A stretch of DNA of 64,000 nucleotides from Gonapodya prolifera JEL478 (Eukaryota > Monoblepharomycota > Monoblepharidomycetes > Monoblepharidales > Gonapodyaceae). Where the stretch lies: assembly GCA_001574975.1 (NCBI GenBank), contig KQ965746.1, positions 195,812 to 259,811 of the forward strand. The letters are read 5' to 3'. Positions 1 to 64,000 of the stretch are shown in pieces (the first letter of the stretch is position 1; the number at the start of each line of letters is the position of its first letter). The position numbers and the translations under genes are program-made. The notes beneath the pieces are model-generated. The model was not told the DNA's origin, did no database searches, and saw nothing but the letters and a program-made list of their open reading frames with translations.

Positions 1-1064
1 AGGGCCTAAGGGGGGTGCGTAGGATGTGATCTGACGGGAGTGGGAGTGTGACTACACTGAAGAGGTGTTGGTGGAGAGGAGGGAGTCTGACGAACCTCAG
101 ACCGTGCGTTCTCCATGATCAAGTGGGTCAAGGCGAGACTTTCGGGACCGATGTAGAACACGCGCTGCCCCTCGGGAAAAGAGCGGTCGAGTTTGGGTGA
201 GAGTTCAGATCCTGAAATGGCATTCGGAAGGCCGTATGAAGGAGGGATGGTGTGGGGGTGGACGGAGTACCCCCGGGATGTCAGGATGGAGGCAAGTGGA
301 GCTAGAGAGGAACATATGCCATAGTTGGTACAGGGTGACTCCATCATATGTCGAACATCACTCACCAAGATTGTGCTCGTAAGACACGTCGGCAACGAGA
401 GCAATGGTGTCTTTCGGCCCGCTTTGCTCTTGAGCTTCTTGATCATTCGTCGAGGCATAGTATGTGGCAAACGCGTCGGCGCACTTTTCGAGATCCAAAT
501 GTCGCTTGCCAAACACAAACAGCGTGGGTGTTGCGGAGGGTCTAGATTGGAACGATAAGGATACAAGGAACGTAGGCATCGGGTCAGTTCTATCACCCGA
601 AAATGAAAGTGGGCGGCAATGTTCGACTCACAGACTCAGACAGGAATGGCCGTAATGGACGATTAGATCGGAATCGACGTGTTTCGCAGCGACTTCGTCA
701 ACGCAGCACGATCCGTAAGTGGAGTCTGCGAGAATAAAGCAAGATGCAGTCGTTGGGAACCGAGCCTTCAGTCGTTCCACAAGTCGTGGTGCGTGTGCCA
801 GCAGTTCATCGGGAAACTGTAGGGCTATCTTGGGAAAAGCGCAAAGAGAGAGGTGGCAGCGTCGGTGAAAATGGATGAAAGGTGGGGAGACGAGAGAGTG
901 CGCACCTTTGACGCGTTGAGAGTGGAGACCACATCGACCGTGCGAGACAGCTCGAAGAATTGGTCGAACGAGTCATCAGACTGCAGAGAGGGGAGCGCGG
1001 AGTTGTCGATTGCCTGGATCGGCAGGGCGTACAGATCTGTCGCATCGGATGAAAACGCAGACAT
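1..1064 (-). CDS. DPH2: Diphthamide synthase subunit DPH2 (3' end cut by window edge)
   Basis: DPH2 partners DPH1 in the radical-SAM step that transfers a 3-amino-3-carboxypropyl group from SAM to a histidine of elongation factor 2 in the cytosol. I see the N-terminal stretch [18 protein letters not shown] (exon 1, 1064 to about 906), then after an intron of about 77 nt the family hallmark [14 protein letters not shown] followed by [16 protein letters not shown] and VHYGHSCLS (828 to about 632). An [11 protein letters not shown] block and ADVSYEHNL follow (about 590-366). An intron at 302-365 precedes [17 protein letters not shown]. The C-terminal part lies beyond base 1. The start at 1064 is the first Met upstream of the conserved N-terminal block. 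The LQFPDEL form favours DPH2 over DPH1. The family call is firm; the exon ends are by eye. Confidence 0.92.
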
Positions 1065-1986
1065 AAGAAGAGAGAGAAAAAAGACTGCGGCCCTGTGAGT
1101 GCTGCGGTCAAGCCCCTCAATCTTTATGAGTGTCAGACTTTACAAATGTACACCCGCTTCAGCTGCAAATCGTCCTTTCCACTCAACCGTTTCGGCGGCA
1201 GTGGAGACGTAGCGTTTTGAACACGTTCTGTGCGGTATCGCTTCATGTTGTTGGACGGTGGGGAGCCCCGTCGTTCGTCTCCAAACCTTCCTGGGAGCAT
1301 TTAACCGCTTTATAGCCAAACGCTTCCGTAAGCTAACTCCTTAACGACAACAGACTCTTTAATGGTACCGGGAATGCCCCCATATAACCCGTCACACTCT
1401 CTGTCGGATCATGTTCACTCGTTAATGGGATTCCGAGTCTGATTTGCGTCGTCATGGAGGCGTGGACAAATAACTTTCAGCTCCCATAAAGGAGGCGTGT
1501 GACGGGGCGTGGGGCGGGGGAACGAGGTGTTGGGTGAATGGGGGTTTCGTGAATAGGGGTTGGGGATTTGTGCTCTTGTACCAGCGTCGAGTGTTGGGCT
1601 GCAGCCGGTGGTGGGTTCTCTGACATACCCATCTGGTGACCAGTGGCGATACGAGCGGCGGTAATAAGGCACCTGTCAGAGCAACCCCCATTCTGTCCAT
1701 TCATCCACTATTGTCCGCCTCTTTCTCTTTCTGTTTTACCACACCATATTTGCATTCAACTTCGATATCGAGTAGGTGTTTTGAGGATGATGCAGAATGT
1801 TGGGAGCACCGAAAGAACAACACTTCTAGAGTTTATGTTTTCCATGCCTCACAAGTTGACATTAGTAGCAGCACTGCAGCAACCATGGCGTTCATTTTAT
1901 TCGTGGTTCGAGACGTTTCCTGGGATTGTGCCCATACATGTTTCGTTTTTTGGCAAGAAGTCGCACAACAGCGAATACCCTCTACC
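1065..1986. other. Gene-free stretch between DPH2 and PUS4 starts
   Basis: About 920 bases lie between the divergent starts of DPH2 and the TruB-type gene. It should hold both promoters. Reading frames here are short or run into the PUS4 exon and show no recognisable protein. An in-frame Met at 1885 upstream of the chosen PUS4 start could give a longer N-terminus (MAFILFVVRDV...), so part of this stretch may be coding. I see no RNA gene or repeat. Confidence 0.5.
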
Positions 1987-3560
1987 ATGCCTCCAAAACC
2001 GCCGGCCCATCCCATCCTTCCGAAACTACAAGGAGTCTTTGCTGTATTCAAACCTGAAGGAATCACCTCCGCCGAATGCCTCAACAATCTCAAAATCAAG
2101 ATCGAGCGAGAGCTGTTTGGTGTCAAGGCCGGTCGGGGCCGGTTTAAGATCAAGCTGGGTCATGGAGGGACGCTGGATCCCATGGCAACTGGCGTTCTAG
2201 GCAAGTTTTCTAATTTGTCCGGGGATTGGTCCTGGGGCAGGGTTTCATCAGACATTTCTTCACCCTTGGTGATGGACCCCAATCTTCACAGTGGTTGGCA
2301 TCAATACGGGGACAAAGCTCCTCTCCCAATTCCTTAGTTGCTCAAAGACCTATGTAGCCGGTGCCCGCACGGGCTCCTCGACGGACACGTTCGACCGGCT
2401 GGGTCAAATCGTCAAGACTGCACCATTCGATCACATCACCGAACAATTGGTCAGGGACAGCCTTCAACCGTTTCGTGGTGAAATCCAGCAAATTCCACCC
2501 GTATACTCGGCACTTCGAGTGGAGGGGAAGAGAATGTAAGCTTTTGAATCTCCGCATAGCCGAACCAACAATTTTGAACTACGGGGAGTGACACGATCCT
2601 ATCCTGCGCTATTCAAGGTACGAGTACGCGCGCGAAGGCAGATCCCTTCCTGACGGCAAAGCCCTGGAACCTCGCCAAGTGACTGTCTTCGAGCTCGAAC
2701 TTGTGGACTACCACTCCGGCGACTCCACCAACAACTTTACCGAAACCCCGGCCGAAGATGATATCATCCCTGTCAAAATGGAAGCGCTGGACTACTCCGA
2801 AGCGTCGACATTGCTCGACCCACCTGTAAAGAGGAAGTTGGAAGAAGAGGGACAGGAGGGTGTGGCCAAGAAGGCACGAGTAGATATACCTGTTCATCAG
2901 ACGAATGTGTGGACGGGCGAGGGTGTTTCACAGACGGTGGATTCGGAGGACACTAAACCTGACCTTTTGAATGGTCTCGACATCAAGGTCAAACTGGAAA
3001 TGCTTGCAGAACCCCTTCCCTCCATCGACCCGGTACCCTCCATCGACCCCATACCCCCCATCGATCCTTCACCCTCCATCGACCTCGCCAACCTTACACC
3101 CCGCGTCCCCGCCGGCTCACTGGCGTACAAACCATCTCCCAGTCGACCGCCACCCTTGCACCCTTCTCAGTTCCCCCAGGGCCCCGTCTTCGGCTTGCGC
3201 ATCGTTTCATCAGGCGGGTTCTACGTGCGTAGCCTGATAAACGATTTGGGCAAGGCACTCAACACTGCCGCTCACATGATCAGTCTGGAGAGGGTGCGAC
3301 AGGGTCCATTTGAGCTGGAGCGGGCGCTGAGAGAGGACAGAGGCGACTGGAAGGTCGATAAGATCCTGGAACAGATCGACTGGGCGTTTTCAGAGGGAGG
3401 AATCAAAAGGAAACAAAAAGGGCTCGTCGTGTTGGGTATTGTGCCGGCGGACGAAGTGAAGGTAGAACCGGAAGATGATGTCAAGGGAGGGGGGCAAGGA
3501 GTGGCGGAGGGGGAGGGCGAAGGCGGAGAGGATCAGGGTGAGGACGGAGGAGAAGAATAA
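1987..3560 (+). CDS. PUS4: TruB/Pus4-family tRNA pseudouridine-55 synthase with long acidic insert
   Basis: The enzyme isomerises U55 in the T-loop of tRNAs. Exon 1 (1987-2200) carries GVFAVFKPEGITSAECLNNL and the catalytic block LGHGGTLDPMATGVL with the active-site Asp. Exon 2 (2292-2535) carries SKTYVAGARTGSSTDTFDR and QQIPPVYSALRVEGKRM. Exon 3 (2618-3560) begins YEYAREGRSLP and ends with FGLRIVSSGGFYVRSLINDL, typical of TruB. Intron 1 (2201-2291) is a GC-AG intron: it restores V-V-G-I-N-T-G. Intron 2 (2536-2617) is GT-AG. Between the two core halves of exon 3 lies an insert of roughly 140 residues with an NLS-like KKARV and four 6-residue PSIDP-type units (about 3018-3085). The acidic Gly/Glu tail is also unusual. 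A longer N-terminus from 1885 is possible. The family is certain; nuclear or mitochondrial location is inferred. Confidence 0.92.
2201..2291 (+). other. GC-AG intron in PUS4
   Basis: The donor reads GCAAGT directly after the codon for Leu of the ATGVL motif, and the acceptor is CACAG before TGGTTGGC. Joining 2200 to 2292 gives GVL-VVGINTGTKLL, which is the conserved TruB continuation. No GT donor nearby gives this result. Confidence 0.8.
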
Positions 3561-3822
3561 GTGGTGAAGAAAATGGGAGCCCGCCACGGTAAACTGATGA
3601 ATGAAGGCGGTGGCAGACGCCGAGACGATTCCTTTTAATGTGGCCTTTACCCTACACGATTTTCTGGACAATCACACATCTGCAATATAGAAACATCTAA
3701 TTGATTTGTTCATTCAACAACCATGTATACATCGGCTACATACTACGTCCCCTCGCCCCCGCACACGATTAGTTGTACCAACGTCGACTTCAAAGTTTAA
3801 GGCGCCATAGTTTACTTCCAAT

Positions 3823-5346
3823 CTATCGCGTAACGAGGTTCTTAATCTGCTCGAAGAATACAAAGGTGAGGATGGTGTGAGGGCCAAGACGAATGAAGGC
3901 GGACAGCCAGCCTGAGTATCAAACGTTGAAAGGTGTAGTTTGTTTAGCATCGTTTCGGACCGGTATTTTTCGAGAGTGGACTCACCCTTGAAGAAGGCGC
4001 CCGGACCCTCCTTTGTTCCAATCTTGACGAAGGCGTCAATCATTCCCTATGGATCAAAGTTACCCATTTTGTCACGCATTCGTGGTGGTGAGACGGCATT
4101 CGAAGATGTCAAGGCACCACCTGCAGCTTGAATTCAGAGGACGATCGGACCCACCTTATACTCTCCCTTCACGGGAGAGTACATGATTCTGGTCTTAACG
4201 ACGTCGACGGGCGAGGTGGCGGTCGTAGCAATGAGACCCTAAGTCGGTGGGGGTTTGTCATGGGTCAGCATCTGAGAGCAGCCGCAACAAGAAGATTTTC
4301 GACTCCGGTACAGGAATTCATGAGCGCAGAGGTCCTGGACCTCAGTCATTCAAAATGGATTGTACCACCATCCCGACATCTGCCCTCAAATAATCCACCG
4401 CTTGAGATCCTCACCGCCAACAAACTCGCTCCAAAGTGCGTCAGCACATTGTCCTGGAACCATCCCGACGCCAGCATCTGCGCCTTGACCACGTCATATG
4501 ACACAAGTTGTGAGCTCGTCATTACAATGGCCCTGCCAATGTTCGGGCTCAACCCCGTGAACAAGGCCGCTGTCCCTTCCTCGCGACGGATTCGGAGGAA
4601 TGCGTCGATCGCGTGCTTGTAGTTTCGCCGCTCCGCGGGGGGGAGCTTTGAGTCGGCCTGCATGCGGATATTGGCGAGGTCAAATGGGTTGCCTGAGTGC
4701 GAGAACGAATTTGCGTCAGAGCTTGAAGTTTAGGACAGTGTTGAGGAGGTAGCTTGTGGCCTCACCGGCAATGCCGCCAGCTGTTCCTCCAATAACCGCA
4801 GAACCGAGCTGTGTCCAGAAGTTCATGTTTCCGGTGCTAGTGAGATGCTTTTTCAGCTCTTCGTAGACACCGAAGCGGGTGGTACTGTATGTGGCCTGGC
4901 GAAGGATACTGTTTGCGGTTGGAAGAGTTTCGAACTAATATTTAGTTCGCAAGACGAGGAAGCGCAAAACACGCAAAGCATGAAACGGACCTCGCGCTAA
5001 GTCCAGCATAGAGTCCAATGATACCTTCTCCCTTGACGATGCTCGAAATTACGGCGACATAGCTCTGTTTCGGACCTTGTGACGTCTGAATACGGACTTT
5101 CAGCAAGCTTTATTGCCACGATAGGTAAATTAATACGAATTTTGAGGATAAGGGGATGAATGGCAACATGTGATGGTGGTTTAAATGAGTTAGTGCTCCG
5201 GACAAGCTGGCAGCGATCTTCAAATGCCATACGCACTCGATTGGGTGGGTGATTGATGCTGCCGCACAAGATGCTGCACCTCCCACCCTAAGAATTGTCG
5301 GAATGGATGCGAATGTCAGCTGGGGACCGCTGATTTGCGAACCCAT
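3823..5346 (-). CDS. DIC1: Mitochondrial carrier, dicarboxylate (DIC1) type
   Basis: This is a six-helix inner-membrane carrier with three repeats. The signature motifs are THPIDLLKVRIQTS (joined across an intron near 5237), NPFDLANIRMQADSKLPP and SPVDVVKTRIMY, each a P-x-D/E-x-x-K/R. The stretch RRNYKHAIDAFLRIRREEG and the ending GWLSAFIRLGPHTILTFVFF match the dicarboxylate carrier of yeast and animals better than the oxoglutarate carrier. At least five short introns break the gene. The stop is at 3823-3825. The start at 5346 gives MGSQISGPQL before the GGAASCAAASITHP block; a spliced upstream first exon is possible. It lies tail to tail with PUS4, about 260 bases apart. Substrate (malate or succinate exchanged for phosphate) is inferred from the family. 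Confidence 0.88.
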
Positions 5347-5678
5347 AGATAAGTTTCGCACCAGAAAGGAGTTGCCTTTTTCGTGCCAGACGACATCGTA
5401 TCCCACTTGAGCTGACTTAATGATGTCGTTGCCCACGACGGATCGGAAGGAATGAGGGGGAATCCGAGGATCGGAAAGGTGGAAACAGATCCCCGGAAGA
5501 ATACTGAGAATGAAATTCAACCGATTGGCATCTTCGAACAATAAATATTCGATTTATATCTCTTTGACATTTACACATTTGAATGGAAATAGGGGTAAAA
5601 GAGGGGGGGAAGACGGTTGAATCAAACACGCGTACACTGTCAAAATTATCATCCCAAGTCCCAACATCCCCATCAGTG
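5347..5678. other. Short intergenic stretch upstream of the carrier gene
   Basis: About 330 bases separate the carrier start from the stop of the pseudokinase gene on the same strand. An open frame runs through much of it on the minus strand without recognisable protein similarity. It probably holds the carrier promoter and the 3' end of the pseudokinase transcript. I see nothing else. Confidence 0.4.
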
Positions 5679-7723
5679 TCACCTGTCTCCCTCACAAAGA
5701 TCCAGTAAGTCCGCCAAAATCTCCACCACCACCTGAAATTCGGGCCGCGCATCCCTCTCGTTTTCCCAGCATTGCTCAACTATCTGCCGGAGAACCCGGG
5801 GCATTCCAGAGATGTTGGGTCGGAGTTTCCCAAGTTTTATCGCGATGATGTCATCTTCGTCTACTTCTGTACCATAGGGGGAATCCATTTGTAGCCAAAT
5901 CGCTGCACACACGATGCCAAATGAGTACACGTCATCCGATGAGTGTATCCCAACTGTTTCAAGTAATCTTTGGGGGGAAGCATAGTGGGCAGAACGGGGG
6001 TGCTTTTTCACTTGTTCTGCATTGAATTCTGTGGCTTCCAGTTTAAGAAGCGCGAGGGAGAAGTCGGAGATCATAGCGCGACCGTTCTCTGTGACCAAGA
6101 TGTTTCCTGGTTTCAGATTTGTGTGAATGTAGAGCCTATCATGAAGGAAGTTCATTCCTCGGGCTACGTCTGTCATCTGTTGAAGAATTGTGAGCATGAT
6201 GAGTGTGTCAAAATGAAGGGGAGGACGGGACGCGGGGATAATCACCAATTGAAGCTTTGCGCGTGTCGAGAGTTTCGGGTTATTATTTAAGTATGTGTCC
6301 AAATTTTCTTTCACAAGTGGTGCGACCGCGAATGTAACTGCTTTGCGCTCCGAGGAGAAACGACCCACGCCAAAAAGACGCAAGACAGAAGGATGCTGCA
6401 GCCTGGACCATACAGAGAGCTCTTGACGTGATGTCTGTGAACAATTTAGTTCTTTGGTGTTCTCGTCAGTTCTAGAAGGCCATACTCACCAAGACATCCT
6501 TCTGATCATCTTTTACCTGTGTATTAGCACTTTTGTCGGAAGTTAAAATCTTCACCATAATATCCTGGCCTTGCCAACGTCCTTGAATGAACTTCCAGCG
6601 ATGACCACTGGATTCAAGGGCAACTGGAGCCTTGGACATATCTTTACCGGTGAAAGAACAGTCCTCGAAGTTAATGGTAATGTCAAGGTCGTCATCTGAA
6701 GAATATCGAGGAGAGATGGAAGACGACTCCCCGGACTGCAACATGCTCTTCGTGCTTCCGGAAGACCTTACTGATCCTGTCTTTTCCAAGCCATCGACTT
6801 TCTGAAGTATTGTGTGCAGTATCGCCTTATTCTCCTGTACATTTGCCATGACGACTTTCACATTGTTGTTGATTTCAGCGAGGCGGGCGACAACAACTGC
6901 GAATGCTTTTTCAAATTCGTCATTTTGACGATCTAACATGTCTAAAATCTGGAAGGATTTTTTTGTATTGACCAGCTGGTGGTATTTATGCAATGAATTA
7001 ATACATTTGGTGGAGCAAGAAGACATATATATGACGTACCTGAGCAGTGACAGAGATTTCTTTGACCAATTTTTGATATTTCTTCCAGTACTGCTTGATC
7101 TTGTCACTTATTTCTTCTGCGCTCATTGCATCTTTGAAGTGCATGATCACTTGCGAAACTTGATACCATTTTTTCTTGGTACGCTTCTCTTGGGCATCAT
7201 CGCTCGCTACGGGCAACTCCAGTTTGAACCCCTTTCGAATTTCTTCGAGAAAACTGGATAACGAGTCAGCAGCCTATTTGAAGAGCGAAAATTTCAGACG
7301 TTCTTACACTTCCAGCTTTATGGCTTGCTTCTTCAAAGCCCCGCGTGCATCGTCCTTCGTCTTTTTATCCTCTGTATCGCAGCCTTTGCCCGTCTCAACA
7401 CTTTGCAGCAACCCAGTAATGTTCCCCAGTAGTGTGGTGCACCCTTCCAACAGCTGGTTCAAAATTTCTCGGTTGGTTGCACTCGTGTCCACATTCTCTA
7501 GAAATGTATAGAGCGCTCCCAGTATTTCAGCACATATTGCAAGCGGAGGACAGATCCCGGATGCGGTCTTTGCAACCAGCTCAGCGACCTTGACGAATGG
7601 TTTTGCCTTCGTCAACCAAGCCGGTCTGTCGCTAACCGTGGATCCTCCCGCGGGGTGCCTAACCATCGATCCTTCCGCCGGGTCAGTCACCATCGATCCT
7701 TCCGGCTGGCTGGTAACCATCAT
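5679..7723 (-). CDS. MLKL-like protein: N-terminal helical bundle plus TKL-type pseudokinase
   Basis: Exon 1 (about 7723-7309) starts with three 9-residue repeats of the form MVTxPxGS, then an amphipathic helical region (AKPFVKVAELVAKTASG ... EILGALYTFLENVD ... LNQLLEGCTTLLGN). The next exons continue with SFLEEIRKGFKLELP, WYQVSQVIMHFKDAMS and a coiled region ILDMLDRQNDEFEKAF. A kinase fold of tyrosine-kinase-like type follows from about 6600. The beta-3 lysine (GQDIMVKIL) and alpha-C Glu (RQELSVWSRLQHPSVLRLFG) are kept. The Gly-rich loop is degraded, HRD reads HTN (YIHTNLKPGNILV, near 6130), and DFG reads DFS (MISDFSLALL, near 6055). This predicts a catalytically dead kinase. The order of four-helix-like bundle then pseudokinase is that of animal and plant MLKL, executioners of regulated necrosis. 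Membrane-disrupting function here is inference from architecture only. Confidence 0.78.
7635..7720 (-). repeat. 27-bp in-frame tandem repeat in the pseudokinase N-terminus
   Basis: Copies of ACCATCGATCCTTCC-like sequence start at 7635, 7662, 7689 and 7716 on the plus strand, exactly 27 bases apart. On the minus strand they encode 9-residue units MVTSQPEGS, MVTDPAEGS, MVRHPAGGS. The period is a multiple of three, so length change keeps the frame. Confidence 0.85.
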
Positions 7724-8782
7724 TTTGTCTGCTAGCCCCGATCTCGAAGCAGAGGGGTGTTGGAGAATTCAATTTGAGGTCGGAGAACTGTTTCGCGGGG
7801 TGACTTATATTGTGCATATACATTACACGTTTTGTTGGGGCTATGTAATGTAGACTGGCGCATTTCGATTTCCGCTTTCGATATCTAAGAATTATATGAA
7901 ATGCACAACACGGCTGCTTTGCTGGCTGAATTAATTTTGTCGCGTTGACAATGAATTGCAGCTACAGCTGACCACAGCACGACGCCCTTTCCCAGTCCTT
8001 CCCCGCAACACTTCTCATTGGAAGGCGGAGGAGCCAGCCAGCACCGCCGCTCGAGGCACTCTTTGACTTGCGACGCGTAACAAGAGCCGCGTGCGGCGTC
8101 TTGCTGGTCAGCCCCAAGACAACCGGCATCACGGACCTCCTGCGGGCTGTCTGAACGCTCGGGAATGTGTACTGTAGCTGCTTGTGCACGAGCGACAACC
8201 TCTCCCCGTGGTGTGTCCTGGGCAACGTCCGATTGAATTGGAGCAGTCCTCTCGACGGCGAAGTCGCTTTACACTGTAATAGTCAAACGCAACGCTCGAA
8301 TGATGAAAGAAGACCAATCATCCCGATATCATTGATCCACTGTCGCCAACCGCGCTCCGAATCATTCAACCAACGTACTATTGATGCAGAACAACATCCT
8401 ACCGGACTTCTACCATGCTGTCGCTCGAATATGTGCGAGGCTGCCTCCTACATCTGAAATACAGCTTGGCAGGCCCGAATCAATTCGCTTTACGATGTCA
8501 AAACTTGGTCTGGCTACCCTAGCAGATGGGCACTCATCACGTCGAAAAAATGTCGAGAGAAGGAATTCGGTTTTAAATTTAAAAGTGGGGAACATCTGCG
8601 TGACCAAATCCTGCACGACGTACATGCCGCGTGCATGCAGAGAACATGAAGGACCTTATTCTTTGTAACTATATATTTGCATGATCCATCCCGCTTCTTT
8701 TCCTGAACTGCGGCAGCAATGGCTAATCGCTGTTCAAGACGATGCTTTGTACTTTCAGTATCATGGTCCCTCGCGTGTGGGA
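7724..8782. other. Gene-free stretch of about 1.06 kb
   Basis: It lies between the start of the pseudokinase gene and the stop of the PRRC2-like gene, both on the minus strand. Several open frames of 60-100 codons overlap on both strands, but none shows a motif I recognise and none has convincing splice partners. The sequence is less GC-rich than the flanking PRRC2-like gene. It should include the pseudokinase promoter. Confidence 0.45.
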
Positions 8783-9600
8783 TCAACTAGATGTTGTGCT
8801 CGAGCCTGCCGCTTCGGCTTCAACGCTTCCACCAGCCTCGCGGGAGCTCCCCCCGGCGCCTCGGCCCCCTCGGCCCCCCCGCTTGCCCCCGCGACTACCT
8901 CCACCCCCACCTCCTCCGCGGCCCCTGCCCCGACCAGCGTCACTACCTCCATCACCACCCCCCACCAAAACATCACCAGTCTCTTGGCCTGCTTCAACGG
9001 GGCCATTGTGTCCTCCGAAGGACCCATTGTTCATGCCGCCTCCTCGACCGTGCTTATTACGCCCAGACTTGGCTCGCCCCCGGTCGCCATTGTCAGCCCT
9101 TCCCGCACCGTCCTCGTTTCCTCTGCCGGCGAGATCACTTCCCACATCTCCATTCGGCTCGGGCGTCGAATGTGTCACACCGGCCGGGGCTCCGCGTCCA
9201 CGCCGAAATCGTTGGCCCCCACCACGACCGCGAGCATGTCCAGCATTGCCAATTCCAAAACTGTTCGACGGGTTCTGCGATTCTACGGCCGAGCCCATCT
9301 CGTCTCCACGTCCATTACCCCACTCCGCACCTCCGTTTTGCACTGGTTGAACAGCAGGATTTTCAGCCCGAACGGAGCCATCTGCACTTTCCACGCCAGG
9401 CCATCCAACATTGCCACCCCCACGATGCTGTCCTCCTCGACCCCCTCCTCTGACACGACCTCGACCACGAAACATTGCCCGCCGCGAACCAGCGCCACGT
9501 CCGCGGAAGATCCCGGGCTGCACAGTGTCCGTCAAGTCAGATGTCTTGTCCAATGAACCGCCATCATCAACGGGCTCGGGCGACTCTCCAAGTTCCGCCT
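8783..9600 (-). repeat. RGG/RG-rich low-complexity coding region
   Basis: The last 270 or so codons of the PRRC2-like gene encode many RGG, GRGRG and GGGGG runs. They give long open frames on the opposite strand that are compositional shadows. RGG boxes are RNA-binding and arginine-methylation targets. Confidence 0.8.
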
Positions 9601-12600
9601 CTGTTTCACCGTCACCCGTTACCGTTTCTTCAGCAGAGCCAGGTCGATCGTCATGAGCGGAGTCCACAATGGTATCCATATCACCATGGATGGCAGCTTG
9701 CAGCACTGGCGAGCCACTAGGATCGGAGTCTAACCTCCCACGTCCTCGCGCCGCCGCAATAAGAGCCTGGAGGTCGATCTCGTCACTGGGATCTACGGGA
9801 TCTTCCACGGGCACACCAGTGGAAGAATCGGCTTGCAAACTGTGCTCGCCAGCGGCTGCATCATGCTCTGCATCCCGATCCGCATCCCCATCCTTGCCTA
9901 GTCCCGCAAGTTCGCGGACACCGGGGTGACCGAATCCCGTTCCCGATCCAGTACCAGGACCAAATCCAACAGCGCCCCTAGGCGGGCCGATGGGGCCGGG
10001 TCTTGCACCGCCAAACCCTCGTCCGCGATACGGTGTACCGACACTCATTCCTAACGCCCGGCCTCTGCCCACCACGAAGCCTCCCCGTTGTACCGCCCCA
10101 ACTGGACGGAGGGGCGGTCGAGGTGGAGCCAGTGGCGGCCCCGCACGTGCCGACGAAGCTCCTGATGGTCCTCCTACAGCAGGTAGCAGCCCAAGCGTGG
10201 GTGCAGAAGTTGTAGGTTGGTGCCCCAGTCCCACGGCGGGAGAGATAACTGGGCCAGCGACTGAGGTCCACTGCGACTGCTGTTGCGGTTGGCCAACTGG
10301 CCGTTGGACCTGCGGGTTACCGAGCGCGGAACCACCTGGCGGAGAAGTCCCTAGTCGCATCGCGGCGTTTCCACCTTGACCAGGGATTGGGGCCTGTACC
10401 CTCGGGGAGCCCATGCGCATTCCTTGGCCCTGGTGATTACGGGAGTGGTCGAAACTCGAAAAACCCCCATCCATACGACGATCTTGCTGTTGGGAAAAGC
10501 CCTTCGCTTCCCACGAGGGACGGGACGGTACTGGCATACCAGGTGTGGGACGAAACGCAAAGTCCATCGACCGCGGTATAAAAGGGGAGTGAGCTTGTTG
10601 AGGAAGCGTCATTTGTTGGTGTGGTGGAAGGGCAGGCTGGACTGACTTCATCATGGTCGAATAGTTGCCCGAGGCACCTTGCATCATCTGCATCGGAACG
10701 GAAGACATCGTCGATGGGTGCATGAGAGGCCCCGAGACTGCACCGGGCCCAAGCTTCTTGGCGGCGTCACCGGGTAGTCCTCCCATCATTGCCTGTGGAA
10801 CACTGATCCAGCTCGGCCCGAAATGGCCTTGAGGCAGCAACTGAGCCGCGTGTATGGGGAAGAGCGCATAACCACCGTGAGGGGTTGGGACTAGCATTGA
10901 GGGAACAGTCGAGTTTTGTTGCTGCGGCGCCATTCCAACTGGTCTTGCTGGTGCCGTTGGAAAGAGCGGGTTCTTTGGCGGCTCGCCAGCGCCGAGTTGG
11001 CGATCAAGTTCTTCCAGCGACCCTGACGGTATTTCAGGAGCGACGGACTCCTCCGTATCGGTAACAATGCGTTTGTATGAGTTCTCAGAGGATGTTGGCG
11101 GTATCCGGTCCCAAATTTCGTCGATCTTGACTACGTGATTCTTGCTGTCATCTGCGTTGACCCCAGACGGGGTGCTCGGTTGCGCAATCGGAGTCGCTTC
11201 AGGATTCTCTACAATACTAGTTCCGGGGCCAACTTCATGGTCGGTGACAACAGGAGAGGTCATAGCATCTTTTGGAGTCACGCTGACATCGATTGTTTCC
11301 GCAGCCTCGGCTTGTTCTGTAGTACACCACAAATTCACATGAGCCAACCTCTCTCGCAATTCTCTCAGTTCACAAATCCGAACACTCACCCTGAGCGAAG
11401 AAATTGAACTTCACAAATTCACCGGCCAACGCTTCCGAAATCTTCTCGGGCACCTCAAACACATACGGCACGTCTGGAGGAAACTGTGCCTTCTTCCACT
11501 TCAATGCGTGCTCTTCTTCCTTCTCTTTTGCCCCATGCCCAGCGGGCTCAGGTGTCACCTCAGGCATCGGAGGGACTGCGTCAGGGGGAGTTGGACCTCC
11601 CACCACTGGGGCCGAATCCTGCACAACCCTCCTGCCCCGGCCTATCCCACCCTTGAGGTCCGTCCTAGGGATTGGCGTTTTTGACTTTCGCTCAGATGTG
11701 GCATGCGCGTCGGAGTCATGCGAGCCACGTCGGTCTCCCTTGCGACCCGACGCTGCATCTCGTCGGCCCGCGTCTGATCCGCGCTTTCGCTTGGCGTACG
11801 GAGGCCCTTCCGCTTCGCCGTGATCTTCGGCAAGAGAAGTGCGATCCTTCGAATGCCCTCGATCGCGTCGTGCTACACAAATAATTGACCAATCAACCAA
11901 CCCACCTGACTCCACATCAGCTAGCGTCCCACTCACCTTCCCGATCCCGCTTCCTCCCTTCGTCTTTCTCCTCCCCTTCTTTCTCCTTCTCTCCGCTCCC
12001 CCCCACCTCTCGCTCCTCCCTCTCCCTCTTCGCCTTCTCTTCCATTTCGGCCTGCATCTTTCGAATGCTTTGGAGAACAACGTCCAAATCCGACCCCATG
12101 CCTGCCGCCTTCGCCTTCTCAACCCCTTTTCGCGACCGCCCTCCTGCAGCAGAGGACTCTCGCGCACCCGAACTCTCGCGATGTGGCTTTCCTGATTCTA
12201 CCTGCACCGCAGTAGCTGGTTGGGCGGGGATGGGTACGACAGCAGGTGTGGGGCTCGGCGATGGCGCAGAGGTGCTCAATGATGGTTCCGGTGGGGTGGC
12301 TGACGGAACAGTCAACTTTGAGGGCGGGACTGCTGAGTGCACAGGCTTTGGTGTTTCTTCCTTTGGGCCTTTCGCAGATTCGGTGACTGCAGTCGCAGAC
12401 TCCTCTGTCCCATCCTCCTTTCTGTTCACATCACCATCCTTGGCGGCCCCCCGTTTGGGAGACTCCGTTCGCTTTTTTACGCCCCGCGCAGGCGATGAAC
12501 CACTCGTCGGCAACGAAGCACTCATCGACGGTTCGGAAGTAGGTGACGCCATAGTGGCTGGGGCAGGCGTAATTGAGCTAGCGGGGGGTACCGGCGAAGG

Positions 12601-15300
12601 GGCAGCAGGTGGGGTGGGGCGCCCAGGAGATTTTGACCCCGCCCGCATGGGAGTTTCCTCCTGTGTTGGCTCTCGCTGAGTTGGAGCATTCTGTTCAAGG
12701 ACGGAAACATGTGAAATCTCCCACTTTTACCCTTCTCAATGTTCCCATTCTGAGACGCACCTTTTCCTCCGCTACTTCCTGCTCCTTCTTGGCCTTGCCC
12801 ACCCTCTCCTCAAACTCCCTCAGTCGCTCTCGCCGTGCCCGCTCGCTCTCCTCCTTCTCCCTGCGCAACTCCTCCTCCTTCCGCTTCCTCGCGGCCTCCA
12901 CAATAGCACTCATAGAGGCGGCTTGCGCATCGCCTAGCGGTCCGGGGGGACCAGGCCGTGTCGAACCGGGACCGGGTGTTGGTCCACCAACTACTGTCTG
13001 TGGAGGTGGCGACCTGGTCCTATCCCTCGACGCAGGGCCCACGCCGGGCCCGACCTTCGAATCACCAACATCTTCCCTCGACCGGGCGCGCTCACGCATC
13101 CCCCACGGGCCCGCCTGGCCAGCTGCAGCACTGTGGCCCACAGAGCCCCTCCGTCCGTCCAAGGGGGCAGAACCGGGACCACCACCCACAGGCGGCGGTC
13201 CGTAAAACCTGTTTGGTCCACCCCACGCCCCCACAGGCGGCCCAGACGGTCCTGAATGGCTGATTGGTGGGCCTGGCGTGTAAAACCGTCCCGAATCCCC
13301 TCCACCGCCCACTCCCACCGGTCCCAGGTGTCCACCGCCACCACCATGATGGGATCCTACTGGTCCACCGGCAACAGGTCCGCCCCCCGCCGGGTGCCTT
13401 TGCAGCACCGTCGGCGGGTGTGCGGCCCACCGCACGTCCCGCTCGTCGCGCACCTCCCGGGCTTCCCGCGGGTCCCGCATATCCCGCGGACGGCCCCACG
13501 CGCCACCAAAAGAGGGACCTGGGGGAATACCGTCCCTCCCGTGTGCATGTGGGTGTCCACCATGCGCATGCACGTCCTCACCGGAGCCACGTCGTCCCCA
13601 AGGCATCCCACCTCCTGCAGGTCCCACGTGGTGATCGTCGTCCCCTGGATGGGAAGGCCGCCGCCATGCGGGGTGTAGTTGAGCCGCTCCATTGTGCGCA
13701 GAAGGCGGAACGGGGCGGGGCAGTTCGCGGTCGTGATCGTGGTCCTTCTCCGGTTCCGAAGGTGTTTCCCGGCCCCGCCGTGCGGGTGGACCTCCTACGG
13801 GGGTTCCGTGCACCTCGCTTTCGTCGGTCTCCGGTGTGCCTCGCACACTCCGAGCCTCCCTGCCGTCGCGTGGTCCTTGTTTGGGCTCCCCGTCCTCATC
13901 AAACACCGGGACTTGACTAAAGTCCATTTCCTCGTCGTCAATCCATGTGGTGTCATGTCCATCAACAGCGGAGGACGAGATGGAGGAGGATGAGGGCTGT
14001 GCGCGCCGGGTGGGAGGGAGAGGTGGGGGAAGGTCAGGTTTGGGGGATGGTGCGGGGGGCGGCCTGTGAGACGGATATGGGGAGGGAGGAGTGTTGGGAG
14101 TGCCAAGTGTGTTTTAAGGGTTAGACACCGGAAGGAGGAAACGGTGATGGTGATTATGGAGCGGATGACGCGAGCATAGTGTGAAACGTTACATGATACC
14201 ACCGCACGAACATCCAAGCAACTTACCGTGCCCCCTCCGCCCCGCGCTGCCACGCGCCCATATTTTGCGGCGTGAGACGAGTGTCTGAAGTGGGGTGGAG
14301 TGTCCAAGGAGGTTGAGAGAGTGGTCAAAGTGGGAAAACGGGCGATGGATGACAAAGTGGGGAGAAAAGGACGGATAGATGATCGCGACGCGAAGAGAAA
14401 TGATTGTCAATTAGGTCTACCAGGAAAGAACCACTAGTCGGGGTTTGTGGAAAAGAGTCCAAGCAGTGGTCTGTGTCACCCCCATACTCGGCGGCCCCAA
14501 CAGGGTCCACGTGTCGGTTGATGCACGCCTCCCGTATCCAGATTCCAGAAGACTCCTTCCACGTCATACGGCACTCATGTCAAATTTTGGGGTGGCGTAA
14601 CCTGCCACAATTCCCCGAGCACAGTGGTCGAGGCGCCATCCACGACCACGTCCCACGTCTGTCCTGTCCCTGGATGAATGTTAAACACACCATTTTTGGC
14701 CGCCCCTCTGAGCAATTCAGCTGCGGAAGGAAAGTCCGGGCTGGGGGCGACGCCCAGTTTCGCGCCCCCCCATGGCACCGAATTCCGCTGGTTCTGGTGA
14801 TTGATTTGAGCCGCTGACTGCGTGTTGTTTGTGCCCGACGACGCGATGGCGTCCGCGAGAGCCGGCGAGGATGGGTCTATTGACGGCGACGGATGGGCAG
14901 GCAACGCGGCCCATACGGAGCCCGAGTGAGGCTGTTGCGACTGCGGCTGGGGCTGTTGCAGCGACGCAGAGTCTGCGTTTGATGATTGCTTTTTGAGCGA
15001 TGGCAGGTCGACTGGTTTTGGAGCAGCAGGCCCGGACGAGAAGAGCGGACGCGTGCCGCGGGGAGGAAGCGAGCGGGCGGCTGATTTGGCAATGGGACGG
15101 AGCGGGTGCGAGCAAGCGCGGAGACGGAGGCGTGAGGGTGCGAGCGGCCAATTGTGCGGGTGGCGAGAGAGTTCCGCAACGAGGGAACACAGTCACCACG
15201 CGGTTTCGTGCCAAATCAGCAGCGTGGCAAAGCGCATCGCACACGCGACAAACGTACCAATCGGGCGTCCGGGTGGAAAGGGTCGCCGTCCTCGGTCCAT
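8783..15300 (-). CDS. Large PRRC2/BAT2-like low-complexity protein with RGG tail
   Basis: Exon 1 appears to be MDRGRRPFPPGRPIG ending at a GTACGT donor near 15257. The next exons hold PAAPKPVDLPSLKKQSS, VWAALPAHPSPS, VPWGGAKLGVAPSPDFPSA and, further on, TTWIDDEEMDFSQVPVFDED. These line up in order with the BAT2 N-terminal region of animal PRRC2 proteins (PPPANLPSLK, the W-x-x-K segment, EEFPTL, and the acidic EEVDYTEKLKFSDEED). A charged helix ARKRKEEELRREKEESERA (about 12770-12900) also matches. About 870 residues at the end (8783-11330) are Gln/Pro/Gly-rich, finishing in dense RGG boxes. Introns fall near 14000-14570, 12650-12710, 11884-11935 and 11330-11395. Animal PRRC2 proteins bind initiation factors and stress granules. 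The fungal role is unknown. The single-gene model over 6.5 kb is inferred. Confidence 0.68.
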
Positions 15301-15610
15301 CTTGAAACATGAGGGGTTCAAAACTTGTCGCGTTGGACTACCGCTTTCCTGTGCCACGAACACCTGTCGCACCCAAAACTATTCTGTTTCTTTTCAAGGC
15401 CGGAACGTTGCAAAAGGGAATTAAATCTTGGGTACATGTTGTTTGACAGGTGACAGTGTTTGTGGAAATACAAAAGTGGAGAGTCGAGAGTTCTCGATAA
15501 GGAAAGTAAATAAACGAGGAAATAAACGAGTCACGGTAGGAGGAAATGGGGGACACCACATCAATACCCTGACACTCCACCATCCTCAGCGCGCGGGTCT
15601 CGACCACCCT
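15301..15610. other. Spacer between GGT stop and PRRC2-like start
   Basis: About 310 bases lie between two minus-strand genes. It should include the PRRC2-like promoter and 5' leader and the GGT 3' end. AT-rich patches occur around 15420-15540. No motif or gene is recognised. Confidence 0.4.
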
Positions 15611-18600
15611 CTACGACTCTCGAATACCGACCGTTATAGTTGCGATAGTGGGCTGCGATTGGCTCTGTGACTGAAAGGTGACGATCTCGAGGGATGATGC
15701 GGACCTAGCAGTCCATGGATACTTTAGTGTGAAAACACCCTGCAGCTCATGTACGGAACGTACCTCGTGTCCTCTTGATCTAAAACCATCGACCCAGTCA
15801 TTGGAGACTCCTTCTTCCACTGAAACGACATTGGGGAAGAGTTGGTGGTGAATACGTGGCATGATAGCAGCAACTTCCGCGGTTCGGTAAAAGTCAAGCA
15901 TGTGATGGAGCACATCTACAGAGTTCAAAAAAAAGGCATTTTTGGGATACACCATCATCGCAACAATCTAGCGAGTTCCCCTGCCAACTCACACGCGACA
16001 CCTGTCGTGATCTTGCTCCCGCCCGATGCCGCGACCACCGCAGCCACGCGTCCGTCCCTCTCCACAATGGTGGGCGTCGACGCAGAGAGTGGACGTTTGC
16101 CTGGGCTGATGTAGTTGGCGGGGCTTGCGGGAAGTCCCGCTTGTGATCCATTGTTCACACTGGGGAAGGAAGCAAAACGATGAGTGTGTGTGCACCGAGA
16201 ACAACGGCGAGGCAAGGTAGGAGAGCAAAGTAACGCACTAGTTGGGCCACGAGAAATCGTCCATCTGATTATTCAGCACGATGCCTGTAACAGGGTCCAT
16301 GATTCTCGCGCCAAATATGAGATTAACCTGGAATGGTGAACACAACAGGATTCATTTTCCAAGCTCCCCAACAAGCTGGTGCTTGTGCGATACTCACTGT
16401 CAAAGTAACAGCGACCGCCATATCGCTTTCGTCCAGAACAGAGTAGGCCGTCGTGCCAGGCATTTCACGTGACGAAAACTTGGACCCGTAGTATTCCGGC
16501 GGGAAGGTTTGGTCCTGTATTGCGGGCGCGTCACCAAACAAAGCAATGAAAAGCAGATGAAACCTGGCGAAAACCCAGCGAGGCGGACGCCGAACAAAAA
16601 AACACACTTTACTTACATCAAAAATTTTCTGACGAACACCAGCCCCCCACTGCTTGTCCGTTGAGCGATCCAGCACGCGGGAGAGGTTCGCAATCTTCGC
16701 AACCTCATCAGATGGGAAAAGGCGGTTTTGGACCAGCACGACAATGCACGCACGTATTCTCCGTCCGCGCCAGGATCGCCAAGCTCGCTCCTATAAGCGT
16801 AGGCAAACTTCCACGCCTCCACCATCCGGTGCATCGAGAGGGGTGTGGCCCCGTCGAGCGCGAGGTTGAATGCTTCAAGAATCGTCAGAGAGGCCAGGAG
16901 GACAGCTCCGCTAGACAGCAGACGCAGCAGCCACAGCCCATAGGTCAGCCTTGAATAGCGTAGCGTATTTTAGACAGTCGTTGAGATTCACCTGGCTGGG
17001 GGTCGAGCCGTGATCACTTTCAGACCGTGATACCATCCCACCAAGGGCTCTTCTACGTTGGCAAAGTAGTCGCGAAAATCCGAGACACTCATGTTTCCGC
17101 CCTTGCTGTTGACGAACGAGACGAGGTGCTCCGTCATGTCCGAGTTGTAGATGGCGTCGGCACCCTCGAGGGCGATCTGGCAGATGGCAGACGTACCACA
17201 TGTCACACCACAGCAACAGATCGAAAGCGGGAAGGACGGAGAGCAAGACCTACCCTGCGTAAAGTGTTGGCGTAGTTCTTGCGTGATGTTACGTCACCGA
17301 CAGCGAGAAGTGTACCGTGAGGCGCGTACACGGCGGCGAAGGCTGGGTCGTTGAGCACGAGATCTTTCGCGTCCTATTTGGATTGGCCACTTCGTTTAGC
17401 ATGTGGCTCCAGGTGAACTGATGATTTAATAGGGGAGTCGATCGTACCAGCATCAATCTGTGGATCTGAGGAGAGATCACAAACTCGTCGGCTATTTTGG
17501 CAGACGGTTCTACCAACGTAGACCAGGGAAGCGTTCCGTATCTGGGGAGACGGTTCACAACGTTATCCAGTCAAAGATAGAGTCCAACGACCAGACTTGA
17601 GTCAAACACCAACCGCTTATGGGCTTCCCAAAGCCCTGCAACCTCTCCTGGGACCCCAACTGCAAGACCGCCAACTTGCGAGCGCGCAGGATCACCGACG
17701 TACATGTCAAGAGTTGCGGATTTCGGCGCGCGCTCTCGAAACTTGGCGATTGCGATATTTGTTACGCGACATGTGTATAAATTTCGAAATTGGTCACTGT
17801 GAGATTGCATCGGAGGCACGCAAATGACGTACGTTTATGACTTTCGCCGTTCCGTTGGGAAGACGGACCGTCATGAATCCGCCTCTTTCAAGGGGTGAGG
17901 GAAGAGTTGGCGCACGCGAGCAGGGAAAGGGAACGGATGAGAGTCGGTCGCATGCACTCCTCGCTTTATCATTCGTACTCCACGTAGTATCATTCGCGCT
18001 TCACGCAGTTCACTCGCCTCGGTCAGCGCTTCGCGCTTAGGCCTCGGGTTCGCTCCGGGAGGAACATTCCGCTCTGCGGTTCATTCACCTCCGGCGGACA
18101 GCCTCGGTCAGCGCCTAGCGGCGCTTAGGCCTCGGTCCTCGCTCCGCGCTGTATCATTTCACGCTCCGCGCAGATCATTCGCCTCCGTCGCTCGACCCCC
18201 GCCCCGCACAAACCACACTCACCCTCCAACACCCGAAAAGAACGGGTGGAGAACGCCGAGGCACATGCCCACTGCTACAGCAGCGTCGACAGCATTCCCA
18301 CCCATTTGCCGCATGACATCTCTCCCCAGCTCTGAGCAGACCATGTTCTCACCCGTCACGACACCCTTGTGTGAGACTGGGACTGAGACCGGGACTGGGA
18401 CAGGGGCGTGAACTAGAACACCTAGCGTTGCGCCACCGAGGCTCGTGGTGAGGAGGGCGAGGCCTGACCAGTGGGACCAAAGGTGCGAATCGAAGACGCG
18501 TGAGTATTGGTGCCGCCAAAGTCCGATGAATGAAGAACCCACATGACGCTGATGCTAATGCAAGCGCTGCCATCCAGAAACGACCGCACCAGCGCATTCT

Positions 18601-18690
18601 TTGAGAGCCTGAGGGTGTGCCATCGTCGCCAGTGAAGTGCGCTTCCCCTCCTTTCCGCGCGTCGCTCTCGTAATCCAACCCGTCGGCCAT
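15611..18690 (-). CDS. GGT1: Gamma-glutamyltransferase (glutathione hydrolase), membrane-anchored
   Basis: GGT cleaves the gamma-glutamyl bond of glutathione at the cell surface or vacuole and is made as a self-cleaving precursor. Conserved blocks are GNAVDAAVAVGMCLGVLHPFFSGVGG, GFMTVRLPNGTAKVIN, FRERAPKSATLDMYVGDPA, SQVGGLAVGVPGEVAGLWEAHK and GNMSVSDFRDYFANVEEPL. The autoprocessing site is EMPGTTAYSVLDESD (near 16450), where the second Thr region supplies the nucleophile. IVLNNQMDDFSWPN and ANYISPGKRPLSASTPTIV then follow. A hydrophobic segment near the start suggests a type II anchor. At least ten introns break the gene. The start is either 18690 (MADGLDYES) or 18789. The intron between SGVGG and GFMTV (about 17885-18220) holds copies of a dispersed repeat; its visible splice sites do not keep phase, so a micro-exon or error there is possible. 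Confidence 0.93.
17945..18195. repeat. Dispersed repeat copies in a GGT intron
   Basis: Read on the minus strand, this stretch has the layout GCGCTGACCGAGG, then CCGCCGGAGGTGAATGA, then GCAGAGCGGAAT. The same order is found on the plus strand in two introns of the neighbouring permease gene. At least two decayed sub-units are visible here, each with GCGCTTAGGCCTCGG on the plus strand. The stretch lies in the intron between the SGVGG and GFMTV coding blocks of GGT. Confidence 0.7.
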
Positions 18691-18897
18691 CGTTTTCCTT
18701 GCCGCCTTCGCCAAGCGGGGGAAACACTCGGCTCGAACGTGCGCGAATGTCCGGCTGCGCAGCGACTGCCAGCGACCCGTGGGAGCCAAGAAGTCTTCGC
18801 CGATCGTGCGTGTGATCGGAAGCCTGCCGACCAGAGCACAGCACAGCCCTCACACTGCACATCTCACCCCGCAACTCGAGCAGAAGCACGCAGCACA
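18691..18897. promoter_or_regulatory. Divergent promoter between GGT and amino-acid permease
   Basis: Only about 207 bases separate the GGT start (minus strand) and the permease start ATGCAGATCAA (plus strand). If GGT starts at 18789, only 108 bases remain. Shared regulation is inferred from the spacing alone; I see no specific operator. Confidence 0.4.
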
Positions 18898-21800
18898 ATG
18901 CAGATCAAGTATGCAACCGTTGCGATGCGGGACCGTGCACCTCCGCCTGTCTCACCAGAGCTGCCTTGCTCACACACTCCCACAGGCCAGTGCAGGTCGG
19001 GGCGCTGACAAACTTCGACGCACAGAAAAAAGAGGAGGGCGCGCAGCTGGGAATGCGCCTGCCGGGCGGGGGCATCTCGGGTGAGCAAGCGCAAGGGACT
19101 CGCCCTCCTCTCCCTCTCCGTGATGAGCGCAAACTCCAACTCCATACATCCACAACGTCAAAAAGACCCAAAACAGGTCGCAAAAATGTACCAGGACAAG
19201 AAACGGCTCGGCAAGATGCTCGGCGCAGGGGATCTTGGCGGCTCCGACGCGAAACAGGGCGGGACCAAGGGTGACGTGATGCCACAGGAGTACTACGACA
19301 AGAGGAAGCTCGCAAAGCCCGCGGCTGGCAGAGTGGGCGTCTGGGGCATGCTCATGTGCATGGCTGTGAGTAAAGGGGGGGGGAGTCGAGCCGTCCGAGC
19401 GTAGCGAGGATACCAAGGCCAAAGCGCCGTAAGGCGCTGACCAAGGAGTCCACCGGTGGCGAATGATATGCGCGGAGCGGAATACTGTCGCGTTGACCGG
19501 TGACCGAAGAGTCCACCAGAGGCAAATGACCCCGTGGAGCGCAATACTCTCGCGTTGACCGGTGACCGAAGAGTCCACCAGANNNNNNNNNNNNNNNNNN
19601 NNNNNNNNNNNNNNNNNNNNNNNNNNNNNNNNNNNNNNNNNNNNNNNNNNNNNNNNNNNNNNNNNNNNNNNNNNNNNNNNNNNNNNNNNNNNNNNNNNNN
19701 NNNNNNNTCGCGTTGACCGGTGACCGAAGAGTCCACCAGAGGCAAATGACCCCGTGGAGCGCAATACTCTCGCGTTGACCGGTGACCGAAGAGTCCACCA
19801 GAGGCAAATGACCCCGTGGAGCGCAATACTCTCGCGTTGACCGGTGACCCCCGATGCGGCTGCACTGGGTCAACTCCATCTCACACCCGCCGCCCGCCGC
19901 CGCCATTCTTTGTTGCAGCTGTCAGGCTCATTCTACGGCCCACACCCGGGCCTGAATGAGGGGTTCGGCAACTTCATTTTGGCCTTCATTGTCGTACGTG
20001 TTCTTGTTCTCCACCCTTGCAATTGAAGTGTGACCGTGTGACTGTGTGATGAAGTGTGATCCGTCTCCATCTGTTAGGTGACAACACTCATGCTCATCCT
20101 CGTTCTGAGCATGGCCGAACTTACGGCCTCACTTCCTTTTTCGGGTGGACCAGCCGTGTTTGCACGTGAGTGTCCCCGTCGGAGACGGGATCCGAGGCCC
20201 AAGTGTGACAGCACAGCGGCACTGACCGAGGAGTCTGCCGGAGGCGAATAACCTACGCGGAGCGTTATATCGTCAGACGTGAAGGTAAAGCAAAGACCGA
20301 GGAGTCTTCTGGAGGTCAATACCCTACGCGAAGCGTTATACCGAGGCCTGTATGTGAAGCACCCACCGAGAACACCGAGCGCAGAGAGGCGCATAAAACC
20401 GTGCAGGGGTTGAGGCGACGCCTGCACAAGTACTGACACGAGTCGTTGTACCTTTTTTAATCCCCAACCCCGCCGTCCGTGTCTGTGCCCTTCCTTGAAC
20501 CATGCAGACGCAGCTTTCGACGGGAGCTACATCGCTCGCTGCGTAATAGGCTACTCCTACATCGCGTCCTACATCCTGGGCTCGGCGACAGCAGCAGTCG
20601 ACTTCGGCACCTCGCTCACCATCATATTCGGCACGCCCGTCCAAGTGGAGCCCGTATGGTGGCTTGTCGTCTTTGCCGGCTGCATTGCGCTATGCAACGC
20701 CCCGCCGCACAGAATGTTCTGGGGCACATTTTTCGTCGCCGTCGCGGTCATGGGAACGATTCTGATCCTGCCCCCGATAAACGCGGCGGCCAAGTATGAG
20801 TGGGGCTTGGTTGTAGGAGAAGACAGCGGGACTACGTTGTTTAATGACAATGTGGCTGGATTTTTTCGCGCGGCGATGTATTGCACGTGGTTTTACTTGG
20901 GAGTGGAGATCTTTGCCGTGGTGATTATGTTTTTGGCGGGTTGGGACGGGTCGTTCGCTGGCATTAAAAGCTCCTTGGTCTAGATGGGCGAAGAACTCCA
21001 AGACCCTCGTGAAGATGTGGTACGTTTTTCCGCGACTGGCGAAAGAGACGAATCACACATAAACTCACTCCACTCCCACACCTACTCTCACGCACCCAAA
21101 ACACAATCCAGGCACCTGCTGCCCAATGGTCCTTCTACACATTTGTCGTCACCGCTATGTACATGATTGTCGTCGGGTACGCCAGCATCCCCATCGCGGA
21201 CTTCTCCGCGCAAGACTACCCCCTCGTGTACGTCGCGCACCAGCTGTACGACCCCGACGGCACAGCGACATGGATGGACCCCGTGCTGTACGCGCTCGCA
21301 GTCCTTCCAAATGCGGTGTCGTTCCAGATCGGGATGATGTAGTGGGTTGCACGGAGGCCGGTTTTGATCAGACGCCCCGTCCACGACGTGGTGACGGCAT
21401 TGCATTCCATCCCATAACAGTGCCTACTCACGTCATATCTACACCCTCTCCCGAGCCGGGTACCTTCCTCAGTCTCTCTCCATCACCGTGACACCATTTA
21501 CTTCCTACCCCACCCCTTTATATTCCATGGTCGCGGGGAGCGTTGTTGCGTACATTGTCGGGATCGCGTATTGGTACTTGGACAGTAAGGTAAGCCATGG
21601 AGCTATTTGCGCGTTCAACCTCATTGCCTCACATATTTGTCTTCTAACCGTGAAAAACAGATCGCGTTTGTCGGTAATATCGTCACCGGCGTCTCCGTCA
21701 TGTTCAACCTCGTCGCCTACTCCATCGACATGTTCGCCTTTGTCCAAATCCGCCGGCTCATACCTACGCTTCCTCGGCCGTTTGTAAGCCCGCTGGGAGT

Positions 21801-22497
21801 ACCAGGAGCCATCGTTGGCATGATAGGGTTTATTATATTGTTTATCGGTGGCGTCATCCTAATGCAGGAATTCAGAGCGGGGCTCGTGGTCTTGGGGGTG
21901 GTTTTGGTGATTGGTGCGCCGTATTATTGGTTTGTAGGTGAGTTGGATCAAATTGGCAGCAGACGCGAATTTGGTGGACTCCGCTTGCTTTTTTTTCTCG
22001 CAGTCCTCCCTCGAGTTTCAGGACGCGCGATTGAAAAACCGTTTCTGCAAGCGCACCTCAAGTTTCTCATCATGGACGCCTCTCATAAGAGCGCACGATC
22101 AACTGTTGGACAAGCGTCGCATCACGTGTCATGTAAGTCTGTCATTGACGAGCAGTTTCCTGCACATTGGTACGATCCGCCATTCGTGCCCTGTACAGCC
22201 AAGCCAGGAATAGACGAACCTGCAAATCCGGGTATCGCGCGCTCTGCGACAGTAGGACGTATGATCGGCAATACGGGCAAAACCATGCAGCCCGAAGCTG
22301 GAGTCGCACAGGCTGCCTCCCTGGCACAAGCTCAAACAACGTCGCACTCTCGGAGGACGAGTCTCCAAACGGAAGCGCCTCCAAGCCAAATGGAGGGTGC
22401 GGGTGCGTCACCGGGGCAATTCGCACCCCCAACAAAGAAAGGAGAGGCACTGCGGTGGGCCCAGGATGTGGCCAAGGACGCATTGGGGCTGCTCTGA
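18898..22497 (+). CDS. Amino-acid permease of the APC superfamily
   Basis: Exon 1 (MQIK) splices to PVQVGALTNFDAQKKEEG, then to VAKMYQDKKRLGKMLG and GRVGVWGMLMCMA. Membrane segments follow: LSGSFYGPHPGLNEGFGNF, TLMLILVLSMAELTASLPFS, SGGPAVFAHAAFDG, GYSYIASYILGSATAAVDFG and WFYLGVEIFAVMGEELQDPR. The later blocks are TFVVTAMYMIVVGYAS, AYSRHIYTLSRAGYLPQ, GSVVAYIVGIAYWYLDSK and RPFVSPLGVPGAIVGM. The substrate motif, GGP, EELQDPRED and SRAGYLP are typical of APC amino-acid transporters resembling the ethanolamine/EAT group. Large introns at 19366-19918 and 20166-20507 carry repeats. A 63-nt intron (20921-20983) contains an in-frame TAG. The C-terminal tail to 22497 is hydrophilic and less certain. 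Substrate is unknown. Confidence 0.88.
19400..19856 (+). repeat. 62-bp tandem array (minisatellite) inside a permease intron
   Basis: Units beginning CCGAAGAGTCCACCAGAGG start at 19504, 19566, 19724 and 19786. Both pairs not interrupted by the gap are exactly 62 bases apart. A diverged founder-like copy lies at about 19441-19503, preceded by a GC-rich stem-like piece (GCGCCGTAAGGCGC). The distance across the run of N is not a multiple of 62, so the gap length is arbitrary and the copy number is unknown. The array lies wholly in the intron 19366-19918. Confidence 0.92.
19583..19707. other. Assembly gap (125 N) within the tandem array
   Basis: A run of N interrupts the array in mid-unit. The gap is best explained by collapse of near-identical 62-bp units. 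Confidence 0.98.
20205..20350 (+). repeat. Two more copies of the dispersed repeat in the next permease intron
   Basis: GACCGAGGAGTCT occurs at 20224 and again at 20295, each followed by GGAGG and then ACGCGGAGCGTTATA or ACGCGAAGCGTTATA. The layout matches the array at 19441-19848 and the inverted copies in the GGT intron. The copies lie inside the intron 20166-20507. Confidence 0.8.
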
Positions 22498-22712
22498 GAA
22501 GGAACATGCAATTGCCATAAACTCTTCTCATATCTATCGTCATACTATTTGGTTTTCGTGGAGACATACTCTGATTAGACGTGAAATGTGACGGTAAAAC
22601 TCGTTCTATCTAAGATTATCTAACGATTGTGAATATATATCGTACCATGTGACATATTGGTCCATGCGTTTGATAGCCAGTGACCGGTCCATATTTAAAA
22701 ACAGATGAAACA

Positions 22713-23236
22713 ATGGCATCGAAGGAACACTCTACACACAGACAGCACCCAGAGCACCACGAGAGAAGTATGTGACACAACTCTCTGTTTTCCTCTGAAC
22801 ACCCCACTGATGATTTCTGCCGACAACCTTTTATCACCCCCCCCCAAGGCCACGAAGAGAACCAAGAGCGCTCCTTCATCGCCGCGGCACATCGGGGTGA
22901 CCGTGATCATGACGCGAGGTACATCCTCGCCCGCGCTCCATCCCAGCTAACCTCTGGCATCTGATGACGTCACTCCAATACAACACCAGACTCGAATCTG
23001 CCCACAAGGCTTCCGACATCCACAAGGCGCGCACAGGAAAAGAACTGGACACTGACAGTATACTCAGGTATGGGGGCACTTCGCGTGTTATTGCCTGGCC
23101 CCCTTGCCTCATCCTATCTCCAACATACTCCAGCGAGGGCCTCATCATAGAGAAGAAGCAAAAGGGCGAGAAAGATGACGACGTGCTGCACGAGATGGCC
23201 CTGGAGGAGGGTTACTACTTGCGTTCGAAGGAGTAG
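22713..23236 (+). CDS. Small (about 109 aa) charged protein of a probably conserved fungal family
   Basis: Four exons fit GT-AG rules and keep phase: 22713-22767, 22849-22918, 22990-23067 and 23134-23236. The product begins MASKEHSTHRQHPEHHERS and continues ERSFIAAAHRGDRDHDARLE, SAHKASDIHKARTGKEL and EGLIIEKKQKGEKDDDVLHE, with the last residues EEGYYLRSKE. I recall ascomycete and basidiomycete hypothetical proteins with the same layout: a SFIAA-RRSDR core, then an ARxESARxASEIHKxRTG stretch, then an acidic tail. The function is unknown to me. The high density of charge and lack of membrane or signal segments suggest a soluble, perhaps nuclear protein. Start choice rests on the in-phase exon chain. 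Confidence 0.55.
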
Positions 23237-23608
23237 CTGGAAGGAGGGATGAACGAGCAGGGGCGATTGTGAATCCATTTTTCGAGAGTGATTTCTTTGG
23301 CCGTAGTGAGCAATGATATGGCGAGAATACAGATTTGTTTTCAAATCATTGGGCCCCAAAAGCAACAGCGGAGAGGTAGTTCCCCAAAAAGTACTCAGAC
23401 CAGCCCCACCACAAATTGCATCTTTGAGTGGAACTGGGTTTCTGACCAACTACTACAGTGCCATCAAAAATACCAACAGTGCAACAATTTCCATACATTA
23501 CGTACAAAGTTCACACTGAACCAAGCCGAGATCTTATACGCCATATGTCCCAAACCTAATTTCCCCACCAGGCCCACCGAACAAACAGACTCGCACCACA
23601 CCCTAGTA
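23237..23608. other. Convergent 3' spacer
   Basis: About 370 bases lie between the stop of the small plus-strand gene and the stop of TRAPPC10. Open frames here are short and show no recognisable protein. I see no repeat. Confidence 0.4.
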
Positions 23609-26600
23609 TCACTCCTCCTTCCCGCCCCATACACCCCCCCTTCCCGGCCCCACGCGCACCTGGACCCCCGCAGATGGCCTCACAACGTCCACCTCGCCGC
23701 CTTCCCACCCACGCACGCTGACTCTCGGTAAGGACAACCGGCCTGGAACGAGCGGAATGAGGGATATCTGCGTAGAGAATGGTTTGGTGGGCTGGTGTGT
23801 GGGTGATGGTGGACGTGAGCACCAAAAAGGGCGGTTAGGGCGGGTCGAGAACGGCATCAGTTCAAAAAAAGTTCCACCCGCCCACATCGATTCCACCCTA
23901 TAACGTACCTCTACAGTCACGGTCTTCCTCCTCCACCCGTCTACTGCCCACTCCTGCGTCTCCGCCACCTCATACGCCAAAGAAACCGGCGGTGCCCCTT
24001 CGGGGTGGTGCAGCACACGCACTTCCAGCTGACAAGGCAAGGGTACTCCCAGTGAGGCGGGGATTGTGGGGGGTTCGAGATGTACCGAGACGGTGAGCTG
24101 CAGTGGAGGGTACCCAAACAATGATGTGGGACGTGATGGAGAAGGAAGTAGAACGATGTTCGCACCTTGGAGAACCGGACCTGGACCTTGGTGGTGAGCG
24201 TCTTGTGTCGCAGTCGTATCGCTTTAAAGATGGATGCACGCGATGTGGTGGAGCATATCTGTCGGACAATAAAGGTCAAGCCTGGCTTGCACCATCGGAG
24301 CCACGGATTCCCTGAATGGAACCTCCACTTACCTGCAGCAGCTCCTCCGCCACCTTCACCGCTCTTTCACCGGCACCCTCGGGCTCCCCCCTCAGGTCTC
24401 TCGCGCATTCTTCTGGGTCCCAAGGCGGGAACGTGACAACGTCCGAGGCGGCGTACGCGTCGTAGTCTACTCGGTTCAGGACACATCTGATCGCGAAAGC
24501 GGCGAAGTAGCCAGAGTACCGCTGGCATGAGTGGGCACTGAGGAGGTTGTCCAGGGTGCGGATGAGAAACGCTTCGATCTCTACATGGACAAGTAAGGCC
24601 GGGAATCGGTCCAGTTGCAAGAGATCGGGCGGAAGACGCGACAGTCGGTAATCAAGAATCAGTCAACAGTTATTGTAGCACGTGGAATGAGCAATGAGCA
24701 TACCTTCATGTACAAAGTGGTATTGTATCTTCACGGTCCCATCCAGCCCATTGCTTCTCACATCTGCATCAGCAGGAACCTGACATGCTAGTCGGAGTGT
24801 CTGACCACATTGGAGGGTTGTCTGGTGAAGTGAGGGAGGACGACGGCATGATCATCACACTGGCAGTGGATCGCGGACATAATGTGGATCTCACATTGGG
24901 ATTGGGAAGCCCAAACTGTTCGCAGTTGTCGCCAAGACCCTCAAACAGCGCACTAGTGATACGGATGGGCATCACGTTTACATTCGTGATAGTGACATCC
25001 ACAAAGGCACTACGTACACCACGACTATGATGCACCACCAAGATACGATGCAGTGAAATGGAGGCTACTTACCCGTCCTCGTACACCAGCGTGTTCCTGA
25101 CAACATCCATGGGCTGTGCAAGTTGCAAGGAATCTTTGAATGCTTGGACCCGTCGCCTTCCGTCCGGCACGACATAGATCACGGTAGACTTGACAGAAAG
25201 CTATATAGAGAACAGGCGACCGCAATGACAAGGTGTCAGAGAATTCCGGAAAGATAAAAATGGAAGAGCCTACCTCAATGTCTTGTGGAAGCATTTCGGT
25301 CGCTTCGAAGGGAACCGTTATGTCGATAACCTGCAGCTCACCACATTCAGGTAGCGATATTACCCCGTCGGTCACATCAAGCATAACCTCAGTAGCAGCT
25401 TCAGGGTCTAAGGGAAGAATGGGATGAACTATGCACTCTCTGGGTCCCATTTGCGCCAACTCACCGGTCTCGGCCGAAATTCGTGCTGCAACCTGGTTTA
25501 CACGGCCAACAGCACCGATGGGCTGGAAGCTCATCTGTAAGGTCCCACTATTTACGTCGTTCCTGCGGGTGTATATCCGGACCAGTATATCAGTAGGCGT
25601 GTCGTCAAATGTCCCCGTGTCCGGTAATCCAACAATAGTCCATAGGTACATGGGGCTCTCTTCCAGCACGAAAGTGGTCGGTGTGGGATGTTTTGCGAAG
25701 TCCGAGAGGAAAGTCAGTTTGCCCAGTCGTAGAAGTACTTGGTTTACCACGAACTCCCCGGGGAGAGGAACACGATCGCACTGAACAGAGATCTTGTTTG
25801 CTCCCGGCTGAATGGTAGTTGCGCCGCAGGTAAAAAGCATTGGGTCCTGATTGGAGCTTGTCATCGACATCGAAATGCTATGAATGGGGAAGTCCTGTCA
25901 TCATGTGTCATCATGAAGTGGTTCCACGTCAATACTACTCCCTTGTATGCAGAAATGAACGCCTCACAAGTTACTCACTCTTGGCAAAGCGCTCACGACG
26001 ACAACTTCAGCAGTGGAACCATCATCGTCTCCTACATTCTCAGTGAACGATGTGACTGCGATTTTGAAAAGAACATCGTCCGAGTCTTCATTAAGTGTGC
26101 TGGTAATCTCTACGAGCGCGTCCATTGACAAAATGATACTCCCGTAAATTCAATTCACCGATGATACCTTCTTCCATCACTTCACTGTATGTGATTGCTT
26201 CCATTTGATAGAATTCAATCCGTTCCTTTCCGAGCATTTTGATTGTTCCCAATTCCATCAAACTAAGACAGCTCATTAAGTACTTTGCGTACTGCTTTGT
26301 TTCCTTCTGGCAGACGGCGAGCTTCTCCAGTAGGGAGGCTTCAATCACCGACCAGCCGGTTGCAGAGTACCGTGTACACATATTCTCAAGGAGTTCACCA
26401 GCAATAGCGTAGCGTGCGCGGTGACTAGTCATGCAAAAATATGTCTCACGTCAAAAAAAATCACTGCAAAACAACAGACTGGCAACCAACAAATGCAGCA
26501 GCGCGCTGTCCCCTTTCACCAGAAACATAGTTCGATATCTTCCACTAATTTCCAGCGATCGGGCTGCTCTTTGGCAAAGTTTCTCAACACACAACCGAAA

Positions 26601-28472
26601 ACATCATTTGCTGAAACAATTGCGCCCAAGCAAGTTTTACACACAATATACAACGAGTCGAAACCATCGACATTCGCCATTGCTCCTCTTAGTTCCACGT
26701 TGGTAACAGAATCAAGCTCGTCGACTCGAGCTGGAGAGTTCTCTGAAAGCTTCCGCTGTTCCTCGGAAGGGGTAGACAGAACAGATGGAGCAAGAAATCC
26801 ACAGAGGAGACCAATTTTATCCAGCTTGCGGAAAAAATCCGTTACAAGACTCGCGTTTTTGTCTCCGCACAAGTCATCTCACTTGCAATCGCGCCACGTG
26901 CAACAGCTCGGCCTTTGCAGCTTCGTACTCTCGCACAGTTTGTGGGGAGAACTTGTTCACCGCAACAAGTTCTTCGCATTGTGTGACAACGCTCTGGCAA
27001 CATGTGAATGCCCAGGATATTCGAAAATGTGGTACAAGCGCCGCCTGAAAGGTCGTTGTGTCGGTTACCTTTGACAAAACCTAATTAATTGTAACAGGCA
27101 TTCACGTCGTAATCCTTGAGCGTCCGCGAAAAAGATACAACAAAGCTCCGTGCTCGTTCGCACGCTTCCGTTGGTCGATTCAGTTTCATTGTTAAAAGAC
27201 ACTGTCTCCCAAAAAGGTACATCCTGAAGTCGAAGATTGTTATGTCATTCGCGAGGATCATCTCTCGATAAGGCTTCCGTTTGATGGTCAAAGGATCGAC
27301 CGAGTCATCGCCTGGTGTCCGCCCACCGAAATCTTTGAAAAACTGAAGTCCCTGCGTTGCTGAACGTTGTAAACGATGTAGATCCAGCAGGCTGTGGAAA
27401 TATAATAAGTCCCACCCACCTAAGTTATCATAAAATGATCTTTCAAGCTCATCATAAATGTTTAGGGCTTCGTCAATAACATTGATGAGCTCATATGAGA
27501 AAGCAAGGCCCTCCTAATTTGAAACAATAGAAGTGATGATAGTACTCCAAGATTACTCAATTTCCGTCGCAAACCTTCATGACAAAGAGTTGACAGTAGT
27601 TCCATCCGGGAAGGTTGCTCTGACTCTCGATTCTTTTAACATCCTCGTCTGCTTGTAGCAGCATGCTATTGAAACACGTCAGAATGCCATCAGTCATTTT
27701 TAGCAGTAGCTCATTCCACGAGTCCGCTGCATCTTTGGATGATGCAACGTTGCGTTGTAGCTGAGCAACACTGGAAATGCAAAATGTTCTTTATAGCCAT
27801 TACTTTTAAAATTTCAGACATCAATGCCCACCGGTCCTTTTTGATGTTGAAGTCTACTTTCAGTTTATCATACATGGATGATTTCATTGAAAGAAACTTC
27901 GCTGCGGTTGATGTTTTGGTGGAAGCCTCGCCTGACGTCACGTAAACTATCAACCACTCCTGGTTCTTCCGTTGGTTGATTGAGCTAAGCCATTCCTGTA
28001 TTTGCTTCTTGGAGCTCTGTCGATATGCATCGGCATCCTTACCAGAAGAAAACTGTGTTCGGATATCCAACATAAAACGAGAGTCTCCCTAACTACGAAC
28101 CTCGACTGAAACAAGGTACAAGTGCAGAAGAGGTCCCAAGAAATGAGTGCTCATCATTGGCATATTTCGGGGGAACACATCAGGCGTGAACTTCTTGAAT
28201 TCAAGTTCAATGGTCGGTATGGTTCGAAGAGGAGATTGTGGACCTCGCAAAGGATTTCTCCACTGAACCTTCGTGAGAGGAAGTCTGGAGTTGAGGCCAT
28301 CCGAAACGTGAGGCCAAATCTGGCCAGTCTCATCCGAATCTGCAACGGTTCCAAAGAGGCCGCATCACACTCAAGAATCGCACTGAACGCTCTGATGCGG
28401 CAAAGAGATTTCCACTTTTAAATTGGAAGACGTACAAGTCACCGTTATTCGCTTCTTTTCCACCAAAGTCAT
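23609..28472 (-). CDS. TRS130: TRAPP II subunit TRAPPC10 / Trs130
   Basis: TRAPPC10/Trs130 is a TRAPP II subunit that helps activate Rab11/Ypt31-type GTPases at the trans-Golgi. The likely start gives MTLVEKKRITVTCTSSNLKV. It is followed by RLPLTKVQWRNPL, TIPTIELEFKKFTPDVFP, QIQEWLSSINQRKNQEWLIV and YDKLKVDFNIKKDRWA, the order of the family N-terminus. NDITIFDFRMYLFGRQCLL (near 27230) is a strong TRAPPC10 signature. The C-terminal half has TTIQPGANKISVQC, LRLGKLTFLSDFA and, at the end, ISLIPLVPGRLSLPRVSV. Introns are numerous, and several are seen only by loss of frame. The first splice (around 28380) is not resolved. Length is near 1,150 residues, usual for the family. The tail of low-complexity Gly residues is uncertain. 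Confidence 0.87.
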
Positions 28473-28608
28473 TCGAATCGTTCTGTGAACCAACTCGCCA
28501 AAGTTCCCAACACACTACTATTGTGAGCCAATATACATTTATTGGCGACTATGCGATAAATACACAACAGGCGTGCAATAAATTGGTATCATACAATGCA
28601 AGGGTATA

Positions 28609-31600
28609 TCACTTCAACCCAAATCCGGAACTGTCAATGATTGCAGTCTTGAGCTTCCATGCCAGCTTCTCCTTCGACGTGTAGCGGTAAAGTCCAAGCT
28701 GATTCTAATACAGAGAGCATTTGAAGAATGTGGCAAAGTGACTTTGCCAATTTCGATGTCACAACTCACGAAGCAGGTATGCGACTGGGGCAACCGATCG
28801 CTATCGTTCCCCAAACACGTCAATTTAAATTGCATCGTCTGTCAGAGGATATCATGACATCGCGTTAACTGCGTCAGTTGGTCAAGCATAATGGCACCCA
28901 CCTGAATACCTGTTGGGCTGACTCGGTCAGATCCAGTTACAAACGACAGCAACTTCTTCTTATCCTCCTCGCTGTAAGATTTCGCAACTTCCCAAAACCA
29001 TCGAACAGTAGGCTCTCTCGGATCGAAGCCTTCATACTCTGTCACAGACTGCAATGCTGCAATATCTATTTCCTCGTCCCCGCGAACCACCATTTCCAGC
29101 TCCTCCGGTTTAAACAGTGTCAAAGGAGAGCCTTTGCATACGGTGTCAAATCCTGCTCTAAATGATTCGAATTGGGTATGAACAGAGCGATTAAAGATCT
29201 GGTGCAAAAAGAGTAGATGCGAGTGAATTAAAGCCCTATCGTCGCACAAAGATGAAATTTACCCAGTCGACGTAAAGTCGAACGTACTCCTCCTTGTTTT
29301 CGGAGGTTACGGGTCGATTTCGTCCGTTGGGAATAAGTTCGACCGTTTGGATTTCACCGAAGCTCTCGACTTCAACAACGAAATCTCGCAAAAACACGTC
29401 TTGAACATCGTTCCCCGTGTAGTCAAGGAGTTGCTGCAATCCTTTTCCGAGGGACGGTCGCAGTACCTTGAGGTCATCCAAATCCACGGGAATATTCAAG
29501 AGCTTTTTGTAGCAAGCGAGCGGAAGAGGGCAAGGGATAATGACATTGTTGAATATGGCAAGGCCGAGAACAATCCCAAGAAGACGATACTCTTCTTTTG
29601 CGGAGTCAAAAGAAAACTGACTGAACCAACAATAATGAGATTCCTGGGCAATTGGTGTGGAATTAAAATATGGATTCGACAAGGAGAGCCTGAATTATTC
29701 ACACGTACATCATCGTATGTCCACATTCCAAATTGGGGATCGAACAGGTCGCGCGTCAGCAGTAAAAACCACTCCTTAGACAGCCCCCCCGCATCAACAC
29801 CGTCCTCGTTTGCGAATTCGATCTTGAGACGTTTTTTTAACTCCAGAGGGCGAACCTGCTGGAGTTGATTGAGCGAGTCCTCAATCAAGTGGTCCCGACG
29901 TACGTGGATGGACAAGAAAGGATCCGTCAAAATGCCGTGAAACCTTCCAAGGCGTGGAAATTTACAAAGAGGGACACACGATGAAACGACAATGACCTAC
30001 GTTTGTATCCAAAACGCTTCACGAATTTTCTCAGCCATGGTTCTTTTCGCATCCATTTCCATAATTTGCATTTTTACACCCAAAGAAATCAAAAATGGAT
30101 ACTGACAAAAGGCAAACATGCCACTTTGCTCTTGCCAGCGTTGGAAGTCCCGAAAATAATCCACGTAGTCGACCATTGTATTGTAGAACTCGTGAACAGA
30201 AAGCTTTTCATGCCGTCGTAAGCCATTTGCAGCGACTGCAATTATCGTTGATGTGTCATTCACCTCGCAAAAACCATGCAATACCTCGCACTCACAAAGT
30301 AAAGCCATGACCTTGGCGGCGGAACGAATCGCCCAGTCGGTAGGATATTGTTCTCTCATATTGTCTTTGGTTGTCAATCTGTGTGTGACGTAAAAATTGA
30401 CAGTCTCCACCCTCCTGCGGAATAAATCGATGGGGTCCCGGGCGAACCAATCCACCAGATGTCGATGTATGTCATTGGCCAAACACGACACAAATCCGTA
30501 CAGGCGCGTTAGCATTGCGTGGTGATATGCCGTCTCTGTCGTGTTGCGGTGTAAGGCGAAGGAAGGGTTCTACGACAAATGAAGACTTAATGGGAGAGAT
30601 ACTCAGTAATCCCCATGAAACATACCTCCATGACAATGACAAGCGCCTTTATGTGCTCTGGGGAGCTGAAACGTCGTCCAGGCCTCTTCAACATGCTGTC
30701 CGTAGCAGACATGAGGGAGCTCATGACAGTGGGTGGTAGCTCCGAGACAAGCCGGTATGCTTCCCTGACTTGCGAAAGCTCTACACCCGGTGACCTCAGC
30801 GAAACATCAGTTCCAGTGGAGAAACTTTCGTTCAGAAGATTATAGCTCCCCCAAACTTCTTGCACCAAGTTCTCCAAAACTGGAAGTTCACACGTGCTGT
30901 TACGATACGCCGAGACAAATAGCCGCAGTTTAGAAATGGTGAGGGGTTCTGCAGAGCTGGAATGTGAGGTCCTGGGTGTAATGTCATTGACAGTTTCGCA
31001 AACGGTGCACCTATGAGCTTAAAATGTCAGCGTCAAGGCCGATTCCATTATGAGAGTGGACTATACCTAAAACACGGAACTCCTTGAGGAAACCGCAGAG
31101 TTGTATCACAGCAGAAACAGGAGTCTTGTGACTATAATGCTTGAAGGTGAAGAGCGCTCCCATCGCAATTGGGCAAATGATCCACTCACTGATAGCGCAA
31201 TAGAGGATGATGCTGCTACGGGTCCAGCTGGTGCCGCTGAACTATTTGAAAAGCCAAAAGCATTCGACAATCCCGGAAATACTCCTGGAGCGTTCCTTCC
31301 TTGTGCTATGGGGATGCTGGGGTAGAACGGCTGCGCAGGGTGAGGGTGAGGGGAGGATGAAGGCTGGGGTGGTTGAGTTGGCGTCACAGGAAGTGGTTTC
31401 GTGACAGGGGGCTGAAAAGATCCGGGTGTGTTGCGAGTAGCCATTGAGTAAGTCCTGTCACTCCTTGAGCTGGAGCTGCCGAGAGCCAAGGGTACTCCGT
31501 GATTAACTGAAAAGGCACCTGGCCGGACACCCGGAGGGGTGCTAACACCTGAAGGCGAAGGCAAGGTTGGGTTCGGTAACCCAGCATACGAGGGCGATCC

Positions 31601-31834
31601 GGGGTGTCCAGGTGGTGCTAAAGGCGTGTGCGGCGATGAAGCGGAGGAGAAAGAGCTCCTGAGGGAAGGAGAAGATGTGGCGAAAACGGGGACTGAGAAG
31701 TAGGAGCGCTCTGTGGGTTGCTCCATGTGTTGCGGGGTGCCACCATCCATTGAAGTTGCACCGGCCGATGAGTCGCCAGAAACGAGAGGCGGAAGAGGGG
31801 AAGAGGGGGGAAGAGAGGGATCTCGCCCATACAT
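28609..31834 (-). CDS. HUL4: HECT-type E3 ubiquitin ligase (Hul4/HECTD2-like)
   Basis: The N-terminal 250 residues (31834 to about 31160) are Pro/Ser-rich and disordered. A zinc-type module follows, joined across an intron: CFCCDTTLRFPQGVPCFR then CTVCETVND (near 31100-31000), as in Hul4. The middle contains DWAIRSAAKVMALLCECEVL and VHEFYNTMVDYVDYFRDF. The HECT domain starts near 29920 with FLSIHVRRDHLIEDSLNQL. It has KIEFANEDGVDAGGLSKEWF, EEYRLLGIVLGLAIFNNV and LFKPEELEMVVRGDEEID, and ends in RLPQSHTCF joined to NQLGLYRYTSKEKLAWKL. The catalytic Cys is in SHTCF (codon near 28773). The stop is at 28609-28611. Active transfer of ubiquitin is expected because the Cys and flanking residues are intact. 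The substrate is unknown. Confidence 0.92.
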
Positions 31835-31884
31835 TTGTGCAATCGCGCAAGTGGAGTGGTTAAACCCGTTTTGGCTGAAGATGA

Positions 31885-32996
31885 TCACTTCAATTTTCGA
31901 AGAATTTTTACAGAATTATTTGCAAGCAAATACTGCGCACCCGACCACACCGTTGTTGTTCCAACTATTATTCGAAAAGCATCCATACCTATCCAGTCTT
32001 GAAAATCCCATATCCCAGATGCCAGCGAAACCCCCATGAGCGCAAGTTGAAAAGCCGTGTTCACTTTACTAACACGAGTAGGTCTAACCTCGGCGCTCGG
32101 TAGGGTGACATCCCAATAGCGGGAGAGCGTTTTCTAAGTGTGCAGAAAGGAGGGGTCGAGCGAGAAAGGCAGGCCTGGCTCTCGTCGAGGAACATACCGG
32201 AGGCTCTAGCGAGATCCAGCGGACATAGAACGCTCCCAAAACGAGGCCAACGTCCCGGCCAATGATGAGCACCGTGAGCCAGCCTAACTCCGGTGCCAGT
32301 TGATTGAAGAGATGTCCACCAACGAAGGAATCCTGGTTTCACGGACATACCAGGAAGTAGTGCTCCCCACCACAGGGAGATTGTGAGTGTTGTCATTAAA
32401 ATCTTGTCAGCGGCAGGATCAAGTACTGTTCCAAGAATGGTTTGCTGCGAAAAGCGTCTAGCAATCCATCCGTCCAACTGAACTCAACGCAAAGAAGACC
32501 AACGAATCTGCCGTGAGAATTTGAAGTGGTGCCGAGGTGGATTCCAGCTCACCAAGTCCGTAAACCCAGCGACCCCGAAGGCCAGCAATGCCCAACCATG
32601 GCTCCCTTGCACAATAAGCCAGCCGATCGCAGGCGTCAATACTATCCTAGAAAGAGTCAATAGATTCGGAACTGTACGTATGTCCTCCCGAAGCTCAAAA
32701 GCCTGCAAATGCTTCATTCAAATGAGGCATTGGAATCCGACGATGACAGGACTTGCTTTCGAAGTCTCTGTGCCGTTCGTCTCAGAACGGGCATTTTGGT
32801 GCTTGTTGGCAAAGTTCCGCTGATGTTGCAAAGGAAAAGATCGCTCGTATCTGTGATGCGAAACGAGGAGTCGTGGATCTCGAGCAAATGAGAACGATGA
32901 TCTTGAAATCGTTGTGAAAAATCGTCTGTTGAGGGACGCATCGTGCACGACGAGGTTCAGCGCATATGGAAGGATTCGTCCGAGAATCATCTGCAA
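31885..32996 (-). CDS. CRD1: Cardiolipin synthase (CDP-alcohol phosphatidyltransferase)
   Basis: The enzyme joins CDP-diacylglycerol and phosphatidylglycerol in the mitochondrial inner membrane. A basic, Ser/Arg-rich leader (ALNLVVHDASLNRRFFTTIS) looks like a mitochondrial presequence. LREDIRTVPNLLTLSRIVLT opens the domain. Across an intron, TDLLDGWIARRFSQQTILG and TVLDPAADKILM give the full D-x2-D-G-x2-A-R-x8-G-x3-D-x3-D motif. LIIGRDVGLVLGAFYVRWIS, SAEVRPTRVSKVNTAFQLAL and VGTTTVWSGAQYLL complete the cardiolipin-synthase pattern. An intron at 32703-32756 removes an in-frame TGA and seems to use a GC donor (GCAAGT). The stop is at 31885-31887, only about 50 bases from the HECT gene start. 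The start at 32996 is the first Met of the leader. Confidence 0.92.
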
Positions 32997-33095
32997 ATGT
33001 GGGCTCGGCGTTCTACATTCTCACTCGGGAACAAGAGGAAACCATGATTGATACACTAAAAAAAGTTATGGAATATATAGTAAGATTTCTGTACT

Positions 33096-36000
33096 TCATG
33101 TCCACGGGGTAGACGGGAGAGGGACTTCGACGAACTTCTCCTTTTCAACTGCACGACGCATTGTCATGATCTGTTGAGTAAACTTATCCCGGTTCTTCAT
33201 GGATAAGCTATCTTCAATGCCTTCCATCAATTGTGTGATTGCCTTGAACAATACAACGCGGATGTGACGGGATAAACTCTCAAAGTGACAACGAAAATAG
33301 AAAGACTGACCTTACTCAACGTTTCCTGCCTTTCAGGGTACTGCACACTAATGAATTTCCGAGTGAAATCTATGAAAGCCGACTTGCACAATAAGACGAG
33401 ACCGAGGAGCGGCCGGGAGAGGCTCCACTGGTTGGAAGTATCGTCGAGAATGAGAAGCTGAAGGGTTTGTGCCATGATCAGAGGTAGGACATCGCTGTAC
33501 TCCTTGGCAGAACGGACTATGAAATGTTGTTCTGGCGGTTTCGCTATCCGTGGCATATGCCCAGAGGTGGTTGACGTAAATAAAAATGTAACGATGTGGT
33601 CCAGAGTCAGAGCGGCTTCACTTGAGGTGTTTGCCTGTAAAGAACGAAGGCCCTCGATACAGGCGCGCATTATGTACAAGAATGCGCCATCCGGAAGCGA
33701 TTTCAGGGAGAATATGAGCTCGGTAGTGAAATTGTCCAGAAAGGAGAAGAACGCCTTTCGTTGGATCGTAATTAAGAAAATACCCATATGCCATATGGCC
33801 ACACCCAAGGTACTCACAGTTGTGAGTTTCGGGAAGGCAAGTATGTCCTCCAGTGGCACTTCGAGCATCATATTTATGATTACATCCACGGCGATTTCCA
33901 ACGCGCTATCGTTGTACAGGTCGAAAACCCCGAAAGGGACATAACGTCCAGCGATAGATAAGCGCATGATGGAGCTGCGCCAAAAGGGCATCGAGTAAAA
34001 AGTATGTAGAGAATCTCTTTCGAGTGATCACCTACAAGCAAGCTGAGATGCCCTTGAACTTGTCCTCATATTTCCGGGCTTCTCCAACATTACGTCCGAT
34101 AACAAACCGACCATAGGTTTGTAAGACGCGAGATGTCTCCCGAAATAGCAGAATGCTTCGAAAGCGCACCCGTTCCGGTTATTGAGTGGGTTGGTCTCAG
34201 CAAGCAAAGAATAAAATACCCACCCATTGGGGGACGAGACATCAAAATTGAGTCTTTGCTGTTTGTTGGCGACAAACTCCCCAAAGAACTTAAGGATTGC
34301 GATTGCGACAAAGGTGTCGTGATTGGCCTCCAATGCACGTAACAAGACTGGCATATATGGAAGGAACCAATCAAAAAACATGGTGTACTGTCTACGGTTC
34401 TGTAGCGGCATAAGAAATCCCCTGGTGCGCAAGTGTTTTGTTACAATTAAAGAAGCATTCGCCCGAATCACATGTGAGACGCACCTCATGTCCCGGAACA
34501 ACCCATCCATCACAATCTTAACATCTTCTCGTCGCAATTCCACCGCATTCAGTTGACCAAGTCTATCAAGGCGTTGACCCCATGGAGACATGAAGGTGAA
34601 CACTTCGGCTTCAGTAACGTCATCCCCGGCAAAGAGCAGTCGCGAGAGAGCACTGTAGAACTGCCCAAGGTTTTGACGACAAAAAGTTCAAATATGGCCG
34701 AAACACAGCACGTACCAAGTTGCGATTCCTCTTTGCAAATCCGCTATTTGACGGCGCTTGCAGAAACGGGAATTGGGAATGGTGTTGGATGACAACAGCT
34801 GTCATGTCCAGTTTCCGGAGCATTTTGACACTCGAGTACCCTTGAAAGGGCGAGGAATGTTTTCGTACACAATTCACCAGGAATGTTTCACAAAACCTAC
34901 CCGTGGTGAGATCTGCAAACAATTTGATGCTAGTGTGCATGATGCTTTGCTTCTTGGACCATGTCTGTAGGTTGCTTATCCTGATGGTGAAAGGTTCAAA
35001 CTCTTTTCTCTATCAAAAGACACAAGCACTGACAGTTTCCGGACGATAACATCAAGAACAGCGTTTTGGTCGGTTAATCCACAAGATTCCGCAAGCTTCG
35101 CATACAGCTTAGTGGCTCGCTGTGCCTGGTCACCAATATAGGACTTTTTAAAAGCCTGAAAGAAACTAGCAAAGCTCAAATCAAGCCGTGCGGATGGTGG
35201 CGCGCTTTCTGAGAGTTTTAAGAGATTAAGGACCTTGGAGGAGAGCTCCCCATCGAGCATATCATCTTCATCGGCACTCTAGCACACGAGAGCAGTTTGG
35301 GACATCATACATAACCAACTTTCATTCGCTTTTCTCACATAGTATGGAGTACGGGCGGAGACAAATGCAGCAGCGACATTAATAAGCCACGCCGTTCGGG
35401 CTTGATTTTTCAAATCATTTTTGTATCACATAAAGGGCAAACTTTTCGACAAACGTACCTTCTCCAACAATTCGCGCTCTTTGTGGATCCGGTGGTTGCG
35501 CTATCTGCCCTGACGAAAGCAGATCAACACAGCTTATTAGGTAGGCTGTAGTGGAGGAATACGAGAAACGCGCAATGGATGCAAGTTGCTCAAGGAGCAC
35601 GCTATCTTCCCCTTCCTCTGCTGGAGTTCCTAGCTCTGTTTCGTCACTACCGTCCATGGCAACGCTTTCATCAACCGAGACAAGTGCAGCCGAGCCAGGG
35701 TTGGGAGGAGGATTCTCTAACCGTGCCCCAACAAATGTTTGTACTAATTGGACACATAATTCCTTAACTCTCTCCACAATTTTCGGCCGTACACTGGTGG
35801 TCAAAACAGTCATTCGAGACCAAAAAGACATGAGATATCCGACGCAATTGTGTGCCGCGCCATTGGGACCAAAGGCAGAGTCCGTAATTTGTGCGACTTG
35901 GTCCAGCCACGCCATGGCGTCCTCCGATTCCGATACTTCCGAAAGCTGGTAAACCGACTTTAATCGGGCGATGCAACGGCAGAATTCATGGAACGTCGTT

Positions 36001-37391
36001 TCGTCAGCCAAATGTCGCCGCGAATGTGTCATTATCCCAAGGGTTCCTTTGAGAATATGAGTCAAGAAGCCTTTCTTCTCTTCTTCACTGAACAGCGACT
36101 TGCGAGTGCTGACAAGAAGCGAAAGAGCATCGAGAACCTAAGTCATAATCAGTCTTTTCTATCGACGACAATAGACTCGTAGTTTTACGCATTACCTGGC
36201 CTGTCAGAGGGGGATCAAACGTCTCGAACGCATCAAAAAGGACTTGCAATGTCGTAGGATCGCATATGAAAATCCTCCAGGATCCAGGTATCTGAACAGA
36301 TCCGGTAGACTCCTCCGATTCCTCAGAGTTCGTTCCTGCAAGATCGAGTTCAATCGCCAACGATGACATACTTCAAACGACCCATCAAATTACCAATGAA
36401 ATCGAAATTCAGACAATTCTTGACGAGTAGCAAGCACGATTCTTTCATTCGTGCCTCCTGGCTGTCTATGTGATGAGATCAATCTCGTCAACTTTTCTTT
36501 GTTCAAGTTGCATGGAGAGTACATACTGTTCGAGAAAGCCACCTTCCTTTCAACTAGAGAGCGCAGCATCGTCATCGACATCTGAAAGACTTCGAACAAG
36601 TGCGAATCCCGGAAGCTGACGGCTGTAGAACTGGATGTGGTTCGTTTGCAGGGACAATGACGGTGACCATCATCACTCACCTGTCTTTCTATGGCGCAGC
36701 AAGCTTCTCTGAGGTTGTGAAGGTGGGACACTCATTTCACCAACGAATTGACTGAGAAGAGTAAGACCAGTTACTGATAACTCAGTGCTCCCCTGGCACC
36801 GCAAGATTGGTGAGTGCACTCCATGGAAAAGTTTATCTCATCAAACATCTAAAGTTACCTGAAGGAAGTTGCGGGCATCTGAAACGATCTCCTTGAATGC
36901 ATCGTCGTCCAACCATCCAAGTCTGGTAATCTGGCACATAAGTTTTATGAATGCATTTAGAACGTAGTTTGGCAATGTAGGGTGCTGGTACATGTAAGTC
37001 AAGACGAGATTTCCTGAAGGATACAGATCCAATGAGGTGTGTTCGTCACAATGCATGATGGGACTGTAGATTCACTCAGAGAGAGTTTCTGCTCCGGTTG
37101 TAGTATCGCCCAGTGATCACCAACAAGCTTTAGCAATATTTGCGACGAAAAGAGCTGGGTCCATGGGGAACTTGTCCGTTCGAGAAGGAAGGAAAGCTTC
37201 GCAACCGTATCATTTGGACTTTGGGCTGCATCAGCAGTGGCATGGATTGGAGACGTGTCACCAATGCCAGCAGCAACGTCAAAGAAAGTTGGGAAAGTGG
37301 ATGCAAGAAACTGCTCTGCTGAACGACGCTCGTGAAGGTCGGTTCCCGAGAAAGCAACCTCACACGCCCTTTCGATCTGGGCGAGTGACAT
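33096..37391 (-). CDS. XPO7: Exportin-7 (RanBP16-like nuclear transport receptor)
   Basis: This is a HEAT-repeat importin-beta family receptor. It starts MSLAQIERACEVAFSGTDLH (37391), with the conserved LLERTSSPWTQLFSSQILLK. The order of later blocks matches human XPO7: ITRLGWLDDDAFKEIVSDA, FRDSHLFEVFQMSMTMLRSL, VQIPGSWRIFICDPTTLQVL and YHEFCR-type FHEFCRCIARLKSVYQLSE, then FASFFQAFKKSYIGDQAQRA. Next come MRCVSHVIRANASLIVTKHL, LNFDVSSPNGWVFYSLLAE, YVPFGVFDLYNDSALEIAVD and NQWSLSRPLLGLVLLCKSAF. It ends NRDKFTQQIMTMRRAVEKE with a stop at 33096-33098. More than ten short introns are present. Exportin-7 handles several cargoes in animals. The gene is absent from the standard yeasts, which fits an early-diverging fungus. 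Confidence 0.94.
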
Positions 37392-37519
37392 GAGCAAGAT
37401 TGGTGGCTCAGAGATGAAGCACGAGCACGAGGCTCCGGAACTCAGTAATGGAAATGGATGTGCGAATTTGGTGTTGTGGTGCAGGATTGTGGGGCCAAAT
37501 GCGAAGCCAGTTGAAATCA

Positions 37520-38842
37520 TTAGGGCTCAACATTCACAGTTTTAAGTTCTACAGATACGGTAGGAATTTGTGGGGGAGTCTGATGATTCTGGAGTCTCAA
37601 TTCCAGAGCTTTCAAAGCCAGTGCCCTACGTAATGTGACGATTTATATCAAGTGCAAATGACAAAGCTGCACCGGCGTACCTCCTTCTTTCCGCGTCTGC
37701 TTCTTCGGATCCTGGAGGTGGTTTTCTCCTCGGAAGTTCATTATCTGGTGCCGACCCTATTTCGGAGGAAGCTACAGAACATAGCCCAAAGTTCTTCAGG
37801 ATTTCGAACACCATATTGGAAACGGGTTTCACGATAGGATGCGCGAGCTCCGGAAAAAAGCTCGCAAAGGAGAAAGTTTCACTTCGATCACCACGGATCC
37901 CTAACAGCCATTCTTCGGGTCAAACACCAGGGTGGTTTCAACACAATTGAACGAACCGTCTTGTCGCTTGAAGAAGCGAATGTATATCCACGATATAGCT
38001 GTACCAAACAGGACGAGAAATCCTTCAGCGTGAACAACGCCGACGCTCATGAGACTCAGGAAGAGGACAACAAAAATTGACGGTAGGTACTAACAGTTGG
38101 CGCAGATGAATGATCGTAGCTCTTAAATGAACAAAGGACTTCCCGAAAGGCTTACTTTGACTTTTATCGAGAGGAGGTCTTGAAAGAACGACACCCGGTG
38201 CTCCGGCACAACATTTTTAAACGCTACCAAAAATGCACTGGATATGGAGAGCAAGCCATTTGCCTGCGTCTCGTACCTAGCCAAGAGATCCGGAACGTTC
38301 TAATTCCAGATTGAACAAGGTGAACACGAACACCTCACAACAATTGTGACTTTCCCGTTGTGGCGTAAAGGACAATGTACGCGATCATCGTCAAAAAATA
38401 GGCGACTGCATTTACGAGAAGAACAAAAATGGCAAGTTCCTTTGTGCCGTACAGATTCTCGAGGTAACGACCACCTGGGGATTAATGACGCTGAGAAAAC
38501 GCGACATTGAATGTTGGAAAAAGGCCACTACCCACCAAACCAGACAAATAAAATATTTCCTATGAAAGAAACTAAGCGCGTCTCGAAGAGACCTGCTGTC
38601 ACGAACACCCATGGGTACATCCAATAGCCTGGGACCAGACCTAGCTTTTTAAGGCCGGTTCAAGCGCTCAATGCCCCACCACAATACATGAGACTCACCA
38701 TCGGATTAATCAACGGTTTAGAGTCATTGTCGCCCACTGTGGTTTGATATCGAAAGCTCAAATGATTGAGAATGGTAAGGGAAGACACAACCACCACCAG
38801 TGTCCGTGATACTGGACCGCCTCGGAGAAGGGATGTCGACAT
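37520..38842 (-). CDS. TMEM115/DUF1751 rhomboid-like Golgi membrane protein
   Basis: Exon 1 (from 38842) is MSTSLLRGGPVSRTLVVVVS followed by a hydrophobic segment. Next come LGLVPGYWMYPWVFVTAGLF, ETRLVSFIGNILFVWFGG, ENLYGTKELAIFVLLVNAVA and LTMIAYIVLYATT. Two further hydrophobic segments follow (IFVVLFLSLMSVGVVHAEGF, LVLFGTAISWIYIRFFKRQD). The tail has FDPKNG and, after an intron, RRALALKALELRLQNHQ. This order (membrane start, PGY-type motif, ENLYGTKEL, RRxLALKAL tail) is that of TMEM115 and its fungal DUF1751 relatives, non-proteolytic rhomboid-fold proteins of the Golgi. No rhomboid Ser-His pair is evident. The stop is at 37520-37522. The start lies 97 bases from that of TSC2 on the other strand. 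Confidence 0.85.
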
Positions 38843-38939
38843 CGCCAGAAGGGAACGGAGGGGTTGTGGAGAAGGGGTGAAGGCGGGATGAACTCGTGTG
38901 GGCCGCCGGCTAAATTTCGCTGAATGGTCTCACCCCAGC
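38843..38939. promoter_or_regulatory. Divergent promoter between TMEM115-like gene and TSC2
   Basis: Only 97 bases lie between the two predicted start codons. It must contain both transcription starts, or the leaders overlap. No specific element is recognised. Confidence 0.4.
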
Positions 38940-41900
38940 ATGGATTTCTGGCGCTCACTCGCAGGCCAGAGAAGTGGATCGGGTAGAAGTGGATCGACGT
39001 CTGCTGCGGGGAAGGTTGAGGCAGATTCGCTTTTGCAAAAGGCATCGCCCGAGCAGTTGGCAGCCCAACTTCAACATGTGAGAGCGCGCGTTGTTTCACA
39101 GGGAACCACATCCTGGACATAATTGGTGCCTAGGTTTTATCACAGCTGCGATCCACTCAGTCGACTGATGTCAGAGTTGGGGCCATAGAGGAGCTGTCGA
39201 AGTTGGCTTACTTCTACGACATCTCATATGAAATCGATGAGGCATGGGAAACGGTACGATGCCTCATAGAAGATTCTGAAGAGCGCAATCGTCGTTGTGG
39301 GTGGAAATTTATCGCCGCGGCAGCGGAAGGCAACTATCAGCATCTAGGAGCTCGACGCAAGACATTTCTCCGTGCCCTTGCTCAACCGTTGAATCACGGA
39401 ACGGACTTTTCACTACAAGTAGAGCTCTTATTGCTGCTGACACGGGATGGGAAGGATACTTCTGGTGTAGAAAGCGAACTATCGATTGTGGCAGACTACT
39501 GGTGCCGGGCCTTTGCAGATCAATTGGCGTCTCGGAGAGCAGGGAAAGCGGTGAAAGGGGCGATGGATGTTAGCACCCTGAGGCCAATCGGTGGGACGGC
39601 CGGCTTAATTTCAACAATGGACGAAGCTCCCAGTTCAAGGGTTTCCGGAACCAACACCCCCCATCCGGTTTCTGTGATGAAGTTCACCCTTCCTTTGAGA
39701 GAAATGTCGATTTTGGTGGAATTTGTTGGGCGGGCTTTGCGAAATCGAACAGTTGGGATGACAGGAACCGCTGAAGCTACCCTACTTCAAGATGTTGCCC
39801 GGCTGCTTTCTCTGACCGTCGATCCGCAGATCAGAAGCGCCTTCGCGACCGAAGAGCTTGGACTTGATGTCATTGGCGATGAAGCCATCCGTGCGCTGGA
39901 AGGGGTGTGGGAGCAGTGCCCAATGTTTCCAACAGTGGTTGGGCCGATTGTACGAGCCTTTTGTTGCGCCATTGGCTTTCATAGTACGTTTGAGCGTGCC
40001 TGGCGTTCAATCAAAGGTCTCTTGCAATCCACATTTCGGCACACCGTCTCCCAGACTCTGTGTGATATTCTGGATACACCAGACGGGATTGAGGGTCAAA
40101 ATTCAGCCCGCGGTGCCATCTTCTGTCTTGGTATGGCCAGTTGGGGTGCAAAATCGGGTTTTGATTTCACGATACCCCGGAACCAAGTGTTGCGGAGTTT
40201 CTCGGAAGCTACCCTTCGTCGATGGGATGTCTTGGACTACGAGATACTCGTGGCATTGCACCGTCTGGTGCACCACAGTGACGTTAGAATGCAACAAACT
40301 GAGTGGCTTACAATCATCGAAATTCTTGTCCGGTTAAAACGACATCACAAGGCTTCCGTAGACGATCGAACTCCGAAAGAAGATGACAATGATTTCGGAG
40401 TTGCTCCTGAAAGCGACTCTGCTCCATCCGCATTGAGCCTTTATTCGAACCTGTTGAGATCGATTCGGAAGCTGAAGATGCAGAGCTCAGAGAGTGTGAT
40501 CTCAGACATCCCCGACAGCTTTATGGACCTGCAATTAGAGCTGTGTGGTGTATTAATTCCGTCTGTCTCACCGATGGATTTCTACCAATCCTCCGCGGCA
40601 TATGCGGCGCTGCACCCGAGCCAAGCTGACCAGAAACCAGCTTTCGTTCCGGGGAACTCCCGGAAACTTCTACCATCTTCTGTTGTGATTGATGTTCTCA
40701 ACTATGTGGAAGCGTCCCAACGTCTCTATCCAACCAACGGCTACTGGATGAACTTACTGATAGCAGTGTCTCAGTCATTCTATGCACAAGAAACACGCTC
40801 AAAAGTGCGACGGCGCTACTTGGAAATAGCGTTTCAACTTTATTGGTCGCTCAGAGAAAAGGACCGGCTTACTGTTCTCCAGAACGTTCTTCTTCCCTTC
40901 ATATACGATCATTTGGTTGAAGAGCGGGATGCCGATATTTTCCCAATGCTTACACAATTTGCAAAGCAAGTTTTTTGGCGAGAAACCAGTGCAGTAAGTA
41001 CGGGTGCCGAAAGGCTCTTACGAGCTCTCTTCAGATGCGCGCGACAGGAGATGGCTCGAGGTGCTACCGATTGCGCTGAACTTGCAGTTCAGTTGTTCTT
41101 AGGATGCCTCGATGGATCACACGGTAACAGCAAATGGGCACCCTTGGTATTTGAGAACTTAGTGAGCATTGCGAATTCGTCCGTTGGAAAAAACAGAGAT
41201 GCGCGGATGTCTGCGCTTAAATGTTTGCTGGATATTCGTGCGGACAGCGACTATAGATTGTGGTTTGCGGGAAGGGAAAACATTCCCACGCGTGGATCAA
41301 CGATAGATTTCGGGACATATTCCGCACGGGAGGAGACAGAACCCATGATCACTCAAGCGTTTGTGCCATCAGTTGTTTGCTATGTGGCAAAAGAAGACAC
41401 AGAGGATCTCACCCCGATGCAACTCAGTGCAGTGTCGATTCAACAAGGGTCAAAAGAATCAGTGGATGATTCGAGCTCGATCTCGAATGACTCTGTGAAC
41501 GATGACCCGATGCTTGTGGCCGAGAGCGACATCCTGATTGTAATGGACTCCATGGTTGATCTGCTTGTTGAAATCATGAGAAACGAGGCAGACTTTGAAG
41601 TGTACTCGTTGGTCATGGATAAGCTTGCGGTGCAGTTGAACTTCTTGCGGGTATTTGAACACTCCAGACTTGGCCTGCAGCGACTTCGCACTGTCTTGTG
41701 TGACTCCATTCTGAATGATCAACTTGCTCCAAACCTCAAACTTCCGAAAACAGTACGAAAGGCAGACCTGTACGTGCGAGCGTACCGCCTTTTGGCTGGG
41801 TTAATCCCATACGCGAAGCAAAGCTTCAGCAAATCAGATCAAGACGAGATTGTCGGTGCGTTCCAGCTAGGGCTAACCAAGTGGACACAAACGGCACGTC

Positions 41901-44163
41901 CTTGTACCCACGCGTTACTTCTATGCATGTACGAGCTCCCGCTATCTATGGTGAAGCATTTGGCGGGAACTCTTGACCGAATGGGAAGGATTATGTCCAC
42001 GACCGCAATCGCTGTGCATATATTGGAATTTTTGGTGTCTCTAATAAAGACCCCGAATCTTTGGGCAAACTTTGTGGAAGCTGATTATCAAAGAGTGTTT
42101 GCAATCGCACTTCGGTACATTTTACACGCTGCATCGGCTCCGCCGTCCGCTGGGCCTCAACCCGGCACATCTTCGACCAAAAGCGAGTCGATTCACCCAC
42201 ACCCTCGGGAGACAGCAAACGCTTCCCAATCCCATTTTAGTCCGGTTGCCCAAAATGCACTTGCACAATACGTGATATTCCTTGCTTATCATACCATAAC
42301 AGTGAGATAATTGTTTCTAGGAACCGGCGGCAACTCTAACGAAAGTCTCCTGGTAGCTCTGGTTCTCGTCTATACGGCTATCTGATCGTCGAAAGTTTGT
42401 TCCTTATATTTTGCGCAATCTCGCGCTCGCAAATGGCACTTCTAGGCCAATTGACGAGCGTATAGAAGTTTGTGTCGACATGTTGATGCGCTTCTCATTT
42501 GCAAATGCCGAGCCAAAGCCTCAGAAATCTCTTGTGACAAGAGTTATGTTCGACGATGCTCCTGCCGGACAGGTCCTCACAAAAACTTGGCTACAAGGTG
42601 AAAACTGCAATGCAAACACGTTGATCTCCTCCAATTACGTTCTTCTCTTCAGGGAATGCTTTATTGACGATAAGAGTACTGAAGTCGTCGTGCTGGGCGG
42701 AAATATCCATTCGGCGACCCACTGGCACCACTGTGTTTTTGTCGCGTCTGGAGAATAAATTTCGCGGAGAAGACATTGATGTTGTATCTGTTGCATCCAT
42801 CTTCATGACGGGAATTGAAGCACCAGCAAGCAACATTGCCGAAGATATCCAAGCCACACCCCTGCACCGTCATGGCCGAGTTGGGTCTGACAGTAATATT
42901 ACCAGCGCAGCAAGCAATACAGAAACTACTGGTGGAAGTGAAAGCCTACGGCGCTCGCGAACAAATCCTTCTTCTGGCCGACCTTTTATCCGAAGTACTC
43001 TCACTGACGGAGCCACGAAAAGCTCGGAAACCACAGACGGCCCTGTTTCCAGTGACTCTAGTGCAAGGGACGCTCAGTGGTCATCCATGAGCAGCAGCTT
43101 TACTTTGGAACCTCTTCTTCGGACCAAAACTGAGGCTGGTAACGGATACAATGCAATACGGAAGGACGATTTGCAGCTGTTCGAGCCAGCATTTGTCTTT
43201 TCCAGCTTGTCGCTATTCCCAGACCACAACCACCGAGATGAAGTGAGACTACTTCCAGACAATGCTGCAACATCTCGAGCATTGTCGGTTATGGACTTGA
43301 CGCCACTTATGGATCACTTTAACGTGGGCGTTGTCTATGTTGGACCAGGACAGACCACCGAAGTCGAAATATTGCAAAACACTGGGGGGTCTGCCGCTTA
43401 CAATGAATTTCTTGCTGGTCTTGGGAAATTTGTGAAGCTAAAAGGTCGCAAGGATATTTACGCAGGTGGTTTGAACACGGATGACGACATCGATGGAAGC
43501 GAAGCAGTACTTTGGAACGAGGGGGGAGGCCAAGTGATCTTTCACTGCGCCACTTTGATGCCCAATTATGAACATGATCCTAATTGCACAGCAAAGAAGA
43601 GACATATTGGCAATGACTTCGTTTTGATTGTGTGGAATGAGTCAGGGCGCCCCTTTGGCTTCCGAACAATTCCCAGCCAATTCAACTTCATTAATATAAT
43701 AATTGAGCCGGTGGATGCGCGCTACAGTTCAGGAACTGAAGGGAGTCGGCGTACACCGGACAATACGTACTTCAGGTTAATGACACAAAGACGGGAAGAC
43801 ATGCCTGAGTTCGGGCCTGTTTCGGAACCAAAGCTCGTCTCAGCTATCAGCATTCCAGCTTTGGTACGTCATCTTGCTATAACAGCAGATGTGTTTTCGC
43901 AACTCTTTCAAAAGCAAGGAGACGGAACCACACTGGAAGAATGGGTCTCGAACTGGCGAACCCGACTGCGCGACATAAAGCGGGTTCGTGAGCAATCTCA
44001 ACCCGGTCATACCGTACCTTCGCGTCAAGGATCAGTGGCGAATGTTGTTTCGCCCAGTCAGCTACCGAACACAAGCAGTGGTGCCGGACCAAGAGGGTTG
44101 TATAATGGACAGTCTCAGATGGACCAACTCGACGTTGTCCTTGATTTTACACGAAATACCTGA
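38940..44163 (+). CDS. TSC2: Tuberin (TSC2), GTPase-activating protein for Rheb
   Basis: Exon 1 gives MDFWRSLAGQRSGSGRSGS. A long HEAT-type exon (about 39149-42302) starts LRSTQSTDVRVGAIEELSKL and YDISYEIDEAWETVRCLIED. Splicing near 42303-42356 joins AYHTIT to LWFSSIRLSDRRKFVPYIL. The next exon has CVDMLMRFSFANAEPKPQK and LTKTWLQG. A later exon opens with CWAEISIRRPTGTTVFLSRL, equivalent to the human GWAEILVRRPTG block. The Rap/Ran-GAP domain (about 43180-43990) has EPAFVFSSLSLFPD, VGVVYVGPGQTTEVEIL and FLAGLGKFVKLKGRKDIYAG. The catalytic 'Asn thumb' is in HIGNDFVLIVWNESG (Asn codon 43612-43614), and FNFINIIIEP follows. The active residue is present. TSC2 restrains TORC1 by inactivating Rheb. 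Whether TSC1 is present cannot be judged from this window. Confidence 0.94.
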
Positions 44164-44287
44164 TGGTTTTGATTTCTCTTTCATCTGTATATAATTTACC
44201 AGTGATAGCAAATAGTGCAACTGTTGCACCTGCCCGAAGGAGTGCGATTTTTATATTGACTAAATGAAGAAAGGAGGGGGAGATTAA

Positions 44288-47163
44288 ATGATTTATTGGG
44301 ATGGAGCGGTTGACCGAAGCAGCTTTGGTCGCCCCCAGACAGCCGCAGACATTACTTCTCTTCCTGATCAGACAGCCACGATGGAAAGGCCTACCCCATC
44401 TCGCTTGTTTGACAGAACAGATGACTTCCAAAACCGGTACGAGTGGCGAACTACATGCTGGGATACGACGACACATCCCTGAGACATCTGCTACCCTCAT
44501 GCAACTTGATTTGGCGCTTCTGTGACATGTCAAAGAAAAACTTGGTTGGCCAACCAAATACAGGAACTGAAGGGTGCCCTAAATGGTGAAGATGTATCGA
44601 TTCAGTGAGTTCTTCTGATGTCGAACTGCTTGAGCTGGAACCATTAAAATGTGATGGCTCGAAGAATTCCCCCTTCAGTGATGTTGCCAAACCAAATGAA
44701 CAGGTAGAAATCACTTGAGTACACTACCTTCTCCGTGGTCTTACCTTCTCCGTGCTCACGGTGATCATTAGGAGTTCTATCTTCGGAACTTCCATGTTGT
44801 TGAATGCAGCTGACGGCCAGAACTTTGGACTCATGGAAGACCTTGGAAATGTAAGTCTATTTTTTATTTGCTCTTGAGTCTGTACCTATGGTTCCTTCTG
44901 GCAAGGGATCAAGCAGCAACTCCTCAATCACACCCCGCTTCAAATTGGACATAACACCACCGTCATCGATTATCGAGACTCCGCAGTATAATGACTGCAC
45001 CCAGTATTCAGAAGAGACTTCCATCAACGGTTCGGACCCTGAACGTCCACAAAAGCATGGTTTTCGTATGAGAGATGGAAACTTTTCCTTTTTCAAGGAA
45101 GATCGTCTGTCTCACGCGAGCATTCTCTTGAGTCAATTCAGAAAACGTAGAGAATGGTCCATCGCGCGCCGGAATGAGCGCATTCGAAATGTTGTTGAAA
45201 GTCCAGCAACGCCAGGAGCAAACGAAGGAAGTTTCATCCCTTACCAGGACTGGCCAGATGACGTTGCCAATATAATACGCAACCGATGCATCATTCGGGC
45301 AAAGAAAATCTGGGCGCGTGGTGACAAAAGTCCACTGTCAATGCAAAGTGGTGGCGCTTTGGATGCAACGGAAGGTCCACGCTCGTGGGGAGTTTCGCTT
45401 CTTTCTGAGCTCCCGTTTTTGCCACGCAATCACTCTTTGGTGGTCAACTTCCCCACCCTTAAAGCGACTTGGATGTTGCATGCCCCTTCCTCCGTGACTC
45501 CTGCATCAACTCGATTTTTTCTGTCGACGCTGTGCTCGGATGGACTATTGGATCTGTGGATTTTGCGCCGAGTTTCAGCTGAAGCTCCCGATGTGGTGGT
45601 TGCATCGTACTCTCAGTCGGTGGAATCGTTTGCGGAGGAAATTTATGGCGCGGCGGAACGAGATGGAGCCTTGCGCAAGGGGAAGGCTGTCGCGGTTCGA
45701 AGAGGTCATGGTGATGCTCGCGATAACCATATCTCAATAGAGCAAGGGACAGTGCACGCCTCCTTCCGGGAAACCCACGATGACTCGAGTGTCGACGGAA
45801 CGAGCATGACAGATGATGGAGGCTCCGAAAATACCTTCGAATCGAGTGACCAGGAAGAGGGAGCGTTCGGTGCAAGGTTTCGGGGGACAACTGGGCGGGG
45901 GGGTTCTCAAGCTAGACCATCGCCGCGGTATGCTCAACGCTCAAGTACAGTGGATACTGAACGACGGGTACAACCTCCAAATGGAAGCACATCCGATACC
46001 ATTGTACCCTCATCGGTAGCTGTCCCCCCTGTTCCAGCATCGCAACGGCAAAGCTTTGCTTCGGGTTTGGATGCGGCTGCGTCGTCATTACCTCCATTAT
46101 ATCCCATATCTGCATCTGAAAGTCAAATTGATTCAGAGGAAAGACCAACATCAAAAATTTCGGGTCGCATTCGCACCACCCGCTTTACCAGCAATGCTGC
46201 AGCTCCTTTCGTTGGTGCGTTGAAAACGTTCGACTCAACACATGAGACTGCTCCGCCGGGCGAGAACTTGGCGGGAGACAACAACACTCGGTAGGAACAT
46301 TGCTTGGTCATAGAGGCACTCACATCCAATGTTCTTTTGAAACGACCGTTTCTAGTAGCTCATTTTCTTCTGGTTTGGCAACACCAGCACCCGCTCCTAA
46401 TCAACTACATCGTTCCGTCCTTCCTATGCCTTCTCGAATATTGTCTTTAGTCGGAGTGCAAAGCTCTCCGAGACAGCCGGACCCTGGTGAGTGATCTTTC
46501 GTACAACACTTGGCAACACGAGAAATGCAACTGTCTTACTATGCACACCAATACCTTAACGGCTCTTATGTTTTGAATGATCGCTTCGTTTTGATATCAT
46601 GTTTCCGTTCTCCACTAAAGCACCCCATCATTATGAAATGAACCATTCAAGTGCATCTCCTGCCAGGTTTGCAGAGGCCGATCCGCAAGGGTACTCTGTG
46701 GAGAACGCTTACTCTACGAGTGGGATACGTGCGAGGCAGATGGCTAAGTTCCATCAATCGAGTCGAGATCCTCGATTCTCGCCAGGAAAAAGGAAAAGGA
46801 CGGAGGTGAGAGATGTGCTCGAAACTGTTTCTTGAAACCACTTTATCTATCTCAACCTCTGGATACTGTAGAATGACGATCCCTCACCTTCCTTAGTTCA
46901 CTTACCTGTGGATGTTTCGTCCCAGTTCTCAACCGTTTCACCACACTTCAATCTGCGTCCCACCTTGGTAAGTAAAATTTCTACACAGAATTGATTTTCG
47001 AATGCAAAGTTACCTTTTGTTTGACGGAATTTTGGAAAGAAAGGAGCCTCACAACACTTGACAACATGGATACCAAACCTTGCCGACAGTTCTCATTTTG
47101 GGATGCCATTGCACCCTTCTGGTCAATTTATGAGAAACGAGAGGAATGTAAATACTGATCTGT
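44288..47163 (+). CDS. Unrecognised Ser-rich protein
   Basis: A probable first exon gives MIYWDGAVDRSSFGRPQTAA up to a GTACGA donor near 44438. The exons between 44600 and 44850 are not resolved. A large exon (about 44881-46294) encodes SVPMVPSGKGSSSNSS, HGFRMRDGNFSFFKEDRLSH, LSQFRKRREWSIARRNERIR and WGVSLLSELPFLPRNHSLVV. LKATWMLHAPSSVTPASTRF and LLDLWILRRVSAEAPDVVVA follow, then a long acidic, Ser-rich tail. Three smaller exons follow (about 46359-46491, 46610-46806 and 46873-46973), and a last one ends in MRNERNVNTDL with a stop at 47161-47163. I do not recognise the family. The hydrophobic WILRR-type helices alternate with charged stretches, but no clear membrane segment is certain. It lies 40 bases before ALG1. 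Confidence 0.6.
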
Positions 47164-47203
47164 AATTCATGTAAAGTAATTTGTCGCACATGTTCGTACG
47201 GGG

Positions 47204-49144
47204 ATGTATACGATCATTGTTCTTCTCGTTCTCGCCCTCCCGGTCGTGATTTTTTTTAGCCGCATAGCCGCTGAGCGATCGCGGATCGTCAGAGCACGAT
47301 TGAACGAGACGAAGGGAAAGAATGGGGGCAATAGGCCCCGACGAAAGTTCGCTTCAGTTGTCGTTCTTGGAGACATCGGCCGATCGCCGCGGATCATGTA
47401 TCATGCCGTTTCTCTTGTGGAGATGGGGCTCGGAGTGAACTTGATTGGCTACTCTGGTATGCTCATCAAACACAGCGAAGTCGATTGATGGACTTTCCTT
47501 TTGATCCCTCCAATTTCCGCAGGTACCAACCCGCTGAGCTCCGTTCTGGATTCCCCGAACATGAAGCTCTTCTACCTACCTGTCCCGAAGAAGCTTAACG
47601 CACCCAAGTCATCCGGCGGTGGTTTACACCGTGTGGTCTCCCAAATGTTCTATATCGCTGCAGGCGTCATTCGAGTGATCGCTCAAGTAGCGACGGCCCT
47701 GAAAATTCTGCTTTTGGATGTTCCGTCCTCCGATTTTATCTTGATTCAAGTACGCGCCGTGTATCCCGACTGGTCCAGTCGTGAGAAACATGTTGGATCC
47801 TGCCTAGAACCCACCCGCCATTCCAACCTTTCTCATCGTCCACGTTGTTGCCTTCCTCCATAACTCTCGACTCGTCGTGGACTGGCATAACCTTGGCTAC
47901 TCTGTTCTTGCGCTCTCTCTTTCGGCGTCACAACCCTCCCGGGCGGATGGACGGGGCAGAAAATCACTCTCCAGTGTCATTGTCGCCGGAGCAAAAGCGT
48001 ATGAGGCGCTTCTGGGTACATGGGGAGTGCACGCCCATTTCACGGTGACCCGTGCAATGAAAATCAAACTAATCAACGATTGGGGTGTCCGGTGAGCGTC
48101 ACGACCTCCTTGTGAATGGCTGTTTTCTAAATATGTAACTCTATCTGACAGAGCGCCGATACACGTCCTGTATGATAAACCACCCGAAGACTTCCACCGA
48201 CTGCCTCGTGATGAATCGCGAGAAGTGGGTGGTTGGGCGTCCGTTCCTGCGCTCAACACCTCCTGAAATTGTTTTTGAACCCAACAGTTTCTGGGCTCAT
48301 TTGATCCCGGACCGCCTCTCAACCTCTTCGGAACCTCGCTCTCCCCAACGGCTCCCCTTGGGTCTTCTCACCGTCCCGTCCTCGTAGTCTCATCGTGCTC
48401 ATACACTGAAGACGACGACCTCTCCATCCTACTTCGCGCGCTCGCACTGTACTCCCAGACTGCATCCTCCACGATGCCCGACCTTTTCGTCGTGATCACC
48501 GGAAAGGGCCCGCTCAAAGCCCGTTGGGAGGCCCGCATAAAGGTGGGGCGGTGGGAGGACGAGGACATACCCCTCCCGCTCCTAACGGAAGGGGATGTCG
48601 TTTCGGTGATGGAGCCCGCGCCGAACGCGTACGACAAGGTACGCCTGCACACGGCGTTTCTCTCGCAGGAGGACTACCCGCGACTGTTGGGGTGCGCGGA
48701 TGTGGGCGTGTGTCTGCACGCGTCGACGTCGGGGCTGGACTTGCCAATGAAGGTGGTGGATTTGTTCGGGTGTGGGACCCCCGTGTGTGCGTTGGCGTAT
48801 GAGTGGTGAGTCCCATGTGTGTGGAGAGGTGAATGTTTATGTGGTAAAGTGTCCGTTTCAAGTCTGGACGAGCTCGTAGTGGACGGTAAGAACGGTTTGG
48901 TGTTCAGGACTGCGGACCAGCTTGCGGCGCAATTTCTGGTGAGCTTTGTGGGACCGCGTTCTTGTTTTGTTGGTGCCACCTGAGCACTCTGGAACGTATG
49001 TCGTCTCTCCCAGGATCTCTTCTCGTCGTTCCCAACTGATGTTCGTAAGCTTGACGCGATGAGGGAGGCTATTGGTGCAGAGTTCGGGCCAGGAAACCGC
49101 TGGTCCACGAACTGGAACAACGTCGCGGGCCAAGTCTTTAAATA
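47204..49144 (+). CDS. ALG1: Chitobiosyldiphosphodolichol beta-mannosyltransferase ALG1
   Basis: ALG1 adds the first mannose to dolichol-linked chitobiose on the cytosolic face of the ER, an essential step in N-glycosylation. The start MYTIIVLLVLALPVVIFFSR is an N-terminal membrane anchor. The family motif VVLGDIGRSPRIMYHAVSL follows. Later blocks are LIVHVVAFLHNSRLVVDWHN, HAHFTVTRAMKIKLINDWG and APIHVLYDKPPEDF, then RPVLVVSSCSYTEDDDLSIL. The donor-binding region reads LPMKVVDLFGCGTPVCALAY. SLDELVVDGKNGLVFRTADQ and WSTNWNNVAGQVFK end the protein; the stop is at 49142-49144. At least six short introns are present. The GT4-type Glu and Gly-rich end motifs look intact. It is convergent with SBDS, about 70 bases away. 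Confidence 0.94.
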
Positions 49145-49214
49145 AACATGCGCATGTATGGCTCATTGTCATTACAGTCTACAGTGAAGAAGACACGGGT
49201 GCAAAAGAAAATGT

Positions 49215-50496
49215 TCATATTAATCTTGTCTCGTCCACTTCCTCCTTCAAGTCCAGCAGCTCCACGTCGCCCTTTCCCTTGGTTTCGGAGGATATCAGCT
49301 CGGTGATGGGCCGGTACTGGCCTGGGTCGATGAGGCCGAACTGCGGAAAAAGGCCGAGATGAGCTGTGACCCCATGACCACTCGCGTGTCCGCCAAAGCG
49401 TTGTCTGTCAGGGTTGCACCCCACTGTCGTCCATAGCATATCCCGATGAGTCCGAGTTGGACCCTCGCCTCATGTATGAGCGTATTCGAATAAGAGAATT
49501 CCGAGACCCACAACCTCACCCCCGACCACCATCCCCACCCCACACCCGGCGACTTACCACTTCGTACTCATCACCAAACTCCTCCCCCTCGATTTCGGCG
49601 ATCATTTCGTGGAGACGGTCTTTGATGCGTTTGCCGTCACGCGAGGGTGTGGTGATCCGGAGCCGCATACGCGCACGCGCGATGGGGAGCGTGGACGAGG
49701 ATTGGAGCACGCGTATCAGGTCGAGCGCCTGCCGGGCGGGCGGATCGTCAGTCGTCGGGGTTACACGTGTGTGTATCGCCCATCTCGGATCCTTCCACCC
49801 CTGACAAGACGTACCTGTTGCTTTGCGCCCTTGCCCGTATTGACCGAAAAGCCGACATTGAGCATCGCCTGTTCGATCATGGAGACGGTGTAGGGCCGCT
49901 TTGTTTCCGGGTTGACGCACATGTCTGCGACCTGAGTGACAATATCTCTGGACAGCGTTTCCTGGAGATTCTGCCGTTCGCGGTCGCCGACTTGAAGTTC
50001 GCCTTTCCGCAGGATCTACGCGGGGCACAATAATTTAGGATGAAGATGACAATTCTGCATCTTGGCATGGCACGCACTCGCCTCGTACATGCGCTAAACG
50101 CTCACCTCGAGAATGATCTTTGGCTCGTCATCAGTGCCAAACGCCTTTTTCATGTCCTCTGCGTTGGCGGCCACGCCCTTCGAGACGTTGAGAAAGACCT
50201 TGTGTATCTGGACGACGTTGTCGAGATCGGTCTCCCTTGGCGTGATGGACAGTTGGACACAAGTAACGTCAAGACAATGTCTGTACGACTCACACGCCGT
50301 TTCTCCACTCGAGCACCTTGTTCTTATAGCACGCGAGCTCGAATCTCTTTCCGCCCTTCTTGAGCTTGACCACGGCTCTGCCCAGTCAGCGTGGAAGTGT
50401 CAGTCTTGTTCTCCTGCATCCGCATCCCCCGCGCGAGTCCGATGCTCACACGTTTGTCAGCCGTATCTGGTTTGACGGCGTGAATATCTTTGCCAT
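49215..50496 (-). CDS. SDO1: Ribosome maturation protein SBDS (Sdo1)
   Basis: SBDS works with the GTPase EFL1 to release eIF6 from 60S subunits. The N-terminal block [20 protein letters not shown], then [20 protein letters not shown], starts at 50496. [20 protein letters not shown]-type sequence follows in the next exon (about 50100-50230). Then come [39 protein letters not shown] and [20 protein letters not shown]. The last exon ends [20 protein letters not shown] and [20 protein letters not shown]. Four introns fit. The family length of about 250 residues is kept. It diverges from the FAM184-like gene across 122 bases. Confidence 0.93.
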
Positions 50497-50618
50497 GTCG
50501 TTATGGGAAAGCGGAGAGTGGGAAATGGGAGAAAGGAAACGGGCGAGAGAGCTCGCCTGCCGTGGCCGACCGCAGTCTTGAGTCCGGTGCACGGATCGCG
50601 ACCGATGCGCTTGCCCCC
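50497..50618. promoter_or_regulatory. Divergent promoter between SBDS and FAM184-like gene
   Basis: The two start codons are 122 bases apart. A longer FAM184 reading frame from 50490 would overlap the SBDS start, so the Met at 50619 is preferred. No specific element is recognised. Confidence 0.4.
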
Positions 50619-53600
50619 ATGAGCACAGGACCCGGTCCTCCTTCGGGTGCGCGTCCGCCGCGAGCGGGTTCAATCACAAAGCTCTCGCAGTCTCCCGCCA
50701 CGCCCTCGAATCCTAACGCACCGCAACAGAACCAACCGTCACCTCAACCACCCAAGCAACCCCCAACTCCAAACGGATCTAATGGAAGGTCGACGCTCCC
50801 AGGTGGCGCGGGGAGGTTCGGAATCCCGCCCTCGTCAATCACACCGGACATCGTCTACAAGGTTTGATGCCCGCTGGATGCACCAAACCGATCCGTTATA
50901 ACGGGCCTCACGCACCGCAGATGTCCAAGAAGATTGCCCAACTCACAAAAGTCATCTACTTTCTCAACACCAAGCAGGAGGACCATGTCTTTGAAGTCCA
51001 GTCACTCACGTCCATCTACGAAGATGAAATCGACACCGTGGTTTCGGAGGCCAACACGAAACTCGCAGACCTGGACACAAAAGTCGCGGCAGCAGAAGCA
51101 AACATGACAGTCTATGAAGACACGATCAAGGTGCGTTCCGGCACTGGGGCAGGGCAGGGTGGGGGAGGATGGGATCCTTGCTTGTGGAGGTGGAGGGTTG
51201 GTCCAATTCGGACTTGGAGTATGTTTACGCATGGGTGGAGGTAGAGGGGGATGGTCTGCCTCGGGCTGATTGGAATATGCTGATACAACTTGAACTCCTC
51301 TGATGTGGATGTGCTGCTTACACACACTTCATCAGACACAACTTGAAAAACTGTCCCGGCTTGAACGGGCGCTGGACGATGAGCGAGAGCGATCGGACAA
51401 GCTCGAGCGACGATACGACATGGATGTCAGGTGAAGCCACGACCCCCGAACCGCGGGGGCGACCCCTTTGCACTTACATATATCTGCCCGGCACAACCTC
51501 AGTCTCCTCCAATCGCAAGTGGACACGGTCACGTCCGAAGCCATGCACCTCCAAAACCGCGTGGACTCGCTTGTGGCGTGCGAGAAGAAGCTCGCGGACC
51601 TGGAGGTGTTCCACGCCAAGACGGTCGTGGAGATGGACGAGGCCAAAAAGAAGGCCCTTGAGGAGCTTGCCGCCGTCAAGGACAAGCACTTTGAGCTGCA
51701 GCAGGAAGTGTGGGAACGGGAAAAGGGCAAGTTGGAGGACCAGTTGCGCGGCGAGATTACGGGGCTGGAGAAAAAGGTGTGCGGGTGTTGTTCGCTCTCC
51801 TTCCTGTACGCCTTGAACGAACAATTCTCTGTTCTATGGACATTTTAGATTGACGAACTCCACGAGAACCACACCGCGGAAGTAAACGCACTCAACCTGC
51901 AGCACGACATGGCCGTCGCCGCGCTGAAAACGGCGCATACCGTCACGGTCTCGCGGCTCGAAAACACCCTGTCGGCCGCACAGGAGCGGCTGGACCTCGC
52001 CGAGCAGAACATACAGATCCAGTCAACCAGCATCTCCCGGCTCCAAGGGACCATTGACGATCTGAGTCGGTGCTTGGACGAGGAAAGGAACAAGAGTTCG
52101 GCGCTGGAAGGTGTCGTGAAGAAATTGGAAGGGGACGCTGACGAGAGGACGAAGGAAATGGACGAGATGCGGAAGATCAACGATGATCAGGGTGAGGCTG
52201 CGCGGTACCCCCGAAGACGCACGCAACTCAGTTCTAACTTATGGAATTTTTTCAAAGCGATTTCTATCCGCAACCACGAATCAACCATCCAATCGCTCAA
52301 ACTGTCACTCGCCTCGTCAACCGCCAAGCTCGACTCTTTGCTTGCAGCCTACGCCACACTGCAGGAGACGCACACCGAGTCGCTTGCGGACATTGAGCGA
52401 CTCAAGGACGAAATTGGACGCTTGAAAGTCAAGGAGGCCGAGCTCGCCGAGACCAGGAAGTACGTCGGTAAGCTGGAGAGAGAGTTGGAAAGGGCCAGGA
52501 TGCATAGCAATGAGGCGCTCAATGAGAGGCAGAACGAAATGGAGGCGGTGAGTGCTTGTGTGTTGCGATGTCTGGCAATGATTATTGTGGGTAATGGCAC
52601 CCACTGCGTCACCAGAGAATTCAAGAGGAAATCAACATTGCCCGTGGAGACTTCCAAGTCAAACTGGACCAGCAGATTGTAGTCGAGAAAGCGCTTGCCC
52701 GGAAAGAAGTGATTGCCGACATCGAACGACTCGAAACAACAATCACCAAGCTTCAAAAAGACCTGGCCGACGCGGACGCCCGCACGGCTGAAGTCACCCA
52801 GAGACTCACGCGGGACATCCAAACCGTGCAGGAGGAGCTCGAGCACAAAATCCGGCAGGGCGAGGCGGAGTTTGCGCATTTGAAGAAGAAGCTCGATGAT
52901 ACCGTGCGAACGGCCGAAGCCCGTGAGGCCGACTACCAGGCCGCGGACAAGGTCATTCGGGACCTGCGGTCCGATATTGAGTCGTTGGAGATCGATAAGG
53001 CCGATATGATCCAGAAGATGATGCGGCTTGATGCGATGATCAAGGAGGCGATGAGGGCCGAGGCGGCTAGGGAGAGGGAGGAGCTGGAGCAGGCGTGGCA
53101 GAAGAGGGTTGCGGAGGAGCTGGAGAAGCTCAGAAGGGAGTTGAAGGAGAATCATTCTGCTGCCGTAGAGGTTCGTGTTGGAAGGATATTGTCATGTTTA
53201 TCTCGGAGAAACCAAACTTACCTCGGGGCACTGCACTTTGCGCTTGACAGACTCTCCGGCAAGAGCTTGAGCAGGAGCATGTCAAAGTCATCGGAGGCAT
53301 CCAGGAAGTGCACACTCTGGAGCAGCAAAACTGGAACGACGAGCGAGGGTCTATGGCCAAGCGACTGAGCGATTGGGAAGAACAGCATGTACAATCCCTG
53401 GACTCGATGGACCGGCTCAAAGAGGTAAGTTGTTCGTACGCTTCAAGGTGATGGTGGAACTGAGCCGCCTTCGATGTCAGCAACATGCCGCGGAGCTTGA
53501 CAAGCTGACGAGCGACTTTGCATCTGAGCTCGCCCGCGCTTGCACAGAGTGGTCTCTCGACTCCACCGCTCGGGAGACGCAGCTGCGCGCACAAGCTGCC

Positions 53601-54881
53601 TTGGACGCAGCGGGAATACAGAAGTGGCATTCGACAGAGATGATGAAGCTACGAGAGTCTCACTCAAGGGAGCTTCAACAGCTGCGACTGCAGCACGCCG
53701 AGGCGACGGACGCGGTAATCCGCGAGCTGGAAGCCAGAAGAGGGTCCGAGATTGCGGCGCTAATGAAGGAGCACGTCGAACGGATGGAGGTGGCAAAGGA
53801 GATGGCGGCGAGAAAGGAGGCCGAGACTGTCCTGCAGCTAAATGTTGAGAAGATGGCCGAGGTGAAAGAGGCGAAGGAGGAGCTTGGGAAGCAGCTTCGG
53901 GATCGGGAGGAGGAGATCGAGAAGCTCCGAACGGCAGAACTGGACTATGTCGTGAGTGGTCGTTTGGCAATGAAATCGCGGTTGGTGGAGAATAAATTGC
54001 GCCACCCCACTCCTTCCACCTACATCCCACGTTACTGCCCCACAGAGCAAGAACACAGAACTGAATGAAACGATCGATTCTCACTCTGAGACGATCCGCA
54101 CACTTGAGCAGAGCCTCGCCACGCACAATGCCGAGATCGGCTCGCTGCGACAAGACATGGAGTCCAAAATCCGGGACGCCGAGTCAGCGGCCGACAAGAG
54201 ACACAAAGAAGACCTGTCTCGCGTGCGTGCGGACCACGTCAAAGAAGCCCAGGTCATGCTCAAGGAGTTTGAACGAGCACAAGGGTTCTTGAGGAAGAGG
54301 ATCGGAGAGTTGGAGAAGAGGTGCGCTTTGGAGTGGTCGGGATTGCAAAGATATCTCCAGGTGTGAAGGTTGCAAGTGGGCGTGCTGAAAATTCCCGTTC
54401 CACCTAGCCTGGATGACGCCGCCGCCAAGTATATCAACCGCGAGTCTCGCGAAGAAGACGTGCGTAAGATCGCAGAGCTTGAGGAGGAGCTCAAGCGTCG
54501 CAAGCGGGCCATCGCCACGCTCAAGGTGAGAAATTGTGGTTAACGCCTCGACCTAACAAGCGACAAACAAGCTCGTTCCACCCCACACAGGACGAGATCG
54601 ACCACTACCGTCTAGAACTGAACAATCGCGAGGCCAACTTCAATCGCATCTTCAACGCGAGACCCGTCGTTGGTGTGCTTCCCTCGGCGGACCCCCACGT
54701 GCGGAAGGTAAGATATGGAAGTTGTAAATCCATAGTTGTCCTGAGTACTGATGTACCCGGTTTGCGTTTGCATTCGGCGCAGGCACTCAAGCAGGCGCAT
54801 ACACGATCCGAGCCGGCTTTGCAGACGCCAAAGTTGCCCCCACTATATGGGGTACCGGGGGCGTCAATGGAGCTGCATTGA
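50619..54881 (+). CDS. FAM184-like long coiled-coil protein
   Basis: A disordered Pro/Ser-rich leader (MSTGPGPPSGARPPRAGS) precedes ITPDIVYK, joined by splicing to MSKKIAQLTKVIYFLNTKQE and DHVFEVQSLTSIYEDEIDTV. This M-S-K-K-I-A-Q-L-T-K-V-I-Y block is the N-terminal signature of animal FAM184A. About a thousand residues of heptad-rich helix follow in exons separated by at least ten short introns, for example LEKLSRLERALDDERERSDK, VEKALARKEVIADIERLETT and AELDKLTSDFASELARACTE. The C-terminus is EIDHYRLELNNREANFNRIF then NARPVVGVLPS, again as in FAM184A, followed by a Pro-rich tail. FAM184 proteins occur mainly in organisms with cilia. A flagellar or centriolar role is inferred. Confidence 0.84.
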
Positions 54882-55056
54882 GTGTGTCGTGGTTTTTAAG
54901 AGCAGGATTTCGAGAGAGGGGTTACGGCCTATGCGGTCGGGTGACGGGACTTTCACTCCCACAGAGGGACGTATTTCATTAATTGAATTTTATAATAATT
55001 TATGACCTTGCACGACATCCTCCACACCACCTCTGTGTGCATGCAAAACATACACA

Positions 55057-57213
55057 TCACAGCGCGCTCTCGCTCTCCTCTCCACTATCACTGTCCCTGC
55101 CCCTGTCGCGCACACCACGCAACGATCCGTGACCACCTGGTGCTCGTGGGTGGGCTGCAAGGGATGCAGATGCTGACGCCCGAAGAGGCCTCGAAGCAGA
55201 CAACCGACGCACACTCCCCACCGACGCCGCTCCGAAGCGCGATCCAGCTCCCACAGGCGCGATCGCCGAGTCTGACATAGCGTCCGAGCTGGAATCGACG
55301 GGCGGTGGCAGTGCCGGCGGAGCGTGATGCGGTGACGCGCGGGGTGCGTGACGTGAACCCTCCATGGATTCACCTTCTGTTCCACTCGATAGCTCCAAAG
55401 AGTTCCGCAAACTCCCCCCCGCAGCCTGACGACCGCCCTCCATTTCACCCCCGCCCGCTTCATACTCCTGCACGACCCGCGCGCGCTTCAACCTCCGTTG
55501 CGGCACAACCGGTGTGTCGTCATCCTCGCCCGACCCTTTGGCCCAGTCCACCTCGGACGCGGGGCTGTCGCCGTCCCCTTCCGCATCCCCATCCGCATCC
55601 ACACCAGTCTCCTCTTCGTAATCTTCTTTCCGTCTCCTCGCCTTCGCCCCCTTACCGCCCCCCCTCCCACTCTTCCCCGCTTTACCCCGGCTCGCCCCCG
55701 CCCCTGCCTTGCCCTTCCACCCCCCCTCCCGCGCCCGATCCTCCCACACCGTCCTCTCGCCTTCTTCCATATCCGCCCATTCTCGCCGCACCATGGCAGT
55801 CACCCACGTGGCGGGTTTCCCGGGGTTAGACGGGCCGATACGCGTCCGTGCCGCGCGGGAGAACAGCGCGTACGGAGTGGGACGGCGGCGGTGCTGCGTG
55901 GGTGCCCCCGTGGGTGGGACGTCGGAGTCGGACGAGGATGAGGCGGAGGGAGACGAGGCAGACGGTTTGCGTTTGCGCGGGTTTTTGCCGGCGCGCGGCC
56001 CAGTGGCGGTGGCGGGTGTCGAGCCCCCCGATGGTGGTGCAGGCATGCCGCCCCGTGCGCCACTCGCGCGACCGGCGGGCGCCGTTTTGCGTTGGGTGGG
56101 TTCTTTCTTGCGCGGTGCTGCGCGGGATTTGGCTGCTTTGGGGTCAGCGGCGCCCGTGGCAATGTCGGGGTCGGAGCAAGAGGAGTCGATGTCGGATGGG
56201 GGTGAGTCTTCGTTGAGCTGGTGGATGGAGTGGGGAGGTGGGAAGTCACGGCGTGATGTGATGGAGAGGATACAGGATGACAAGAATGCGATTCGCGAGT
56301 CATTTGAAATGACATAGACAGTCGATGAAACTCAAATTCAAGCAGCGGCAGCAACAAGAAACGTACAAAACCGCTCTCCTCCGAAATAACGTCGCCCTCG
56401 TTCCAATCCACGACAAGAGGAAGTCTGTCTTCATTCTCTCCATCACGACGCAATCCCGGAATGTCGTCATCGTCACCATCAAGGTCTAGCAGGGGTCTGT
56501 CTTCATCATCAGACGTGCCATGTCGGCTTGAATCCGACGCCCGGTCGTTGTCCTCGTCGTCGTGCTTGACGTGTGGTAAAAGAGGTTCTTTCCCCTTGCG
56601 GCTTATCGAGGAGGGTCCACTTGCAGTCACAGAAGCGTTCGCCGCCGTGAACGTGCCCGTGGGTGGGACCGTTGACCTTGCGTCGTCCGAATTGAGTGGT
56701 GCAGGTTGTGGTACAAGAGGAGGAGGAGCGACGAGGTGGAGTTCGGCGGGGAATTTGTCGTTGAGAAGAGTAATGATGTAGACGCCGGGAGTGCGGATCG
56801 TGGTGGGAGAGTTGCGCGGAAGGGGGACACCATCGAGGTGGGAGGCTGACTGTCCAAGCTGAGAGGTGAGGATTGACGGGTAAGCGAGTAAGAGGGTTTG
56901 ATTGGGGGAGAGAAGGCAGAGTGAGCGAGAGTGGGCGAGAGTACACGGGGAGTCGTAGGAGTGGCAGCAGGGCACGGGAGAATGTATTTGACTGCATGAT
57001 GGTGTGCAGAGAATACATAGCAGCAACACGCACCCTGGTCAGCGTCAGCGTGCCCTCGCCTGGGCTCCATCTTATCGTGATCTGCACTCTGGATATGTGC
57101 AGATTCGGCGTGGGCACAATCTGCTGCGAGGTCCTTCCCAGCACGGTGTCCTCGTGTTCGCGCACTGCAATCCGCAGCTCCGGCTGTCCCGGTGGCTGCA
57201 CGTACGCCTGCAT
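55057..57213 (-). CDS. FHA domain plus HMG-box protein
   Basis: Exon 1 (57213 to about 57035) holds an FHA-type start: QPPGQPELRIAVREHEDTVL, GRTSQQIVPTPNLHISRVQI and TIRWSPGEGTLTLTR. After an intron, LGQSASHLDGVPLPRN and TPGVYIITLLNDKFPAELHL complete it. The GR...ISRVQ...LDGVPL pattern is that of the PNKP/aprataxin/APLF kind of FHA fold, which binds phosphothreonine on DNA-repair scaffolds. A long acidic linker follows (DDEDNDRASDSSRHGTSDDE). After a second intron comes a basic region and an HMG box: RRPTPYALFSRAARTRIGPS, then MVRREWADMEEGERTVWEDR (near 55720-55870). The tail is low complexity. FHA fused to an HMG box suggests phospho-dependent recruitment to chromatin or damaged DNA; this is inference. 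A decayed copy of its 3' part lies downstream. Confidence 0.8.
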
Positions 57214-57615
57214 CGCTGCATCTCACGCGCTAAGTCCCCGTATTCTCGCTCTGAAAAATGAAATCAACGAATCAAATTGTCTGCGGCCTCCCGGTGACCA
57301 CAGCCTTCACTTAAAGTGATTGTAGTAAAATGAGACGGATCCAAAAAGAGTACTGCAAGAGATATTCAAAGATTCTGTTTCACTGGAAACTTGTTTCCGA
57401 TGAATTATGAATGATGCGAATGACAGTGAGAGGAAATCCAGATGATAGGACGAAAGTGGATGCATTGCTGGCTTTATGTACAAGCTTAGATACTAAAGAA
57501 TTCTCTCTCGTCTTTCTTTATCTCATCTGCAAGTATGTGTTCGAACTGGCACATACAAACATTGTAAAAATTTGTGGGGTATCACCCTCCTTTCTAGGCG
57601 TGCTCACACCAGAAA
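57214..57615. promoter_or_regulatory. Divergent spacer between FHA-HMG gene and SANT gene
   Basis: About 400 bases between two predicted starts on opposite strands. It is AT-richer than the flanks (around 57300-57560) and probably contains both promoters. An open frame at 57411-57713 shows no known protein. Confidence 0.35.
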
Positions 57616-58779
57616 ATGAAACGCACATTCGAATCTCTGACTGGCCTCGACGAACCCTCCGATCCCGTGGATGTGAGTTGGCTCTGAATGGGGAGAAGTT
57701 CTTTCATCATTGATCGAGAAAGAGCATTCGGATTGTTGCGGCGTCCAAGTTCGCAGCCGCCGATTTGCATCCTGTTGGCCATGGCAAGTTCCTATTCTCA
57801 CAGCCATAGCATGTGCCTTGGTAGGTATGCCGTAAAGTTCTTCGGAGAGGCCGTGCAGTGTCGCTAGCTCTATGAAACTGGCCGCTTGTGGACTAACTTT
57901 CCTTCCTGTGTAATCGCACAGGAGCATGCGTCTGCTAATCACTTCACCAACCCAGCCCAGTGGGACCTCGCTTGGTCCGCTGACGTGCCCGAGCTCGCAA
58001 GGGGTCACGTCCCCGCTGGCGCGAATGGGCTTCCGAGCAACCCTCAACTTCTCCGACATACCACGCGGGAGGCGATGCTGGTAGACCTTGCCTAAAAATG
58101 CGAGGCCCGGAAACGTTTGATCCTGCCGTTGTGTTCGGGAAAGCAACAGGGAAAACTGTAAAGTAGGCTCGGAAGACAAACGCTGTTGCTAGTGGGGCAG
58201 CGGGGAGACAGGAGGACAACGTTACTCGGCTCGCTGCAACCCGTGAGAGATGGGCAAATGAAAGCCAAACAGTGCCTTTGAGTGAAGCGCCTGTGGCAGC
58301 CGAGCATTATTGGTCTCAAAAAGAAGTTGAGCGTTTAACGAAGCGCGTGCACTCTCACGGGGAAAGCGCGTTGGGAACGATGGCGCGAAAGCTGAAACGT
58401 GACTATGGGGACGTTGTTCACAAGTATTACACGACAATTGGTGCCGCACGAGCCAAAGAGCGAGTACACGGAGTCCAAGCAGACGATGAAGAAGAGGGAC
58501 CACGTGCCGTTCCTCCGAGCATCCGCTGTTCTCGGGAGTATTAAACAAGTGAAAAGCGAACCACCGACTGATTTAACAAATTGTTCTCACTTCAGAATGC
58601 AAGCAATGCCCTTCGCACGTGAGCACGACCTCCAAAAACACATGACCTACCATGTGAGTCAAGCGCATTAGTTATTTTTTGGTGCTATTCATATTCATTG
58701 ATATCTGGAAACATGATTGCAGCACAACGAAGCCAAACGAGCCCAAGCCGTGGTAGGCTTCGATCAATATCGGGCATAA
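57616..58779 (+). CDS. Probable SANT-domain chromatin protein, gene model incomplete
   Basis: A first exon MKRTFESLTGLDEPSDPVD ends at a GTGAGT donor. A second begins after CGCACAG with EHASANHFTNPAQWDLAWSA. Further on, DNVTRLAATRERWANE leads to HYWSQKEVERLTKRVHSHGE and SALGTMARKLKRDYGDVVHK, then YYTTIGAARAKERV (about 58300-58455). The W...E...G...L...A..L.R..GDVV.KYY pattern is like the SANT repeat that follows ELM2 in corepressor proteins. No ELM2 is evident. The 3' end carries F-A-R-E-H-D-L-Q-K-H-M-T-Y-H, the second half of a C2H2 finger, while CKQC sits just upstream in another frame. So the finger is split, mis-sequenced or decayed. The exact exons between 58090 and 58240, and the stop, are uncertain. 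Confidence 0.38.
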
Positions 58780-58849
58780 TCATGAAGTGAAACTTCAATG
58801 TTGAATAGATAGAGTTCCACGTCTCTCAAAAGACACGGAAGAAGAAGGG

Positions 58850-59220
58850 GGTTGTGTGGTGTTGCGCAGAGTGCGTGATGTGAGTCCTCGAGCGTATCAA
58901 TAACCTCCTCCCACTCAAAGCTCCAGGGGGTTCTCAAAAATTCCCTCTGCCGCACGATGATTTTGCTCCGGCCTATGCCCGCTCGCTTCCCCGGCCTGCA
59001 CGACCCCCCCGCTGTTCAACCTCCGTTGCGGCACTACCATTGTGTCGTCATCCTCACCTGGCCCGCGCCCACCTCGGACGCGAGCCTTTCTCGGTCCCCT
59101 TCCCTATCCCCTTCTCCATCCACACCAGTTCCTCCTTGTCATCTCCCGTTCCGTCTCGCTGCCTTCGCCCCGTGAACACCCCTTCTCCCATTTCACCGTG
59201 GCTCGCCGCCACCTCTGCCA
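58850..59220 (-). pseudogene. Decayed partial copy of the FHA-HMG gene
   Basis: This stretch lines up, with many substitutions and small gaps, with about 55330-55690 of the FHA-HMG gene and in the same orientation. Shared anchors include TTCAACCTCCGTTGCGGCAC, TGTGTCGTCATCCTC, CCACCTCGGACGCG and CATCCACACCAGT. The parent codes for the acidic linker and tail after the HMG box. Here the frame is broken repeatedly and no HMG box is seen. The copy lies between the SANT gene and PPIP5K and probably arose by a local segmental duplication. It shows no sign of an RNA-mediated copy. Confidence 0.65.
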
Positions 59221-59470
59221 CATTCGACGACAAGATTGGGAGAGGGAATCTGGGTGGCGAGGAAGAAAGTGGAAGTCTCCTCTCACAGTCTTTGCTTCCC
59301 GCCATGTGAGAGCGAGTTCGTTAGTGGAATTGAGTGCCTGTGGCCTCCAAATGATTTGGCCGCAGCCCTTCAAATCCATTGCTTGGTGAAGCCAATCGAC
59401 TGCACACACCCACCCACACTCCCGGATCGCAGACCCGTCCCATCCCACGCACCGCCCACTCGCCGCCGCC
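59221..59470. other. Spacer upstream of PPIP5K
   Basis: This stretch probably holds the PPIP5K promoter and leader. An open frame runs across it into the first coding exon but has no recognisable protein before the Met at 59471. Confidence 0.35.
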
Positions 59471-62400
59471 ATGGAGCATCTCGCAGAACTCGCCGGGTCC
59501 TTCCACAGACCGCGCCCGCTCTCAATCACATCCACACACTCCGCTTCCTCAAAACGGTCCGACTCGCCCGGGAGACAGTCGTCCGTCATGAAGACGGTCA
59601 GCTTCTAACGCTGTCTCTCTCTCCTTCTCCGCCCTCCTCGCCAACTCACCACATTCCCCCCCCTCTCCCGCTGCAGACTTCACGCGCTGGAAGATCCGTC
59701 GAGGGAACCACCTTTTACCGCGTGAGTTGCCAATCTTTGCTTTCGTACGCTCCTCCGGCCTCTCACAGTCGACACTCCCGATTCTTCACCTTCACGCCTG
59801 ATTCTTCACCTTCACCCCTTCGGATACCTCTCCGCTCGCGACCCCAATCTCTCAGCCGCGCGGTTCCACAACCCTTCCTCCAAAATGTACTGTCCCTACT
59901 CTCGCCCTTCTCCGCATTGCTCGCTACTCACTCATCTCTCGCCCCTGATTTCACTCCTTTCTCCTTCTCCGCTCACGTGAACCTGACACTCCAGTTGTCC
60001 TTGGCGTCGCAGCAATGGACCAAAAGGCCCGCTCAAAGCCCATGCGCAACATTCTCAACAGACTGCTTTCGCTTGGAGAATTCGAAATTGTCATTTTCGG
60101 GGACAAGGTCCTTCTCGATGAAGGTACGGACTGTTGGCGTCTGGGGATTGCGACGAGGAGGTTGCTTAGAGCAAATGGATAACTGACGCTATTGTGCTGG
60201 AGACGGTGGAATTACGGACGGGGGTTACGGAGTGTTGGGGCAGTGTTGTCACCTCCAGAATCTGCACAAACTTCCAACTAGTTTGCTGCGGAGGGTGGTG
60301 GGAACGTGCCACGTCCGCAAAACTGCACATTCGGTCGCGTTTGCGGGAGGGAGGGCCGTGGCGTGTCACCATCTAAAATGCTTAACCACACATCATATCC
60401 TTCCCACTGCGCCCCATCCTCCCCCACAGAACCCGAAACCTGGCCCTCCTGCGACTTCCTCATCTCCTTCTTCTCCGCGGGCTTCCCCATGGCCAAAGCT
60501 CTGCGCTACGTGCGCCTCGCCGCGCCCTTCTGCGTCAACGACCTCGCGTACCAGCAACTCTTGTGGGACCGGCGCGTCGTGCTTCGCATCCTGGACCACA
60601 CGGGCGTGCGCACGCCGCGCCGCATCGTCGCGAACCGCGACCTGCCCACCCTCCCGCCCGACCTCGTCGAGGACGTCCGCGCCAACGGCGGGCCCGATTT
60701 GGGCCCCACCACCTGGCCCATGACGGACGTCGGGGTCGTGGACGCCGATACGATCAGGCAGGGCTCTGTGACTCTGCGCAAGCCATTTGTGGAGAAACCA
60801 GTGTCGGGGGAGGACCACAATGTGTGGATATACTACCCTGAGTCGTCAGGCGGCGGGGTGCGCAAACTGTTCAGGAAGGTCAATAACAAGAGCTCTGAGT
60901 TTGTCGTTGGGCCCGTGGAGCTGCGGAGGGATGGGTCCTACGTGTACGAGGAGTTCATGACGGTGGATAATTTGGAGGACGTCAAAGTGTACACTATCGG
61001 AGACTCGTATGCGCATGCTGAGACCAGGAAGTGGGTTTCATGTTTGTCGTGGGAAGGGGGGTAGGGGAGTAGGAGGGATGGGGAAAGTGGACAGGACAGT
61101 CAATGAAGATGTGGGCGACATCCGTTCGTCGCCCTCATCGCCGTTGCAGAGGAGAGGAAATTGGAGTTTTGACATTGTCCCCAAAATTCCAGAGGAGCGC
61201 AGGATCGGAGCATCGGAGGCTTGACAGGGGTGGTTGTGATGTGGAACCTGGCGGTCTCTCTTCGACTACTTCCCCTATTCTTATCTTTGCACCTGTTCAC
61301 TCACCCGCCGATCCATCTCTCCCACCGGCAGATCCCCCGTCGTGGACGGCGTGGTCCAGCGCAACGCCGAAGGCAAGGAAATCCGATACATCACCCCCCT
61401 CACGGACGCTGAGAGGGACATGGCACGCAAGGTGTGTCTCGGATTCCGCCAGGCCGTTTGCGGGTTCGACTTGCTCAGAGCAGGTGGAAACAGCTACGTG
61501 ATCGATGTCAATGGATGGTGGGTGTTGTTGGGTTTGGTGGTCAAGGAGTCACGTCTCGACCGTTTGAGTCTTGGACACGGACCCGTTCACCACCTAGCCC
61601 GATATTAACCCCCAAACTGTACGCTCATACTGTCTCCCTCATTCCTTTCACCCTCGACCCAGGTCCTTCGTGAAGGGTAACGACGAGTACTACGACAACT
61701 GCTGCCACCGGCTCCGCCTTATGTTCCTGCAAGCTGCCGAACGGCGGCAAATCCCTCCCACTGCTGCTTCGAGTGAACCAACGCTAGAATCGGCGTGGCG
61801 ACTAAAATCCTTCGTGTCGGTCCTCCGTCACGCGGACCGCACGCCCAAGCAAAAACTCAAGTTCTCCCTGCGTTCCCCACCCTTCATGGCCCTCCTGCGG
61901 GGCGCCGAGGAGGAAGTCGTGCTCAAGAAGCAGGAGGAGCTGAGTGACGTTGTTAAGGCCGCGGACGAGGCTCTGAAAGATGGGTTGGAGGATAAGGCTC
62001 ACATGGAGCAGTTGTGCATGGTTATGGACAAGAAGGGTGGGATGGCCGGAACGAAGGTTCAGGTGAAGCCGGTCTTTAATAAGAAGGACAGATCGTTGGA
62101 GAAGGTGCAGTTGGTGGTGAAGTGGGGGGGTGAGGTACGTGTTTGTGGGAAGACGAGGGGAACAAGAAACGTTGATCTGCAGTTGATTTTGACGCCACCT
62201 GTTTTTAAGTTCACCCACGCTGGGCTCCACCAATCCAAGGATCTGGGACTCAACTTGCGCAAAGACCTCGTCTTGATGAACCGGAAGGTGCTTGATGACG
62301 TGAAGCTGTACCTGAGCAGCGAGCGGCGCGTTGCAGCAACGGCGGAGATTTTCCTCAACACATTTTTGAACGGGCAGGAGCTACCTAAAGAGGCAATGGG

Positions 62401-63845
62401 TAAGTCCAGAAGCAATGATGGTGGAGCGTGCGTGGTGCGCTGTTTGCTGACTGTGGTTTTCTGGGCAGTCGTAAACAGGGCGATGTTGGACGATTCGGAC
62501 GCGGCGAAGGAGCAGATGGAGCTGGTCAAGACGAAGCTCCAAGAGATTCTCAATGCGCCAACAGGGTCGAGCAAGATGAACCTGTTGCCCCCTGGGTTCA
62601 TCCTCCCAGCCGAGGTGAGAGACTGGGTGGGGTGACAACTCACGCGGTCCCCTGACGGTGATATCAATATCCTTATTACGTCGCTCAGATGGTTGACCCG
62701 GCTGTCACTTTGACCGAGGTGATCGAAATGATGGGGCAGCTGCGTGCTATTATGAAGGAAAATCTTAAAACAATGAACATGGACACCATCCAAACAAAGT
62801 GGTGCTGCCAGGACACGCCGTTCCTTGTCGTGGTGAGCATTGTATTCCTTCGGGAGTGGCGTGGCGGGAAACTTGTTCCACCTGAACCCCTTGTCTCATC
62901 ACTTTTCAGGAGCGTTGGGAAAAGCTGTTTGAAAACTTTTGTGACGTGGACCGCTCGGCTGTGGAACCATCCAAAATCAGCGAGTTGTATGATTCGTGCA
63001 AGTTCGATGCCCTGCACAACCGCGAGTTCCTTTTTGGTCTCTTCTCAAATGCCGAGCACGGCAAGGAACTCATCCGCCGGCTATGGTACAAGGCCAAGGA
63101 CTTGTTCGACTTCGTTGCCCCCCAGGAGTATGGTGTTGAGCGTTCTGAAAAGCTCGAGATCGGGGTGCTCAGCGCACTGCCTTTGGTGAAGAAGCTGGTG
63201 CAGGAGATTGAAGATGCGAGGGATTCGGTTACACCGTGCACGAGACTGTTCTTCACTAAAGAGAGCAAAATCATCACGCTACTTAACGTGATCATTGCCG
63301 CAGGGTTCCCGGTCAAGTTATCGTACTCGCCAAAAGAGGTCGACGAAGTGGACTGTTGAGTTGATGGTGGTTGAGTTCTTGTTTTGCGAACGAGTCTTAT
63401 TCTGTCGGTCACTGAAGACCTCACCCAAATTGTTTTTGAGCTCTACGAGCGTGTTCGAACGACAAACGCGAGCTCCACTGTCAGCTCTCCCGGTAATTCA
63501 TCCCCGCAGGAAGACGGCCAACCGACCTCCACTCCCAACCAATCGCCCCAGCTCAGCCAAAGAGCCACAACACCCCGTCCCACAACACCTTCGTGGCCTC
63601 GCGATTATTCTATCCGCCTTTCGTTCAGTCCCGGCGCGCACGACAACAACGTCATCGACACCCAGATGGACGGGCGCCATTCATTGTCGACCGCCCCACG
63701 GCGGTGGATAACAAACCACATCAATTTGGACGAGGCGTTGGCGTTATTTAAGTCTTTGGTGGAAAAGTACGACAAACGCGTCCGCTCGACTCCCGAAATT
63801 GCGGACAGCGTTCCCGCACCAGTTGTTGGAGCACCGGCAGTGTAG
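59471..63845 (+). CDS. VIP1: Inositol hexakisphosphate/diphosphoinositol-pentakisphosphate kinase (Vip1/Asp1/PPIP5K)
   Basis: The enzyme makes and breaks inositol pyrophosphates (1-IP7, IP8) in phosphate and morphogenesis signalling. The leader [20 protein letters not shown] is Ser-rich. The ATP-grasp kinase domain starts [20 protein letters not shown]. Next are [58 protein letters not shown] and [20 protein letters not shown], then a DVNGWSFVKGN junction. The histidine-phosphatase-like half has [16 protein letters not shown] (near 61820), with the catalytic RHxxR-type motif intact. [57 protein letters not shown] and [20 protein letters not shown] follow. [19 protein letters not shown]-like and [11 protein letters not shown] segments end the fold. 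At least ten introns are present. Both activities look possible. Confidence 0.93.
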
Positions 63846-64000
63846 ATCAGACGACTCAAAGGGAAAGTGGCTTTGATGCAATGGCATTTTAATGAGTGCA
63901 GCATGATACTATCACGTACAGACGTGCAATATTTGTAAATCGTCACACAACTAGCTTGTTGCGGCTCGCGACTCCTGAGCGTCCACCATTTCCTTCAGTT
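63846..64000. other. 3' spacer and window edge
   Basis: After the PPIP5K stop only about 155 bases remain. A minus-strand frame ending at 63952 (LKEMVDAQESRAATS) could be the C-terminus of a convergent gene, but it is too short to support. Confidence 0.25.

What the first reader, a model, noticed from the sequence alone, without database searches (positions are those of the whole stretch)
5679..7723. MLKL-like architecture: N-terminal helical bundle plus pseudokinase in a fungus
Seen: several amphipathic helices, then a coiled brace-like region, then a TKL-type kinase fold in which the Gly-rich loop is degraded, HRD reads HTN and DFG reads DFS, while the beta-3 Lys and alpha-C Glu remain. Known: animal MLKL and plant MLKLs have a membrane-acting four-helix bundle joined to a pseudokinase, and fungi use related HeLo-like bundles in programmed cell death. 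Inference: this gene may be a regulated-necrosis executioner or an immune-type effector, with the pseudokinase as a switch. If it holds up, it would extend the MLKL plan to an early-diverging fungal lineage.
Basis: partly seen in the sequence, partly recalled or inferred. Interest (0 to 1): 0.75.

Follow-up and report, generated by a model that had tools for sequence, protein, structure and literature searches.

The report
Helical-bundle pseudokinase trio in Gonapodya fungus
The early-diverging fungus Gonapodya prolifera carries three related genes that join a predicted bundle of helices to a kinase-like domain lacking a key catalytic residue, a layout like that of the animal and plant cell-death protein MLKL, and these proteins likely act as phosphorylation-controlled switches, although kinship with MLKL could not be shown.

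Summary
The observation largely holds: window 5679-7723 (minus strand) is one five-exon gene of Gonapodya prolifera JEL478 (Monoblepharidomycetes), 600 aa in the public model. It encodes predicted N-terminal helices, a linker and a TKL kinase-like domain with beta-3 Lys and alpha-C Glu kept, no Gly-rich loop, HTN for HRD and DFS for DFG. Two paralogues elsewhere in the genome (36% and 38% identical) share the plan and the same lesions, so the N-terminal exons belong to the gene and the lesions are maintained. A census of 44 other kinase domains of this genome shows that HRD Arg-to-Thr is ordinary here; Asp-to-Asn, DFS and the lost Gly loop set the trio apart.
The MLKL reading is only partly supported. 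Pfam MLKL_N, HeLo and RPW8 do not match the N-termini; SesA matches below threshold; structure prediction is too weak to decide. Yet the same genome has two tandem loci with MLKL_N domains (E 1.9e-8, 5.2e-7) running into intact TKL kinases. The trio's kinase domains do not branch with those but among Gonapodya's other TKLs. Most likely reading: an MLKL-like switch, probably an independent assembly of the plan. Membrane action is untested.

The parts
7308..7723 (-). exon 1: start codon, low-confidence lead (res. 1-35), predicted helices 1-3 and start of helix 4
7254..7307 (-). intron 1 (54 bp, phase 2); same place and phase in paralogues B and C
7040..7253 (-). exon 2: rest of helix 4 and two more predicted helices (res. 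157-176, 184-209)
6976..7039 (-). intron 2 as in the public model (acceptor 6976; an alternative acceptor at 6949 drops 9 residues)
6490..6975 (-). exon 3: predicted long helix (res. 231-271), linker, kinase N-lobe with degraded Gly-rich loop
6550..6552 (-). beta-3 lysine codon (K352), kept in A, B and C
   Evidence: position computed from the exon table
6435..6489 (-). intron 3 (55 bp, phase 0); same place in B and C
6246..6434 (-). exon 4: alpha-C helix (E377 codon 6420-6422) onward
6177..6245 (-). intron 4 (69 bp, in frame, phase 0), read through by a stop-to-stop ORF; same place in B and C
5679..6176 (-). exon 5: catalytic loop, activation segment, C-lobe, stop
6117..6125 (-). HTN in place of HRD (res. 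453-455): catalytic Asp replaced by Asn
6057..6065 (-). DFS in place of DFG (res. 473-475): Gly replaced by Ser
   Evidence: position computed from the exon table

Best explanation
The gene encodes one of three paralogous Gonapodya proteins that join an N-terminal helical region, predicted to form a bundle, to a TKL kinase domain without its catalytic Asp, and it likely works as an MLKL-like phospho-switch. Shown here: the domain order, the shared lesions and the kinase membership; constraint on the sequence is indicated. Inferred: the pseudokinase would hold the bundle at rest; phosphorylation of its activation segment by one of the many intact TKL kinases of the genome (conserved Ser/Thr-x-x-Tyr-x-Ser-Pro; candidates include the two MLKL_N-bearing kinases on contig C2) would release the bundle, which would then oligomerise, most likely at a membrane, to kill or permeabilise the cell. 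The plan was probably assembled independently from Gonapodya's own TKL expansion rather than inherited from the MLKL_N genes of the same genome.
Confidence: 0.4

Rival explanations
1. Scaffold or allosteric pseudokinase: the helical N-terminus and long helix would dimerise, and the dead kinase lobe would activate or tether active TKL kinases of the large Gonapodya family; no membrane attack.
For: 136 exon-level kinase matches in the genome at E <= 0.001 (a lower bound), so many partners exist; the kinase lobe is the best-conserved part; talin and vinculin bundles are among the rows of the structure list; heptad bias in protein A.
Against: Heptad bias is absent in B and C; the matches are in the range that the tool calls common for helical models; nothing tested directly.
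Confidence: 0.35
2. A weakly active or unusual kinase: Asn in place of the catalytic Asp with Lys, Glu, DFG Asp and the loop Asn kept could leave some catalysis or nucleotide-dependent activity.
For: Beta-3 Lys, alpha-C Glu, DFG Asp and catalytic-loop Asn all kept in A, B and C.
Against: Catalytic Asp, Gly-rich loop and DFG Gly are changed together in all three; in the other rows 41 of 44 keep the Asp, 35 of 36 readable ones a GxG, and 39 of 44 read DFG.
Confidence: 0.12
3. Decaying duplicate kinases whose lesions have no function.
For: Low overall identity between paralogues (36 and 38%).
Against: Open frames, shared lesions, and pN below pS in all three pairs and all three segments (pS is saturated, so this is a one-sided test).
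Confidence: 0.05
4. Gene-model artefact: the N-terminal exons belong to another gene.
For: No transcript was available here.
Against: The public model and two paralogous loci have the same order and shared intron phases.
Confidence: 0.04

Closest known systems
MLKL of animals and plants (Pfam MLKL_N PF22215 plus TKL pseudokinase)
   Same: Helical N-terminus, helical linker, C-terminal TKL-type pseudokinase; beta-3 Lys kept (for MLKL recalled)
   Different: No detectable MLKL_N sequence match; kinase starts only near residue 310; bundle fold not confirmed
The two tandem MLKL_N-TKL kinase loci of the same genome (G000:C2, L023)
   Same: Helical MLKL_N domain followed by a TKL kinase, on the contig that also holds paralogue C
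   Different: Kinase intact (GGGAFG, VAVK, HRD, DFG); kinase on another branch of the tree
Fungal HeLo / HELL / SesA / Goodbye domains and basidiomycete MLKL_NTD (PMC9815663 passages; PMC12881547 passages and section 18)
   Same: Short helical N-terminal domains of fungal proteins; weak SesA resemblance
   Different: Not over any threshold; those in the passages read sit mostly on NLRs or on effectors that NLRs control
Fungal MLKL homologues already named: Basidiobolus meristosporus (PMC11476962) and Glomeromycotina family 1.A.105 (PMC8778642), passages read
   Same: Early-diverging fungi; MLKL-type annotation
   Different: Their sequences were not compared here; the Glomeromycotina ones are said to carry Sel1 repeats, of which Pfam shows none in this protein

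Membership tests
MLKL | N-terminal domain of the MLKL_N sequence family | tested here: not met
   No MLKL_N row for A, B or C at E <= 10 (HMMER filters apply); the same profile finds two other loci of the genome at 1.9e-8 and 5.2e-7
MLKL | Four-helix-bundle fold of the N-terminus | tested here: inconclusive
   Four helices predicted from exon 1 alone, pLDDT 62, no confident PDB match
MLKL | Two-helix brace between bundle and kinase | tested here: inconclusive
   Helices 157-176, 184-209 and 231-271 predicted with 10-residue mean pLDDT of about 28-48; heptad bias in A only
MLKL | TKL kinase fold lacking catalytic residues | tested here: met
MLKL | Kinase domain of MLKL descent | tested here: inconclusive
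   Clade of its own near other Gonapodya TKLs, apart from the MLKL_N kinases of the genome; no animal or plant MLKL was in the tree
MLKL | Phosphorylation-triggered oligomerisation and membrane permeabilisation | not testable with these tools
   Only a conserved S/T-x-x-Y-x-S-P in the activation segment was seen
HeLo (PF14479) | HeLo profile match | tested here: not met
   None for A, B or C; none in the genome at E <= 0.1
RPW8 (PF05659) | RPW8 profile match | tested here: not met
   None for A, B or C; none in the genome at E <= 0.1
SesA (PF17107) | Match over the gathering score | tested here: not met
   16.8 bits in A, 13.0 in C, none in B; cut-off 26.3; lost in the hybrid consensus
TKL pseudokinases | TKL-type kinase domain without catalytic Asp | tested here: met

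The most novel reading that the evidence does not exclude
An early-diverging fungus built the MLKL plan twice: once as MLKL_N fused to an active kinase (two tandem genes), and once, from its own TKL expansion and an unrelated or unrecognisably diverged bundle, as a three-member pseudokinase family. Together they would be a kinase-plus-pseudokinase necroptosis-like pair, with active MLKL_N kinases triggering the pseudokinase effectors.
Probability: 0.2. Interest if true: 0.8.

Novelty: new variant of a known kind. Interest (0 to 1): 0.5.

Why it matters
If the trio works as predicted, regulated lytic death by bundle-pseudokinase switches would reach an early-diverging fungal lineage, and the plan would look like one that evolution has assembled more than once. 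The genome also offers a built-in comparison: MLKL_N joined to intact kinases alongside a dead-kinase family, which makes the question of how kinase activity and pseudokinase switching divide the work directly testable in yeast. Even the modest reading adds a maintained pseudokinase family with uniform lesions (HTN, DFS) inside a large TKL expansion.

Tried and rejected
Three protein searches against 5.77 billion sequences. One search, with residues 30-330 of the 591-aa form, returned only the protein itself (1 of 4252 candidates). Searches returned 22 and 85 proteins, the protein itself included; the others cover at most 55% of the query and list kinase domains; I aligned 8 of them and did not examine the N-termini of the rest. 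Paralogues B and C were not returned by any of the three, so absence there is weak evidence. One search scored only 7997 and only 7998 candidates.

Pfam of the N-termini gave only scattered sub-threshold families; SesA recurred in A and C at one register, but a hybrid consensus lost it and put other families on top (best Importin_rep_6, E 0.001, below its cut-off), so I do not rest on it. The best SesA place in the genome lies on another contig and is below the cut-off (E 0.048). PF17111, tried as a HeLo-like profile, is PigL_N in this copy and gave nothing. PDB sequence searches of the N-terminus gave nothing convincing. Profile comparison of the trio's N-termini with the MLKL_N exons was not significant. 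NCBIfam listed kinase families for the protein, plus one weak non-kinase row (E 0.094) over residues 216-280.

Searching the own genome with the N-terminus of A found itself and B only (E <= 1); with the N-terminus of C it found all three loci, and the next locus has E 0.86 (not pursued). Two other HTN kinases (L040, L041) were checked as possible family members: they are followed by Sel1-like repeats by eye and branch elsewhere. The kinases nearest the trio in the tree (L047, L066; supports 0.80-0.95, with the long-branched L072 inside) show no such N-terminus by eye in the stretch that I could read.

A shared intron at the end of the bundle in the trio and the MLKL_N loci was considered from the frames by eye and dropped: places and phases do not clearly agree.

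Literature: searches. I saw no title or abstract among the listed rows that describes this gene or MLKL-type genes of Gonapodya; those lists were capped, and this is a statement about them only. PMC9815663, PMC10197012, PMC8778642, PMC11476962: passages; PMC12881547: passages plus section 18.

Full report
What is there. Window 5679-7723 is a single minus-strand gene. Splice signals and frame give exons 7723-7308, 7253-7040, 6975-6490 (or 6948-6490), 6434-6246 and 6176-5679. The public database holds the same protein, P0001, 600 aa, 'kinase-like protein [Gonapodya prolifera JEL478]'; the exons with acceptor 6976 translate to it exactly. Gonapodya is a monoblepharidomycete, in chytridiomyceta. 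The window lies in contig C16 of a 47.6 Mb, 207-contig assembly.

Paralogues. Two further loci carry the same protein plan: B on C131 (577 aa) and C on C2 (663 aa), 36% and 38% identical to A; both are my own splice models. The N-terminus of A finds itself and B, that of C finds all three; the next locus has E 0.86. Introns in helix 4 (phase 2), after the N-terminal domain (phase 0), before alpha-C (phase 0) and before the catalytic loop (phase 0) are shared. The kinase part is 47% identical in every pair, the N-terminus 27-30%, the linker 16-22%; pN is below pS everywhere, with pS saturated (0.75-0.87). So the lesions are old and kept, and the N-terminus belongs to the gene.

Lesions in context. 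I aligned kinase domains of 44 other Gonapodya rows: 40 loci chosen by similarity to this kinase, the two MLKL_N loci, and two chosen because they read HTN. Catalytic Asp: 41 of 44. DFG: 39 of 44; DFS: 0 of 44. GxG loop: 35 of 36 readable rows. HRD Arg: 5 of 44, with HTD in 13. Hence R-to-T is ordinary in this expansion; D-to-N, DFS and loss of the Gly loop mark the trio. Beta-3 Lys, alpha-C Glu, DFG Asp and loop Asn stay. The activation segment keeps S/T-x-x-Y-x-S-P, a possible phosphosite; active kinases often have such residues too (recalled), so this is weak.

Is it MLKL? As a member: not shown. MLKL_N, HeLo and RPW8 do not match the three N-termini at E <= 10. The test had power in this genome: MLKL_N finds two tandem loci on C2 (E 1.9e-8 and 5.2e-7 in hmmscan) whose exons run on into TKL kinases with intact GGGAFG, VAVK, HRD and DFG; I did not build full splice models for them. 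Paralogue C lies about 28 kb further on the same contig (positions, my arithmetic); I draw no linkage from that. In a FastTree tree of 52 rows the trio is one clade (support 0.978) among Gonapodya TKLs, with weakly placed neighbours, while the MLKL_N kinases fall with five reference kinases from plants and elsewhere at a node of support 1.0. No animal or plant MLKL was in that tree. As a way of working: the layout and the dead-but-conserved kinase fit a switch, and I commit to that at 0.4, with a scaffold pseudokinase close behind at 0.35.

What is known. [quoted passage not shown] So the idea of fungal MLKL-type proteins is known; I saw no listed paper on an HTN/DFS trio of Monoblepharidomycetes in my searches (capped lists). 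I rate it a new variant of a known kind.

Limits. The genome search is exon by exon without introns and scores only the best candidates. The N-terminal structure rests on one sequence. No transcripts, binding, activity or cell-death data were available here.

Noticed in passing
L023 2191-4267 and 5694-7435 (G000:C2, about 332-337.5 kb): Two tandem loci with MLKL_N domains over the Pfam cut-off (E 1.9e-8, 5.2e-7) whose exons run into TKL kinases with intact catalytic motifs: the recognisable MLKL_N proteins of this genome.
   Followed up: partly
L078 and L084 (G000:C152, about 23.1-26.5 kb): A TKL kinase (HAD, DFG) is followed on the same strand by an NB-ARC domain and TPR-like repeats by eye, apparently one gene; more NB-ARC matches lie near another TKL match on the same contig.
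   Followed up: partly
L040 (G000:C33) and L041 (G000:C149): Two further kinases with HTN for HRD, followed by Sel1-like repeats by eye; L041 keeps DFG, L040 reads DLG.
   Followed up: partly
L081 (G000:C5): Another likely pseudokinase: HGS for HRD and DWG for DFG in the aligned row.
   Followed up: no
window 39203-44160 (+): Exons of a tuberin (TSC2) homologue: DUF3384, Tuberin and Rap_GAP domains.
   Followed up: no
window 4346-4663 (-), 2679-3560 (+), 61670-62635 (+): Three scanned ORFs look like housekeeping genes: mitochondrial carrier, TruB-like pseudouridine synthase C-terminus, and a histidine-phosphatase domain.
   Followed up: no
G000, 136 exon-level matches: Very large TKL kinase expansion in Gonapodya in which the HRD Arg is mostly replaced (HTD, HAD, HLD) while the Asp is kept, in the 44 rows examined.
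   Followed up: partly
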